A stretch of 53,379 nt of DNA from positions 1-53,379 of the forward strand of contig JAFTGH010000005.1 of the NCBI GenBank assembly GCA_017458005.1, in the 5' to 3' direction. Positions 1 to 53,379 of this stretch are shown here, piece by piece. Below the pieces are notes generated by a model that was not told the DNA's origin, did not search any database, and saw only the letters and a program-made list of their open reading frames with translations. The position numbers were made by a program, and so were the translations under genes. This stretch comes from Prevotella sp. (GTDB lineage: Bacteria > Bacteroidota > Bacteroidia > Bacteroidales > Bacteroidaceae). The number at the start of each line of letters is the position of its first letter. Within the stretch, counting starts at the first letter, position 1.

Positions 1-2
1 CC

Positions 3-329
3 CGCTACGAGGCCTTTGCGCCGGTGAACACGCTGATGGGGCAGATGGCCTCGTGCATGCTGAGTTATGTGGGCAAGGCCCGTCTGGGCATCGCCGAGCG
101 CTACGTCCGCGAGATGGTCGCCGAAGCAGACTCTGCCTACATGCTGGTGCTTGAGGTGAGCGCCGCCGCCGGACTGTTCACCATTAGTTTCAGCCACCGC
201 TTCGCCACCGATGCCTATCTCGATGCCTTCCTCAACGAACTCCGCGTCTTGGGCCTGACACCCGAGGTGGCTGACCGCCATCCGCTGCATCTGGCTCCCA
301 TCACCGACTATAGGAACAACAAATCATAG
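3..329 (+). CDS. C-terminal fragment, possibly condensation/acyltransferase-like
   Basis: An open frame enters from the left edge and ends at a TAG at 327-329. It shows about 108 residues of a C-terminus, so the true start lies outside the window. The tail has an ISFSHRF motif followed by a YLDAFLNELR helix, which resembles the last segment of condensation-domain or alcohol-acetyltransferase-like proteins of the CoA-dependent acyltransferase fold. That match is from pattern memory only and the family is uncertain. Base composition is clearly GC-rich, as in the next gene. The gene ends 6 bases before the exported deiminase and could share its transcript. Confidence 0.5.
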   Translation, partial: RYEAFAPVNTLMGQMASCMLSYVGKARLGIAERYVREMVAEADSAYMLVLEVSAAAGLFTISFSHRFATDAYLDAFLNELRVLGLTPEVADRHPLHLAPITDYRNNKS

Positions 330-335
330 CATACA

Positions 336-1736
336 ATGAAAAGAATGAAACTATGGATGCTCGCCGCCATCCTCGTAATCAGCGGCGCAAGTGTATGCCG
401 GGCGCAGCAGGGAGCCGAGACGGCGATGGCCTGTCCGCAGGCGGAATGGTCGCGGGCAGGCGACATCCTGATGCACACACCCGGACTGGAACTGTTCAAC
501 GGCGTCATCCATCCCTCGGCGGGGCTCTTCGAAGACTACTTCGACGTGGACAAGGCCGCCGAGGAGCATCGCGGCTACATCGAGATGCTGCGGAAGAACG
601 GCATCCGCGTACACACCGTGGCCGACATCCTGGCCGAGGTGGGCATCGACAGCCTGCGCAGGCTCGCTGCCGACGTGCTGACGTATGACATCAGCAGCAT
701 CCCCGACGAGAGCGCCGACGAGACGGAGGCCTACCGACAGGACGTGCTCGCGAAGATGAGCCGCAACGACCTCATACGCTGCATCCTGCTGCAGCCCACG
801 GTGAAACTATCGCGCACCGACACGAACACGGGCTACGAGGCGCAGTACCTCCAGAACCCGCTGATGAACCTCTACTTCACCCGCGACCAGAGCATCACCA
901 CGCCGCGCGGCCACGTCATCTGCCGCATGAACTCCAGCCAGCGCGCCGCGGAGACCAACATCATCTCGCTCTGCTACGAGCACCTCGGCCTGAAGCCCAT
1001 CCTCCGCATCGAGGGCGACGGACGGCTGGAGGGCGGCGACTACATTCCGGCGGGCACCGTCTCGCTCATCGGCTGCGGCATGCGCACCAACGACGAGGGC
1101 ATCCGCCAGTTGATGGAGGCCGACGCCTTCGGTCACGACACCGTCGTCGTGGTGCGCGACCACAAACTGTGGCAGATGCAGATGCACCTCGACACCCACT
1201 TCAACATCATCGACCGCGACCTCTGCACCATGGTGCGCAGCCGCTACGAGGCGCTGCCCGGACAGCCCGAATACAACACCTGCGACATCTGGACCCGCAA
1301 GCCCGGCACGCCCGGCTATTCCCTCTGGCGGCAGGACGTGCCCTTCGTGGAGTACATCAAGAGCCGCGGCTTCGAGATCATCCCTATCGACTACGACGAC
1401 GAGATGCACTACGCCAACAACTTCCTGACCATCGCCCCGCGCCACATCATGGCCGTCGGCGGTCAGAGCGAGGCCCTGCAGCAGCGCTTCCGCGAGGCTG
1501 GTGTCACTGTGGAGTGGATTCCCCTGGAGAGCCTGATTGACGGCTACGGCGCCGCTCACTGCATGACACAGGTCTTGCAGCGCGAGGCCTTCGACGGCCA
1601 GACGACCGGTCTCGGTGCTGTCCGCCATGAAGCCACAGGACAGTCGCCCATCCGCCGCTACCGACTTGATGGCGCTCCCGCCACTGACGGCACTCGCGGC
1701 CTCGTCATAGAGGATGGACGCAAGAGTGTGAGATAA
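336..1736 (+). CDS. Exported arginine deiminase-like protein
   Basis: Member of the arginine deiminase/amidinotransferase fold, which hydrolyses the guanidinium of arginine to citrulline and ammonia. The 466-residue protein carries the expected active-site set: D184 in FTRD, E232 in LEGGD, H284 and D286 in HLDTH, and the nucleophile candidate C409 in GAAHC. Unlike typical cytosolic ArcA it starts with a signal peptide (basic MKRMK, hydrophobic stretch to about residue 20, likely cleavage after CRA at 23), so it should act in the periplasm or beyond. No arcB, arcC or arginine antiporter gene is adjacent, so it is probably not an energy-yielding arginine pathway enzyme. Free arginine, agmatine and peptide-terminal arginine are all possible substrates. 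The gene is GC-rich and sits 9 bases before the VanX-like gene. Confidence 0.8.
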   Translation: MKRMKLWMLAAILVISGASVCRAQQGAETAMACPQAEWSRAGDILMHTPGLELFNGVIHPSAGLFEDYFDVDKAAEEHRGYIEMLRKNGIRVHTVADILAEVGIDSLRRLAADVLTYDISSIPDESADETEAYRQDVLAKMSRNDLIRCILLQPTVKLSRTDTNTGYEAQYLQNPLMNLYFTRDQSITTPRGHVICRMNSSQRAAETNIISLCYEHLGLKPILRIEGDGRLEGGDYIPAGTVSLIGCGMRTNDEGIRQLMEADAFGHDTVVVVRDHKLWQMQMHLDTHFNIIDRDLCTMVRSRYEALPGQPEYNTCDIWTRKPGTPGYSLWRQDVPFVEYIKSRGFEIIPIDYDDEMHYANNFLTIAPRHIMAVGGQSEALQQRFREAGVTVEWIPLESLIDGYGAAHCMTQVLQREAFDGQTTGLGAVRHEATGQSPIRRYRLDGAPATDGTRGLVIEDGRKSVR

Positions 1737-1745
1737 CATATAATA

Positions 1746-2546
1746 ATGGAGAATATGAGAAAAGTACAATTATGGATGCTTGCCGCCATCCTCGTCATCA
1801 TTTGCGGCGCATGTGTGATTACTTGTTGCAACAGCGACGAGGACTCTGTGGTCAACCTGACCGACGACAGCAGCCAGTTTGTAACCCTAACCGATGCTGT
1901 ACCCGATGCCATTCTGGAGATTCGCTATTACGGCACGTACAACTTCGTGGGAACCCGCATCGACGGATATGAGGAGCCGACGGCATTGCTGACCAAGCAG
2001 GCCGCTGCCGCCTTGAAAGAAGTGAGCGACGATGTGATGGCACAGGGCTATCGCCTGAAGATCTACGATGCCTACCGCCCGCAGCAGGGCGTGGATCATT
2101 TCGTACGCTGGGCACAGGACTTGACCGACACAAAGATGAAATCTTATTTCTATCCCGACCTCGACAAAAGCGTGCTCTTTGAGCAGGAGTACATCTACGA
2201 GCGCAGCGGTCACACACGCGGTTCCACCGTTGACCTGACGCTCTTTGACATGGCAACGGAGAAGGAACTCGACATGGGTGGCACCTTCGACTGGTTCGGT
2301 CCTGAAAGTCACCCTGATTTCTGCGGCAATCCCGAGACGGGCGAATACACGGGCGACAATTCCAAATCGCCCTCTGATCCTAAGCGTAGCATCACTGCCG
2401 AGCAGTTCGAGCACCGCATGATCCTCCGCCGTGCCATGCTCGCCCACGGCTTCAAGCCCCTCGACACTGAGTGGTGGCATTTCACACTGAAGGACGAACC
2501 ATTCCCCGATACCTATTTCACCTTCCCTGTCAAACAACTAAAGTAA
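1746..2546 (+). CDS. D-alanyl-D-alanine dipeptidase, VanX/DdpX family lipoprotein
   Basis: Zinc dipeptidase of peptidase family M15D. All expected residues are visible: R111 in DAYRP, the SGHTRGSTVD motif giving H156 and D163, and E242 with H245 in EWWH. The N-terminus is a lipoprotein signal with a Cys-Cys at 27-28, so it is probably membrane-anchored and trims D-Ala-D-Ala from the wall or from imported peptide. Starts at 1746 and 1755 are both possible; the second aligns better with the leader of the preceding gene. No vanHA or other resistance genes are adjacent, so a wall-recycling or nutritional role is more likely than glycopeptide resistance. Confidence 0.85.
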   Translation: MENMRKVQLWMLAAILVIICGACVITCCNSDEDSVVNLTDDSSQFVTLTDAVPDAILEIRYYGTYNFVGTRIDGYEEPTALLTKQAAAALKEVSDDVMAQGYRLKIYDAYRPQQGVDHFVRWAQDLTDTKMKSYFYPDLDKSVLFEQEYIYERSGHTRGSTVDLTLFDMATEKELDMGGTFDWFGPESHPDFCGNPETGEYTGDNSKSPSDPKRSITAEQFEHRMILRRAMLAHGFKPLDTEWWHFTLKDEPFPDTYFTFPVKQLK

Positions 2547-2572
2547 GAAATACACAAAAAGAACTGCAATAA

Positions 2573-2604
2573 TTTGGAAGTATCAAAAATAGTTCGTATC
2601 TTCG
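2573..2604 (+). promoter_or_regulatory. Bacteroidota-type promoter for rubrerythrin
   Basis: TTTG at 2573-2576, 20 bases, then TATCTTCG at 2597-2604, a near match to the TAnnTTTG element, 36 bases before the rubrerythrin start. Confidence 0.7.
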
Positions 2605-2639
2605 CAAACAAATAGGTGTAACACTAAACAAATACGAAG

Positions 2640-3182
2640 ATGAAAGAACTAAAAGGAACAAAGACAGAGAAGAACCTGCAAGAGGCTTTTGCAGGAGAGT
2701 CCATGGCTCGTAACAAGTATTCATACTGGGCTTCGAAGGCTAAGAAGGACGGCTATGTGCAGATCGCCGCTATCTTTGAGGAGACTGCCGCTAACGAGAA
2801 AGAGCACGCCAAGATGTGGTTCAAACTGTTAGAGGGTGGCGCCATCAAGGACACCGCCTCTAACCTAGAGGCTGCCGCTGGTGGTGAGAACTTCGAGTGG
2901 ACCGACATGTATGCCCGTATGGCTAAGGAGGCCCGTGAGGAGGGCTTTGACGAGATCGCCGAGAAATTCGAGGGTGTCGCAGCCATCGAGAAGGCACATG
3001 AGGAGCGTTACCGCAAATTGCTGGACAATGTGAAGAAGGAGCGCGTGTTCTCGAAGGACGGTGATGTCATCTGGCAGTGCAGCAACTGCGGTCATATCGT
3101 TGTCGGCAAGAAGGCTCCAGACGAGTGTCCTGTCTGCAACCACCCGCAGGCTTACTTCCAAGTGAAAGCAGAGAACTATTAA
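2640..3182 (+). CDS. rbr: Rubrerythrin
   Basis: Cytoplasmic non-haem iron peroxidase that reduces hydrogen peroxide in anaerobes. The N-terminal ferritin-like four-helix domain (about residues 1-140) has the diiron ligands E20 and the ExxH pair E53/H56, plus a second set in the EKAHEE helix. The C-terminal rubredoxin domain shows CSNCG and CPVC, the four cysteines for the FeS4 site. The length of 180 is normal. It is a single-gene unit with its own promoter, followed by a long T-rich inverted repeat. Confidence 0.96.
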
Positions 3183-3259
3183 AAGGTAAAAAAGTAAAAA
3201 GGTAAAAGACCGATGCGCTCGATTTTTTACCTTTTTACTTTTTTATCTTTTTACCTTTT
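3181..3259. repeat. Octamer array forming an inverted-repeat terminator between rbr and the DPP IV gene
   Basis: The left arm (3181-3207) is built from imperfect 8-base units of the form GGTAAAAA. The right arm (3223-3259) is its reverse complement with one extra unit. A transcript from either side can fold into a long A/U helix ending in U, consistent with a bidirectional terminator. The last codons (EKVKR) and stop of the DPP IV-like gene lie inside the right arm. Confidence 0.7.
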
Positions 3260-5447
3260 CAACAAAGAAATTCACGCACTGTCGGAACAGGTGGTTACGG
3301 GTGTTGCCACCATAGATGCTGTGGTTGCGATTGGTATATACCAACTGGCTGAAGTCCTTGTCAGCCTGCACCAATGCCTCGGTATATTCCGCAGCGTTAC
3401 GGAGATGCACGTTATCGTCAGCACTGCCGTGACAGAGCAGGAGAGCACCCTGCAACTGCCCTACCCGACTTATCGGATTCTGGTCGTAGCCGCTGGGATT
3501 CTCCTTCGGGGTACGCATAAACCGCTCCGTATAGATAGTGTCGTAGAAACGCCATGAGGTGACTGGGGCGATGGCGATGCCCGCACGGAAGACGGGACGA
3601 CCCTCTGACATCGACATCAAGGTATTGAAACCGCCATAACTCCATCCCCAGATAGCGATACGGTCTTTGTCGACATACGACTGCTGCCCAAGCCATAATG
3701 CCGCCTCCACCTGGTCACGAGACTCCAACTCACCCAGACGCAGATAGGTGCATTTCTCAAAGTCGGCACCACGACCGCCCGTTCCTCGTCCGTCGACACA
3801 GACACAGACAAAGCCCTGCTGGCAGAGATACTGCTCAAGGATGGCACCCTGTCCGTTCATACCGATGTTCCATGCGTCCCTCACCTGCTGGCTGCCAGGA
3901 CCACTATACTGGTACATGATGACGGGATAACGCTTCGAGGGACTGAAATCAGCGGGTTTCACTATCCAGCCGTTCAGTCGCACTCCCTCAGAAGTGGTGA
4001 GCGTGAAGAGTTCTCTCGTGCCTAACTGCTGCTGCGCCAACTTCTCCTGCAATGCCTTGTTATCCACAAGAGTCTCCAATGCCTTGCCACTGCCATTGCA
4101 AAGGGTGATGACAGGAGGTGTCTGGAGGTTGCTCCACGAATGGATAAAATACTTATAATTGCTGCTGAAAAGAGCGGTGTTCCACCCTGCCCTGTCGGTC
4201 AGACAGGTACGTTTGCCATTGGCATGGGCGACATAGACACGCTGGTCGGTGGCACCCTGCTCGTGGGAAGCGTAATAGACATCGCCCGTCTGGTCGTCGA
4301 CACCATAGACCTCGCTGACCTCATAGTCGCCCTGCTCCACCTGACGAAGCAACTGACCGTTCATATTATATAGGTAGAGGTGCATCCACCCGTTACGCTC
4401 GCTGGGCAGAAGCATATACTTATCCGTCACGATAAAATGGTCGACACACTCTTCCTTGACATACTTAGCCGTCTTGTCCTCGATGAGCAACTGACTCACC
4501 GTAGAGAGAGGATTGACCATATAGACACGAAGGCAGTCCTGATGGCGGTTCATGGTGAGCACCAACACCTTCGTGGCGTCACCCGTCGCCTTGATGCGGG
4601 GGATATAGCCGTCAGCGTCAAGGGGCACCTGCAACTGCCTGGTCTGTCGACTGGCGATATCGAAACTCCACACACTGCATTGCGCATTGTCCGCACCTGC
4701 CACGGGATACTTATAGGTGTAAGCGCCAGGGTACTCCCTGTTGCCCTCACACTCGGGTACAAGTCCCTTATATAGCGGCATGGAATACTCCCTGACAGCC
4801 TTCTCGTCGTAGCGCACCCATAGCAGTTGCTTGCTGTCGGCTGAGAATACTACCGCACGGTCGTTGCTGAACTCCTCCTCATTGACCCAGTCGGGAATAC
4901 CATTGATCACCTCGTTCTTCCTGCCATCCTTTGTCACCTGGCTCTCCGCATTGTCGTAAAGCAGTTTGATGAGGAAGATGTTATTGTCACGCACGAAGGA
5001 TATCAACGTACCATCGGGCGAGAACAAGGGAGTCTGCTGCGCGCCGTTCTTAGAGAGGGGCACCAGTTTCTTGCTGGCAATGGTATAGATGTAGTAGTTT
5101 GCCGTAAAGGAGTGGCGGTAGATGGATGATGTCTCCGTCTGTATCAGCATCCGCCTGCCGTCAGGACTCATGATATAGTCGTCTATCGACTCCAGTTTCG
5201 CTCCCGTCGCCGTCTTCACGTCAAACAGCGTCTCTGTCTCCTTGCCCGTCTTGAAGGAGTAGCGGACAATGCGCTGATAGTCACTGCTCATCTGGGTATA
5301 ACTCTCTCCATCGGCAGAGGGCTTAACGGCTCGCATACCATCGGCACGATAAACGCCACGTGTGATATCCCTCAAGTCCAGTTGCTGCGCTGCCATCATC
5401 GTCAAGGGCAGCAACATCAGTATTACTGATCCTATGATTCTTCTCAT
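3243..5447 (-). CDS. Dipeptidyl peptidase IV-type serine peptidase (S9B)
   Basis: Removes N-terminal dipeptides, usually Xaa-Pro, from peptides in the periplasm. From the chosen start the protein has 734 residues: a signal peptide (MRRIIGSVILMLLPLTMMA), a beta-propeller with the substrate amine-binding DWVNEEE motif near 186-192, and a C-terminal alpha/beta hydrolase domain. The catalytic triad is S603 in GWSYGG, D677 in HGSADDN and H709 in NRNHSIY. The frame stays open 29 codons upstream, but that extension runs through the promoter; ATG 5447 gives a proper signal peptide. The last codons overlap the octamer array shared with rbr. Confidence 0.95.
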   Translation of the reverse strand: MRRIIGSVILMLLPLTMMAAQQLDLRDITRGVYRADGMRAVKPSADGESYTQMSSDYQRIVRYSFKTGKETETLFDVKTATGAKLESIDDYIMSPDGRRMLIQTETSSIYRHSFTANYYIYTIASKKLVPLSKNGAQQTPLFSPDGTLISFVRDNNIFLIKLLYDNAESQVTKDGRKNEVINGIPDWVNEEEFSNDRAVVFSADSKQLLWVRYDEKAVREYSMPLYKGLVPECEGNREYPGAYTYKYPVAGADNAQCSVWSFDIASRQTRQLQVPLDADGYIPRIKATGDATKVLVLTMNRHQDCLRVYMVNPLSTVSQLLIEDKTAKYVKEECVDHFIVTDKYMLLPSERNGWMHLYLYNMNGQLLRQVEQGDYEVSEVYGVDDQTGDVYYASHEQGATDQRVYVAHANGKRTCLTDRAGWNTALFSSNYKYFIHSWSNLQTPPVITLCNGSGKALETLVDNKALQEKLAQQQLGTRELFTLTTSEGVRLNGWIVKPADFSPSKRYPVIMYQYSGPGSQQVRDAWNIGMNGQGAILEQYLCQQGFVCVCVDGRGTGGRGADFEKCTYLRLGELESRDQVEAALWLGQQSYVDKDRIAIWGWSYGGFNTLMSMSEGRPVFRAGIAIAPVTSWRFYDTIYTERFMRTPKENPSGYDQNPISRVGQLQGALLLCHGSADDNVHLRNAAEYTEALVQADKDFSQLVYTNRNHSIYGGNTRNHLFRQCVNFFVEKVKR

Positions 5448-5474
5448 GATTCTTGTTTTGTCATTACTGATTGA

Positions 5475-5505
5475 CAAAGGTATAAAGAAAAATCGAAACC
5501 GCAAA
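5475..5505 (-). promoter_or_regulatory. Promoter for the DPP IV-type peptidase gene
   Basis: Minus strand: TTTG (5505-5502), 19 bases, TACCTTTG (5482-5475). It lies 28 bases before ATG 5447, which supports that start over the longer frame. Confidence 0.75.
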
Positions 5506-5584
5506 ATCGCAAAGGAATATATTAACAATTTCAAAAAGATTTGGCTATTTCAGAAATTTGTTATTGCTTTGCAGTCGATAAGAT

Positions 5585-6502
5585 ATGGAAGAGGTATATA
5601 ACAACTACGGCAAATGGATTCGGCAGCAGTTTCCCTACCGCGTCCAGAAGATATCGGTGGACGCTGGCTTCACTTGTCCCAACCGTGATGGACGAGTGGG
5701 CTCACAGGGGTGTGTCTTCTGCGATAACAACACGTTCAACCCCTCCTATTGTGACCATGGCAAACCCATCAAAGACCAGTTGGAGGAAGGGAAGCATTTC
5801 TTCCGCCGTAAGTACCCAGACATGAAGTACCTCGCCTATTTCCAAGCCTACTCCAATACCTATGATACCCTTGACACGCTCAAACGCCGATATGAGGAGG
5901 CGCTTGCTGTCGAGGACGTGGTGGGACTGGTCATCGGCACCCGCCCCGATTGTATGCCAGACGATGTGCTCGACTATCTGGAGGCACTCCGTCAGCAGAC
6001 CTTCCTCATTGTGGAGTATGGTATTGAGAGTACCAATGACGAGACACTGAGGCGCATCAACAGGGGGCATACCTTCGAGGAGGCTCGCCATGCCGTGGAG
6101 CGAACTGCGGAGCGAGGTATTCTGACTGGCGGGCACGTCATTATCGGACTCCCTGGTGAGGATGCCGAGGAGAGCATCCGTCAGGCAGACACCATCTCGT
6201 CGCTGCCTCTGCATCTGCTGAAAATCCACCAACTGCAGGTTATCCGAGGAACGGCGCTGGCAAGACAATACGAGGAAAAGCCCTTCCATCTCTTTACTCC
6301 CGATGAGTATATCGCCCTGATCGCCAACTACCTGCAACATCTAAGGAAGGATATTGTGGTAGAGCGTTTCGTCTCCCAGTCGCCTTCCGACAAGGTGGTT
6401 GCTCCCCATTGGGGACTAAAGAACCACGAGTTCACCAACCTGTTGGTCAACTATATGAGAGAGAAAGGAATGTGTCAGGGAGATGTGTCAATAGATCGCT
6501 GA
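5585..6502 (+). CDS. YhcC/TIGR01212-type radical SAM protein
   Basis: Radical SAM enzyme of the YhcC-like group; the reaction is not known to me. The [4Fe-4S] cluster cysteines are C31, C43 and C46 in the CPNRDG...GCVFC motif. The middle holds the TIM-barrel pattern typical of this group (FQAYSNTYD, GTRPDC, EYGIES, GGHVIIGLPGE). The 305-residue length is normal and no accessory domain is seen. The coding end overlaps the opposing GldB-like gene by 15 bases, so both stop codons are embedded in the other gene. Confidence 0.88.
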   Translation: MEEVYNNYGKWIRQQFPYRVQKISVDAGFTCPNRDGRVGSQGCVFCDNNTFNPSYCDHGKPIKDQLEEGKHFFRRKYPDMKYLAYFQAYSNTYDTLDTLKRRYEEALAVEDVVGLVIGTRPDCMPDDVLDYLEALRQQTFLIVEYGIESTNDETLRRINRGHTFEEARHAVERTAERGILTGGHVIIGLPGEDAEESIRQADTISSLPLHLLKIHQLQVIRGTALARQYEEKPFHLFTPDEYIALIANYLQHLRKDIVVERFVSQSPSDKVVAPHWGLKNHEFTNLLVNYMREKGMCQGDVSIDR

Positions 6503-7288
6503 ATAGTTGTTGTCGCTGAGCAACTGCTCCATATTCATACCCTTGTTGCGCTTCATAAAACTGTCGACCATTGACACCCTGCTGTTGTCAAAGATCTGAC
6601 GCTCCGTCACCTGGTTCACCACCCATTGTATCTTCCCCATGTGCATGTCACGCTCCTCTTGCGTCAAGTCCTCTTTCGCAGGCATGGGATAGAGACTGAG
6701 CAAGTAGAAGCCCAGACAATCCGGAGTAATCATCGAGCGTGTCATCATGCTTCGCTGACGTTCCGTATAATGCTCCACATAGAAAGGATAGTCGGCTCCT
6801 AAATACTTATCCAGTGAGATGCCCAGCATCCGATGACCCACAATGATGCTTTGGTCGAAAGAGCCTATCTGGGCATATACCTGTGGCAACTCCACTGAGG
6901 GAATCGCCTTCCTCAACTGTACGAAAGCATCCGTCAACTCCTTGTTCAGGTCGTCAATATCAGCATACTGCTCCTGCACGTCACTAATCAACCGCTGAAG
7001 GGTGGAGTCACGGAAGAAGTGCAGGAATTTGAGGTTGATGTCCGGCTCATTCACCTGTCCGAGTTGCAAGACATCCTCTATCAAAGTGCGTGTCTGCATC
7101 GGATACGATTTGTTCATCTGCAGAAGCGCCGAATAGTCGCCCGTCGTCAGATAGAGACTCTCGATTCTGTCGTAACGCTCGATAGACACCAATTGCTCGC
7201 TTGAAACCTCCTCATTAGACTTCAAACGCCACTCACAGCCTAAGCAGATGAGCATGATGACTACCAACAGAAAATATACCTTACGCAC
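6488..7288 (-). CDS. GldB-like lipoprotein
   Basis: A 266-residue lipoprotein with signal MRKVYFLLVVIML and lipobox cysteine C18 (ICLGC). The body matches the gliding-motility GldB-like family as I know it: a YDR...LY opening, the DKYLGADYPFY segment near 160, and a MVDSFM...NKGMNMEQLL tail. In Bacteroidales that do not glide, these proteins persist with an unclear envelope role, probably linked to the type IX secretion and gliding apparatus. It has its own promoter, points away from the DUF4861 gene, and converges on the radical SAM gene with a 15-base overlap. Confidence 0.65.
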   Translation of the reverse strand: MRKVYFLLVVIMLICLGCEWRLKSNEEVSSEQLVSIERYDRIESLYLTTGDYSALLQMNKSYPMQTRTLIEDVLQLGQVNEPDINLKFLHFFRDSTLQRLISDVQEQYADIDDLNKELTDAFVQLRKAIPSVELPQVYAQIGSFDQSIIVGHRMLGISLDKYLGADYPFYVEHYTERQRSMMTRSMITPDCLGFYLLSLYPMPAKEDLTQEERDMHMGKIQWVVNQVTERQIFDNSRVSMVDSFMKRNKGMNMEQLLSDNNYSAIY

Positions 7289-7333
7289 GATTTAGAAACG
7301 AACAAAAAGATTTATTATTGTTAAAAAACGATG

Positions 7334-7365
7334 CAAATGTACTAAAAAATATTTTAAATTCCAAA
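7334..7365 (-). promoter_or_regulatory. Promoter for the GldB-like gene
   Basis: Minus strand: TTTG (7365-7362), 20 bases, TACATTTG (7341-7334), 45 bases before the start codon. Confidence 0.7.
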
Positions 7366-7460
7366 TTTTAACCTAAAAAAGATAAAAAAAAGTGCAATAT
7401 AGTGGGTTTTTCGTTTATTTGTGTGAAATTTGCAAGAAAGAACAACACCTTTATATATAT

Positions 7461-8690
7461 ATGAGAAAACTAATCTTCTGTTTGTTGACCATGTGCAGCA
7501 TGGCGACATCCGCCCAACGCACCCTGACAGTCAGCGTGAGCAATACAACGAATATGGTACGCAACGACCAGCCCGTCGTTATCCAACTTGCCCCCTATGG
7601 TGATATCCGCTCTGCCGTTGTCACCCTCGACGGACAAGAGATACCCTACCAGTTAGACGACCTCAATCAAGATGAGACTTTCGAGGAACTCTGTTTCCTT
7701 GCCGACCTTGGCAAGAAGGAGAAGAAGCAATATACCGTCACCCTCTATGAGACGGGCGAGCCACGCAACTACCCCGCCCGTGTCTTTGCGGAGATGGTGA
7801 TGGCGAATACCAAGGACAAGAAACTGAAGAAGAACCAGCAGAACAACTATATCGAGGCGATCACGGCTCGTGGGGACGCTGCCTACACCTATAACCTGCA
7901 GCATCATCACGGAGTGGACTTCGAGAGCGAGTTGAACGGTATTCGAATCTATTTCGATGCCCGCCAGACCCTCGATCTCTATGGCAAGTTCAAGAAGCAA
8001 CTGGAACTGAAGGATACCCAGTTCTATACCGACCAGGACCAGAAGGCGCAAGGCTATGGCGACGACGTGCTATGGGTGGGACAGACTTTCGGACTGGGTG
8101 CTTTCCGTGGATGGGACGGCGCAAAGCCCACCCTCGTAGAACCTGTCCGAAGCCGTACTCAGCGCATCATCTCTTATGGTCCACTACGTACCATCGTCGA
8201 GTTAGTAGACCGTGGGTGGAAGGCTGACACCGATAAGGCACCTGTTAACATGACGATCCGCTATACGCAATATGCTGGTCATAGGGATACGGATGTCGAC
8301 GTGTTCTTCAACAAGGATGTCAGCGACTACCGTTTCTCCACAGGTATCATCAACGTGAAAGGTTCCGAGGAGTTCAGCGACAAGAAGGGACTGCGTGCCT
8401 GCTGGGGCTCGGACTTCCCCACCAACGACACCATCAACGGCAAGCGTGAGACGGTAGGACTTGCCGTCCTAGTGCCTCAGAAGAACATCGCCAGTGAGGA
8501 GCCTGCCAACAAAGACAACTACGCTTACGTCATCAAGGTTGACGGCAGCCACATGGCATATAAAGTGATCTATACCTCCGCCAACGAGACTTTCGGCTAC
8601 CATGCCGCCAAGGAGTGGTTTGACTTCCTCAAGGCATGGCGTAAGGAAGTTGAGAAACCTGTTGATGTCCAAATCAAGGACTGCCACTAA
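7461..8690 (+). CDS. DUF4861 family secreted protein
   Basis: About 409 residues from ATG 7461, which gives a clean signal peptide (MRKLIFCLLTMCSMATSAQ); an upstream in-frame start at 7392 would add an unlikely 23-residue leader. The body (paired beta strands, LAPYGDIRSA, DVLWVGQTFGLGAFRGWDG, DVDVFFNKD) fits the Bacteroidota DUF4861 family, whose members often accompany polysaccharide-degradation genes and look like carbohydrate-active folds. There is no SusC/SusD pair or glycosidase beside it here, so the substrate cannot be guessed. Ends 11 bases before endonuclease III. Confidence 0.7.
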   Translation: MRKLIFCLLTMCSMATSAQRTLTVSVSNTTNMVRNDQPVVIQLAPYGDIRSAVVTLDGQEIPYQLDDLNQDETFEELCFLADLGKKEKKQYTVTLYETGEPRNYPARVFAEMVMANTKDKKLKKNQQNNYIEAITARGDAAYTYNLQHHHGVDFESELNGIRIYFDARQTLDLYGKFKKQLELKDTQFYTDQDQKAQGYGDDVLWVGQTFGLGAFRGWDGAKPTLVEPVRSRTQRIISYGPLRTIVELVDRGWKADTDKAPVNMTIRYTQYAGHRDTDVDVFFNKDVSDYRFSTGIINVKGSEEFSDKKGLRACWGSDFPTNDTINGKRETVGLAVLVPQKNIASEEPANKDNYAYVIKVDGSHMAYKVIYTSANETFGYHAAKEWFDFLKAWRKEVEKPVDVQIKDCH

Positions 8691-8701
8691 ACATATTCTC
8701 C

Positions 8702-9337
8702 ATGACACGAAAAGAGAGATACGAGGCTGTGCTGGCATATTTCAGGAAAGAGATGCCTGAGGTGCAAACAGAATTGGAGTTCGGCAACGTTTTCCAATTG
8801 CTGGTTGCCGTGATACTGAGCGCACAGTGTACGGATAAGCGCATCAACCAAGTGACTCCCGAGTTGTTTCGTCATTATCCAGACGCCAAGACGATGGCAG
8901 AGGTGGAGCCTGAGGACGTGCTGGAGTATATCAAGAGTGTCTCCTACCCCAACTCAAAGGCTGAACATCTGGTGAAGATGGCACGGATACTGGTGGAGAA
9001 GCACCATGGAGAGGTGCCATCGGACATGAATCTGCTGCTCGACCTGCCTGGTGTAGGCAGAAAGACGGCAAATGTCGTGCAGAGCGTAGCATTCGGCAAA
9101 TCGACCATGGCTGTCGACACGCACGTCTTTCGTGTGAGCCATCGCCTAGGACTGGTATCGAAGAAAGACGACACCCCCTATAAGGTAGAGCAGATGCTAG
9201 TAAAAAATATACCCGCGGAGGATATTCCACGGGCACATCATTGGTTAATACTTCACGGACGGTATATCTGTACTTCCCGTCGTCCACATTGTGAGAAGTG
9301 CGGACTCGTCAGCGTTTGTCCCTCGGCTTGCCTTTAG
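8702..9337 (+). CDS. nth: Endonuclease III (DNA glycosylase/AP lyase)
   Basis: Base-excision repair enzyme removing oxidised pyrimidines. The helix-hairpin-helix LPGVGRKTA holds the catalytic K121, and VDTHVFRV supplies D139. The C-terminal [4Fe-4S] ligands are C190, C197, C200 and C206 in the expected C-x6-C-x2-C-x5-C pattern. The length of 211 is normal. Its last 29 bases overlap, in antisense, the end of the Spy-like gene. Confidence 0.96.
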   Translation: MTRKERYEAVLAYFRKEMPEVQTELEFGNVFQLLVAVILSAQCTDKRINQVTPELFRHYPDAKTMAEVEPEDVLEYIKSVSYPNSKAEHLVKMARILVEKHHGEVPSDMNLLLDLPGVGRKTANVVQSVAFGKSTMAVDTHVFRVSHRLGLVSKKDDTPYKVEQMLVKNIPAEDIPRAHHWLILHGRYICTSRRPHCEKCGLVSVCPSACL

Positions 9338-9752
9338 GACGCTGCCACCCTTTCATCATTCGACGGTGGAAACGATTCTCCGCCTTGATAGCATCATAGA
9401 CCTTGGAGGCTGGCAGCACCTGTATCATCTTCTTATGATAGGTCTGCTCCAACTGCTTCAACTCGATATTGATCCTATCGCAGTCACGGATGGCCGCCTC
9501 ACAGCCTTTCTCGTCAGCAGGCTTTTCTTTCCCAGCCTGACGCATACGACTATAGAGGTTGCGCTGCTTCTGCTGCATCTCACGGAGCAAGGGGAAATAC
9601 TTGGCTGCCTCCTCGTCACTGAACTTGGCCTCCTGTTTGATGAAAGCCTCCAGTTCAGCCTGGAACTTTTCAGGGGAGAACTTCCGCTTATCCTGCGACA
9701 TGCCCAGTAGCGAGACCGTCAGGCAAACCAGTAAAACGATGGTCTTCTTCAT
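9309..9752 (-). CDS. Spy/CpxP-like small periplasmic protein
   Basis: A 147-residue protein with a signal peptide (MKKTIVLLVCLTVSLLGMSQ) followed by an entirely helical, charged body (EEAAKYFPLLREMQQKQRNLY) that looks like the LTxxQ-type Spy/CpxP periplasmic chaperone/sensor fold. The strict LTxxQ motif is absent, so this is a structural resemblance. It is the last gene of the sigma-factor cluster, which fits a role as periplasmic chaperone or stress sensor. Its coding end overlaps nth on the other strand. Confidence 0.6.
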   Translation of the reverse strand: MKKTIVLLVCLTVSLLGMSQDKRKFSPEKFQAELEAFIKQEAKFSDEEAAKYFPLLREMQQKQRNLYSRMRQAGKEKPADEKGCEAAIRDCDRINIELKQLEQTYHKKMIQVLPASKVYDAIKAENRFHRRMMKGWQRPKGKPRDKR

Positions 9753-9765
9753 AATCCTATCTTAT

Positions 9766-10110
9766 TTAATTCTCTGCCAGACAGGCATAGATCTCTGTAT
9801 TATCAATCATGGCGTAGTCGGCGGCCTCATCCATATAGGTCTCTGACACACTAGTGGCATAAACCTGCTGGGGTGACTCCTCCTCGCCTGCAATACGGGT
9901 GAAATAGACTGCGATGCTGAAGATGGCGACAACAAGGGTCGCAGCAGCATACATCCACGGACGAAGCGCCACACGCTTGGCGACAGGCTTGCTCTCACGC
10001 TCTGGCAACTGCGCCATCACCTGATCAGCAAAACTGTCAAAATAGCCCTCCGGCACACGGAAAGGATTCTGCTTTGTCATTCGTTCTTCAAGATACTTCT
10101 CTTCTGTCAT
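9766..10110 (-). CDS. Single-pass membrane protein, probable anti-sigma factor
   Basis: A 114-residue protein from ATG 10110. The cytoplasmic part has an NPFRVPEGYFDSF motif, followed by one membrane helix (about residues 55-78, WMYAAATLVVAIFSIAVYF) and a short acidic exterior tail. A GTG at 10144 would add 12 residues but is less convincing. There is no zinc-binding anti-sigma motif. Position directly after the ECF sigma gene, with this topology, is the main reason to call it a probable anti-sigma factor. Confidence 0.55.
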   Translation of the reverse strand: MTEEKYLEERMTKQNPFRVPEGYFDSFADQVMAQLPERESKPVAKRVALRPWMYAAATLVVAIFSIAVYFTRIAGEEESPQQVYATSVSETYMDEAADYAMIDNTEIYACLAEN

Positions 10111-10154
10111 CTCTTTATTTCTTTGTTGGTTTGACGTGATAGCCACCTGAAGGT

Positions 10155-10700
10155 TTAATCACGCTGCTTAAAAAACTCGGAGATTTTCTTTACGGCGATA
10201 TGGTAGGATGCCTTCAACGCACCTTCTGAGGTGTGGAGGATCTGACTGATATCGCTATACTTCATCTCCTCATAATAACGGAGATTGAAAACGGTTCGTT
10301 GCACATCAGGAAGTTGGGCTATCGCCTCCTGCAACTGCGCCTCTGTCTCATCGCCATCGAAATAGCGATCGGCAAGCAGGGTATTGGCGACACCAGGAGT
10401 ATCGTCGGCACTCACCATCGTCACTTTCTTCTGACGACGCATGAAGTCAAGACTCTCGTTGATAGCAATACGATAGAGCCATGTGGACAACTTGGAGTCC
10501 TGACGAAACGTATCGAGATTCGTCCATGCCTTGACCATCACGTTCTGCATCACATCATTGGCATCCTCATGAGAGAATACGATACGACGCACCTGCCAGT
10601 ATAGTTGCTCACTATACTGCCTTACTACTATCTCAAAAGCCTTTCGTTGAGTAACAGGGTCTGAGAGCATCGCAGTCAACTGCTTCTCATCCATCGCCAT
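10155..10700 (-). CDS. ECF-type RNA polymerase sigma factor
   Basis: A 181-residue sigma-70 family protein with only regions 2 and 4. Region 2 is seen at about 25-95 (SHEDANDVMQNVMVKAW, STWLYRIAINESLDFMRRQ). Region 4 is at about 125-175 (LPDVQRTVFNLRYYEEMKYSDIS with a helix-turn-helix through SEGALKASYHIAVKKI). The start codon overlaps the stop of the L,D-transpeptidase gene as ATGA, suggesting translational coupling. With the probable anti-sigma and Spy-like genes downstream it forms an envelope-response module. Confidence 0.93.
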   Translation of the reverse strand: MAMDEKQLTAMLSDPVTQRKAFEIVVRQYSEQLYWQVRRIVFSHEDANDVMQNVMVKAWTNLDTFRQDSKLSTWLYRIAINESLDFMRRQKKVTMVSADDTPGVANTLLADRYFDGDETEAQLQEAIAQLPDVQRTVFNLRYYEEMKYSDISQILHTSEGALKASYHIAVKKISEFFKQRD

Positions 10701-12304
10701 CAGATATATTTCTTTAAATGATTCCAGACAGACTGGTCATAGCCGTAGACATCAGGATAGACCTGAATCTGTCCGCTCAGATCAGGATAGAGTGTATAAT
10801 AAGTAATGTATACAGGCACATGCGGTTGTATAGGCATATAACTCACCAACTTATGGGGAAGTTTCCTGCCACTCTCACTCTCACCTGGAGTATGTGTGCG
10901 GATATACTCTCTACCCTGACCCGTCACAGGGGGAATATCCATCGAGATACGGATCTTGTCCAGTGTCCATTCATCGGTATTACCCAACAAGAACTGGGCA
11001 AGGTCGAAAGGACGCTGCACGCGGACACAGCCATGAGACACTCCACGCCAACTGCTCTGGAAGAAGCCTGGCGTCGAGGTGTCATGCAGATAGACAGAGT
11101 GATTGTTCTTGAAACGGAACACTATACGACCCAGCGAGTTGCCACGCCCGCCATCCTGTGAGACACGATACTTACCACTTGCGAGCATCGCACGGGAGAC
11201 ACTGGAGATAGGCACTTTCTTTCCTGTAGAACGTTCTGCGATATAATAACGGTGACGGGCAAAATAATTACTATCGCCCGCATGCCCCAACACGTCGTTA
11301 TTGACAATACTCTGCGGCATGTTCCACTCTGGATTGATCTGCATGTACTCTATCTCGCTCGTCAACAAAGGAGTCTTCGTTGTCGTCTTACCACATCCGA
11401 TACGCATCTCCATCGTGGAGTCTGGACCATAGGCGTAAAGCATAAAGGCAGGCACGTTAACCACCACGCGCTTTCCCGATGTGGGCATCGGATTCGGCTC
11501 ACGCCAACGGCAACGTTCCATATTCACCAGGATACGTCTACGACTCGCCTCTGACGTGGAGTCAGCCAACTGACGGAGCAATTGGCGATAGAGCGGTGAC
11601 TTCGGCTCCACCTCCCGCATCATATTCCCGACGCTGTCATTTCCTATCTTACGGAGTGCCTGCGCATAGAATGCTGGTGTGGGACGCTCTACGGATATGT
11701 CGTAGAGATTGGCATAACGTACTGTCACCTTTCCCGTTGAATCAGGCTTCGACTCCATCCTGTTGATAGCACTCTTAGGATTGACGAATCCATAATACTG
11801 TCCTGCCACATAGGTCAGGTAAGCACGGGTCAACTGATATTCCAAACGAGCCGTCACATCATTGACGGTATGCTGTTGGTCGAAATCCAAAGACTTAAAA
11901 CGCTGCAGGTCCTCATCGATCTCCCTCACCTTGAAATAGGCATCCGAAAGACCTATGCGGTTGACTTGATATAACTGCTGGAGTAACGTATCTGCCATGG
12001 CTGTGACGCCTTGGCGTCCTATCCACATCATCTTTCCTCCCTCACGATAATACTGGGCGGTATGACCTTCTGGGGAAAGGGTGTCTTTCTTTCCTTGTCC
12101 CATTTTCTGCAAGGAAGACTGGATTTCGGCAGGATCCATTTGAAAAACAGGCGTCTTCAATGCTGAAAACGCCTCCATTGTAACATCGCCTTTCTGAATA
12201 ATGTCCTCAGAGCATCCAACTAAGAGCCAAGACACCAACAGAAACAAAAGTGTTGTCAGATGACAATCTTTCTGACAACCTTTCCAACTTTTATGATATA
12301 GCAA
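10700..12304 (-). CDS. L,D-transpeptidase, YcbB-like, probable lipoprotein
   Basis: Peptidoglycan cross-linking enzyme of the YkuD fold. The catalytic motif is clear: H407 in YLHDTST and SHGCVR with nucleophile C426. Upstream are the long YcbB-like helical region (about 45-260) and the substrate-binding INPEWNMP segment near 323-330. The N-terminus is a lipoprotein signal ending LLVGC (C31). There is no ATG: an in-frame TAA lies two codons before TTG 12304, and the only starts ahead of the signal core are TTG 12304, CTG (overlapping the upstream TGA as CTGA) and a later TTG. It overlaps the preceding small gene by about 49 bases. Confidence 0.88.
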   Translation of the reverse strand: MLYHKSWKGCQKDCHLTTLLFLLVSWLLVGCSEDIIQKGDVTMEAFSALKTPVFQMDPAEIQSSLQKMGQGKKDTLSPEGHTAQYYREGGKMMWIGRQGVTAMADTLLQQLYQVNRIGLSDAYFKVREIDEDLQRFKSLDFDQQHTVNDVTARLEYQLTRAYLTYVAGQYYGFVNPKSAINRMESKPDSTGKVTVRYANLYDISVERPTPAFYAQALRKIGNDSVGNMMREVEPKSPLYRQLLRQLADSTSEASRRRILVNMERCRWREPNPMPTSGKRVVVNVPAFMLYAYGPDSTMEMRIGCGKTTTKTPLLTSEIEYMQINPEWNMPQSIVNNDVLGHAGDSNYFARHRYYIAERSTGKKVPISSVSRAMLASGKYRVSQDGGRGNSLGRIVFRFKNNHSVYLHDTSTPGFFQSSWRGVSHGCVRVQRPFDLAQFLLGNTDEWTLDKIRISMDIPPVTGQGREYIRTHTPGESESGRKLPHKLVSYMPIQPHVPVYITYYTLYPDLSGQIQVYPDVYGYDQSVWNHLKKYI

Positions 12305-12579
12305 CCTTTAGGTATGTTTGTTAATTCAATTCTCTGCGCCGGGCTCTCAATACGAACGGACATCACGTGGCGACCTGTCAGCGAGATAACCTCCATCACC
12401 TGTCCTTCCGCATTGTTGATATGTACAACCGACTTTGAAAGATTAATCTGCACCTCATTCTTCTCTTCAATCTGCTCAACACCAAAAGTCTCAGACGAAG
12501 TCGCCAGAGCACTGGTTGGAAGCATGAAGAGACATGCGGCAAAAAGCATCAAAGTAAGTAACCGTTTTGTCATAAGCAT
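12256..12579 (-). CDS. Small secreted protein with a Por-type sorting tail
   Basis: 107 residues: a signal peptide (MTKRLLTLMLFAACLFMLPTSALA, from ATG 12579 or 12573), a short linker, then a beta-rich module with the pattern of Bacteroidota C-terminal sorting/DUF3244-like domains (EVISLTGRHV, ELTNIPKGCYIIKVG, RKIVI). Almost the whole mature protein is this tail-like domain, so it may be an outer-surface adaptor or a decayed cargo protein. It is the promoter-proximal gene of the transpeptidase/sigma cluster and its 3' end contains the start region of the transpeptidase. Confidence 0.6.
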   Translation of the reverse strand: MLMTKRLLTLMLFAACLFMLPTSALATSSETFGVEQIEEKNEVQINLSKSVVHINNAEGQVMEVISLTGRHVMSVRIESPAQRIELTNIPKGCYIIKVGKVVRKIVI

Positions 12580-12593
12580 TACATATTACATCG

Positions 12594-12625
12594 CAAAGGT
12601 AGGGATAATATTTGGAATTTCCAAA
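12594..12625 (-). promoter_or_regulatory. Promoter of the transpeptidase-sigma cluster with a palindrome on the -33 box
   Basis: Minus strand: TTTG (12625-12622), 20 bases, TACCTTTG (12601-12594). The -33 element lies inside a perfect 15-base dyad, TTTGGAATTTCCAAA, at 12611-12625, which could be an operator. Confidence 0.7.
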
Positions 12626-12646
12626 TTTTAACAAGAAAAAATGCGC

Positions 12647-13561
12647 CTACAGGTCGAAAATCATCTGTTCGTCACTCAAAAAACTATTACTGAACACCTC
12701 TTTTGCCTCATTTAGCAACACATTCTCATCCTCATAACGGGAAGAATAATGACCCAACAGAAGTTTCCCCACTTTCGCATCACGTGCCACCATAGCAGCC
12801 TGTCGTGCCGTAGAGTGATAATATTTCTCTGCCCCGTCAAGTTTGTCTTCAGCATAGGTGCTCTCATGATAGAGCATCGAGACTCCCTTGACACGCTCAT
12901 GTAATGTAGGGATATAGCGGGTGTCACTGCAATAGGCATAACTACGAGGCGTGTCGGCAGGCTCCACCAGCCTACTGTTGGGCACATGCTCTCCCTCTGC
13001 TGTCGTCCAATCGGCTCCTGCCTTGATATTGTTGATCTGGCTAATAGGTATCTGATAGAAATCTATCATGTCACGCTTGATGTGGGGATAAGTAGGTTTC
13101 TCACGGAACAAATAGCCACAGCAAGGAACACGGTGCTCCAAGGGAATGGTCTCTATCGTCAGGCTACGATCTTCGTAGATGACCTGCTGCTGGGTGGTGT
13201 CAACAGCATGGAAGACCACCTCGTATTCCAATCCATGGCAAAACAGCCTCATCTGCTCATACAGCATTTTCTCTAATGCCGCAGGAGCATAGACATCCAA
13301 CTTTGCCGTACGCCCCAGAAGACCAAAGGTACTGATCATACCAATCAGTCCAAAACAATGATCCCCATGCAGATGGGTGATAAAGACTGCTGACAGTTTG
13401 GTAAAACGGATGCGGGAACGCCTTAATTGCATCTGCGTCCCCTCTCCACAGTCTATCATGAACTGCTTTCCCCGCAATTCCACTACCTGCGCAGAGGAAT
13501 AGTGATGAAGTGTGGGAAGAGCACTTCCACAGCCTAATATATGAATCCGAAACGGCTCCAC
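12647..13561 (-). CDS. rnz: Ribonuclease Z
   Basis: Metallo-beta-lactamase fold endonuclease that matures tRNA 3' ends. The zinc motif HLHGDH is at 63-68. Further family landmarks are FMIDCGEGTQMQL, PLEHRVPCCGYLF and the late YHESTY and GHYSSRY motifs that supply the remaining metal ligands. The 304 residues match the short RNase Z form. It is the last gene of the mazG-lipoprotein-rnz unit, 6 bases after the lipoprotein gene. Confidence 0.95.
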   Translation of the reverse strand: MEPFRIHILGCGSALPTLHHYSSAQVVELRGKQFMIDCGEGTQMQLRRSRIRFTKLSAVFITHLHGDHCFGLIGMISTFGLLGRTAKLDVYAPAALEKMLYEQMRLFCHGLEYEVVFHAVDTTQQQVIYEDRSLTIETIPLEHRVPCCGYLFREKPTYPHIKRDMIDFYQIPISQINNIKAGADWTTAEGEHVPNSRLVEPADTPRSYAYCSDTRYIPTLHERVKGVSMLYHESTYAEDKLDGAEKYYHSTARQAAMVARDAKVGKLLLGHYSSRYEDENVLLNEAKEVFSNSFLSDEQMIFDL

Positions 13562-13567
13562 GTAAGA

Positions 13568-14233
13568 TTATATCTTATAGTCTTCCTCAGAGACTTTCTC
13601 CAATTCTATGTCAGACAGAGGCTTCTTTGCCTGTTGGCGACCATACTCATAGGTATCCTCACTATCCTTGAGAATCAGTGAGTCGGGAGCCAGTTTGACA
13701 ATATCATAGAGGTTAACCTCCTCTTCCTCGCCAGCACCCTCACGGATTGATATCATCTCCAACTTGCCACGAACCAGTCGCCATGTCTTATAAGTCAGGG
13801 TACTCTGCTCAATACCCTCCACGATACCGCCTTCCTTGATACGGAAACCAATCTCATCACTGCCGTCCAACGGGTTTGGCATCACCCAGTTACCCAACAG
13901 GGCGACTTGGTTGACAACGATAAGTGCCTCTTTCTTTGTGCTATTAGGAACCACCGCCATACGGTCACCAGCCTGGAGTCCTCCAAACACCTGATTATTC
14001 TCTTTGGCATAAGTGATATCCAACTGGATGGTATCACCCAGGTCTGTGACTATCTGTAGCGTGTTCATGGCAGTACCTTCCCCGCAGACTCCATAGATAG
14101 TGGGATCCTGTGCTGCTGCCACATCTATTGTATCCCCATCATCAAAGGGAACTGCTTGCGTCTTGCCACCACAACTGCTCATCACCATGATGACGGCAGT
14201 CACCAACGTTATTACGATTACATTTTTCTTCAT
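13568..14233 (-). CDS. Lipoprotein, lipocalin-like hypothetical
   Basis: 221 residues with a lipoprotein signal ending MSSC (C21). The rest is mostly predicted beta strand with a repeated TWRLVRGKLEMISI-type strand pair, reminiscent of lipocalin-like Bacteroidota lipoproteins. I do not recognise a catalytic motif. It lies between mazG and rnz with gaps of 11 and 6 bases, so it is probably co-transcribed, but neither neighbour suggests its function. Confidence 0.6.
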   Translation of the reverse strand: MKKNVIVITLVTAVIMVMSSCGGKTQAVPFDDGDTIDVAAAQDPTIYGVCGEGTAMNTLQIVTDLGDTIQLDITYAKENNQVFGGLQAGDRMAVVPNSTKKEALIVVNQVALLGNWVMPNPLDGSDEIGFRIKEGGIVEGIEQSTLTYKTWRLVRGKLEMISIREGAGEEEEVNLYDIVKLAPDSLILKDSEDTYEYGRQQAKKPLSDIELEKVSEEDYKI

Positions 14234-14244
14234 AGTTATTTTAT

Positions 14245-15042
14245 TTATTGTTTCTCCTTACTCTTTGCCTCTTCCCATAACGCCTCCATCTCATCAAGAG
14301 TCATCTCTGTCAAAGGCTTACCTAACTTAATACTATGCTGTTCGATATAATTGAAACGGCGAATGAATTTCTTGTTCGTCTGCTCCAAAGCATTGTCGGG
14401 GTTCAGATGATACAGACGGGCGGCATTAATCACCGCAAAGAGGAAATCGCCCAGTTCCTGCTCTGACCGCTCCTTGTCCTCACGCCTCAGTTCCGCCTCC
14501 AACTCGTCAATCTCCTCACGCACTTTTTTCCACACCTCTTGCTTGTCCTCCCAGTCAAAGCCCACATGGCGAGCCTTATCTTGGATGCGGTAAGCCTTGA
14601 TGACGGAAGGCAAAGACTGGGGGACTCCACCTAAGACGGTCTTATTGCCACCTTTTTCTTTCTGCTTGATCTGCTCCCAGTTATCAAGAACTTCCTCCGC
14701 ATTCTTGGCGACCACGTCACCATAGACATGCGGATGACGGAATATCATCTTGTCACACAGTTTGTTACACACATCTGCTACATCAAACTGACCCTTCTCC
14801 TCACCAATACGACTATAGAAAACAATATGCAGGAGAACGTCACCTAACTCCTTGCAAATCTCATACGAGTCGTCTTGCAGGATAGCATCACTCAACTCGT
14901 ACGCCTCCTCGATGGTATTCGGACGCAGCGACTCATTCGTCTGCTTACGATCCCACGGGCACTCCACCCTCAGGCGATCCATGACATCAAGCAGTCGCCC
15001 GAAAGCAGCAATTTTCTCTTCTCTGGTATGCATCTGTTCCAT
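14245..15042 (-). CDS. mazG: Nucleoside triphosphate pyrophosphohydrolase MazG
   Basis: Hydrolyses (d)NTPs to monophosphates, a house-cleaning and stringent-response modulating activity. There are two tandem MazG domains: the first with CPWDRKQT and EEAYELSDAI then KELGDVLLH, the second with EEIDELEAEL and ELGDFLFAVINAARL, giving the EExxE and ExxD metal-binding patterns. ATG 15042 (265 residues) is preferred because the longer frame to 15135 crosses the promoter. First gene of the mazG-lipoprotein-rnz unit, divergent from valS. Confidence 0.95.
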   Translation of the reverse strand: MEQMHTREEKIAAFGRLLDVMDRLRVECPWDRKQTNESLRPNTIEEAYELSDAILQDDSYEICKELGDVLLHIVFYSRIGEEKGQFDVADVCNKLCDKMIFRHPHVYGDVVAKNAEEVLDNWEQIKQKEKGGNKTVLGGVPQSLPSVIKAYRIQDKARHVGFDWEDKQEVWKKVREEIDELEAELRREDKERSEQELGDFLFAVINAARLYHLNPDNALEQTNKKFIRRFNYIEQHSIKLGKPLTEMTLDEMEALWEEAKSKEKQ

Positions 15043-15050
15043 AATCCTTG

Positions 15051-15082
15051 CAAAAGTACAAAATAAATAGGAAACTGCCAAA
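15051..15082 (-). promoter_or_regulatory. Promoter for the mazG unit
   Basis: Minus strand: TTTG (15082-15079), 20 bases, TACTTTTG (15058-15051), just upstream of ATG 15042. It is back to back with the valS promoter. Confidence 0.75.
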
Positions 15083-15095
15083 TAGATTGTGGAAA

Positions 15096-15127
15096 TTTGG
15101 TGATTTAATAAATAATTCGTACCTTTG
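15096..15127 (+). promoter_or_regulatory. Promoter for valS
   Basis: TTTG (15096-15099), 20 bases, TACCTTTG (15120-15127), 20 bases before the valS start. Confidence 0.78.
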
Positions 15128-15147
15128 CACGTCATTATTAAATAAGT

Positions 15148-17859
15148 ATGGAATTAGCAAGTAAATACGACCCCAAAGAGGTCGAATCCAAATGGTACCA
15201 GTATTGGCTGGACCACAAACTCTTCGCCAGCAAGCCTGACGGACGTGAGCCCTACACTATTGTTATCCCTCCCCCCAATGTAACCGGTGTGCTGCACATG
15301 GGACACATGTTGAACAACACCATTCAGGACATCCTGGTACGTCGTGCCCGTATGGAGGGTAAGAACGCCTGCTGGGTGCCTGGTACCGACCATGCCTCTA
15401 TCGCTACGGAGGCGAAAGTGGTCAAGAAACTCGCTGGGCAGGGTATAAAGAAACATGACCTGACTCGTGAGGAGTTTCTAAAACATGCGTGGGACTGGAC
15501 GGACGAGCATGGAGGCATCATCCTGAAGCAGTTACGCCGCCTAGGTGCTTCCTGTGACTGGGACCGCACAGCCTTCACCATGGACGAGAAGCGCTCTGAG
15601 AGTGTCATCAAGGTCTTCGTAGACCTTTATAACAAAGGGCTGATCTATCGTGGTCTGCGTATGGTCAACTGGGACCCCAAGGCTCTGACGGCATTGTCAA
15701 CCGAAGAGGTCATCTATAAAGAGGAGAAAAGCCATCTGTTCCATCTGAAATATTATGTAGCAGATCTAGAAAGCCTAGATAATCTAGAGTCTCTAGAGAC
15801 CGAGGGCAACATCATCCACAAGGATGCCAAAGGCTATTATGCCGTTGTCGCTACCACCCGTCCTGAGACGATTATGGGTGATACGGCGATGTGTATCAAT
15901 CCGAAAGACCCGAAGAACCAGTGGTTAAAAGGTCGTAAGGTCATCGTCCCTTTGGTCAACCGTGTGATTCCTGTCATCGAGGACCGTTATGTGGACATTG
16001 AGTTTGGTACAGGCTGTCTGAAGGTGACTCCTGCCCACGACACTAACGACTATATGTTGGGGAAGACCCACAACTTGGAGACGATTGACATCTTCAATGC
16101 TGACGGTACCATCTCCGAGCAGTCGCCCATCTATGTAGGTATGGATCGTTTCGACTGCCGTAAGCAGATTGCCAAGGACCTGCAAGAGGCAGGACTGATG
16201 GAACGTATTGAGGACTACACCAATAAAGTCGGCTACTCTGAGCGTAACCCTGATACCGCTATTGAGCCACGACTCTCTTTGCAATGGTTCCTGAAGATGA
16301 AGCATTTTGCAGATATTGCCCTTCCGCCAGTACTCAATGGGGAGATGCATTTCTACCCACAGAAATATGTCAACACCTACAAGAACTGGCTGGAGAACAT
16401 CCAAGACTGGTGTATCTCCCGTCAACTGTGGTGGGGACATCGTATTCCTGCTTATTACTATAATGAGGAGGGTGACTTCGTTGTGGCAGAGAACCGTGAG
16501 AAAGCATTGGAACTTGCCAAGCAGAAGAATCCTGCCATTACTGACGCAGACCTAAGGCAAGACGAGGACGCTCTTGACACATGGTTCTCTTCATGGCTAT
16601 GGCCTATCTCCCTCTTTGACGGCATCAACAATCCTGGCAACGAGGAGATCAACTACTACTACCCCACCTCCGACCTTGTAACAGCACCCGACATCATTTT
16701 CTTCTGGGTAGCGCGTATGATCATGGCTGGTGAGGAGTATATGGGTAAGTTCCCCTTCAAGAATGTCTACTTCACAGGTATTGTCCGTGACAAGTTAGGT
16801 CGTAAGATGTCGAAGTCGCTGGGCAACAGTCCAGACCCCATCGAACTCATTGAGAAATTCGGAGCCGACGGTGTGCGCATGGGTATGATGCTCTCCGCTC
16901 CTGCCGGTAATGACATCCTCTTCGATGAGAGCCTATGCGAGCAAGGACGTAACTTCAACAATAAGATATGGAATGCCTTCCGTCTCGTCAAGGGTTGGAA
17001 GGTAAGTGCTGACACCCCACAGGAAGATGCCAGCAAGTTGGCTGTAGCATGGTTTGAGGCGAAACTCAAGGAGGCTAATGCTGAACTCAGCGACCACTTC
17101 TCGAAGTATCGCATCAGCGATGCATTGATGGTTGTCTATAAACTCTTCTGGGACGAGTTCTCCAGTTGGTATCTGGAGATGGTGAAGCCTGCCTATATCA
17201 ATGGTGAGGCGCAACCTATCGACAAAACCACCTATGAGGCAACCCTTCGCTTCTTCGATATCCTGCTGAAGATGCTACATCCCTTCATGCCGTTTATCAC
17301 GGAGGAATTATGGCAGGCACTCTATGAGCGCAAGACTGGCGAGAGCATCATGCGTGAGAGTTTGAAACTCGAGGCACCCAATGAGGACGAAAAGGTCGTT
17401 CTTCAGAATGTGGAGGACATCAAACTTGTCATCAGCGGTATCCGCACCGTGCGCAACCAAAAGAATATCGCCCCCAAGGAAAAACTCTCCCTGCAGGTGG
17501 TAGGTGCTACTATTAGAGGTACTTATGGTGCTGCTGTCATGAAAATGGCAAACTTGGAGGCAATCACTGAGGTAACCGAAAAAGACAGTACTGCCAGTGC
17601 CTTTATGGTAGGAACACGAGAGTATGCTGTTCCCCTTGGCAACATGATCGACATCGATGCTGAGATTGAGAAGCAGGAGGCACAGTTGAAACACCTTGAG
17701 GGTTTCCTTGCCGGTGTCATGAAGAAACTCTCCAACGAGCGTTTCGTTGCCAATGCGCCTGAGGCTGTCGTTGCCTTGGAACGCAAGAAGCAGAGTGATT
17801 CCGAGGAGAAGATTGCTGCCCTTAAAGAATCTATCGCAGCCTTAAAGTCACAAAAGTGA
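15148..17859 (+). CDS. valS: Valyl-tRNA synthetase
   Basis: Class I aminoacyl-tRNA synthetase charging tRNA-Val. The HIGH-type motif HMGH is at 50-53 after PPPNVTGVL, the editing domain with [12 protein letters not shown] follows, and the KMSKS loop is at 553-557. The C-terminus has the anticodon-binding region and a ValS-type coiled-coil arm (about 830-903). The length of 903 is normal. It is monocistronic and converges on the aminotransferase gene with a 10-base gap and no obvious terminator. Confidence 0.98.
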
Positions 17860-17869
17860 TCTGATAAGA

Positions 17870-18961
17870 CTAGAAAGCATTGAGGAGGTGGACAATGATG
17901 TCTGCCTCCTTTTCTGTGATAGCAGGATGACAGGGTATACTCAGTTCCTCCTGATGGATACGTTCCGTAACAGGAAAAGAGCATGTATTCCACGAAGTGT
18001 AACAATGTTGCTGATGAGGTGGTATGGGATAATGGATTTGTGTCTCCACCCCATTCTCATACAGATAGTGTTGTAACTCATCCCGTCGCTCACATAATAG
18101 GGGGAAGATATGCCATACACTATCCCTATCAGATTGAGGAATAACTATCTGCGGATGATACACCTTATTAATATATAAGGAGGCTATCTCCTTCCGCTTG
18201 GCGTTTGCTTCCTCCAGATATTTCAGTTTCACATCAAGGACTGCCGCTTGTGTCTCGTCAATACGGGAGTTACGACCTTGATAGTCGAACACATATTTCT
18301 GACGACTGCCATAATTGCCCAAGGCACTGATCACTTCTGCCAGTTGGGCATCATCAGTCGTTACAGCACCCGCATCTCCTAAGGCGCCAAGATTCTTGGT
18401 GGGATAGAAACTATGTCCTGCGGCATCACCTAGAGTCCCCGTACGTTTCTTCCCATATCTACAGCCATGACCTTGGGCGTTATCCTCAATTAGTTTGAGA
18501 TGATACTTTCTACATATCTCCCCTATCCTTTCAGTATAAGCGCAACGACCATAGAGGTGAACGATCATTATGGCTTTCGTACGCTCTGTGATGGCTTCTT
18601 CTATCAGGGTCTCATCAATCTGTAGCGTATGGATGTCTGGTTCTACCAATACAGGTTTCAATCCATTCTCAGTGATAGCAAGGATGGAGGCAATATAGGT
18701 GTTGGCTGGAGCAATCACCTCGTCACCATCGTGTAAGACTCCCATTTCCTTATAAGCACGCAGTATCAAGGTGAGCGCATCGAGCCCATTACCACAGCCC
18801 ACGCAATATCCCGTACCTATATATGCCGCGTAATGCTCCTCAAATAGGCGGGTTGCCTCTCCTTTAAGATACCAACCTCGTTGCAACACGTTATCTATCG
18901 CCTGCCGCATCTCCTCCTCATAGGGAGCATTCACCTGCTTTAAATCCAAATACTTTATCAT
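17870..18961 (-). CDS. DegT-family sugar aminotransferase (FdtB/QdtB-like)
   Basis: PLP enzyme of the DegT/DnrJ/EryC1/StrS family, expected to aminate a dTDP-3-keto-6-deoxyhexose at C3. The PLP lysine is K189 in SFYPTKNLG, with D160 in IEDNAQ as the pyridine-ring partner. ATG 18961 is chosen because it overlaps the stop of the upstream GNAT gene as ATGA and gives the typical MIKYLDL opening; 18970 would add three residues. The 3,4-ketoisomerase and RmlB in the same operon point to the Fuc3N/Qui3N route. Which hexose is made cannot be told from sequence alone. Confidence 0.88.
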
Positions 18962-19896
18962 AGCGTCCATTCGTACCAGTCATAGCAAATGCCACGCCCC
19001 CCAAAACCTTCTTTCTGATAGATCAAAGGCTCTACCAATATCTTTCCATCTTCCTCGTTTGAGGTACCAAAGTCAAAATAGCGTCTCTGCCAGTCACACT
19101 CATGCAGTAAATAGTCAAAGAGCGCATCGATGACACGCCATTGCTTTCCCTCTGCATCCGCTGAGATATATTGGGTATGAACCACCGTCGAGGTAAGATA
19201 CAACACGGTACCACCCACTATCTTTGAGTCTTTCGAGGCAGTGAACAAACGCATCTGCTGAGGGAAACGTTCGTGCAAGAGTCGTATTTCCTCCAGGGTA
19301 TGTACTGGTCGTGCATCATACTTCGCCTTGAGATTATACTCCAGCACGTCCCAGAATCCTGCCCAGTCATCACTCTCTCCTATCACAATACCATTTGCCA
19401 AAGCCTTATGAGCCCCATACTTCCGATCACGATGCCACTTCTGTGGTTTAGCCAGATCGATGGTAGACGACAGACTGCGATCAATAAGATGAGCATCACA
19501 AATACTGAATAGCGCATACAAGTCTTCCTCCGATGGTATCTGATGGAATATATGTGGAACAGGCTTGTAGATGACTCGACGGAATCCCTCCTGACGCAGG
19601 TACTCATTCATCTCACGAAACAGTTGCTGTGTCCGTGCTGCCGTAGAGTTCCCATCCATGATCAGTCCACCATACGTCAGTCCACGGTGTGAGCAAAGGG
19701 TATCACCCTCTTGGTTGGCAGGAAGAAGCGCATAGAGTCTTCCCTGACGATAGAACATCAACGAGTAGTCCGCAAAACGATCCGAATGGTAATCCATATA
19801 CTGACGGTCGAAAAGGAAAGTACCGTTCTTCGACTGTGCCACGAACTGATTCCATTCAGTTGCCTTATCTGCTGTATATCTGACTATCTCAAACAT
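18958..19896 (-). CDS. GNAT-fold N-acyltransferase
   Basis: 312 residues resembling GNAT/FemAB-like acyltransferases: an N-terminal [14 protein letters not shown] segment, then the second half with [10 protein letters not shown] and a [13 protein letters not shown] motif typical of these proteins. In other dTDP-3-amino-sugar clusters the last step is N-acylation by a different, hexapeptide-repeat acetyltransferase, and no such gene is present here. This protein, sandwiched between the ketoisomerase and aminotransferase genes with overlaps on both sides, is therefore the best candidate for acylating the amino sugar. That assignment is inference. Confidence 0.7.
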
Positions 19897-20290
19897 GCTG
19901 GGTTATTTGTAGAAACTCGTCATGGTCATAGATATACTCTTCCTCATCAAACTTCTCTGAGGCAAGCACCAGACAGACGGCACCACTGGAGAAGTCCTCC
20001 AAGGTACGCCACACATTGGTACCGATATACAATCCCTGATAGGGATGGTTCAGATGGAATGTCTTGCGCTCATGTCCGTCAAACAACTCCACATCAAACG
20101 AGCCACTGACAGCGATCACCACTTCCTCACAGGTACGATGGGCATGGCCTCCCCGTCTGCCACCACCTGGAATATCATACGTCCAATAGACTCGTGCGAT
20201 ATCGAATGGCACATGCCTCATCTGCTCTGCCACCGTCAAGTTACCACGCACATCAACGATCTTCGGAAGGTCTATTATTTTTCCATTCAT
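19889..20290 (-). CDS. dTDP-4-keto-6-deoxyglucose 3,4-ketoisomerase (FdtA/QdtA/WxcM-like)
   Basis: A 133-residue cupin that moves the keto group of dTDP-4-keto-6-deoxyglucose from C4 to C3. The family histidines are H49 and H51 in GGHAHR. Other landmarks are DVRGNLTVAE at the N-terminus and GLYIGTNVWRTLEDF. Its start overlaps the acyltransferase stop as ATGA and its end overlaps the GNAT start by 8 bases. The ketoisomerase followed by a DegT aminotransferase is the hallmark of 3-amino-3,6-dideoxyhexose biosynthesis. Confidence 0.88.
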   Translation of the reverse strand: MNGKIIDLPKIVDVRGNLTVAEQMRHVPFDIARVYWTYDIPGGGRRGGHAHRTCEEVVIAVSGSFDVELFDGHERKTFHLNHPYQGLYIGTNVWRTLEDFSSGAVCLVLASEKFDEEEYIYDHDEFLQITQHV

Positions 20291-21324
20291 TGTCTACTCT
20301 TTTTTATAAATAACGTCAGTAACCTGTTATTTATTGGATTAACAAACCATGTATGGGTGATATAACTCACAAAAACGACAATAGTCAGGCATATCAGCAA
20401 CATCACCGCATAAGGCAGTTGGATATCTTGCTTCGCCATATTGCTCATCATCACAGCAAATACCAACTGATGCAGCAAATAGGTGTCGAGCGTCAACCCA
20501 CCTAGCCATACCATGGCGCGTGTCTTCAAGAGACGGCTGACCCATCCGCCATACCGGTCACCTTGCATAAACACCCATACCACAGGTATCAATACCAGCC
20601 AATGGATGAGAGCCACATGCCATCTGTCATGCAGAGGATAGGTGATTATCGTCATCACGACTCCTACTATCAGGACAAGTTCTATGACTGTAGGATGACT
20701 CCATCGACCTGCCATCGGATATAACTCATAACAACGCCACATCACCATCCCCCAGATGAAGTCAAACAGACGGACTGGCGGGAAGATATAGAGCCAGTAG
20801 TTCAGATCATCTGTCTGTATGAAGGAGACATAGACAACATAGATGACCAGCAATCCACTTACCAGTCGCAACAAGTTCTTACCGCTCATCCGTCCTATAC
20901 CTTTATATAAGAAAGGAAACAGAAGCAGGAAAAACAGTAAGTCTGAGAGATACCACGATACCGCATTCCCTGAGAAATAAAAACTCGTTACAGGTATCCA
21001 ACTCTGTAACAACAGGAGATTGGGCAAGAGCGTCTGATAGTCTGCCACCTCCAACGTATGACGGTGGATGGCGATAAAGATTAACAAGCAGAGAAGGTGA
21101 AGGGGATAAAACTTAAACAGACGGCGAAGTAAAAACTTCCCGTATTCGAAAGAACCATCCAGCACCTTAGCCCCATAACTCCTTGACATCACGAAGCCAG
21201 TCATCAGCATGAAGAACATGGGACCGACTCCTGTACTTTTCCCTTCAATCCCCGCATACGAGAAATGCGCTAACATGACAGTTAGCGCAAATACAATACG
21301 CAAGGACTGAAGGGTCTCTATCAT
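20287..21324 (-). CDS. Membrane acyltransferase family 3 (OafA-like)
   Basis: 345 residues with about ten membrane helices and the family signature at the N-terminus ([19 protein letters not shown], with the conserved His near 20) and the GFVMSRSYG segment. Such proteins transfer acetyl or other acyl groups to sugars of surface glycans. The start overlaps the purT stop as ATGA. In this operon it could O-acylate a glycan bearing the amino sugar made by its neighbours. Confidence 0.88.
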
Positions 21325-22517
21325 TTCTTCATATAAGGCTCTGTGCCAAGAACGGTCTTGGCAAGACGTTTTGCTTTATCACGCAGGGCATCAACATCAT
21401 CGCCCACCTCACCATAGCAGAGGACGACACCCATACGACGACCCTTATGCGCCTCTGGCTTGCCGAAGATGCGAATACGGGTACGGTCCTCCCTCAGTGC
21501 CTCCTCCAGATTATAGTCAAGCAACGAGCGGTCTACTGGTGTCGATGCCTCTTTTGGAGACAGGATGACGGCAGAGGCTCCCGCATGCTCCAGATGGATG
21601 GCAGGAATAGGAAGACCCATCACAGCACGGAAGTGTAACTCAAACTCAGAGAGATTGGTGGTATGTCCTAGTGTCACCATACCTGTATCGTGTGGACGAG
21701 GACTCAACTCCGAGAAGATAACCTCTCCCTGACGAGTCAGGAAGAACTCAACACCCCAGATACCAGCACCTGTCAGTGCCTTTGTCACCTCATCAGCCAT
21801 GTGCTGCGCCTGCTTCAAAGCCTCATCACTGATCTTATACGGCTGCCAGGACTCACGGTAGTCACCACCCTTCTGTACGTGTCCGATAGGCGGACAGAAC
21901 AGCGTGGGACCATTCTTCTGGGTCACTGTCAGCAAGGTGAACTCCGACTCGAAATCGATAAACTCCTCGATGATGACTTCCTTCACGTCGCCACGACTTC
22001 CTTCCATTGCCTCACGGAAAGCCTGCTCCAACTCATCGTCGTTATGCACATAACTCTGACCGTGACCAGAGGATGACATCAGGGGCTTCACCACACAAGG
22101 GAAGCCGATCTCGTCGGCAGCCTTCTTAAATTCGTCGAAGGTCTTGGCATAGAAATACTTTGCCGTACGCAAACCGAGGTCACGACTGGCGAGGTCACGG
22201 ATGGCACGACGGTTCATCGTGAAATTGACGGCACGGGCGGAGGGCACCACTTGAATACCCTGCTCCTCAAACTTAAACAGACGCTCAGTACGGATAGCCT
22301 CTATCTCTGGCACGATGATGTCGGGCTGGTGCTTTTTCACCACAGCCTCCAAGGCATCGCCATCCAACATAGAGAACACCTCACGCTCGTCAGCCACCTG
22401 CATGGCTGGCGCATTATCGTAGCGGTCGCAGGCAATGACATACTGACCAGCACGCATGGCGGCAATCACAAATTCCTTACCTAATTCACCACTTCCCAGT
22501 AATAAGATCTTTTTCAT
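21321..22517 (-). CDS. purT: Formate-dependent phosphoribosylglycinamide formyltransferase 2
   Basis: ATP-grasp enzyme that makes formyl-GAR from GAR, formate and ATP in purine synthesis. It is a full-length canonical PurT (398 residues): GSGELGKE nucleotide fold at the start, [11 protein letters not shown]-grasp loop, [15 protein letters not shown] and GRRMGVVL near the end. Its place inside a sugar-nucleotide operon, overlapping the acyltransferase gene, is unexpected. All visible motifs are standard, so a normal purine role is the default. Confidence 0.95.
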
Positions 22518-22532
22518 AAATAACGGTTTTGT

Positions 22533-23666
22533 TTATCGGTTTGCATACATATTATCGTAATATTTCTGATAGTCGCCAGAGGTCACATTGTCCAGCCACT
22601 CCTGGTTGTCGAGATACCAGCGGACGGTCTTCTCTATTCCCTCCTCAAACTGCAACGAGGGCTCCCAACCGAGTTCCTTCTGGAGTTTCGATGAGTCGAT
22701 GGCATAGCGCAGGTCATGTCCGGCACGGTCGGTCACGAAGGTGATAAGGTCCATATCCTCCCCCTCCTTGCGACCCAGCAGACGGTCGACGGTCTTGATG
22801 ACCACCTTGATGATGTCGATGTTCTTCCACTCGTTGAAGCCACCGATATTATACGTCTCGGCAATCTTACCCTCATGGAAGATGAGGTCGATGGCACGGG
22901 CATGGTCCTCGACGAACAACCAGTCGCGCACATTCTCACCCTTGCCATAGACGGGCAATGGCTTGCGGTGGCGGATATTGTTGATGAAGAGTGGTATCAA
23001 CTTCTCGGGGAACTGATAGGGACCATAGTTGTTCGAGCAGTTGGTTACCACGACAGGCATGCCGTAGGTGTCATGATAGGCACGGACGAAATGGTCACTC
23101 GATGCCTTGGCGGCACTATAGGGAGAGTGCGGGTTATACTTCGTGGTCTCCAGGAAGAACTTGTCGCCATAGGCAAGATGATGCTCCGCACTGGAGGCGG
23201 TGGTGGTGAAAGGAGGCTCGATACCCTCCGGGTGTGTCAACTCCAAGGCACCATACACCTCATCGGTAGAGATATGGTAGAAACGCTTGCCCTCATACTT
23301 CTCAGGCAGGCTCTCCCAATACAGTTTCGCAGCCTGCAACAAACTGAGCGTTCCCATCACGTTCGTCTTGGCGAAGGTGAAGGGGTCTTTGATCGAGCGG
23401 TCCACATGACTCTCTGCGGCAAGATGGATAATGCCGTCCACCTTCTTGTCCTGCATCAGTTTGTAGAAGGCGTCGAAGTCGCAGATGTCCATCTTCACAA
23501 ACTCGTAGTTGGGCTTGTCCTCGACATCTTTCAGATTGGCGAGGTTGCCCGCATACGTCAACTTGTCGAGATTGATGATGTGGTAGTCAGGATACTTGTT
23601 CACGAACAGGCGCACCACATGGCTTCCTATAAAGCCCGCGCCACCAGTAATCACAATATTCTTCAT
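22533..23666 (-). CDS. rmlB: dTDP-glucose 4,6-dehydratase
   Basis: NAD-dependent short-chain dehydrogenase converting dTDP-glucose to dTDP-4-keto-6-deoxyglucose, the branch point to rhamnose and to 3-amino sugars. The Rossmann motif GGAGFIG is at the N-terminus; the active site is STDEVYG plus the YSAAK (YxxxK) pair. The 377-residue length is normal, with the usual extra loop before the YxxxK motif. No rmlA, rmlC or rmlD lies in the window, so in this operon the product probably feeds the ketoisomerase and aminotransferase. Confidence 0.96.
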   Translation of the reverse strand: MKNIVITGGAGFIGSHVVRLFVNKYPDYHIINLDKLTYAGNLANLKDVEDKPNYEFVKMDICDFDAFYKLMQDKKVDGIIHLAAESHVDRSIKDPFTFAKTNVMGTLSLLQAAKLYWESLPEKYEGKRFYHISTDEVYGALELTHPEGIEPPFTTTASSAEHHLAYGDKFFLETTKYNPHSPYSAAKASSDHFVRAYHDTYGMPVVVTNCSNNYGPYQFPEKLIPLFINNIRHRKPLPVYGKGENVRDWLFVEDHARAIDLIFHEGKIAETYNIGGFNEWKNIDIIKVVIKTVDRLLGRKEGEDMDLITFVTDRAGHDLRYAIDSSKLQKELGWEPSLQFEEGIEKTVRWYLDNQEWLDNVTSGDYQKYYDNMYANR

Positions 23667-23677
23667 ATCTATAAATT

Positions 23678-24172
23678 TTAATGTTTCCCTAATGTTATGA
23701 CCTCACAGTCCTTGAACTCCTTCCCGTCGATGGTCAGCCGAACCAGTGTCCGTTCCTTATGCCACCCTTGCATTCCCGCTGCCCCGGGATTGATGTGCAG
23801 GAGGTTCAGTGTCTTGTCGAACTTCACCTTGAGGATATGCGAGTGACCTGCGATAAACAACTGGGGTGGCGAGGCATAGATTTGTCCTCGGATGCTATAG
23901 TCGTAGTTGCCAGGATACCCGCCGATATGTTTCATCAGCACATCGACATCCTCGCATTTCCATCGCAATATCTCCGGATACATCAGCCGCAGGTCTCCAC
24001 CATCGCAGTTGCCGCAGACAGCACGTAGCGTACGGAACTCGGCGAGCCGCTCAGCCACCTCCGTAGAACCGATATCGCCAGCATGCCATATCTCGTCGCA
24101 GGGCTCGAAATACTTCAGGTACTTATCGTCCCAATACGAGTGCGTGTCACTGATAATACCTATCTTCTTCAT
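23678..24172 (-). CDS. YfcE/MJ0936-type metallophosphoesterase
   Basis: A 164-residue calcineurin-like phosphodiesterase. The metal-binding blocks are in order: GIISDTHS, HAGDIGS, CGNCDG and AGHSHI. It probably cleaves phosphodiesters in vivo, but the substrate is unknown. Its start codon directly follows a three-unit array of the heptamer TAGTTCA. It sits 11 bases before rmlB and is part of the nine-gene unit. Confidence 0.92.
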   Translation of the reverse strand: MKKIGIISDTHSYWDDKYLKYFEPCDEIWHAGDIGSTEVAERLAEFRTLRAVCGNCDGGDLRLMYPEILRWKCEDVDVLMKHIGGYPGNYDYSIRGQIYASPPQLFIAGHSHILKVKFDKTLNLLHINPGAAGMQGWHKERTLVRLTIDGKEFKDCEVITLGKH

Positions 24173-24193
24173 TGAACTATGAACTATAAACTA
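24173..24193 (-). repeat. Heptamer array abutting the yfcE-like start codon
   Basis: On the minus strand the bases before ATG 24172 read TAGTTTA, TAGTTCA, TAGTTCA: three 7-base units ending exactly at the start codon. The same unit family precedes ribE. The array fills the gap between the kinase-like stop and this start, so it is a leader for a downstream cistron. Confidence 0.75.
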
Positions 24194-24801
24194 AACCGTT
24201 TGCGGATAAACTCCGCGATCATCTTCTCCGTCTCCACCATTCCCAGTATGCTGGTGTTCACACAGAGGTCATACGACTCGGCATGTCCCCATTTCTTACC
24301 CGTATAGTAATTATAATAGGAGGCACGCTGTCCCTCCGCCTGCTGGATGATCCGCTTCGCCTCTTGCGGAGTCACTTTCTGCTTGTTGAGAATCTGCTCC
24401 ACCCTGTCGTGCATCGATGCGGTAATGAAGATGTTCACCACATTCTCGAAGTCGCGCAGCACATAGTCGGCACAACGTCCCACGAAGACACAGGAGCCTT
24501 CCTGGGCAGCCTTACGGATGGCATCGCTCTGGAACTTAAACAGGTTCTCTTGGGAGAAACCAGAGTCGTAGGAACTACTCACGTGGGGAGTCGCCATACT
24601 GAACAGCCCTCTGATGAATCCTTTCTTCTCGTCGTTCTGCTCAAAAATCTTCGGACTGAAACCACTCTCCTTGGCGGCGAGGTTCAGTATCTCCTTGTCG
24701 TAATATTTGGCGTTGAAGTCAAGGGCAAGCATACGGGCGATGTCATGTCCGCCACTGCCCAACTGTCGTCCGACATTGATGATAATGTGTTTATTTTCCA
24801 T
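24184..24801 (-). CDS. Cytidylate kinase-like family protein
   Basis: A 205-residue P-loop kinase of the cytidylate-kinase-like (AAA_26) family: N-terminal VGRQLGSGGHDIAR nucleotide-binding loop, YYDKEIL, and CVFVGRCADY in the middle. Members are common in Bacteroidota but the substrate is not established. Starts 11 bases inside the end of the MATE gene, so it is translationally linked to it. Confidence 0.82.
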   Translation of the reverse strand: MENKHIIINVGRQLGSGGHDIARMLALDFNAKYYDKEILNLAAKESGFSPKIFEQNDEKKGFIRGLFSMATPHVSSSYDSGFSQENLFKFQSDAIRKAAQEGSCVFVGRCADYVLRDFENVVNIFITASMHDRVEQILNKQKVTPQEAKRIIQQAEGQRASYYNYYTGKKWGHAESYDLCVNTSILGMVETEKMIAEFIRKRFSL

Positions 24802-26143
24802 AGGCTTTAAGTTTTCTTATATACCATATCAACAAAGGAATCGTCATCGAGAACGAGCCGAAGTCGCTTGCCGCCATCGAGTACCACACACCGTCCAAGC
24901 CCCACCAGAGGGGGAAGATGTATGCCATCGGCAACAGCAATATCAACTGACGGGAGAGGGAGAGGAAGATGGATATCTTCACCTTACCGATACACTGGAA
25001 GAAATTGGTGATGACAGCCTGTGAACCTACCACGAAGAACACGATCATGTTCAGTTTGATGCCCCGTGCCGCCATGTCGAGCAGTGTGGGATCCGTCGTA
25101 AACACACGGGCTATCTGTCTGGGGAAGAGCATCGAGAATGTCCATCCCACCAAAAGTATCGTCGTCGCTGCCGCAATAGTCAACCACAGACAACGGAACA
25201 TACGATCGTAGTTCTCCGCTCCGTAGTTATACCCTACGATAGGTTGCATACCCTGGTTCATGCCCATCACAAACATGAAGAGCACCATCACCACGGAATT
25301 GGCTATCGAATAGGCGCCAACAGCCATATCGCCACCATAGCGCACAAACTGGTTGTTCATGAAGATGACGATGACACATGCCGTAGCGTTCATCAGGAAA
25401 GGCGAGATGCCGATGGAGATGATGTTGCGCACCAGGTCGGACCTCAGTTTATAGATACCCTTACGCAGATGCAGCAGTTCCTTCTTGTCGGAGAAGACCC
25501 ACATCTGCCAACAGAGCGCCAACGTCTGCGAGGTGACCGTGGCAAGGGCGGCTCCCCGGATGCCCCATCGGAACCACCACACGAAGGCGATGACCAACAG
25601 GATATTCATGCCCACCGTAAAGAGCGTGGCATACATCGCATGGCGTGGCTTTCCTGCCGCACGAAGCACGGCATTCATTCCGAAATACATGTGGGTGATC
25701 ATGTTACCCAACAGGATGACCACCATAAACTCACGAGCGTATGGCAACGTCACGTCAGAGGCTCCGAAGAAGCGCAAGATGGGATCAAGGAATATCAGAC
25801 ATACCGCCATGAAGAGGAAACCGATGATCAGGTTCAGGGTCACCGTATTGCCCAACAGATACTGTGCCGTCTTATAGTCACGCTGACCTAACTTCACACT
25901 GATACAGGTCGAGGCTCCCACTCCGACTGCGGCGCCAAAGGCGCCACTCAGGTTCATAAAGGGGAATGTGATACCCAGACCCGCTATCGCCTCTGGTCCC
26001 ACCACCTGTCCGATAAACGCCCTGTCGATGATATTATAGAGACTGGAGGCCGTCATGGCGACAATAGCAGGCAGGGCATACTGTGTCAACAGTTTACCTA
26101 CCGGCTTCGTTCCCAACTCCAATGTCGCTTGCTTGTTGTCCAT
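24791..26143 (-). CDS. MATE-family efflux transporter
   Basis: 450 residues with twelve predicted membrane helices and MATE hallmarks: PAIVAMTASSLYNIIDRAFIGQ, GVGASTCISVKLGQ, and the second-half GMNQGMQPIVGYNYGA. It exports organic cations or drugs, or serves as a flippase-like porter. A TTG at 26155 in the same frame lies within the -7 box of the promoter and is rejected; ATG 26143 is used. First gene of the nine-gene unit. Confidence 0.93.
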   Translation of the reverse strand: MDNKQATLELGTKPVGKLLTQYALPAIVAMTASSLYNIIDRAFIGQVVGPEAIAGLGITFPFMNLSGAFGAAVGVGASTCISVKLGQRDYKTAQYLLGNTVTLNLIIGFLFMAVCLIFLDPILRFFGASDVTLPYAREFMVVILLGNMITHMYFGMNAVLRAAGKPRHAMYATLFTVGMNILLVIAFVWWFRWGIRGAALATVTSQTLALCWQMWVFSDKKELLHLRKGIYKLRSDLVRNIISIGISPFLMNATACVIVIFMNNQFVRYGGDMAVGAYSIANSVVMVLFMFVMGMNQGMQPIVGYNYGAENYDRMFRCLWLTIAAATTILLVGWTFSMLFPRQIARVFTTDPTLLDMAARGIKLNMIVFFVVGSQAVITNFFQCIGKVKISIFLSLSRQLILLLPMAYIFPLWWGLDGVWYSMAASDFGSFSMTIPLLIWYIRKLKAYGK

Positions 26144-26152
26144 ATTCTTTTG

Positions 26153-26184
26153 CAAAGGTAGTGCAAATCGAACGAAATACCAAA
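26153..26184 (-). promoter_or_regulatory. Promoter for the nine-gene MATE to aminotransferase unit
   Basis: Minus strand: TTTG (26184-26181), 20 bases, TACCTTTG (26160-26153), 9 bases before ATG 26143. No other promoter or terminator is evident down to 17870. Confidence 0.75.
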
Positions 26185-26284
26185 TTTATTTGAGTTTTTC
26201 TGAGATGCAGCCTACTTTCGAGACATCGTCTCAAAATTACGAAATCGACAAAGTCGCTTTGACATTTGTTTTTCTTTTGTTTAT

Positions 26285-26315
26285 TTTGTTATTCCAGTTT
26301 TTATTCTTAATTTTG
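26285..26315 (+). promoter_or_regulatory. Promoter for the toxin-antitoxin pair
   Basis: TTTG (26285-26288), 19 bases, TAATTTTG (26308-26315), 27 bases before the antitoxin start at 26343. Confidence 0.7.
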
Positions 26316-26342
26316 CAAACAGAAAATAAATACATTACGATT

Positions 26343-26606
26343 ATGACACAAATATTAGTAACGCTTAACGAAGATGTTGCCACGCAATCGGTTCGCAAGG
26401 CAATAGAACTTTTGCGAGGTGTAGCGTCGACTATGGTGTTCCAAAATAAAACCACGTCAGACAGCAAGACACTTCACCAACAAAAATATGTGAAGGAATC
26501 GTTGGAGAGAGCCTTTGATGAGGTCTATCAAGCCAAACGCAAAGGTAAAAAACTGATGAGTGCAGACGAATTCATTAAGGAATTGCAAACAGAGCAAACC
26601 ATATGA
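26343..26606 (+). CDS. Antitoxin of a RelE-type pair
   Basis: 87 residues from ATG 26343; the open frame runs further upstream but crosses the promoter. It is a small, charged, mostly helical protein without a recognisable DNA-binding motif (MTQILVTLNEDVATQSVRKA, later DEVYQAKRKGKKLMSADEFI). The last part, MSADEFI plus a short tail, looks like the toxin-wrapping tail of Bacteroidota RelE-partner antitoxins. The stop overlaps the toxin start as ATGA, the classic layout with antitoxin first. Confidence 0.75.
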   Translation: MTQILVTLNEDVATQSVRKAIELLRGVASTMVFQNKTTSDSKTLHQQKYVKESLERAFDEVYQAKRKGKKLMSADEFIKELQTEQTI

Positions 26607-26950
26607 AAGTAGACATTGTATTGGGCGAGGAGTTTAAGCGACAATTTAGGCGTCTTGCTAAAAAGTATCAGTCTCTGACAGAGGACTTCATTACTTTTAT
26701 TAAAGACCTTGAATCAGACCCTCTACAAGGATCGGATTTAGGAGGAGGTACCAGAAAAGTACGTATGGCTATCGCCTCTAAAGGTAAAGGGAAAAGCGGT
26801 GGTGCTCGTGTTATCACATTTAGCATCAGCCAAAAAGAGAATGAGATTCTTGAGATAACACTACTCACAATCTATGATAAGGGAGAAATTTCCAGTGTAT
26901 CCACTAAATTCATTAAGTGGCTCATTGCCCAATTGAAAGACGAAGAGTAG
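26603..26950 (+). CDS. RelE/ParE-superfamily toxin
   Basis: 115 residues with the pattern of ribosome-dependent RelE/HigB-like mRNA interferases common in Bacteroidota: EEFKRQFRRLAKKYQSL helix, SDPLQGSDLGGGTRKVRM, the basic KGKGKSGGARVITF segment, and a C-terminal LLTIYDKGE strand. Basic residues in the TRKVRM and KGKGKSGGAR parts are the likely mRNA-binding site. Coupled to the antitoxin by ATGA. Marks the left end of the AT-rich accessory island. Confidence 0.85.
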   Translation: MKVDIVLGEEFKRQFRRLAKKYQSLTEDFITFIKDLESDPLQGSDLGGGTRKVRMAIASKGKGKSGGARVITFSISQKENEILEITLLTIYDKGEISSVSTKFIKWLIAQLKDEE

Positions 26951-27214
26951 TTGATCATAGAGGATTTCGAAATGACAACTCAGATTCTTACATCTGGCAA
27001 GCCACAATAAATACAGAATCTTTTTTCGACCTCCCCATGTAAAAGATATAGTTTTACACTCACTCCGATATAGTTTATCACTTGTTCCGATAATCCTTAT
27101 ACCCCCCAAAGGATATGGGTTTACACCCCTAAACCCTTATCGGAACGAGTGTAAAAGATATAGGTTATCAGGCATGAGAGATATTGTAATAAAATAAGAC
27201 CCCCTACTGGACAT

Positions 27215-27253
27215 CGATGACGATGACAGCGATGACAGGTGTCATCGTCATCG
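27215..27253. repeat. Perfect 14-bp inverted repeat
   Basis: CGATGACGATGACA (27215-27228) pairs exactly with 27240-27253 across an 11-base loop; the loop partly repeats the same GATGACA theme. No T-run follows, so it is not a standard terminator. Confidence 0.7.
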
Positions 27254-27348
27254 CTCACGCAAGAAAAAGTGTTATAGCAAATTACTTTTTATGCGTCAAT
27301 TTACGAAGGTGCCGCTTCCTAGCCACGAAGCCCGTACCTTCGAGGGCA

Positions 27349-27385
27349 TTCCCACCGTGGGAAAGATTCATTCCCACCGTGGGAA
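27349..27385. repeat. Two copies of a 15-base palindrome
   Basis: TTCCCACCGTGGGAA occurs at 27349-27363 and 27371-27385, so the copy starts are 22 bases apart (about two helical turns). The arrangement looks like a pair of binding sites for a dimeric protein. Confidence 0.65.
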
Positions 27386-27429
27386 TGTTATGTTCCCTTT
27401 GTTGGAAATAAAAAAATATAGGGAGTAGT

Positions 27430-27468
27430 GAATAAAAAAGGACAGGAGCGTTTATACTCCTGCCCTTA
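27430..27468 (-). terminator. Rho-independent terminator after the SusD-like gene
   Basis: On the minus strand, AAGGGCAGGAG and CTCCTGTCCTT form an 11-bp stem (one G-U pair) around an 8-base loop, followed by TTTTATT. Confidence 0.8.
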
Positions 27469-27523
27469 AATGATGATTGTATCTGAGTAAATCACTCTGA
27501 GTCCTAGGTTTTCATTGTGTTTC

Positions 27524-29299
27524 TCAATATCCTGGATTCTGAGTAATATACAAATTAAATGATAGTTCTTGCTGAGGAATCGGCAAAAGCAACTCATACT
27601 CTTCACATTGGGTAGCGCCCAACCGTTTTAAGGCTGCCCATATACCATAATAACTTGAAGATGAGAAGTAAGCATCTGCCAAACCATCTTTGTTTCCATT
27701 TGCCTCATCTGTCAATAAGTTAAAGTAATCTGGAGTATAGACAGAGTACCAGTCTCCATTTTGGATAGCATTAGCAAATGCATATGAGACATCACTACCC
27801 ATGGAAGATACATTAATGGGAAAATCCACACTACCTGCCTGTCCTATAGTCTGAAGATGGGATTTAGCATCACTTACATTATTAAGAGTCAACGACAATT
27901 CTGCCAGTAGCACTCTTGCACAAATGGCATCGAAGTGATATTTACTTGTCTCAGAAGGATAGACATTCGCAAACTTAGGCAGCACTTCCTGCAATGTCGT
28001 GAGCGCATATTGCAGCACCTCTCTCTGATTTTTCTGTGGGACAACATCCAGCATACCCTCCTCGCCAGTTGGCATAGGCACATTTCCCCATAGCACGGCA
28101 AGATTATAATATACAAAAGAACGTAATGCCGTTATCTCAGCAACATATGGAGCAATATCGTAATTGTCATTCTCTCGCAGCACTTTCAGCATCGCATTTG
28201 CCCTCGCAATAGCAGCATATGCAAGCCCCCATGCCTTATAGATAGTATTGTCGCTCGTGTACTTTAAGTCAATCCCATATTGATTTCCATCTATTTTTCC
28301 TAGACGAACCGCCTCTAACGCCAGTTGATAGGTCTCAAAAGAAGCCAACTGGGCATATATGCCAGTTATCGCAGACTGCACGGCTTCTTCTGTCGTCAAA
28401 TATGTTTCTTCTGTCATTTCAGAAGGTGTTGTATCCTCTTCCTGATCATTTTCATCAATAACACCATCACCATTAAAATCGATATACTTTGAGAAGTCAT
28501 CGCACTCGATGGTGGTACCTTTTTCCGCATAGAATTCCTTCATTCTATTGATAATCTCACTAGGATGTATGTTTTTCTTTCCAACTGTTATCTCATCTAA
28601 TATAGTTGAGGCATCTATCATACCATTGTCGGCAAAGTCTGTAGAGAACTTTGAGATAAATTCCGTAAACTGCGCCTCACTCTTATCATATAACATGATA
28701 CATGATATGGCTAATAAGATAGCAGACCCTTTGTTATTGTCTTTGACAGAAATATTCTCGGGTTGACTAATCTCGTCCGTTATAGCGAAACATGCCAACA
28801 ACTCTTTCTCTGCCTGACTCTTAGCGGCAGCAAAATTTTGTCCGTTTTGAACAAGTCGTTTGACACGACCATACTCTAAATGCGTGATTAAATTGACATT
28901 CACGGAATTCCTGTTTGTCACATCAGACAATGCATTCAAGGTGATTTGAGAAGTTGAGAGATTTCCTTTTACCTCATTATAGAAATACCCAGAAGTCTCC
29001 AATTCTACATATTGGCTGTTAAGTTGTATGGGACTATCAAACTGGAACACGCCTAAGTCACTGGATGTCTGTGTTTTAAAACTCTTTCCCGTTTGTGACA
29101 GATTGCTTTCCAACTCATACAAAGTGACCTTGGAGCCCTGCACGAAAGGACCCTTTTCTATAATTCCCGACACATTGGTCTTTGTCACTTGTACGGGTGG
29201 CTGGTTTTTACTATCATCACCACTACTGCATGCAAACAGGGTACATGCAGAAATTGTCAAAATACTTACTTTACAAAAATTCTTTTTCAAGTTTTTCAT
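27524..29299 (-). CDS. Orphan SusD/RagB-like lipoprotein with EF-hand and N-terminal extra domain
   Basis: 591 residues. Lipoprotein signal with C24 (LFAC). Residues about 40-130 form a beta-sandwich-like domain (VSGIIEKGPFVQGSKVTLYEL), followed by a helical region to 270. A canonical EF-hand calcium loop, DFNGDGVIDEND, occupies 274-285. From about 298 to the end is a compact SusD fold: LTTEEAVQSAITGIY, AITALRSFVYYNLAVLWGNVPMP, and the typical terminal LLPIPQQELSFN...QNPGY. SusD proteins bind glycans or peptides and normally pair with a SusC porin; none is adjacent, and the SusD part is shorter than usual. AT-rich, with its own terminator. Confidence 0.8.
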   Translation of the reverse strand: MKNLKKNFCKVSILTISACTLFACSSGDDSKNQPPVQVTKTNVSGIIEKGPFVQGSKVTLYELESNLSQTGKSFKTQTSSDLGVFQFDSPIQLNSQYVELETSGYFYNEVKGNLSTSQITLNALSDVTNRNSVNVNLITHLEYGRVKRLVQNGQNFAAAKSQAEKELLACFAITDEISQPENISVKDNNKGSAILLAISCIMLYDKSEAQFTEFISKFSTDFADNGMIDASTILDEITVGKKNIHPSEIINRMKEFYAEKGTTIECDDFSKYIDFNGDGVIDENDQEEDTTPSEMTEETYLTTEEAVQSAITGIYAQLASFETYQLALEAVRLGKIDGNQYGIDLKYTSDNTIYKAWGLAYAAIARANAMLKVLRENDNYDIAPYVAEITALRSFVYYNLAVLWGNVPMPTGEEGMLDVVPQKNQREVLQYALTTLQEVLPKFANVYPSETSKYHFDAICARVLLAELSLTLNNVSDAKSHLQTIGQAGSVDFPINVSSMGSDVSYAFANAIQNGDWYSVYTPDYFNLLTDEANGNKDGLADAYFSSSSYYGIWAALKRLGATQCEEYELLLPIPQQELSFNLYITQNPGY

Positions 29300-29365
29300 C
29301 TTATTTGGTAATTATAATTATTGTAATGACTGCAAAAGAAAACGTGGACAATTTACTTCGTCTAC

Positions 29366-29486
29366 GTTCTCTAGGTATCGGCAAACACCCAATAATCTTA
29401 AACGAGTAAAAGCCCACGCCCTTTTGGCGCGAACTATCTACTTCAGTTCTTGATTATTCTTTGGAATTTTGCCGATTTCAGAGAAC
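29366..29486. repeat. Long imperfect inverted repeat upstream of the SusD-like gene
   Basis: The left arm has GTTCTCT, ATCGGCAAA and AATAATC (29366-29397). The right arm has GATTATT, TTTGCCGAT and AGAGAAC (29452-29486). The three blocks pair in order, separated by short mismatched gaps, around a 54-base centre. It lies 67-187 bases before the SusD-like start. It may be an invertible segment, remnant element ends, or a leader hairpin. Confidence 0.65.
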
Positions 29487-29585
29487 AAGAATCAAAAGTG
29501 GACGTTCTGTCCTATATGTCCTTTAGTCTATTTCTATCTCAGCCCATAGGCACTTCGTTTTATTTGGTTCGACATTATCAATCAT

Positions 29586-29855
29586 TTATACTAATTCATG
29601 GGCATAATTCTGGTAGTTTCCCAAAATTTGCTCAATATGGATAACCTCAGGGCATGAATCCCATGTAACTCCACCACCCATCAAATACCAGTTCCCCCGC
29701 TCTTTCGTTGGAACTTTCTTTATCGAAGGAAAGGCTGAGATTGGCATTACTACAGAACGTCCGTCCTGAAGGTCAACCTGAAACTTTCCACGTTTTGGGA
29801 ACAAAAGTCGTTTAATCTTTGGCTTTACGTCCCAATATCCATCTTTCTTATACAT
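29586..29855 (-). CDS. DUF2442 domain protein
   Basis: 89 residues matching the small DUF2442 fold as I know it: QVDLQDGRSVVMPISAFPSI then a GGGVTWDSCPEVIHIEQIL ending. Such proteins are widely found beside DUF4160 genes in two-gene units. It starts 3 bases after the DUF4160 stop. Function is not established; the pairing and the accessory location are reminiscent of toxin-antitoxin modules. Confidence 0.75.
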   Translation of the reverse strand: MYKKDGYWDVKPKIKRLLFPKRGKFQVDLQDGRSVVMPISAFPSIKKVPTKERGNWYLMGGGVTWDSCPEVIHIEQILGNYQNYAHELV

Positions 29856-29858
29856 AGA

Positions 29859-30161
29859 TTACTTCTTTTTAGTCTTTTTTACTGTAATTATCCTTATACG
29901 CTTACCTTGTTTAAAGAGACTCCACTGATGGAGTAGTTTGTCGCGATATTCATTAACAATCGCCAAAATTTCTTTTACCTGAGTATCTGTCAAATCTCCT
30001 TGTTGGGCTAACTCAATTTGAGGTTCCAACCATATCTTACACAAATGTTCTGTACTACGTTTACCAACATGAACATGAGCCCTATTCTCATTGTAATCAG
30101 TATTCCAGAACAAAAATTGCCAGATTACTTTTGCGGTTATATATAATAGTATTTTGGGCAT
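29859..30161 (-). CDS. DUF4160 domain protein
   Basis: 100 residues from ATG 30161 (opening MPKILLYI, typical of the family; a start at 30200 would cross the promoter). It shows the hallmark NRAHVHVG motif after a short strand pair, and a helical ILAIVNEYRDKLLHQW tail ending in a lysine-rich run. First gene of the DUF4160/DUF2442 unit, divergent from the cyclophilin gene. Confidence 0.75.
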   Translation of the reverse strand: MPKILLYITAKVIWQFLFWNTDYNENRAHVHVGKRSTEHLCKIWLEPQIELAQQGDLTDTQVKEILAIVNEYRDKLLHQWSLFKQGKRIRIITVKKTKKK

Positions 30162-30177
30162 TTCCTTGTTTTTATTG

Positions 30178-30208
30178 CAAAGATAGGCAATATTTTCCAA
30201 ACAACAAA
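30178..30208 (-). promoter_or_regulatory. Promoter for the DUF4160/DUF2442 unit
   Basis: Minus strand: TTTG (30208-30205), 19 bases, TATCTTTG (30185-30178), 16 bases before ATG 30161. Confidence 0.72.
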
Positions 30209-30286
30209 GGAATTGAACGAAAAAGATGCAAGGATTTCCTTAGAATTCTCTTCGTTAAGTCGAAATTTTATGCTAACTTTGCAGGC

Positions 30287-30970
30287 ATGAAAGAACGACG
30301 ACTGATTTTATTATTGATGATACTCTGCCCTATCTGTATGCTGGCACAACAGAAAAGGGCGGAAGTGCTCCTCGAGACTACGGAGGGGAATATCCGCATC
30401 GCCCTCTTCAACGAGACACCTAAACACCGTGACAACTTCCTGAAACTGGTGGAGACACACCTGTATGACTCCCTGCTGTTTCATCGTGTCATCAAGGATT
30501 TCATGATACAAGGGGGCGACCTGAACAGTAAGCACGCCCAACCAGGACAACTCCTAGGGTCTGGAGAACTGGACTATACCATCGAACCCGAGTTCCGCTT
30601 GCCGCAAATCTACCATCGACGTGGCATGGTGGCTGCGGCACGTGAGGGCGACAGGGTGAATCCCGAGCAACGCTCTGGGGCATGTCAGTTCTATATCGTC
30701 TGGGGGCGCACCTACAACGAGCCAACCCTTAACAATATCCAGATACGGTTAGACACGTTGACACATGGAAGGGTGAAACTCGCGCCAGAGATGATAGAAG
30801 CCTACAAGACCATTGGCGGCACGCCCCATCTGGACGGACAATATACGGTCTTTGGTGAAGTCATTGAAGGTCTGGATGTCGTGGATCGCATCCAACAGAT
30901 GCCCACCGACAGGAACAACCGTCCCTTGAATGATGTACGCATCCTTCGAGCCACCGCCACTCGTTTCTAA
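30287..30970 (+). CDS. Cyclophilin-type peptidyl-prolyl isomerase
   Basis: Exported proline isomerase helping protein folding in the periplasm. From ATG 30287 it has 227 residues: a signal peptide (MKERRLILLLMILCPICMLAQ), then the cyclophilin core with FHRVIKDFMIQGGD (active-site Arg), the RSGACQFYIVWG block and GQYTVFGEVIEGLDVVD. It has a long insertion between the QFYIV and HLDGQYTVFG blocks, as in other Bacteroidota forms. The upstream frame to 30131 is noncoding extension. A TAACTTTG box at 30273-30280 is a possible -7 element. Confidence 0.92.
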   Translation: MKERRLILLLMILCPICMLAQQKRAEVLLETTEGNIRIALFNETPKHRDNFLKLVETHLYDSLLFHRVIKDFMIQGGDLNSKHAQPGQLLGSGELDYTIEPEFRLPQIYHRRGMVAAAREGDRVNPEQRSGACQFYIVWGRTYNEPTLNNIQIRLDTLTHGRVKLAPEMIEAYKTIGGTPHLDGQYTVFGEVIEGLDVVDRIQQMPTDRNNRPLNDVRILRATATRF

Positions 30971-31000
30971 AACCATACAGGAATAAAAACTCTTAAATAA

Positions 31001-31032
31001 TTTGGCGGTTCAGATTATTTTATGTAATTTTG
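31001..31032 (+). promoter_or_regulatory. Promoter for rho
   Basis: TTTG (31001-31004), 20 bases, TAATTTTG (31025-31032). It leaves a leader of roughly 120 bases containing CCTTC/AAGGG and CAGAAT/TCTGAATT pairing potential, compatible with leader-based autoregulation of rho. Confidence 0.7.
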
Positions 31033-31157
31033 CAGTCGAATTTCAGAATCAAGTCCTTCCAAAGGGCGAATCTGAATTCATCAAAGGTGTTTCCACTCGT
31101 GAAACATTCCCACCCTATTTTTCAAACAAAATCGAAAACGAATACAGATTATAGTAT

Positions 31158-33086
31158 ATGTATACGAAGAATGAATTAGAACAAATGGATATCCCCCAGT
31201 TGATGGAGATAGCCAATGACCTCGGTGTTAAAGTATCGCAGGATGACGAATTAGAGAACGTGATATATGCGATTCTCGACAAGGCGGCAGAGGACACAGC
31301 CGCGAATGGAGGCGCCACGAAACGTAAGCGCACCAGAATTGCCAAGAAAGATAATAATAAGGTATATACTGTCAATGGCGCAGAAGGAGAGAACTTCGAC
31401 CTAAAGGCTGCAAAGACCACGAAGGAGAAGCCCTCTTTGGACTCCCTCTTCGCTGAGGCTGATGCCGCTGAGGCGAAGCAGCAGGAGGCGCAGAGTGAAG
31501 AGACTGCCGCCGAGCCGGTAGCAGAGAAGCCCGCCCCCAAGAAACGCGGTCGCAAGTCAAAGAAGGAATTGGAGGAGATTGCCGCCCGTGAGGCTGCGGA
31601 GGCTGCCGCCAAGGCACAGGCTGAAGCAGAGGCTGAGGCTAATGCCCCTGTGGCAGAGCAAGAGGCGCCTGAGACACAAGCAAACGCAGAAGAGGAAGTT
31701 GCCCCAGAGGTGATTGAGGAGTTGCAGGCTAAGATGAACCAGAACCAGCAGGCTCCTGCTACTCCTGAGGGAGTATGGGAAGGTGACCCCGGCGATGGTA
31801 CCGACTTCATCACTGTTGTCGACATCCCCATTGAGGATGGTGAGGCAAGTCCTACGTTGGACATCTTCGACCGTCCCATGATGCAAATGAGTCCTGACCC
31901 CGTGATGGCTGACCGTAATGCCTATGCACCTACGAAAGGCAATGCCCCCACAGAGCGTTATGACTTCGACGACCTGATTACGGGCAATGGCGTGTTGGAG
32001 ATGTTGCAGGACGGTTACGGCTTCCTGCGCTCCAGCGACTATAACTACCTATCCTCGCCTGATGACATCTATGTAAGTCCACAGCAGGTGAAGCGATATG
32101 GACTGAAGACAGGTGACGTGGTCGCTTGCACAGTTCGTCCTCCTCACGATAACGAGAAATACTTCGCCCTGTCGGAGGTGCAGACCATCAATGGACGACA
32201 GCCACAGGAAGTACGCGACCGTGTTAGTTTCGAGCATCTGACTCCCCTCTTCCCTGAGGAGAAGTTCACGCTCTGCGGCGATCCTGCCACGACGAATCCG
32301 TCTGTCCGTATTGTCGACCTCTTCTCGCCTATCGGTAAAGGACAGCGTGCGCTGATTGTCGCACAGCCCAAGACAGGTAAGACCATCCTCATGAAGGATA
32401 TCGCCAACGCCATCGCCGCCAACCATCCTGAGGCTTACATCATGATGCTGCTGATTGACGAGCGTCCTGAGGAGGTGACAGATATGGCTCGTACCGTGAA
32501 CGCCGAGGTGATTGCCTCCACCTTCGACGAGCCTGCCGACCGTCATGTGAAGATCGCAGGTATCGTACTGGAGAAGGCTAAGCGCATGGTGGAGTGCGGA
32601 CATGATGTCGTCATCTTCCTCGACTCTATCACTCGTCTGGCTCGTGCCTACAACACCGTAGCGCCAGCAAGCGGAAAGGTGCTCACTGGTGGTGTCGACG
32701 CCAACGCCCTGCAGAAGCCTAAGCGTTTCTTCGGTGCCGCCCGTAACATCGAGAACGGCGGTTCGCTGACCATCATCGCCACCGCACTGACAGATACCGG
32801 CTCTAAGATGGACGAGGTGATCTTCGAGGAGTTCAAGGGTACTGGTAACTCTGAGTTGCAACTCGACCGCATGCTTGCCAACAAGCGTGTTTATCCTGCT
32901 GTCAACCTCGTACAGTCGTCAACCCGTCGTGACGACCTGTTGCAAGACCAGACAACGCTCAACCGCATGTGGATCATCCGTAAGTTTATCGCTGAGATGA
33001 ATCCTATCGAGGCAATGAACACGGTACGCGACAGACTGGTGCAGACACACTCTAACGAGGAGTTCCTGCTTGCCATGAATGGATAA
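31158..33086 (+). CDS. rho: Transcription termination factor Rho with long disordered insertion
   Basis: RNA-dependent ATPase that ends transcription. The N-terminal SAP-like segment ([19 protein letters not shown]) is followed by an insertion of about 200 residues (about 45-250) that is low-complexity, Ala/Glu-rich and contains basic KKRGRKSKK. The RNA-binding domain ([12 protein letters not shown]) and the ATPase core come next, with Walker A KTGKT at 405-409 and the [10 protein letters not shown] region. The 642-residue length exceeds the E. coli form because of the insertion, which is known in Bacteroides Rho to be disordered and to drive phase separation. The heptamer array begins one base after the stop. 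Confidence 0.97.
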
Positions 33087-33087
33087 G

Positions 33088-33150
33088 GATTAAACATTAA
33101 ACGTTAAAGATTAAACATTAAACGTTAAAGATTAAACATTAAACATATAA
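33088..33150 (+). repeat. Nine-unit heptamer array between rho and glyA
   Basis: 63 bases made of nine 7-base units: GATTAAA, CATTAAA, CGTTAAA, the same three again, then GATTAAA, CATTAAA, CATATAA. This also gives a 21-base super-period. It starts one base after the rho stop and ends 13 bases before the glyA ATG. Related arrays lie before hisG, hisD and the MFS gene. Confidence 0.9.
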
Positions 33151-33163
33151 AACTAAATAAGCA

Positions 33164-34444
33164 ATGGAAAGAGACAACACGATTTTCGAACTCATTGAGA
33201 AAGAGCATCAACGCCAACTGAAAGGTATTGAACTGATTGCTTCGGAGAACTTCGTCAGCGATCAAGTAATGGAGGCTATGGGCAGTTACCTGACCAACAA
33301 ATACGCTGAGGGCTATCCTGGTCATCGCTATTATGGCGGTTGCCAAGTAGTGGACGAGGTGGAGCAACTTGCCATCGACCGTGTCTGCAAACTGTTTGGC
33401 GCAGAGTATGCCAACGTACAGCCACACTCTGGCGCACAGGCTAATGCCGCAGTGCTGCTTGCCGTCCTGAAACCTGGTGACACCTTCATGGGTATGAACC
33501 TGGATCACGGCGGTCACCTCTCTCACGGTTCGCTGGTAAACACCAGTGGTATTCTCTACAAGCCCGTCGGCTATAACCTCAACAAGGAGACTGGTCGTGT
33601 GGACTATGACGAGATGGAGCGTCTCGCCCTGGAGCACAAGCCCAAACTGATTATCGGTGGCGGCTCTGCCTACAGTCGTGAGTGGGACTATAAGCGGATG
33701 CGTGAGATTGCCGACAAGGTAGGTGCCCTGCTGATGATTGACATGGCACACCCTGCTGGTCTTATCGCTGCTGGCTTGCTCGACAACCCTGTGAAGTATG
33801 CGCATATCGTGACCTCTACTACTCATAAGACCCTGCGTGGTCCTCGTGGCGGTATCATCCTCATGGGCAAGGACTTCGAGAATCCATGGGGACTGAAGAC
33901 ACCAAAGGGTGTCACCAAGATGATGTCACAACTGCTCAACTCCGCCGTATTCCCTGGACAGCAGGGCGGTCCACTGGAGCATGTCATCGCCGCCAAGGCT
34001 GTCGCCTTCGGAGAGGCTTTGCGCCCAGAGTTCAAGGAGTGGGCTAAGCAGGTGCAGAAGAATGCCAAGGTTCTCGCCGAGGAACTCATCAAGCGTGGCT
34101 TTACCATCGTCAGTGGTGGTACCGACAACCACTCTATGCTGGTTGACCTCCGCTCTAAATACCCCGACCTGACTGGTAAGGTAGCAGAGAATGCCCTTGT
34201 TGCCGCTGACATCACTGTCAACAAGAACATGGTGCCTTTCGACAGCCGCTCAGCCTTCCAGACCAGCGGTATCCGTCTGGGTACTCCTGCCATTACCACC
34301 CGTGGTGCCAAGGAAGACCTGATGGTGGAGATTGCCGCCCTCATCGAGGAGGTGCTGAATGCCCCAGAGGACGAGCAGGTTATCGCCAGTGTCCGCAAGC
34401 GTGTCAATGAGCGCATGAAGGACTATCCTCTGTTTGCGTATTAA
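33164..34444 (+). CDS. glyA: Serine hydroxymethyltransferase
   Basis: PLP enzyme interconverting serine and glycine with tetrahydrofolate, the main source of one-carbon units. The PLP lysine lies in the signature [14 protein letters not shown]. Also visible are [12 protein letters not shown] at the N-terminus, the [14 protein letters not shown] substrate loop and the [10 protein letters not shown] segment. The 426-residue length is standard. Preceded by the heptamer array and followed by the candidate structured RNA. Confidence 0.97.
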
Positions 34445-34451
34445 GAACAAG

Positions 34452-34641
34452 AAATAGGGCCGTGTCGATTCGATCGGGATACTCATCAAATTACATTGAA
34501 AACTGAGTTGTTTCTTATGCCAATGGCGGGCCACATCTCCTCGGAGAAGTTGTAAAACCAGTGGATTACAAAGGCTAAGAGCGCTCTTCATCTTATAACA
34601 AAGGAGTTTTCATCACATCCTCGATGCGGCCCTTTCTTTTT
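34452..34641 (+). ncRNA. Candidate rod-shaped small RNA (6S-like)
   Basis: The roughly 190-base gap after glyA folds on itself end to end. AGGGCCG (34456-34462) pairs with CGGCCCT (34627-34633), TCGA with TCGA, GGAT with ATCC, GAAAACT (34498-34504) with AGTTTTC (34605-34611), and TTGTT (34508-34512) with AACAA. A central region has short CCAC/GTGG and CTCC/GGAG stems, and a U-rich end (CTTTCTTTTT) follows. A long rod with internal bubbles and a 3' U-tract suggests 6S RNA or the Bacteroidales-1 type RNA; the identity is inference. FMN-riboswitch motifs expected before ribE are absent. Confidence 0.55.
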
Positions 34642-34675
34642 AGTTCATAGTTAAGAGTTAAGAGTTCATAGTTAT
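34641..34675 (+). repeat. Five-unit heptamer array running into the ribE start codon
   Basis: Units TAGTTCA, TAGTTAA, GAGTTAA, GAGTTCA, TAGTTAT; the last unit contains the first two bases of ribE's ATG at 34674. Same unit family as before the yfcE-like gene. Confidence 0.85.
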
Positions 34676-35276
34676 GTTTTCTGGTATCATAGAAGAGTTT
34701 GCCACCGTAGTGGCTATCAAGAAAGACAGGGACAATATCGACTTCACCCTGCGCTGCTCATTCGTCGAGGAGTTGGGCATCGACCAGAGTGTGGCACATA
34801 ATGGCGTGTGTCTGACGGTGGTCAGTATTCAGGACGGCACCTATACCGTGACGGCTATGAAGGAGACTTTGGAACGGTCGAACCTCGGACTGCTGCAAGT
34901 GGGAGACAAAGTGAACGTGGAGCGTTCCATGCTGATGAACGGGCGACTTGACGGACATATCGTACAGGGACATGTCGACGAGACGGCACGCTGCATCCAT
35001 GTGGAGGATGCCAACGGCTCCACCTACTTCACCTTCGAATACAAGGAAGACAAGGAGATGGCGCTCAATGGCTACTTCACCGTCGACAAAGGCTCTGTCA
35101 CTGTCAACGGTGTCTCGCTCACGGTATGTAATCCCACCAAGAACACCTTCCAAGTGGCTATCATCCCCTACACCTTTGAGCACACGAACTTCTGTGACAT
35201 CAAAGTGGGAAGTGTCGTCAACTTGGAGTTTGACATTATTGGCAAGTACATTGCCCGACTGCAACAATTGAAATAG
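34674..35276 (+). CDS. ribE: Riboflavin synthase alpha chain
   Basis: Dismutates two 6,7-dimethyl-8-ribityllumazine to riboflavin. 200 residues made of two tandem lumazine-binding barrels; the first opens MFSGIIEEFATV with SVAHNGVCLTV, the second has GHIVQGHVDETA and VTVNGVSLTV, with the repeated NG(V)xLTV motif. No other riboflavin genes are nearby. Expression is probably shaped by the heptamer leader immediately upstream. Confidence 0.95.
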   Translation: MFSGIIEEFATVVAIKKDRDNIDFTLRCSFVEELGIDQSVAHNGVCLTVVSIQDGTYTVTAMKETLERSNLGLLQVGDKVNVERSMLMNGRLDGHIVQGHVDETARCIHVEDANGSTYFTFEYKEDKEMALNGYFTVDKGSVTVNGVSLTVCNPTKNTFQVAIIPYTFEHTNFCDIKVGSVVNLEFDIIGKYIARLQQLK

Positions 35277-35361
35277 CAAGTCCTCTATAATATAATAAGG
35301 TATAAGGAGACACACTGGTATCAAGAAAAAAAAGATTTTTTCAAAAAAAGTGCCAATATAT

Positions 35362-35392
35362 TTTCGTTTCCCACTGAAAATCAGTATCTTTG
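35362..35392 (+). promoter_or_regulatory. Promoter for the HU gene unit
   Basis: A weak -33 (TTTC at 35362-35365), 19 bases, then a consensus TATCTTTG (35385-35392), giving a 56-base AT-rich leader before the HU start. Confidence 0.6.
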
Positions 35393-35448
35393 CAGTCCAA
35401 AATATAAAATAACAATACAAGTAAACAATTTAAGAGAATAATATCAAG

Positions 35449-35724
35449 ATGACAAAAGCAGAGATTATCAACAAGATTGTTGAGGACACAGGTCTTGCAA
35501 AGAAAGACGTTGCAGCCACTGTGGAGGCTTTTATGGAAGAGATTCGTCAGAGCATGGCCGTTCAGAAAGAAAACGTGTATTTGCGTGGATTCGGCACATT
35601 TACCATTAAGCATCGTGCCAAGAAGACCGCTCGCAATATCTCCAAGAATACGACATTGGTGATTGACGCACACGATTTCCCCGCTTTCAAGCCTGCAAAG
35701 AGTTTCATCGCGAAAATGAAATAA
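35449..35724 (+). CDS. HU/IHF-family DNA-binding protein
   Basis: 91-residue bacterial histone-like protein: MTKAEIINKIVEDTGL dimerisation helices, LRGFGTFTIKHRAKKTARNI beta-arm start, and the C-terminal FPAFKPAKSFIAKM. It bends DNA and shapes the nucleoid. It heads a short unit with the mS38-like gene and rng. Confidence 0.94.
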   Translation: MTKAEIINKIVEDTGLAKKDVAATVEAFMEEIRQSMAVQKENVYLRGFGTFTIKHRAKKTARNISKNTTLVIDAHDFPAFKPAKSFIAKMK

Positions 35725-35751
35725 GACAATAAACATTTAAATATTTGAATT

Positions 35752-35841
35752 ATGCCAAACGGAAAGAAAAAGAAGGGCCACAAGATGGCAACTCACAAGC
35801 GTAAGAAGAGACTGCGCAAGAATCGTCACAAGAGCAAGTAA
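35752..35841 (+). CDS. AURKAIP1/COX24 (mS38-like) small basic protein
   Basis: A 29-residue, extremely basic protein (opening MPNGKKKKGHKMATHKRKK, ending in an RLRKNRHKSK tail). Bacteroidota carry such very short proteins annotated as AURKAIP1/COX24-domain, related to the C-terminus of mitochondrial ribosomal protein mS38, so this is probably a small-subunit ribosomal component. It is easily missed by gene callers because of its size. Lies 27 bases after the HU gene, before the rng leader hairpin. Confidence 0.85.
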   Translation: MPNGKKKKGHKMATHKRKKRLRKNRHKSK

Positions 35842-35863
35842 ATTCTTGCAAGACAAAAGAAAT

Positions 35864-35911
35864 GAAAGGAGTGTACCGGCAACATCGAAAGATGAGTTGG
35901 TGCACCCTTTC
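35864..35911 (+). promoter_or_regulatory. Structured hairpin in the rng leader
   Basis: GAAAGG plus GTGTACC (35864-35877, one bulged A) pairs with GGTGCAC plus CCTTTC (35899-35911). Inside, CATC and GATG close a GAAA tetraloop (35883-35894). No U-run follows, so it is not a terminator. It ends 24 bases before the rng ATG. A plausible RNase E/G processing or autoregulation element. Confidence 0.65.
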
Positions 35912-35935
35912 CGTTAACAAACAAATGAACTAAGA

Positions 35936-37513
35936 ATGAATAGTGAAGTAATCATCGACGTCCAACCGAAAGAGATATCTATTGCCCTGCTTGAGGATAA
36001 GGACCTGGTGGAATACCAGAACGAAAAGCGAGAGGCATCTTTTTCCGTTGGAAACATCTATCTGGGTAAGGTGCGCAAACTGATGCCCGGACTGAACGCA
36101 TGTTTTGTGGACGTGGGTTCTGAGCGTGATGCTTTCTTGCACTATCTGGACTTAGGCACTCAATTTAGTTCTTACGAGAAGTATCTCAAACAGGTACAAA
36201 GTGACAGGAAAAGGCTTTTCCCTATCTCAAAAGCCTCTCGCCTACCCGATCTCCCCAAAGACGGTAGCGTGCAAACAACGCTAAAGCAAGGACAGGAGAT
36301 CCTGGTGCAGGTTGTCAAAGAACCTATCTCGACGAAAGGACCTCGTCTGACCTGTGATCTCAGTTTCGCTGGCAGATACATGGTTCTCATTCCTTTCCAA
36401 GATAAGGTTTCCGTATCCTCGAAGATCAAGAAAGGCGAAGAACGTACACGTCTGAAACAACTCATACAAAGTATCAAGCCCAAGAACTTCGGCGTTATTG
36501 TCAGAACATCAGCCGAAGGCAAGCGTGTAGCGGAACTTGATGCGGAAATGAAAGTCTTAGTGAAACGCTGGGACGATGCCATCACAAAGGTACAGAAGGC
36601 AACCACGACACCCGTGCTTGCCTTTGAGGAGACAGGAAGGGCTGTCGCCATGTTGCGCGACCTCTTCGATCCCACCTATGATGGTATCTATGTCAACGAC
36701 ACGGAGATTTTCCAGCAAGTAAAGGACTATGTCGGTCTTATTGCTCCAGACAAGCAAGGGATCGTCAAGCAATATACAGGCAATGTACCTATCTTCGACA
36801 ACTTCAATGTCACGAAGCAACTGAAGTCCTCCTTCGGACGAACCGTCAACTACAAACGGGGCGCCTACCTGATTATCCAGCATACAGAGGCAATGCATGT
36901 GGTGGATGTCAATAGCGGAAACCGCACTCGCTCCGAGAACGGTCAGGAGGCGAACGCACTGGAGGTCAACCTTGGCGCAGCCGATGAACTGGCACGCCAA
37001 CTCCGTCTTCGTGATATGGGAGGCATCATCGTCGTCGACTTTATCGACATGAATCTTGCCGAGGACCGTCAACTGCTCTATGAGCGAATGTGCAAGAACA
37101 TGCAGAAAGACCGTGCTCGCCATAACATCCTGCCACTGAGTAAGTTCGGACTGATGCAGATTACCCGCCAACGAGTACGTCCCGCTATGGACGTGAACGT
37201 GGAGGAGACGTGTCCTACCTGTTTTGGAAAGGGTAAGATCAAATCATCCATCCTGTTTACTGATCAGTTGGAGAGCAAAATTGACCGCTTAGTCAACAAG
37301 ATAGGCATTAAATGCTTCGCATTACACGTACATCCCTATGTCGCAGCATATATCAACCAAGGTGTCATTTCCCTGAAACGACGCTGGCAGATGAAATACG
37401 GCTGGGGCATCCGGATTGTTCCCTCTCAGAAACTGGCATTCCTGCAGTACGAGTTCTACGACAAGGACCGCCAGTATATTGATATGCAAGAAGAGATAGA
37501 AACAAACGAATAG
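35936..37513 (+). CDS. rng: RNase E/G family endoribonuclease
   Basis: Single-strand-specific RNase for rRNA maturation and mRNA decay. 525 residues: an S1 domain (SVGNIYLGKVRKLMPGLNACFVDVG), 5' sensor and RNase H-like core, metal-binding aspartates in VVDFIDM (D368, D371), and the zinc-link cysteines CPTC at 426-429 followed by FGKGK. Length and lack of a long C-terminal scaffold fit RNase G more than RNase E. Expression may be controlled by the leader hairpin. The GT2 gene follows after 10 bases. Confidence 0.95.
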   Translation: MNSEVIIDVQPKEISIALLEDKDLVEYQNEKREASFSVGNIYLGKVRKLMPGLNACFVDVGSERDAFLHYLDLGTQFSSYEKYLKQVQSDRKRLFPISKASRLPDLPKDGSVQTTLKQGQEILVQVVKEPISTKGPRLTCDLSFAGRYMVLIPFQDKVSVSSKIKKGEERTRLKQLIQSIKPKNFGVIVRTSAEGKRVAELDAEMKVLVKRWDDAITKVQKATTTPVLAFEETGRAVAMLRDLFDPTYDGIYVNDTEIFQQVKDYVGLIAPDKQGIVKQYTGNVPIFDNFNVTKQLKSSFGRTVNYKRGAYLIIQHTEAMHVVDVNSGNRTRSENGQEANALEVNLGAADELARQLRLRDMGGIIVVDFIDMNLAEDRQLLYERMCKNMQKDRARHNILPLSKFGLMQITRQRVRPAMDVNVEETCPTCFGKGKIKSSILFTDQLESKIDRLVNKIGIKCFALHVHPYVAAYINQGVISLKRRWQMKYGWGIRIVPSQKLAFLQYEFYDKDRQYIDMQEEIETNE

Positions 37514-37523
37514 TCGTCAGGTC

Positions 37524-38702
37524 ATGGTCACATTGAAAGTTATCTTCTGGATATGTCTTTTCCTCGTGTTCTATACCTATCTGGGATATGGCATCCTTCT
37601 CTGGGTATTAGTACGGGTGAAACGTCTTCTCAAGGGAAAAGCGAAAAAGCCGCAACTCCCCTCAGAGGAAGAACTTCCTGAGGTGACTTTGATGATTTGC
37701 GCATACAACGAGCAGGATATCGTGGATATCAAGATGGAGAACACCCGTCAGATCACCTACCCTAAACTGCACGTTGTATGGGTAACTGACGGTTCTAATG
37801 ACTCCACGAATGATTTCCTGGCGAAATATCCTGACGTACAGGTCATCTACTCGCCAGAACGACGTGGTAAGACAGCAGCCCTTAATCATGGATTAGGAGA
37901 GGTGAAAGACGAGTTGGTTGTCATGACCGACGCTAACACCATGCTGAACCCCGCGTCGATTCAAGAGATTGTCCGTTGTTTCATGGATCCCCAAGTAGCC
38001 TGCGTCGCTGGTGAGAAGCGAGTTGCCGCTCGCCATGAGGGACAGGCTGCCGCAGAAGGAGAAGGGCTCTACTGGAAATACGAGAGCACCCTCAAGCGAC
38101 TGGACGGAGAGTTATATTCAGCCATCGGAGCCGCAGGAGAACTTTGTGCTATCCGCAGGTCACTCTACGAGCCAATGCCGGAGAACGCCTTACTTGACGA
38201 CTTCGTCATGTCGCTCCGTATGGTGGACAAAGGTTATAAAATCGCATACACTTCTGACGCCTATGCCATGGAATATGGTTCTGCTGATCTTGCCGAGGAG
38301 TCGAAGCGCAAGCGTCGTATTGCCGCTGGCGGACTGCAAAGTATCTGGTGGCTTCGCAATATGATGAACCCGTTCCACCAGCCTTTGGTAGCCTTCCAGT
38401 TCGTGTCCCATCGGGTGTTAAGATGGAGCGTCACCCCTATTGCCTTACTCTTACTGATCCCCTTGAACGTGGCATTGGTATTCCTCAAGGCTGGTGCTGT
38501 CTACAACTGGATCTGGTGTTTGCAGATATTGTTCTATATTGCCGCTTTCTTAGGCTATTATCTTGAGAAGAGAGGGAAAAAGAACAAACTGCTCTATGTA
38601 CCCTATTATTTCCTGTTTATGAACTTGAATGTTTTCCGTGGAATGGCTTATTTGAGAAAGCATAAAAGTAGCGGAGCATGGGAAAAAGCAAAAAGAGGGT
38701 AA
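37524..38702 (+). CDS. Membrane glycosyltransferase family 2
   Basis: 392 residues: an N-terminal membrane helix (IFWICLFLVFYTYLGYGILLW), a GT-A domain (VTLMICAYNEQDIV, VTDGSNDST, RRGKTAALNHGL, MTDAN, then a DDFVMSLRM block and a basic RKRRIAAGG segment near the acceptor site), and three or four C-terminal helices. This is the architecture of processive polysaccharide synthases of the poly-GlcNAc or hyaluronan type. The product cannot be assigned. Confidence 0.88.
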   Translation: MVTLKVIFWICLFLVFYTYLGYGILLWVLVRVKRLLKGKAKKPQLPSEEELPEVTLMICAYNEQDIVDIKMENTRQITYPKLHVVWVTDGSNDSTNDFLAKYPDVQVIYSPERRGKTAALNHGLGEVKDELVVMTDANTMLNPASIQEIVRCFMDPQVACVAGEKRVAARHEGQAAAEGEGLYWKYESTLKRLDGELYSAIGAAGELCAIRRSLYEPMPENALLDDFVMSLRMVDKGYKIAYTSDAYAMEYGSADLAEESKRKRRIAAGGLQSIWWLRNMMNPFHQPLVAFQFVSHRVLRWSVTPIALLLLIPLNVALVFLKAGAVYNWIWCLQILFYIAAFLGYYLEKRGKKNKLLYVPYYFLFMNLNVFRGMAYLRKHKSSGAWEKAKRG

Positions 38703-38720
38703 AAAATTATGTAAATAATT

Positions 38721-38751
38721 TTGCTAATACAAAATATTTTCTTATTTTTGC
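38721..38751 (+). promoter_or_regulatory. Promoter for the hybrid histidine kinase unit
   Basis: TTTG (38721-38724), 19 bases, TATTTTTG (38744-38751), 25 bases before the kinase start. Confidence 0.7.
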
Positions 38752-38776
38752 AAAGCGATATTAAGTCTTAGAAACT

Positions 38777-40030
38777 ATGAATCAAGACGAGCGGGAGGTT
38801 TTTCTTCAGAAAATAGCAGAGACTAATGCCAAACTAGATGCAGCAAACCAACAGTTGTTTGCTGCCAAGAACAAATTGGTTGAATACGAAGAGAAAGCCA
38901 AAGAAGCAGAAAAAGCAAGCAAGATGAAGTCTCTTTTCCTTGCTAATATGAGTCATGAGATCCGTACCCCTCTGAACGCCATTGAAGGTTTCTCCAGAGT
39001 GATGTGTGAGACGGACTCTCAGGAAGAGAGAACCAAATACATGGAGATTATCGAGAGCAACAACGCCCGACTGATGACCCTCATCAATGAGATTCTGGAT
39101 CTTTCCAGAGTAGAGTCTGGAGAAGTTGTCATCAAGAAGAACATGACAGACCTGAACGAACTCTGTAGGAATCTGATGAACACTTTCAAGTTCAGATGTC
39201 CCGACACAGTTCAGATGATTTGGAACAAGCCGAATATGTCTGTCACACTCAATACGGACGCCAACCGCATCATGCAGGTATTCTCCAACCTGATCAGTAA
39301 CGCGTTGAAGCATACCTCTAAAGGAAGTATCACCTATGGCTACCGCATGGTTAGCGATGGGCAGGAGGTGGAGTTCTTCGTTTCAGATACAGGCTCCGGT
39401 ATTGCACCTGAGGACCTTGATGGTATCTTCAAGACGTATGTCTCAAAAGATGCGGAGACGATGCAGAACGGATATGGACTGGGGTTGCCTCTTAGTAAGA
39501 TCATCGTGGAGAAGATGGGAGGAACGATAACTGTCTCATCCACCTTGGGCGAAGGCTCTACTTTCCGCTTCAAGTTGCCATTCGAGGGAACAATCGGTGG
39601 AGTATCAAAGAATACCCGTATCACAACCAATTCCAGAACGATTCGCGTCAGCACTCGTACTGACGTACAGAATGCCCCATTGATCTTGGTGGCAGAGGAT
39701 GAGGACAACAACTACGAATTGGTTAAGGTTGTACTCTCAAAGCGTTACCGTCTGCTCCGTGCCCATAATGGTATTGAGGCAGTGACCCTTTGTGAGGACG
39801 AGCATCCTGATTTGATCCTGATGGATATCCGCATGCCGGACATGAATGGTCTTGATGCCACTCGTATCATCAAGGAGGTCAACCATGATGTGCCAGTCAT
39901 CGCACTAAGTGCCTATGCTTTCGATGAGAATATCAAAGAGGCGAAGGAGGCTGGATGTAATGAGTTCATGGCAAAGCCTTTCCGTGTGGAAGACTTGTTG
40001 GATAAGATTCAGAAATATTTGAAAATCTAA
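38777..40030 (+). CDS. Cytosolic hybrid histidine kinase with receiver domain
   Basis: 417 residues without membrane helices. An N-terminal coiled coil (about 1-50) leads into HisKA with phospho-acceptor H60 in SHEIRTP. The HATPase domain has N171/N175 (FSNLISNALKH), DTGSGIA at 204-210 and GYGLGLPLS. A C-terminal receiver holds the acidic cluster EDED (307-310), D350 in LMDIRMP and K400. It lacks any PAS or sensor region, so the input is probably a partner protein or the coiled coil. No response regulator is adjacent. The EEP-type gene follows after 5 bases. Confidence 0.93.
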   Translation: MNQDEREVFLQKIAETNAKLDAANQQLFAAKNKLVEYEEKAKEAEKASKMKSLFLANMSHEIRTPLNAIEGFSRVMCETDSQEERTKYMEIIESNNARLMTLINEILDLSRVESGEVVIKKNMTDLNELCRNLMNTFKFRCPDTVQMIWNKPNMSVTLNTDANRIMQVFSNLISNALKHTSKGSITYGYRMVSDGQEVEFFVSDTGSGIAPEDLDGIFKTYVSKDAETMQNGYGLGLPLSKIIVEKMGGTITVSSTLGEGSTFRFKLPFEGTIGGVSKNTRITTNSRTIRVSTRTDVQNAPLILVAEDEDNNYELVKVVLSKRYRLLRAHNGIEAVTLCEDEHPDLILMDIRMPDMNGLDATRIIKEVNHDVPVIALSAYAFDENIKEAKEAGCNEFMAKPFRVEDLLDKIQKYLKI

Positions 40031-40035
40031 TATTT

Positions 40036-41100
40036 ATGGGTAAACTTGCTGTATATAAGTATGTAGCGATGATGTTTCTCGTGCTACAACTTATTGTATC
40101 TGCCTATACGTTCTTAGGCTTGTTTGGAGGTGATGTCAACCCTGCTGGTAATATGGCTCGCGCGATGGTTGTCTATATCCTCCCTGTCCTTATCGTGGCA
40201 AATTTCCTGCTATTGATCTACTGGTTGGTACGCAAGCGTTGGTTCATCGCCATCCTGCCTTTTGTCACCATTCTATGCTGCATCCCCTACATGGGAACCG
40301 TCATCCAGTTTGGCTCTGTCAACGAGAAAGCCGCTGATGCGCAAGAGGGACTGAAAATCGCCACCTATAACGTAGCAAGATTCAATCGGGAGACTTCTGG
40401 CTTCTTGGCACAGGACATCCTTGCCGAGATGAAAAGGCAGAAAGTGGATGTGTTCTGTATCCAGGAGTATATGGAGACCAGCGGTGATGTCAAGAACACC
40501 ACTTCCTACAAAGAGTATTTCCCCTATGTGGCAATGGCAGGCAGAGATGTCGTTATCTTCAGCCGTTATCCTATCAAGAAATCCAAGCCTTTCCTTTTCG
40601 AGGACTCCAACCAAGCAGGAATGTATGCTGATATTAATGTCAAGGGACAGACGATCCGTGTCTTCAGTGTTCACCTGGAAAGCACAGGTATCAACCGTAC
40701 CGTTTACAAGGCTGGAAAACTGGAGGCACAGGGGTATGACGTGAGCACAAACCGTGTGCTGAATGCTATTTACGGCAACTACTCTTTGGGGATGATGTTC
40801 CGTGCGGCACAGGCAAATATCATTGCCAATGAGATACGCAGTTCCGAGATTCCATGTATTGTCTGTGGTGACTTCAACGATGTCCCCTACTCTTATGTTT
40901 ATAAGACCATGCTGGGCAATCTGGTCGACGGTTTCAAGGAATGTGGCGGTGACGGATGGATGGGCACCTATCGTGGTAAGAAGAATGTGCGCATCGACTA
41001 TATCTTCCATAGTGAGTCGCTGAAAGGTCTGGAGTATCACAAGACTAAGTTGACCTACTCCGACCACTACCCTGTATTCATGAAGGTTGCACTGCAATAA
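40036..41100 (+). CDS. Membrane-anchored endonuclease/exonuclease/phosphatase family protein
   Basis: 354 residues: three N-terminal membrane helices (about 8-95), then an EEP domain with the ordered motifs KIATYNVARF, FCIQEYM, SVHLES, CGDFNDVPYS, RIDYIFHS and SDHYPVFM. Such Bacteroidota proteins are metal-dependent phosphodiesterases or phosphatases of unknown substrate, facing the periplasm. Probably co-transcribed with the kinase, and followed by a strong terminator. Confidence 0.88.
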   Translation: MGKLAVYKYVAMMFLVLQLIVSAYTFLGLFGGDVNPAGNMARAMVVYILPVLIVANFLLLIYWLVRKRWFIAILPFVTILCCIPYMGTVIQFGSVNEKAADAQEGLKIATYNVARFNRETSGFLAQDILAEMKRQKVDVFCIQEYMETSGDVKNTTSYKEYFPYVAMAGRDVVIFSRYPIKKSKPFLFEDSNQAGMYADINVKGQTIRVFSVHLESTGINRTVYKAGKLEAQGYDVSTNRVLNAIYGNYSLGMMFRAAQANIIANEIRSSEIPCIVCGDFNDVPYSYVYKTMLGNLVDGFKECGGDGWMGTYRGKKNVRIDYIFHSESLKGLEYHKTKLTYSDHYPVFMKVALQ

Positions 41101-41111
41101 TCATAAAAAGA

Positions 41112-41146
41112 AAACTCCCAGCCAAAAGGTTGGGAGTTTCTATTTT
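41112..41146. terminator. Bidirectional terminator
   Basis: AAACTCCCAGCC (41112-41123), loop AAAA, then GGTTGGGAGTTT (41128-41139), a near-perfect 12-bp stem with one G-T pair. T-rich on the plus side and A-rich on the left, so it serves both the EEP gene and the converging AlaX-like gene. Confidence 0.9.
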
Positions 41147-41610
41147 TATACGATCTTGAATCTTACTCTGAACGATCGCTCGTGCTCGTCCCAATTGGTA
41201 CCGAGCATCTCGAAACGTCCTATCTGACTAGTGGAGCGCACGTGTTTTCCGATACACGGACAGACATCATAGTCTCCGATTCTCACCAATCGGATAGTCT
41301 CCGAGGCATCATCAGGCAGACGGTCAGCACTCACTCCCTCTGGGAGTTCATCACGTGTCACGAACTCAAAAGTCACAGGCAAGTCCTCCTCTATCAGCGC
41401 ATTCATGCGACGCTCTATCTCTTTCTCCTCTTGACGGGAGGGCTTGTGGTCAAGATGGAAACTCATCTTGCTCTTCTTCCGCTCGATATGTGCATTGAAA
41501 GAACGCTCACAGCCAAACAACTGTATCATCGTCTGGTTCAACAGGTGCTCCGCCGTGTGCGCTGGAGGGAACTCCTCTTTGTGATGCTCGTTCAGGATAT
41601 AGTCTTCCAT
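41146..41610 (-). CDS. AlaX-like alanyl-tRNA editing protein
   Basis: 154 residues with the second-additional-domain zinc motif: HTAEH (H18, H22) and the later CIGKH pair. These free-standing editing proteins hydrolyse Ser- or Gly-tRNA-Ala, although some family members differ in substrate. ATG 41610 is chosen because it overlaps the amylase stop as TGATG; a GTG one codon earlier is also possible. Third gene of the fabD-GH13-AlaX unit. Confidence 0.78.
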   Translation of the reverse strand: MEDYILNEHHKEEFPPAHTAEHLLNQTMIQLFGCERSFNAHIERKKSKMSFHLDHKPSRQEEKEIERRMNALIEEDLPVTFEFVTRDELPEGVSADRLPDDASETIRLVRIGDYDVCPCIGKHVRSTSQIGRFEMLGTNWDEHERSFRVRFKIV

Positions 41611-43262
41611 CACACTTTCAGTTTAAGGGCGATACCACCTCTGGCATCCAAAGTCATACGGACGGCACCATCACGCTTCAAGGCTATCTCATCCTTGTCT
41701 TTCGTCAGAAGGTCGGTAACGGGATAGATGCCCTCCTTCACTTTCAGGAAATCAAAGGCATGAGCGGGAATATTCACGTCGATAGCAACGGCATAGTCGT
41801 CGAAGTTGACGGCAACCAACAAAAGGTCATGCCCAGCCTTACGAAGGAACACATACTGACGCTCCAACTGCTGATTCACATACATCAGGTCGAAGAACAC
41901 GCCCTCTCTGACCGCCTTCTCCTTACGTGCTATCTGCATCGTGCGCTTATGGATATCAAAGAGTTGCTTCTCCTTTGCCGTCAGTTTCTTCTGGGCTGCA
42001 CGGCAGAGCGTATCGATGCTCCAGTAGTCGAAAATCGTTGTCCGACCGTCATTACCACTGAAGCCCTCCTTATCCATACCATGCTCACCATATTCCTCTC
42101 CTGCATACAGCATGAAAGGATTCTGTTGCATCAACAGGGAGGCTATCATGGCGGGGACACCCTTCATGGCATCCGCAGCGAAGAAATCACTGGCGATACG
42201 TTGCTCGTCATGATTCTCCAGGAAATAGAGCATGTGACCTCTGATATCATCCGTCTGCTGCCAGGCATTACTGATTGCCGATGCAGGGGCATGATGACAA
42301 ATCACACTGCGCATCGTGTCGTACATGCCGACCTTATCGTACATCCAGTCGAAACCAGAGGCAATATAATGGCGATACTCGTTGGGGTTATAAACCTCTC
42401 CGACAAAGACAATATCCTTGTATTTCTTCTTGACAATAGTCGTGGCATACGCCCAGAAGTCGGCAGGCACCATCTCCGCCATGTCACAGCGGAAGCCGTC
42501 AACTCCCTTCGATGCCCAAAACAGCAAGATGTCAGTCATCTTCTTCCACGTATCAGGAATCGGCTCGAAATGCCCCACCCCTCCCGCATAGTAGTCGACA
42601 CCGTAGTTCAGTTTCACGGTCTCGTACCAGTCGTTCTTGCCTGGGGCGTTATCGAAGTGGTCATTACCAGTCGCCTTCGCTGGCTCCTCCAAATAAGGCT
42701 CCTGCTCTCCATGATAGAGGTCGAAGTATGGCACGAAACGCTGACCAGGACAATAGTAGAAGTTATTATTGACGGGATCGAAGCCACACTCTTTGTTATC
42801 ATCCTCGCCCAAATCCTTCACACCCTTTGGCTTACAGATAGACTGATACTGGCGAGCCACATGGTTAGGCACGAAGTCGATGATGACCTTCAAACCTGCC
42901 TCATGAGAACGCTGCAACAATGCCTCAAACTCCTGCATGCGCAGAGTGACATTCTCCGCAAGGTCGGGGTCTACGTCATAATAGTCGGCAATAGCGTATG
43001 GCGAGCCTGCCTTTCCTTTGACGACAGCAGGATGCTGACGGGGAATGCCATAGGCGGTATAGTCTGTTGTCGTGGCATGACGGATGACACCCGTATACCA
43101 GATATGACTGACACCCATCTGGGCAATGTCCTTTAGCACCTGAGGCGTGAAGTCGGCAAACTTACCGCTGCCGTTCTCCTCGATGGTGCCATTCTCCTGA
43201 CGTGTCGTGTTCCTGTTGCCATAAAGGCGAGTGAACACTTGGTAGATGATAACCTTCTCCAT
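41610..43262 (-). CDS. GH13 alpha-amylase family protein, cytoplasmic
   Basis: 550 residues without a signal peptide, so it acts on internal alpha-glucans or maltodextrin. GH13 regions: DFVPNH (129-134), GFRCDMAE with nucleophile D260, FVGEVYNP with acid/base E289, and FLENHDEQR with H351 and D352. A C-terminal beta domain ends the protein. An insertion between regions I and II (about 140-225) distinguishes it from simple amylases. Lies between fabD and the AlaX-like gene; the octamer array fills the gap after fabD. Confidence 0.92.
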   Translation of the reverse strand: MEKVIIYQVFTRLYGNRNTTRQENGTIEENGSGKFADFTPQVLKDIAQMGVSHIWYTGVIRHATTTDYTAYGIPRQHPAVVKGKAGSPYAIADYYDVDPDLAENVTLRMQEFEALLQRSHEAGLKVIIDFVPNHVARQYQSICKPKGVKDLGEDDNKECGFDPVNNNFYYCPGQRFVPYFDLYHGEQEPYLEEPAKATGNDHFDNAPGKNDWYETVKLNYGVDYYAGGVGHFEPIPDTWKKMTDILLFWASKGVDGFRCDMAEMVPADFWAYATTIVKKKYKDIVFVGEVYNPNEYRHYIASGFDWMYDKVGMYDTMRSVICHHAPASAISNAWQQTDDIRGHMLYFLENHDEQRIASDFFAADAMKGVPAMIASLLMQQNPFMLYAGEEYGEHGMDKEGFSGNDGRTTIFDYWSIDTLCRAAQKKLTAKEKQLFDIHKRTMQIARKEKAVREGVFFDLMYVNQQLERQYVFLRKAGHDLLLVAVNFDDYAVAIDVNIPAHAFDFLKVKEGIYPVTDLLTKDKDEIALKRDGAVRMTLDARGGIALKLKV

Positions 43263-43288
43263 CCTTCCTCCTTTTGTCCCTTTCTTTA

Positions 43289-43327
43289 TTTTTTACCTTT
43301 TTACTTTTTCACCTTTTTTACCTTTAC
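43289..43327 (-). repeat. Octamer array between fabD and the GH13 gene
   Basis: Minus strand: imperfect 8-base units of the GGTAAAAA type (AAAGGTAA, AAAAGGTG, AAAAAGTA, AAAAGGTA) starting at the fabD stop codon, then a purine-rich stretch up to the amylase ATG. Same unit family as at 3181. Confidence 0.75.
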
Positions 43328-44214
43328 TCGATACCGTGTGCAGGTACTTCCTTGTTGATCTTGGCGATCATACCCTGCAGAGCCTTGCCTGGACCACACT
43401 CTGTGAAGTCATCGGCACCGTCAGCAATCATGTTCTGTACGATCTGGGTCCAGCGTACGGAACTGGTCAACTGGGCAATGAGATTTGCCTTGATCTCTGC
43501 GGCATCGGTATGAGGCTTAGCATCCACATTCTGATAGACAGGACACTTCGGAGTCTGGAACTCTGTCTTCTCAATGGCAGCCTGCAACTCGTCCTTGGCG
43601 GGCTGCATCAGAGGAGAGTGGAAAGCACCACCCACCTTCAGAGGCAGAGCACGCTTGGCACCAGCAGCCTTCAACTGCTCACATGCCTCGTTGACAGCGT
43701 CGATATTACCAGAGATCACCAACTGACCAGGATTGTTGTAGTTAGCAGGAACGACAACACCCTTGCCCAACTTACTGACCTCAGCGCAAACCTCCTCAAC
43801 CTTCTCGTCAGGCAGACCGATGATAGCCGCCATGGTAGAGGGCTGTGCCTCACAAGCCTTCTGCATCGCCATGGCACGAGCATAGACCAGTTTCAGTCCA
43901 TCCTCAAAACTCAAGGCACCAGCGGCTACCAGTGCGGAGAACTCTCCCAGTGAGTGACCGGCAGTCATCTCGGGCTGGAACTTATCACCCATGCAGATAG
44001 CGGAGATAACGGAATGAAGGAATACGGCTGGTTGTGTCACCTTCGTCTGCTTCAGGTCCTCGTCGGTTCCCTCAAACATGATATCGGTGATACGATAGCC
44101 AAGGATATCATTAGCCTTCTCAAAAAGTTCCTTTGCGGTAGAATTGTTGTCGTACAGGTCCTTGCCCATACCTACAAACTGTGCTCCCTGTCCGGGAAAT
44201 ACAAATGCTTTCAT
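43324..44214 (-). CDS. fabD: Malonyl CoA-ACP transacylase
   Basis: Loads malonyl groups onto acyl carrier protein for fatty acid synthesis. 296 residues: PGQGAQFVGMG opening, the GHSLGE nucleophile S88, R/H partners including H199 in GAFHSPLM, and GPGKALQGM near the end. It is the first gene of the unit with the amylase and AlaX-like genes; a CAAAGGTA (minus-strand TACCTTTG) at 44260-44267 with a poor -33 is the probable promoter. Confidence 0.96.
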   Translation of the reverse strand: MKAFVFPGQGAQFVGMGKDLYDNNSTAKELFEKANDILGYRITDIMFEGTDEDLKQTKVTQPAVFLHSVISAICMGDKFQPEMTAGHSLGEFSALVAAGALSFEDGLKLVYARAMAMQKACEAQPSTMAAIIGLPDEKVEEVCAEVSKLGKGVVVPANYNNPGQLVISGNIDAVNEACEQLKAAGAKRALPLKVGGAFHSPLMQPAKDELQAAIEKTEFQTPKCPVYQNVDAKPHTDAAEIKANLIAQLTSSVRWTQIVQNMIADGADDFTECGPGKALQGMIAKINKEVPAHGIE

Positions 44215-44305
44215 TGTTTTATTGAATGATTAAATTAATATACCTATTTAAATTGGGTGCAAAGGTACGAATTTTTTCGCTAAGTAAAGAATATTTAGCA
44301 AAACA

Positions 44306-44337
44306 TTTGGTGTTATCATGGAATTTACCTATCTTTG
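44306..44337 (+). promoter_or_regulatory. Promoter for the DUF4301 gene
   Basis: TTTG (44306-44309), 20 bases, TATCTTTG (44330-44337), 34 bases before the start. Confidence 0.75.
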
Positions 44338-44371
44338 CAAGATAGAATCTACTAAATAAATATTTAATATT

Positions 44372-45889
44372 ATGTTATCACAACAAGACCTAAAACAACT
44401 CGCCCAGAAGGGCATCAGTGAAGCACAGATTGAGCGTCAACTCGGACAGTTTAAGACAGGGTTCCCTTTCTTGAGGTTAGAGGCTGCCGCCAGTATCGAG
44501 CGTGGCATCGTGGCTCCTAACGATGACGACCGCAAGAAGTATGTCAACGCTTGGGAGCAATACAAGGCGCAAGGCAAGCGTGTGGTGAAGTTTGTACCCG
44601 CCTCGGGTGCCGCCAGCCGTATGTTCAAAGACATGTTCGCCTTTGTGGATGCCGACTACGACGTGCCTACCACTGATTTCGAAAAGAAGTATTTCGACAA
44701 TATCGAGAAGTTTGCATTCTATGGAGAACTGGATGCTGTCTGCCAGAAGAATGAGGGCAAGGGCATCAAGGAACTCATCGCCGCTGGCAACTACAAGGCT
44801 GTCGCCGCTAACATGCTGAAAGCAGAGGGACTGAATTACGGACAGTTGCCCAAGGGCTTGCTGTTGTTCCACAACTACCCAGAGGGTCCTCGTACCCCGA
44901 CGGAGGAACACCTTGTGGAAGGTGCACTCTACGCAGCCTCTAACGGGGAGGCACACGTGCACTTCACTGTCTCTCATGAGCACATGGAACTCTTCAAGCA
45001 GAAGGTGGCACAGAAAGCGGACATGTATGCCCAGAAATATGGCATCAAATACGACATCACCTTCTCTGAGCAGAAGCCCTCTACCGACACCATCGCCGCT
45101 AATCCTGACGGCACCCCGTTCCGCAATAGCGACGGTTCCCTACTCTTCCGCCCAGGTGGTCATGGCGCATTGATTGAGAACCTGAACGAGATCGAGGCTG
45201 ATGTCATCTTCGTGAAGAACATCGACAACGTAGTGCCTGACCGTCTGAAGCCAGAGACTGTTGAGTGGAAACAGATCATCGCTGGTGTGCTTGTTACTCT
45301 GCAGCAGAAGGCTTTCGACTATCTGCGCCTGCTCGATACAGGTAAGTACAGCCATGAGCAGATTGAGGAGATCATCCGTTTCGTACAGCAAGACCTCTGC
45401 TGCCGTAAGGCTGACATCAAGGAACTGGAGGATGCGGAACTCGTCATCTACCTGCGCAACAAACTCAACCGTCCAATGCGTGTCTGTGGCGTTGTGAAGA
45501 ATGTGGGCGAGCCTGGTGGTGGTCCGTTCCTTACCTATAACCAGGACGGCACCGTTAGTCTGCAGATTCTGGAGAGTTCACAGATCGACAAGTCGAATAA
45601 GGAGTATATGGAGATGTTCACCAAAGGCACTCACTTCAACCCTGTTGACCTCGTATGTGCCGTGAAGGACTACAAGGGCAACGCCTTCGACCTGCCTAAG
45701 TATGTCGATCCGACGACAGGTTTCATCTCACAGAAGTCAAAGAGCGGCAAGGAGTTGCAGGCACTGGAGTTACCTGGATTGTGGAATGGTGCGATGAGCG
45801 ACTGGAATACCGTCTTCGTAGAGGTACCCCTCGGCACCTTCAACCCTGTCAAGACCGTGAATGACCTGCTCCGTGAGCAGCATCAGTAA
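44372..45889 (+). CDS. DUF4301 family protein, nucleotidyltransferase-like
   Basis: 505 residues of a Bacteroidota-specific family (DUF4301) with no settled function. The sequence shows a glycine/serine loop FVPASGAASRMFKDM (75-89), the segment RPGGHGALIENL near 260, and FVKNIDNVV near 280. In order and spacing these resemble the LAGGxGTRLG, PGGNGxLxxAL and VDNIL blocks of UDP-sugar pyrophosphorylases. It may therefore be a sugar-nucleotide transferase; this is inference. Cytoplasmic, monocistronic, with its own promoter and terminator. Confidence 0.75.
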   Translation: MLSQQDLKQLAQKGISEAQIERQLGQFKTGFPFLRLEAAASIERGIVAPNDDDRKKYVNAWEQYKAQGKRVVKFVPASGAASRMFKDMFAFVDADYDVPTTDFEKKYFDNIEKFAFYGELDAVCQKNEGKGIKELIAAGNYKAVAANMLKAEGLNYGQLPKGLLLFHNYPEGPRTPTEEHLVEGALYAASNGEAHVHFTVSHEHMELFKQKVAQKADMYAQKYGIKYDITFSEQKPSTDTIAANPDGTPFRNSDGSLLFRPGGHGALIENLNEIEADVIFVKNIDNVVPDRLKPETVEWKQIIAGVLVTLQQKAFDYLRLLDTGKYSHEQIEEIIRFVQQDLCCRKADIKELEDAELVIYLRNKLNRPMRVCGVVKNVGEPGGGPFLTYNQDGTVSLQILESSQIDKSNKEYMEMFTKGTHFNPVDLVCAVKDYKGNAFDLPKYVDPTTGFISQKSKSGKELQALELPGLWNGAMSDWNTVFVEVPLGTFNPVKTVNDLLREQHQ

Positions 45890-45907
45890 ACAATACCTTA
45901 ATTGATA

Positions 45908-45940
45908 AGAGGCTTGCCTGATTGGTAAGCCTCTTTTTTT
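45908..45940 (+). terminator. Rho-independent terminator after the DUF4301 gene
   Basis: AGAGGCTTGCC (45908-45918), loop of five, GGTAAGCCTCT (45924-45934), followed by TTTTTT. Confidence 0.92.
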
Positions 45941-45947
45941 GAAAACG

Positions 45948-47084
45948 TTATATCTTGTATTTCTTCTTTTCGTGGGTAGCACGTTGGGGAGTTCCTGACA
46001 TACCACCGACAGATGGGGACTTGACACCACGATAACCGTTCCAACGCTGCATGATCTTGTCAACATAGTCCGCCGTCTCCGAGCCACGCATATAACCGTA
46101 TTTCACTACCGGGTCATTGTAATACTCTGGTTGGGCGAGCAACAGGATATAGTGGCTGACATCCGACCAACGCTGCGGGTCGCGTCCGTTCTTACGAGCC
46201 AATGCCATGGCATCACGCACATGGTTGGCACCACCATTATAGGCGGCAAGGATGAACTTGATACGCTCCTGTGAGTTGCGGATATCACTGAAGGTATGGT
46301 CGAGTTCACCAATCAGTTTTGCCGCAGCGGCTATGCTCTTCTCTGGATTGAACATATCCGAGCGGGCAAGTCCTAGATGATCGGCAGTAGACGGCATGAT
46401 CTGCATCAGTCCGCAAGCACCAGCCCATGAGCGAGCCTGCGGGTCGAAGGTCGACTCCTGATAACACTGTGCCGCCATCAGTCGCCAGTCCCAACGGATG
46501 CTACGACAATAGCGTTGGAAATAGCCGTCGTAATGGGAGATCACACCGCCCTTGGCATTCAGCATAGGGGCATAGACACGACGCTTCACGGAGCGGGAAG
46601 ACAACAGATAGTCCTCTTCTTTCTTCACCTCATCCAACAACTGGGGACGGTACCATTCCTTCAATGCCTTCACCAGTTGCGGTTTGTCATCTCCTATCTT
46701 CCATGCGAGTTGCTGACTCTTAGGACTGTTGCGGAAGAGGACAATATCCGCTTCGCCATCAGCAAGACGACGCATCATCTCCGCAGAGTCACGACACACC
46801 TCTACCCTAAGGCTCACACCTATCTTATCGGTGAACCGCTGACAGAGCATATACTCCGTCCCGAGATGCTTGCCACGATAGTCATAGTAGGTCTCGGGAC
46901 CCGTCAACGCAAGGGCAATCAACTCGCCATTGCTCACAATCTGCTCCAAGTCGAAGTCTGACGAGGCTACACTCTCCTCCTCGCCGCCCCAAGGAGTGGC
47001 AGGCACCTCTTGCTGTTTTTGTGAACAGGCGACCAACAAAAACAACAATCCTAAAAAATGAATATATATACTCTTTTGCGTCAA
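45948..47084 (-). CDS. MltF-like lytic transglycosylase lipoprotein
   Basis: An extracellular-solute-binding-type domain (about 40-190, DLEQIVSNGELIALALTGPETYY, GEADIVLFRN) is followed by a goose-lysozyme-like SLT domain with catalytic Glu in CYQESTFDP, AGACGLMQIMPST and ILAAYNGGANH. It cleaves peptidoglycan glycan chains and may sense wall fragments. The longer frame to 47126 starts with a TTG beyond the promoter. The best start is TTG 47084, giving a lipoprotein signal (TQKSIYIHFLGLLFLLVAC); no ATG is available. Confidence 0.88.
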   Translation of the reverse strand: MTQKSIYIHFLGLLFLLVACSQKQQEVPATPWGGEEESVASSDFDLEQIVSNGELIALALTGPETYYDYRGKHLGTEYMLCQRFTDKIGVSLRVEVCRDSAEMMRRLADGEADIVLFRNSPKSQQLAWKIGDDKPQLVKALKEWYRPQLLDEVKKEEDYLLSSRSVKRRVYAPMLNAKGGVISHYDGYFQRYCRSIRWDWRLMAAQCYQESTFDPQARSWAGACGLMQIMPSTADHLGLARSDMFNPEKSIAAAAKLIGELDHTFSDIRNSQERIKFILAAYNGGANHVRDAMALARKNGRDPQRWSDVSHYILLLAQPEYYNDPVVKYGYMRGSETADYVDKIMQRWNGYRGVKSPSVGGMSGTPQRATHEKKKYKI

Positions 47085-47104
47085 AAACTTACGAATTTGG
47101 CGAC

Positions 47105-47151
47105 AAAGGTACGACTTTTCTTGCAAATATGATGAGAAATGCGTAAATTTG
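47105..47151. promoter_or_regulatory. Divergent promoter region between mltF-like gene and hisG
   Basis: Minus strand TACCTTTG at 47112-47105 serves the lytic transglycosylase; plus strand TAAATTTG at 47144-47151 serves hisG. The -33 partners are weak in both directions. Confidence 0.5.
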
Positions 47152-47163
47152 CAACCTAATTTA

Positions 47164-47191
47164 TATTAAACATTAAAGATTAAACATTAAA
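47164..47191 (+). repeat. Heptamer array in the hisG leader
   Basis: Four 7-base units TATTAAA, CATTAAA, GATTAAA, CATTAAA, 9 bases before the hisG ATG at 47201. Confidence 0.8.
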
Positions 47192-47200
47192 TTTCAGATA

Positions 47201-48052
47201 ATGTTAAGAATTGCAGTACAGTCAAAAGGTCGTCTGTTTGACGACACGATGAACCTGCTCGCAGAGGCAGATATTAAGGTTAGTTCAGGACGACGCACCC
47301 TACTGGTGCAATCGGGCAATTTCCCTTTGGAAGTGCTCTATCTTCGTGACGATGATATCCCCCAGAGCGTGGCAAGTGGTGTTGCCGACATCGGCGTGGT
47401 GGGTGAGAATGAGTTTGTGGAGCGTGGTGAGGATGCCGAGATTGTGTCTCGCCTGGGTTTCTCCAAGTGCCGTCTCTCCCTTGCCATTCCCAAAGAGATC
47501 GACTACCAAGGCGTAGAGTGGTTTCAGGGCAAGAAGATTGCCACCTCCTACCCCAATATCCTCCGTCAGTTCTTACAGAAACATAACATCGAGGCAGAGA
47601 TTCACGTGATTACCGGCTCCGTGGAGATCAGTCCTGGTATTGGACTTGCCGACGGTATCTTTGATATTGTCAGCAGCGGCTCCACCCTCGTCAGCAACAA
47701 CCTCCGTGAGGTCGAGGTCGTGATGCAGAGCGAGGCACTGCTTATCGGACACAAAGGAATGTCGCAGGAGAAACGAGACATCCTGGAGCAGATGCTCTTC
47801 CGTTTCAAGGCTGTGAAGGATGCCGAGGATAAGAAATACGTTCGGATGAATGCTCCGAAGGCTCGCCTGCAGGAGATTATCAATGTACTGCCCGGTCTGA
47901 AGAGTCCTACGATCATCCCTCTTGCCGATGAGGAATGGTGCTCCGTACATACGGTCCTCGACCAGAAACGTTTCTGGGAGATTATCGGTAAACTGAAAGA
48001 GATGGGCGCACAGGGTATCCTCGTGACTCCCATTGAGAAAATGATACTTTAA
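47201..48052 (+). CDS. hisG: ATP phosphoribosyltransferase, long form
   Basis: First committed step of histidine synthesis, joining ATP and PRPP. 283 residues: catalytic domains with QSKGRLFDDT, VGENEFVERG and the PRPP loop DIVSSGSTL, then a C-terminal ACT-like regulatory domain (about 210-283, IIPLADEEWCSVHTV), so it should be feedback-inhibited by histidine and needs no HisZ. Flanked on both sides by heptamer arrays. Confidence 0.96.
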   Translation: MLRIAVQSKGRLFDDTMNLLAEADIKVSSGRRTLLVQSGNFPLEVLYLRDDDIPQSVASGVADIGVVGENEFVERGEDAEIVSRLGFSKCRLSLAIPKEIDYQGVEWFQGKKIATSYPNILRQFLQKHNIEAEIHVITGSVEISPGIGLADGIFDIVSSGSTLVSNNLREVEVVMQSEALLIGHKGMSQEKRDILEQMLFRFKAVKDAEDKKYVRMNAPKARLQEIINVLPGLKSPTIIPLADEEWCSVHTVLDQKRFWEIIGKLKEMGAQGILVTPIEKMIL

Positions 48053-48087
48053 GGTTAAACATTAAACGTTAAACATTAAAGATTAGA
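48053..48087 (+). repeat. Heptamer array between hisG and hisD
   Basis: Five units GGTTAAA, CATTAAA, CGTTAAA, CATTAAA, GATTAGA beginning directly after the hisG stop codon, 12 bases short of the hisD ATG. Confidence 0.85.
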
Positions 48088-48099
48088 TTTTAGGATTTA

Positions 48100-49395
48100 A
48101 TGAAGATATACAAATATCCAAAACGGGAACAGTGGACTGAGATTACGGCTCGCCCACGCCTTGACCTCTCCCAACTGAATGCCACCGTCGCCGCTGTGCT
48201 TGCTGATGTGAAAGAGCGTGGCGACGAGGCGGTGAAGGAGTATGAGGCTAAGTTCGACAAAGCCGTGCTGACCTCTCTTGCCGTCACTGAGCAGGAGATG
48301 GACGAGGCGGAGCAGATGATTAGCAACGACCTGAAGGACGCTATCATCCTTGCCCACCATAATATCAAGGTGTTCCATATCTCCCAGCGTTTTGTAGGTC
48401 AGAAAATCAAGACGCAGGAGGGTGTTACCTGTTGGCAGAAGAGTGTCGCCATTGAGAAGGTGGGACTCTATATCCCTGGAGGTACGGCACCACTTTTCTC
48501 TACCGTCTTGATGCTCGCCACTCCAGCAAAGATCGCTGGCTGTAAGGAAATCGTGCTTTGCACTCCTCCTAACAAGGAAGGAAAGGTGAATCCTGCTATC
48601 CTCTATGCTGCCCGTGTGGCTGGTGTCCATAAGATTTTCAAGGCAGGTGGTGTGCAGGCAATCGGTGCCATGGCATACGGCACGGAGTCCGTTCCCAAGG
48701 TATTCAAGATCTTCGGTCCTGGCAACCAGTATGTGATGGCGGCAAAGCAGCAGGTCAGTCTCGACGAGGTTGCCATCGACATGCCCGCAGGTCCTTCTGA
48801 GGTCTGTGTGGTGGCTGACGAGACAGCAAACGTGGAGTTCGTGGCAGCCGACCTGTTATCGCAGGCGGAGCATGGCATCGACTCGCAGGTATTGCTCATC
48901 ACCACCTCTGAGAAGATACTGGAGGAGGTACAGCAGGAGGTGGACAAACAACTTCAAGCATTGCCACGTAAAGACATGGCTTCTAAGTCGTTAGAGAACA
49001 GTTGCTATGTGCTCGTCAAAGATACGGAGGAGGCTATTTCCCTCTCGAACGCCTATGCTCCTGAGCATCTTATTCTACAGGTGAGGAACTATGAGCAGAT
49101 GGCGGAGAAGGTGGTCAATGCAGGCAGTGTCTTCCTCGGACAGTATGCCTGTGAGAGTGCTGGCGACTATGCCAGTGGCACCAACCATACCCTTCCCACT
49201 CACGGATATGCTACTGCCTATAATGGTGTAAACCTCGATAGTTATTGTCGCAAGATCACATTCCAGCATCTCACAGAAGATGGCATCCGCCACATCGGAC
49301 GTGCCGTGGAACTGATGGCGGAGGCAGAACAACTCGAAGCGCATGCCAACGCTATGCGCGTTCGCATCAATAGTCTCCCCAAAGAAGCCCATTAA
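48100..49395 (+). CDS. hisD: Histidinol dehydrogenase
   Basis: Oxidises histidinol to histidine in two NAD-dependent steps. 431 residues with [17 protein letters not shown], the zinc-site region [12 protein letters not shown] and the [12 protein letters not shown] motif carrying catalytic His. Its last codons and stop are part of the nine-base repeat array leading to hisC. Confidence 0.97.
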
Positions 49396-49429
49396 ACCCA
49401 TAAAGCCCATTCACCCCATGAAACCCTTA
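49385..49429 (+). repeat. Nonamer array spanning hisD stop and hisC start
   Basis: Five 9-base units AAGCCCATT, AAACCCATA, AAGCCCATT, CACCCCATG, AAACCCTTA. The hisD TAA lies across units one and two; hisC's ATG (49418) is the end of unit four. Confidence 0.8.
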
Positions 49430-50452
49430 GAATCGCTAGTCAGAAAGAATATCTGGAGTCTCGCACCCTACAGTAGTGCCCGTGACGAATATTCGGGCAA
49501 GGAGGCGCACGTGTTCCTCGATGCCAATGAGAACCCCTACGGTGCTCCCTTCAACCGCTATCCCGACCCCTTGCAGCGGGAGTTGAAGAAACAGATATCC
49601 AAAATCAAGGGGATTCCTGAGGATAGGATTTTCTTAGGTAACGGCAGCGACGAGGCGATCGACCTGCCCTACCGCATCTTCTGCGAGCCAGGCAGGGATA
49701 ATGTTGTTGCCATTGAGCCGACTTACGGCATGTACAAGGTCTGCGCTGACATCAACGATGTCGAGTATCGCCCAGTATTACTGGACGAGAACTTCGACTT
49801 CAAGGCTGCCGACCTGTTGAAGGCTTGCGATAGTCATACGAAGATTATCTGGCTCTGCTCACCCAATAACCCAACTGGCAACTCGCTCAACCGTGAGGAG
49901 ATCGTCAAGGTGATTGAGGGTTTCGAGGGTATTGTGATTGTTGACGAGGCATATAGCGATTTTGCCCAGCAAAAGACGTTGCGTACGGAACTGGCAAAAT
50001 ATCCTAACCTCATCGTACTCAACACCATGAGCAAGGCTTGGGCGTTGGCAGGCATCCGACTGGGTATGGCTTTCGCTTCCCCTGAGATTATCGCTATATA
50101 TAATAAGGTGAAGTATCCGTATAATGTCAACATGCTCACCCAGCAACAGGCGTTGGAGGCACTGAAAGACCCCTATGAGGTGGATAAATGGGTGAAGATG
50201 CTACTTGCCGAGCGCAGCCGACTAATGCAGGCTTTCCTGGAACTGCCTGTTTGTGAGAAGGTGTACAAGACGGATGCGAACTTCTTCCTCGCCAAGATGA
50301 CGGATGCCCAGCAAATCTACGACTATCTGGTGGATAAGGGGATTATCGTCCGCAACCGCACTCGTGTACAGTTATGCGGCAACTGCCTGCGCATCACCAT
50401 CGGCATGAAGAGCGAGAACAACGAACTGCTCTCTGCCCTCAGGCAATTCTAA
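49418..50452 (+). CDS. hisC: Histidinol-phosphate aminotransferase
   Basis: PLP enzyme converting imidazole acetol phosphate to histidinol phosphate. 344 residues from ATG 49418; a frame start at 49343 lies inside hisD and would add a repeat-encoded KPI stretch. Family marks: [12 protein letters not shown], the [10 protein letters not shown] loop, [16 protein letters not shown] and the PLP lysine in [11 protein letters not shown]. Third gene of the his unit; hisB does not follow. Confidence 0.95.
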
Positions 50453-50472
50453 TATTGCTGAGCGACAGCGAA

Positions 50473-50507
50473 TTTAATCTTTAATGTTTAATCTTTAATT
50501 ATTAATC
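50473..50507 (-). repeat. Heptamer array, opposite orientation, before the MFS gene
   Basis: TTTAATC, TTTAATG, TTTAATC, TTTAATT, ATTAATC: five 7-base units that are the reverse complement of the NNTTAAA type, ending 3 bases before the TTG start of the transporter. Confidence 0.8.
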
Positions 50508-50510
50508 TCG

Positions 50511-51707
50511 TTGGAACGCCTCTGGAACAGAAACTATATCAAGGTGATGACAGCGAACTTCGCGCTGTTCTTCGCCTTTTATTTGCTGACGCCCTTACTG
50601 CCCCTCTACCTCAGTGAGACTTTCGGCGCCACCAAGGATGTGATAGGACTGGTGCTGTCGGGCTATACCATTACGGCTCTGCTCTGCCGTCCGTTCAGCG
50701 GCTATTTCGTAGACTCCTTTCCTCGCAAGACCGTCCTGATGGTGTGCTATGCCGCCTTCGCCATCTTCTTCGCAGGCTATCTTGCCGCCAGCACCCTATT
50801 GCTGTTCACCATCGTGAGGACACTCCACGGCGGTCCCTTCGGTGCCTTGACTGTCGCCAACTCCACCGTTGCCATCGATGTACTGCCCTCCTCCCGTCGT
50901 AATGAGGGTATCGGCTACTACGGACTGAGCAACAACCTCGCCATGGCAATCGCTCCCACCTTTGCCATCTTCATCTACGCACAGACTCATAACTTCGAAC
51001 TCCTGTTCTGGCTCGCCCTTGCCATCGCCACTTTCGGTTGGATGGTCGATGCCACGGTAGATTTAAGAAGTAAGAAGGATGATGTAAGAGGTCAGGCATC
51101 GACCATCAAACCTCGTAAACTGTCCCTCGACCGTTTCTTCCTCGAAAGGGGTTGGCTATTGGGAGTGAACATGGTGTTCTTTGGCTTCTGCTTTGGGGTG
51201 ATGAGCAACTACCTCGCCATCTACGGCAAACAGGTTCTGGGGATGACGGGCGGCACAGGTACGTGGTTTATGCTCTGCTCCATCGGACTGATCCTCTCGC
51301 GACTGCAAGGTGGCAAGGCACTACGGCAGGGGCGACTGACGCATAATGCTGCCGAGGGAATGGTGATCTCCCTCGTTGGCTACACCCTGTTTGTCGCCGC
51401 TCCCAATATGTTCGGCTATTACTCCTCTGCCCTGCTCATCGGCTTAGGCAACGGACACATGTGGCCTGCCTTCCAGAATATGATGATCAGTATGGCACAC
51501 CATAACGAGCGAGGGACGGCTAACTCCACCATCCTCATCTCATGGGACATCGGCATGGGACTTGGTGTCCTCGCTGGCGGAGCCATCGCCGAGCACTTCG
51601 GCTACTCCGCCGCCTTCTGGACAGTAGCCCTCGTCAATGCCATTGGTGTCATCCTCTATTTCCTCAAGACCCAAACATTCTTCCTTACAAGGAGAATAGA
51701 GGAATAA
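50511..51707 (+). CDS. Major facilitator superfamily transporter
   Basis: 398 residues, twelve membrane helices, with MFS marks FRKT-like loop (SFPRKTVLM) between helices 2 and 3 and PSSRRNEGIGYYGLSNN in the first half. It resembles drug/proton antiporters. The start is TTG 50511: a TAA lies five codons upstream and the next in-frame ATG (50547) would lose most of the N-terminal LWNRNYIK segment. It sits where hisB often lies in related genomes. Confidence 0.9.
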   Translation: MERLWNRNYIKVMTANFALFFAFYLLTPLLPLYLSETFGATKDVIGLVLSGYTITALLCRPFSGYFVDSFPRKTVLMVCYAAFAIFFAGYLAASTLLLFTIVRTLHGGPFGALTVANSTVAIDVLPSSRRNEGIGYYGLSNNLAMAIAPTFAIFIYAQTHNFELLFWLALAIATFGWMVDATVDLRSKKDDVRGQASTIKPRKLSLDRFFLERGWLLGVNMVFFGFCFGVMSNYLAIYGKQVLGMTGGTGTWFMLCSIGLILSRLQGGKALRQGRLTHNAAEGMVISLVGYTLFVAAPNMFGYYSSALLIGLGNGHMWPAFQNMMISMAHHNERGTANSTILISWDIGMGLGVLAGGAIAEHFGYSAAFWTVALVNAIGVILYFLKTQTFFLTRRIEE

Positions 51708-51722
51708 GTATTACTACCGAAA

Positions 51723-51812
51723 TGAAGCGTTCAAACGACCCGAATGTAAGCCGCAAATTTTTAAAGAATTTCGAAAAAACTACTCCCGTCATGTGCCTCA
51801 ATCCCCGATAAA
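51723..51812 (+). CDS. Very small ORF, doubtful
   Basis: A 29-codon frame (MKRSNDPNVSRKFLKNFEK, ending VMCLNPR) between the MFS gene and the nuclease-like gene. The start has no clear leader element and no homologue is recalled, so it is listed only as a possible small peptide. Its second half includes a CTACTCCC stretch complementary to GGGAGTAG near 51845. Confidence 0.2.
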
Positions 51813-51895
51813 TAAAGGGCGTTTCAGAGGAAAAAGGGAGTATGGGAGTAGATTTTCCAAAATTCTTTTTATATATGACTTTTTCTTAAGATTCC

Positions 51896-51926
51896 TTTGT
51901 CATTCTCCAAATTATTTGTACCTTTG
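51896..51926 (+). promoter_or_regulatory. Promoter for the CdiA-CT-like nuclease gene
   Basis: TTTG (51896-51899), 19 bases, TACCTTTG (51919-51926), leaving a leader of about 60 bases. Confidence 0.72.
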
Positions 51927-51994
51927 CGGTTGTAACCGACTTATGTCGCTTGCCAGAGCCAAAATAGTTACCAACTATTCAAACTCAAATAAAA

Positions 51995-52537
51995 ATGAAT
52001 GACATAGCCAAAGAACTAGCAAAATTGCATGTGCTGACGGGAGCAGACTTTTCTCGGCAAGTGGAAAAGATTGCATGTATGCATGTTTTCCAGTTGATTC
52101 GTGATGAGAATAATATATATAGTGCAATTGGTGAAAAGGAGAAAGATTACAAAAATCTGATCATAGGAGCGCGTAAATTAGTTAATCATGGTTATAGGGT
52201 GTTTATTCTGCCGAACCCCAAAAACGTAAGGACTCCTGACTTTATAGTGGAACGGAGAGGCGTTTATAGAATTTATGATTTAAAAACTATTTCAGGTGAG
52301 ACATCTGTGATTAACAGACTTCAAGAATCAATAGGACAATGTAATCAGGTTATTCTTAATATGTCTTCTGTTTATAATGCCCGTCAATTAGGTAAAGATA
52401 TTAGACAATATTTTGAAAAGAATCCTAACGGAGTAGAGATTATGATATTGAAAGGTAATCAACAGATAATCGTTAAGAGAAAATATGCGCTTAAGACTGA
52501 CTTCGTGAAAACGTTCATGATGCGTTACTACAAATAG
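51995..52537 (+). CDS. Stand-alone CdiA-CT-like nuclease domain protein
   Basis: 180 residues, AT-rich against its neighbours. The centre shows a PD-(D/E)xK-like pattern: D82 in VRTPDFIV, then D95 and K97 in IYDLKT, followed by NRLQESIGQCNQVILNM. This is the arrangement seen in tRNase-type CdiA C-terminal domains. There is no signal peptide, no transport domain and no obvious immunity gene beside it. It could be an intracellular toxin, a phage- or ICE-derived effector fragment, or a harmless nuclease. Ends in a perfect hairpin terminator shared with a convergent RNA. Confidence 0.65.
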   Translation: MNDIAKELAKLHVLTGADFSRQVEKIACMHVFQLIRDENNIYSAIGEKEKDYKNLIIGARKLVNHGYRVFILPNPKNVRTPDFIVERRGVYRIYDLKTISGETSVINRLQESIGQCNQVILNMSSVYNARQLGKDIRQYFEKNPNGVEIMILKGNQQIIVKRKYALKTDFVKTFMMRYYK

Positions 52538-52538
52538 A

Positions 52539-52561
52539 AAAGCCGCATATTATGCGGCTTT
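52539..52561. terminator. Bidirectional hairpin terminator
   Basis: AAAGCCGCATA (52539-52549), one-base loop, TATGCGGCTTT (52551-52561): perfect 11-bp stem, U-rich in both directions. Confidence 0.9.
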
Positions 52562-52630
52562 CAAATGGGCAGGGGCGGTGAAGTCTTACCCTCTCGGGAT
52601 TCTACCCGGATAGCCAAAACGATGTTTTGA
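52540..52630 (-). ncRNA. Candidate small RNA with embedded 15-codon ORF
   Basis: A consensus minus-strand promoter (52667-52636) fires into a region with no long gene and ends at the hairpin terminator about 70-90 bases later. The RNA can fold CAAAAC/GTTTTG and CGGG/CCCG stems. Near its 5' end lies ATG 52633, opening a 15-codon frame (MSKHRFGYPGRIPRG, stop 52588-52586); if transcription starts at 52630-52633 the peptide would be leaderless. It may be a regulatory RNA, a small-protein gene or the RNA partner of the convergent nuclease gene. Confidence 0.55.
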
Positions 52631-52635
52631 CATTG

Positions 52636-52667
52636 CAAAGATACAAACTTATTTTGAAAGTTCCAAA
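52636..52667 (-). promoter_or_regulatory. Promoter for the candidate small RNA
   Basis: Minus strand: TTTG (52667-52664), 20 bases, TATCTTTG (52643-52636), an exact match to the Bacteroidota consensus although no long ORF follows. Confidence 0.72.
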
Positions 52668-53102
52668 TTATTATTCAGAAATATTATTCTGTCCCCACAC
52701 ATCGATGTAGACAGGTGCTAGCCATTGTGGCTTTTGCGACATTTTACAAAGGTACGGGCTCCTTGCCAAGAAGCCCGTACCTTCGAGGGCAGGATGTGCC
52801 GCCTTCGAGGGTCGAAGGTACGGGCTTCGAAGGGAGGATGTAGGGGCTTCTTCCGTGAGCAGCCACCTCACGAAAAACTGCAACCTTATGATGCCTTCCA
52901 TCACGTGTTAATAAGCCTCCACCGCAAGACTATCATGCCTCCGATTGAGGAGCGGGCAGTCTCCGATGGCTGATGGGAGGCTCTCGTATCAAGGATGGAA
53001 GGCTCTTGTCTTCACTATCGGAGGCTTTAGTGACGGAAGAAGGTACCGCCTTCGAGGGCAGGAGGTGCCGCCTAACAGGGATGAAGGTACGTGCTAACGA
53101 TC
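52668..53102. other. Noncoding block of interspersed GC-rich repeats
   Basis: No credible gene. AAGGTACGGGCT occurs at about 52749 and 52815 and inverted at 52771. A 24-base stretch from CCTTCGAGGG to TGCCGCC at about 52780 recurs with one mismatch at about 53050. A 22-base part of the same family (GAAGCCCG...GAGGGCA) is shared exactly with 27.33 kb. Between 52910 and 53035 a second theme (GCCTCCGAT and its complement) is repeated. Confidence 0.6.
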
Positions 53103-53190
53103 TTTCGCCTACGGGCGTAAATGTTTTCGCCTATAGGTGCAAATGATTTCGGCTATAGGCGCACATATTTGCGCCTACAGGTGAAAACCT
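53103..53190. repeat. Four 22-bp tandem repeats, each with a central palindrome
   Basis: Units start at 53103, 53125, 53147 and 53169, an exact 22-base period. Each has the form TTTCGCCTAYRGGYGYAAAT with small changes; the centre (CGCCTATAGGCG-type) is self-complementary. Spacing equals about two helical turns, so the palindromes lie on the same DNA face. Confidence 0.8.
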
Positions 53191-53219
53191 CGTTTGATGG
53201 TTTTTACTCCCCGCGATAC

Positions 53220-53258
53220 TATGAAAAGAGCCGCAAACGGACGGTTTGCGGCTCGCTC
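53220..53258 (-). terminator. Rho-independent terminator of the right-edge gene
   Basis: GAGCCGCAAAC (53228-53238) and GTTTGCGGCTC (53244-53254) form a perfect 11-bp stem; on the minus strand it is followed by TTTTC. Confidence 0.9.
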
Positions 53259-53274
53259 TTGGATATAGATAGTA

Positions 53275-53379
53275 TTACATTCCCAACTGGTTGATGAGGT
53301 TCTGAAGTCCCTCAGGTCCCTCGAAGTCGTCGAGTTCACGTGAGAACTGATCGGATGTAACCTCGTCGTTGATTCCAAG
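53275..53379 (-). CDS. C-terminal fragment of an unidentified protein
   Basis: 34 residues and a TAA enter from the right edge on the minus strand. The visible end reads LGINDEVTSDQFSRELDDF then EGPEGLQNLINQLGM, an acidic helical tail. I do not recognise the family. It is supported as coding by the open frame to the window edge and by the terminator directly after the stop. Confidence 0.6.
   Translation of the reverse strand, partial: LGINDEVTSDQFSRELDDFEGPEGLQNLINQLGM

Follow-up and report, generated by a model that had tools for sequence, protein, structure and literature searches.

Tandem arrays of a heptamer, NNTTAAA, fill several gaps between genes in a 53,379-nt stretch of a Prevotella sp. 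genome (contig JAFTGH010000005.1 of assembly GCA_017458005.1), hereafter called the window. What are these arrays, and what brought them to these gaps? A sequence-only reading of the window had noticed that they lie next to start codons and had suggested that they are translation-initiation leaders. We examined the arrays in the window, in its whole genome (G000; 3.05 Mb in 66 contigs, 92% complete) and in other genomes of the genus, and looked at the genes that such arrays accompany.

Arrays in the window

All four NNTTAAA arrays that had been pointed out are present in their places (Table 1); matches to the repeat pattern span 33090–33143, 47166–47191, 48055–48080 (these three direct) and 50473–50498 (inverted). 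The nine units counted between rho and glyA come to eight with perfect TTAAA cores and a ninth that is degenerate (CATATAAA). The arrays had also been said to end 3–13 bases before the next start; the MFS array lies 40–48 nt from the ATG at 50547, and closer if the TTG at 50511 is used. Genes 3' of arrays are housekeeping genes (glyA, hisG, hisD and a serA-like gene). The TAGTTCA-type heptamer arrays and the octamers of Table 1 had gone unmentioned; the arms of the octamer pair at 3181–3259 are 16 nt apart. Near the contig end, at 53035–53187, the window also holds repeats of ~22 nt (GGAAGAAGGTACCGCC..., TTTCGCCTACAGGCGCAAATGT).

Table 1 Arrays and neighbouring genes in the window (positions count from its first nucleotide)
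Feature	Position	Strand	Remarks
Octamer array AAAAGGTA	3181..3207	+	left arm of an ORF-less inverted pair 3' of the rubrerythrin gene
Octamer array	3224..3259	-	right, inverted arm of the same pair
TAGTTCA-family heptamer array	24173..24193	-	between two co-directional genes
rho	31158..33086	+	
NNTTAAA heptamer array	33089..33146	+	fills the rho-glyA gap; begins 2–3 nt past the rho stop
glyA	33164..34444	+	
TAGTTCA-family heptamer array	34641..34673	+	abuts the ribE ATG at 34674
ribE (riboflavin synthase)	34674..35276	+	
Octamer array, AAAAGGTA/TTTTTACC family, single	43270..43325	-	
NNTTAAA array, 4 units	47165..47191	+	hisG leader
hisG	47201..48052	+	
NNTTAAA array	48055..48085	+	hisG-hisD gap
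hisD	48100..49395	+	
hisC	49418..50452	+	start from our own gene calling
NNTTAAA array, inverted orientation	50473..50506	-	between hisC and the MFS gene
MFS transporter	50547..51707	+	ATG start; TTG at 50511 possible

The arrays are anchored at upstream stop codons

Markov simulations of the window, 60 each at orders 1, 3 and 5, gave no array of three or more units, and a three-unit NNTTAAA pattern matches 77 times in the whole genome, overlaps counted, whereas the reversed pattern gives 0 matches; together these counts rule out a chance origin. The 77 matches make up 30 arrays of at least three units. We left out one (L052), a near-duplicate of another contig end, and counted 29 distinct arrays: 24 between co-directional genes, three in divergent gaps, two at contig ends and none inside genes. 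The duplicated array-bearing sequence lies in nearly identical, inverted copies at the starts of contigs C33 (L038) and C64 (L052), so such repeats may break assemblies.

In all 24 co-directional cases the upstream stop lies within 25 nt of the array (median 2 nt), and in 19 of the 24 the next start lies within 25 nt of its end (median 10 nt). Sixteen of these arrays are oriented with the genes and eight against them (p = 0.15). The tight anchor of the arrays genome-wide is the upstream stop rather than the start. The sequence-only reading was thus right to place the arrays in short gaps beside starts, and its statement that they begin right after the upstream stop is borne out for the co-directional arrays; it fails for the hisG array, which occupies a divergent gap and is separated by 158 nt from the gene next to it.

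Across the genus the NATTAAA pattern occurs in 126 of 299 genomes (G000 included), very unevenly, with 0 to 264 matches per genome. The reversed control pattern also matches in some congeners (51 against 39 in G067, for example), so low counts there carry little meaning.

NNTTAAA is one of several families. G000 carries several heptamer families (NNTTAAA, TAGTTCA and others) plus octamers (AAAAGGTA and others), and we dropped a TTAAA-specific explanation on finding AGTTCAT, GTGTAGA, GAGGTAA, AATTAAG and octamer arrays in like gaps. Intergenic tandem arrays of period 7 number 13 in 453 kb of G000 and 22 in 400 kb of a congener, G289; those of period 8 number 7 and 10. Periods 14 and 16 are harmonics, and periods 3 to 6 are almost absent (0 and 3 in total). 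In coding sequence period-7 arrays are rarer, with 3 in 371 kb of G000 and 6 in 340 kb of G289. We found no array of period 7 or 8 in 400 kb of G273, an NNTTAAA-free congener. Where matching arrays lie less than 600 nt apart in G000 and G289 they are inverted in all 12 pairs and direct in none. Two of the 12 pairs enclose a gene, as described below; the other 10 are spaced 16–151 nt, too tightly for that gene.

Array content differs among orthologous gaps

Among 30 hisG-hisD loci of the genus, NNTTAAA arrays occupy the gap in four species (G000, G098, G162 and G212), with gap lengths of 47, 39, 40 and 40 nt and a similar right flank in all four. Elsewhere the gap holds other heptamers or hairpin-like sequence, or there is no gap. 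The rho-glyA gap, 77 nt in G000, measures 28, 33, 37, 35 and 20 nt in G257, G035, G190, G243 and G061, the five congeners in which it is readable and the Rho C-terminus is identical or nearly so; elsewhere the neighbour of glyA differs or the gap is unreadable. All five lack the array, which therefore looks recent in G000. A possible seed, AAACAT, is present in relatives, and the array may have grown from it.

Shifts of unit number in 7-nt steps, as the sequence-only reading had expected, are seen in both gaps: 47 against 40 nt (G162, G212) between hisG and hisD, and 77 against 28 nt (G257) between rho and glyA, a difference of 49 nt or seven units. The difference from G243 is 42 nt and those from the other three congeners are not multiples of 7, in a comparison whose flanks are partly assumed. 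In other species pairs, too, gap differences are not multiples of 7.

Arrays bracket genes for IVPs

Two long 'gaps' in G289 proved to hold a small gene bracketed by inverted heptamer arrays. The one that we scanned encodes a 23S-rRNA-intervening-sequence protein (IVP; PF05635, E = 4.7e-29), and a PF05635 search matched both places. IVPs are four-helix-bundle proteins known mainly from ribosomal RNA genes. Other members match TIGR02436, 'four helix bundle protein' (E = 8.2e-31), and a solved relative, PDB 2rld (E = 1.5e-38). PF05635 is present in 259 of the 299 genomes of the genus and in none of 14 control genomes.

We assembled four sets of IVP loci. Set A comprises the 30 loci with the best Pfam scores in the genus, picked without regard to arrays. 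Set B comprises 30 loci of nine array-rich genomes, 27 once three without a recognised ORF are set aside; set C the 30 best matches to an NNTTAAA-flanked IVP; and set D the 30 best-matching loci for an IVP taken from a genome with TAACTGA repeats (see below). Sets B, C and D were picked with arrays in mind, B and C share places, and orthologous sites recur among the sets. Under a strict rule (on each side, within 250 nt, an array of period 6–9 and score at least 11, the two mutually inverted) 9/30 loci passed in A, 16/27 in B, 27/30 in C and 18/30 in D, as against 1 of 896 ordinary genes (0/324, 1/290 and 0/282). The nine of set A comprise seven octamer, one heptamer and one nonamer case; the other 21 fail. 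An array stands on at least one side in 22/30, 26/27, 30/30 and 28/30 loci, respectively. Around IVP genes the arrays are direct upstream and inverted downstream.

One scan with the IVP of L210 as query found no relative in viral contigs, and PADLOC gave nothing convincing. Two longer IVP-like proteins (L227, G319 C2, 217 aa; L228, G202 C17, 237 aa) fall short of the Pfam cut-off and have 9-nt arrays on both sides.

Anatomy of the complete element

In the 70 loci with inverted flanks, pairing of the upstream with the downstream arm has a median predicted energy of -35.8 kcal/mol, compared with -5.1 for a flipped control. In predicted folds of whole elements, which had been chosen for inverted arms, at least 60% of the upstream arm pairs with the downstream arm in 56 of the 70. 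Among measurable elements the upstream array starts no more than 25 nt from the upstream stop in 7/9 (A), 14/16 (B), 27/27 (C) and 8/9 (D), the same anchor as that of the single arrays. At the other end, at most 25 nt separate the downstream array from the next start in 3/6, 1/14, 21/27 and 3/8.

Of 87 loci in congeners, 85 have a called upstream neighbour, and in every one of these that gene runs in the direction of the IVP gene; the downstream neighbour does so in 69 of 70, against a baseline of about 73–78%; this fits the existence of the element within transcripts. The corresponding figures in set D are 15/18 and 12/20. Neighbours at the loci tested or aligned are protein genes (purA/hisS, serC/serA-like, hisD/hisC), not helix 25 or 45 of 23S rRNA. 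Four of 10 IVP pairs were unsaturated and gave dN/dS of 0.037–0.084: purifying selection acts on IVP genes. A profile scan of four IVPs returned TIGR02436-type matches and one weak Avd match, and no Y1 (IS200/IS605-like) transposase. The single arrays of the window are one arm each, with no IVP ORF.

Repeat unit and IVP are matched

The 70 loci contain 66 distinct IVPs, 53 with arrays of period 7, 12 of period 8 and one of period 9. Within period 7, protein distance correlates with unit distance (Mantel Spearman r = 0.65; none of 5000 permutations as high, maximum 0.246), and within period 8 the Mantel value is 0.43 (10 of 5000 permutations). The nearest-neighbour IVP shares the period in 60 of 66 cases (shuffle mean 44.5, maximum 57), and units differ on average at 2.1 positions at 30–45% protein distance and at 3.3 above 60%. 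Co-inheritance of array and gene through linkage contributes to the Mantel correlation.

NNTTAAA belongs to one IVP subfamily, which lies between purA and hisS, flanked by NNTTAAA arrays, in G315, G278, G289 and G202 (L205, L210, L218, L226); these neighbours were checked by family search in G315 only. In G075 a downstream side looks, by eye, like this locus. Relatives of 59–67% identity are flanked by TTGACCA/TTGAACA arrays in a serC-serA-like gap of at least 13 congeners. In G000 that gap holds a single NNTTAAA array (L041); one such coincidence among the gene pairs of its own arrays is near chance, so we count it as an illustration. In G098 an interrupted NNTTAAA-type IVP with both arrays lies between hisD and hisC, and a single array lies in the hisG-hisD gap. 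The remaining 29 HisD loci yielded no IVP, nor did 25 GlyA loci. Here one species carries an element at a place that is element-free in the other loci examined.

The assembly of G000 has three IVP matches, none of the NNTTAAA subfamily. The unit that brackets one of its IVP genes (C58:49507, L214) is that of the window's octamers at 3181–3259 and 43270–43325, and the array at 24173–24193 has the unit family of arrays flanking an IVP in G289 and G033. Counting all non-coding arrays, 14 of 38 in G289 and 9 of 27 in G000 (23/65) are at most one mismatch away from the unit of a resident IVP; shuffled units gave means of 3.9 and 0.7 and maxima of 9 and 3. The remaining 24 and 18 (42/65) differ by more than one mismatch from every IVP unit listed for their own genome, and six of those in G289 lie near IVP units of other genomes.

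Array load and IVP number

In 11 genomes the density of 7-, 8- and 9-mer arrays rises with IVP number (Spearman 0.76, p = 0.007, kinship ignored). For this purpose G208 and G273 were treated as IVP-less, not being among the PF05635 matches listed. G016, with one IVP match, has no array in the 100 kb sampled, and G273, with no IVP match, has one 9-nt array in 400 kb. As a predictor of NNTTAAA number in particular, IVP number showed no agreement by eye across the 299 genomes and was discarded. An NNTTAAA-type match is present in 3 of 20 listed IVP-less genomes and in 123 of the 279 others (Fisher p = 0.010), the remaining 20 of the 40 IVP-less genomes falling within the 279. No IVP match came from G136 or G177, in which the pattern matches 20 and 22 times. 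In G232, which has the most pattern matches (264), the sole IVP gene is split and lies beside an octamer array.

Possible origin of the arrays

We consider it probable, with real room for doubt, that the NNTTAAA arrays derive from small elements that resemble intervening sequences (IVSs) and carry an IVP gene in gaps; each array would be an ORF-less copy of such an element or a relic with one arm. A complete element consists of a tandem 7-mer (or 8-mer, rarely 9-mer) array, one IVP gene and the same array inverted. It lies between genes, in congeners within operons; it begins at the upstream stop and extends to the next start in roughly half of those that could be measured. Paired with each other in RNA, the arrays would form a stem of ~30 bp that encloses the ORF; by analogy with 23S rRNA IVSs the insert might be excised by RNase III and be tolerated in operons. 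The IVP may recognise its own repeat. Such elements would spread; a single array would be left by loss, or made by incomplete copying, and slippage would then alter its length in whole units. The persistence of solitary NNTTAAA arrays could be due to their post-stop position, the TAA that each unit has on both strands and an A/U-rich gap that would stay open for initiation. We retained the stop content of the units solely as a reason for tolerance: the idea of a 'universal stop cassette' was given up because ACTCTAC and TTGGCTG units are stop-free. Tail sequences, too, were set aside as proof of descent, as at most 2 of 30 of G000's own arrays carry, by eye, a tail like that of an IVP leader. 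Several further results count against the element reading: the G000 assembly lacks an NNTTAAA-type IVP, 42/65 arrays are unlike every resident unit, G136 and G177 bear arrays but gave no IVP match and G232 has a split IVP, set A contains a single heptamer case, set D neighbours are not all co-directional, five TAACTGA-bearing genomes (see below) gave no IVP match, and some period-7 arrays lie in genes.

The matching of unit and protein could also mean that the IVP regulates genes by binding RNA or DNA and that the arrays are its putative binding sites, a regulon spread by selection. This is the main rival and overlaps with the element reading. The bracketing of IVP genes themselves fits it, as do arrays in leaders and 5' of promoter-like sequences, and it agrees with a TAACTGA-binding protein, then unidentified, that was guessed at in 2015 (PMC4679880). 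We nonetheless think it unlikely, given the housekeeping genes among which we saw no common theme, the two array orientations, the array-rich genomes without a matching IVP and a median IVP pI of just 7.9 (n = 113).

Still less probable, in our view, is the modular leader of the sequence-only reading, an unstructured A-rich sequence in which the number of units would tune the next gene or make it phase-variable. The 19 of 24 co-directional arrays close to a start, the 7-nt length steps between species and the A/U-rich composition speak for it, but a dedicated leader or phase switch is at odds with the stop anchor in 24/24, the eight of 24 inverted arrays, the three in divergent gaps, the housekeeping genes downstream and the direct/inverted pairs that bracket IVP genes. 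Orthologous gaps are array-free in close relatives such as G257 and G035, and the IVP link and the 8-mers would be left unexplained; the leader idea is no longer needed to account for the arrays. We give equally little credence to plain slippage, a polymerase property that expands 7-nt repeats in non-coding DNA while selection clears them from genes, with the IVP link secondary. The near absence of periods 5 and 6 beside common 7 and 8 argues against it, and so do the same units at many places, the 12 of 12 inverted adjacent pairs and the bracketed IVP genes; the AAACAT seed of the rho-glyA array would suit it, and so would one survey, said to have found heptamers more frequent than any other class in the majority of repeat-rich genomes (Mrazek 2007, cited in PMC4679880).

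TAACTGA repeats and other known systems

The sequence-only reading knew of no described system of this kind. Heptamer arrays beside start codons had been described in 2015: TAACTGA arrays are intergenic, of at least two units and mostly just 5' of starts, with stops in three frames forward, a patchy distribution in Beggiatoaceae, Cyanobacteria and Bacteroidota, and 7-nt indels between strains (MacGregor 2015, PMC4679880). S1, Csp and Csr were named there as candidates beside the proposed binding protein, and the passages on the heptamers leave their origin without explanation; 'IVP', 'intervening', 'S23' and 'four helix' do not occur in its main text. NNTTAAA arrays are likewise tandem 7-nt repeats in several copies between genes; they differ in the variable NN, in having TAA on both strands and in a more mixed orientation.

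We sought TAACTGA in named genomes and obtained at least 111 stretches at 80 loci or more, mostly in Cyanobacteria, with some in Bacteroidota and in a Parabeggiatoa. One of the 80 loci listed, in a Nostocales genome, has an IVP gene with TCAGTTA arrays upstream and TAACTGA downstream. With this IVP as query, 24 of the 29 TAACTGA-bearing genomes gave matches; at E 1e-15 the other five, the Parabeggiatoa (G338) among them, gave none. In 17 of 30 loci from such genomes TAACTGA-type arrays adjoin the IVP gene, and in eight they stand on either side of it in mutually inverted orientation. The 17 include Microcystis, Okeania, Scytonema, Plectonema, Arcicella, a Balneolaceae and a Pyrinomonadaceae genome; at several Microcystis loci a variant unit, for example ATCAGTA, makes up the upstream array. 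The IVP flanked by TAACTGA repeats is related to the NNTTAAA-flanked subfamily, and the IVP link may explain the heptamer repeats of cyanobacteria.

We propose, tentatively and reckoning it rather more apt to fail than to hold, that an IVP and its own 7–9-nt repeat are a matched pair that spreads as an mRNA-borne, transcript-excised IVS in Bacteroidota and Cyanobacteria and seeds solitary arrays. If so, this system would account for the TAACTGA repeats and perhaps for other heptamer families, and the IVP would be the missing repeat-binding or repeat-making factor. With each repeat tied to a protein subfamily, IVP function and the origin of TAACTGA could be tested together, and gap length and leader sequence may reflect element relics rather than selection on the downstream gene.

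The nearest relative of the complete element is the 23S rRNA IVS. In Coxiella this is ~430 nt long, with terminal inverted repeats that form a 28-bp stem around an S23p ORF in the loop; the stem is cut by RNase III, and S23p/IVP proteins have solved structures and 'no known function' in that account (PMC4990558). Complete elements share the ORF family and terminal inverted repeats that form a predicted stem, but lie between protein genes, have tandem 7- or 8-mers as arms and are accompanied by many solitary arms elsewhere. REP/REPIN-RAYT systems also scatter short repeats in gaps, bracket a gene with them and match repeat to protein. The RAYT is a Y1 transposase and REP repeats are GC-rich palindromes, whereas the IVP is a four-helix bundle, without a transposase match in the four scanned, and its arms are tandem heptamers. 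STRR heptamers of cyanobacteria are short tandem units, heptamers prominent, and often intergenic. They and long simple sequence repeats (as described in PMC4679880) are alike in units and placement, and we saw no IVP link for them in the literature consulted.

PF05635 is similar to Avd, an accessory protein in diversity-generating retroelements (PMC10053308), so RNA-mediated copying with a reverse transcriptase is conceivable. Among the results listed for the literature searched, which took in few subscription journals and no bioRxiv preprints, no account linking IVP genes to tandem repeats appeared. The passages of PMC4853749 on a Thiomargarita genome with 1175 TAACTGA occurrences do not make the IVP link, nor do those of PMC5524665, on a four helix bundle protein between guanylate kinase and adenylyltransferase genes, make the link to repeats.

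Sequences at the ends of arrays

Some arrays continue into recurrent tails. The hisG leader array of the window is followed by TTTCAGATAATG, a tail resembling that found 3' of the upstream arrays of IVP genes in G289 and G098. Another tail, TTTGCTACCGC, stands 3' of GTGAATA/GTGTAGA-type arrays in the hisG-hisD gaps of L061 (G107) and L065 (G221) and at L119 (G289); it was seen after single arrays and within one IVP leader. TGCTACCGC or its complement occurs once in 400 kb of G273, not at all in 453 kb of G000 and nine times in 400 kb of G289. In G000, arrays of the AGTTCAT family end in GAATTAT just 5' of TTTTGTAYCTTTGCA, which we take to be a likely Bacteroidota promoter, at C52:196619–196649, C45:10004–10032 and C45:120948–120981.
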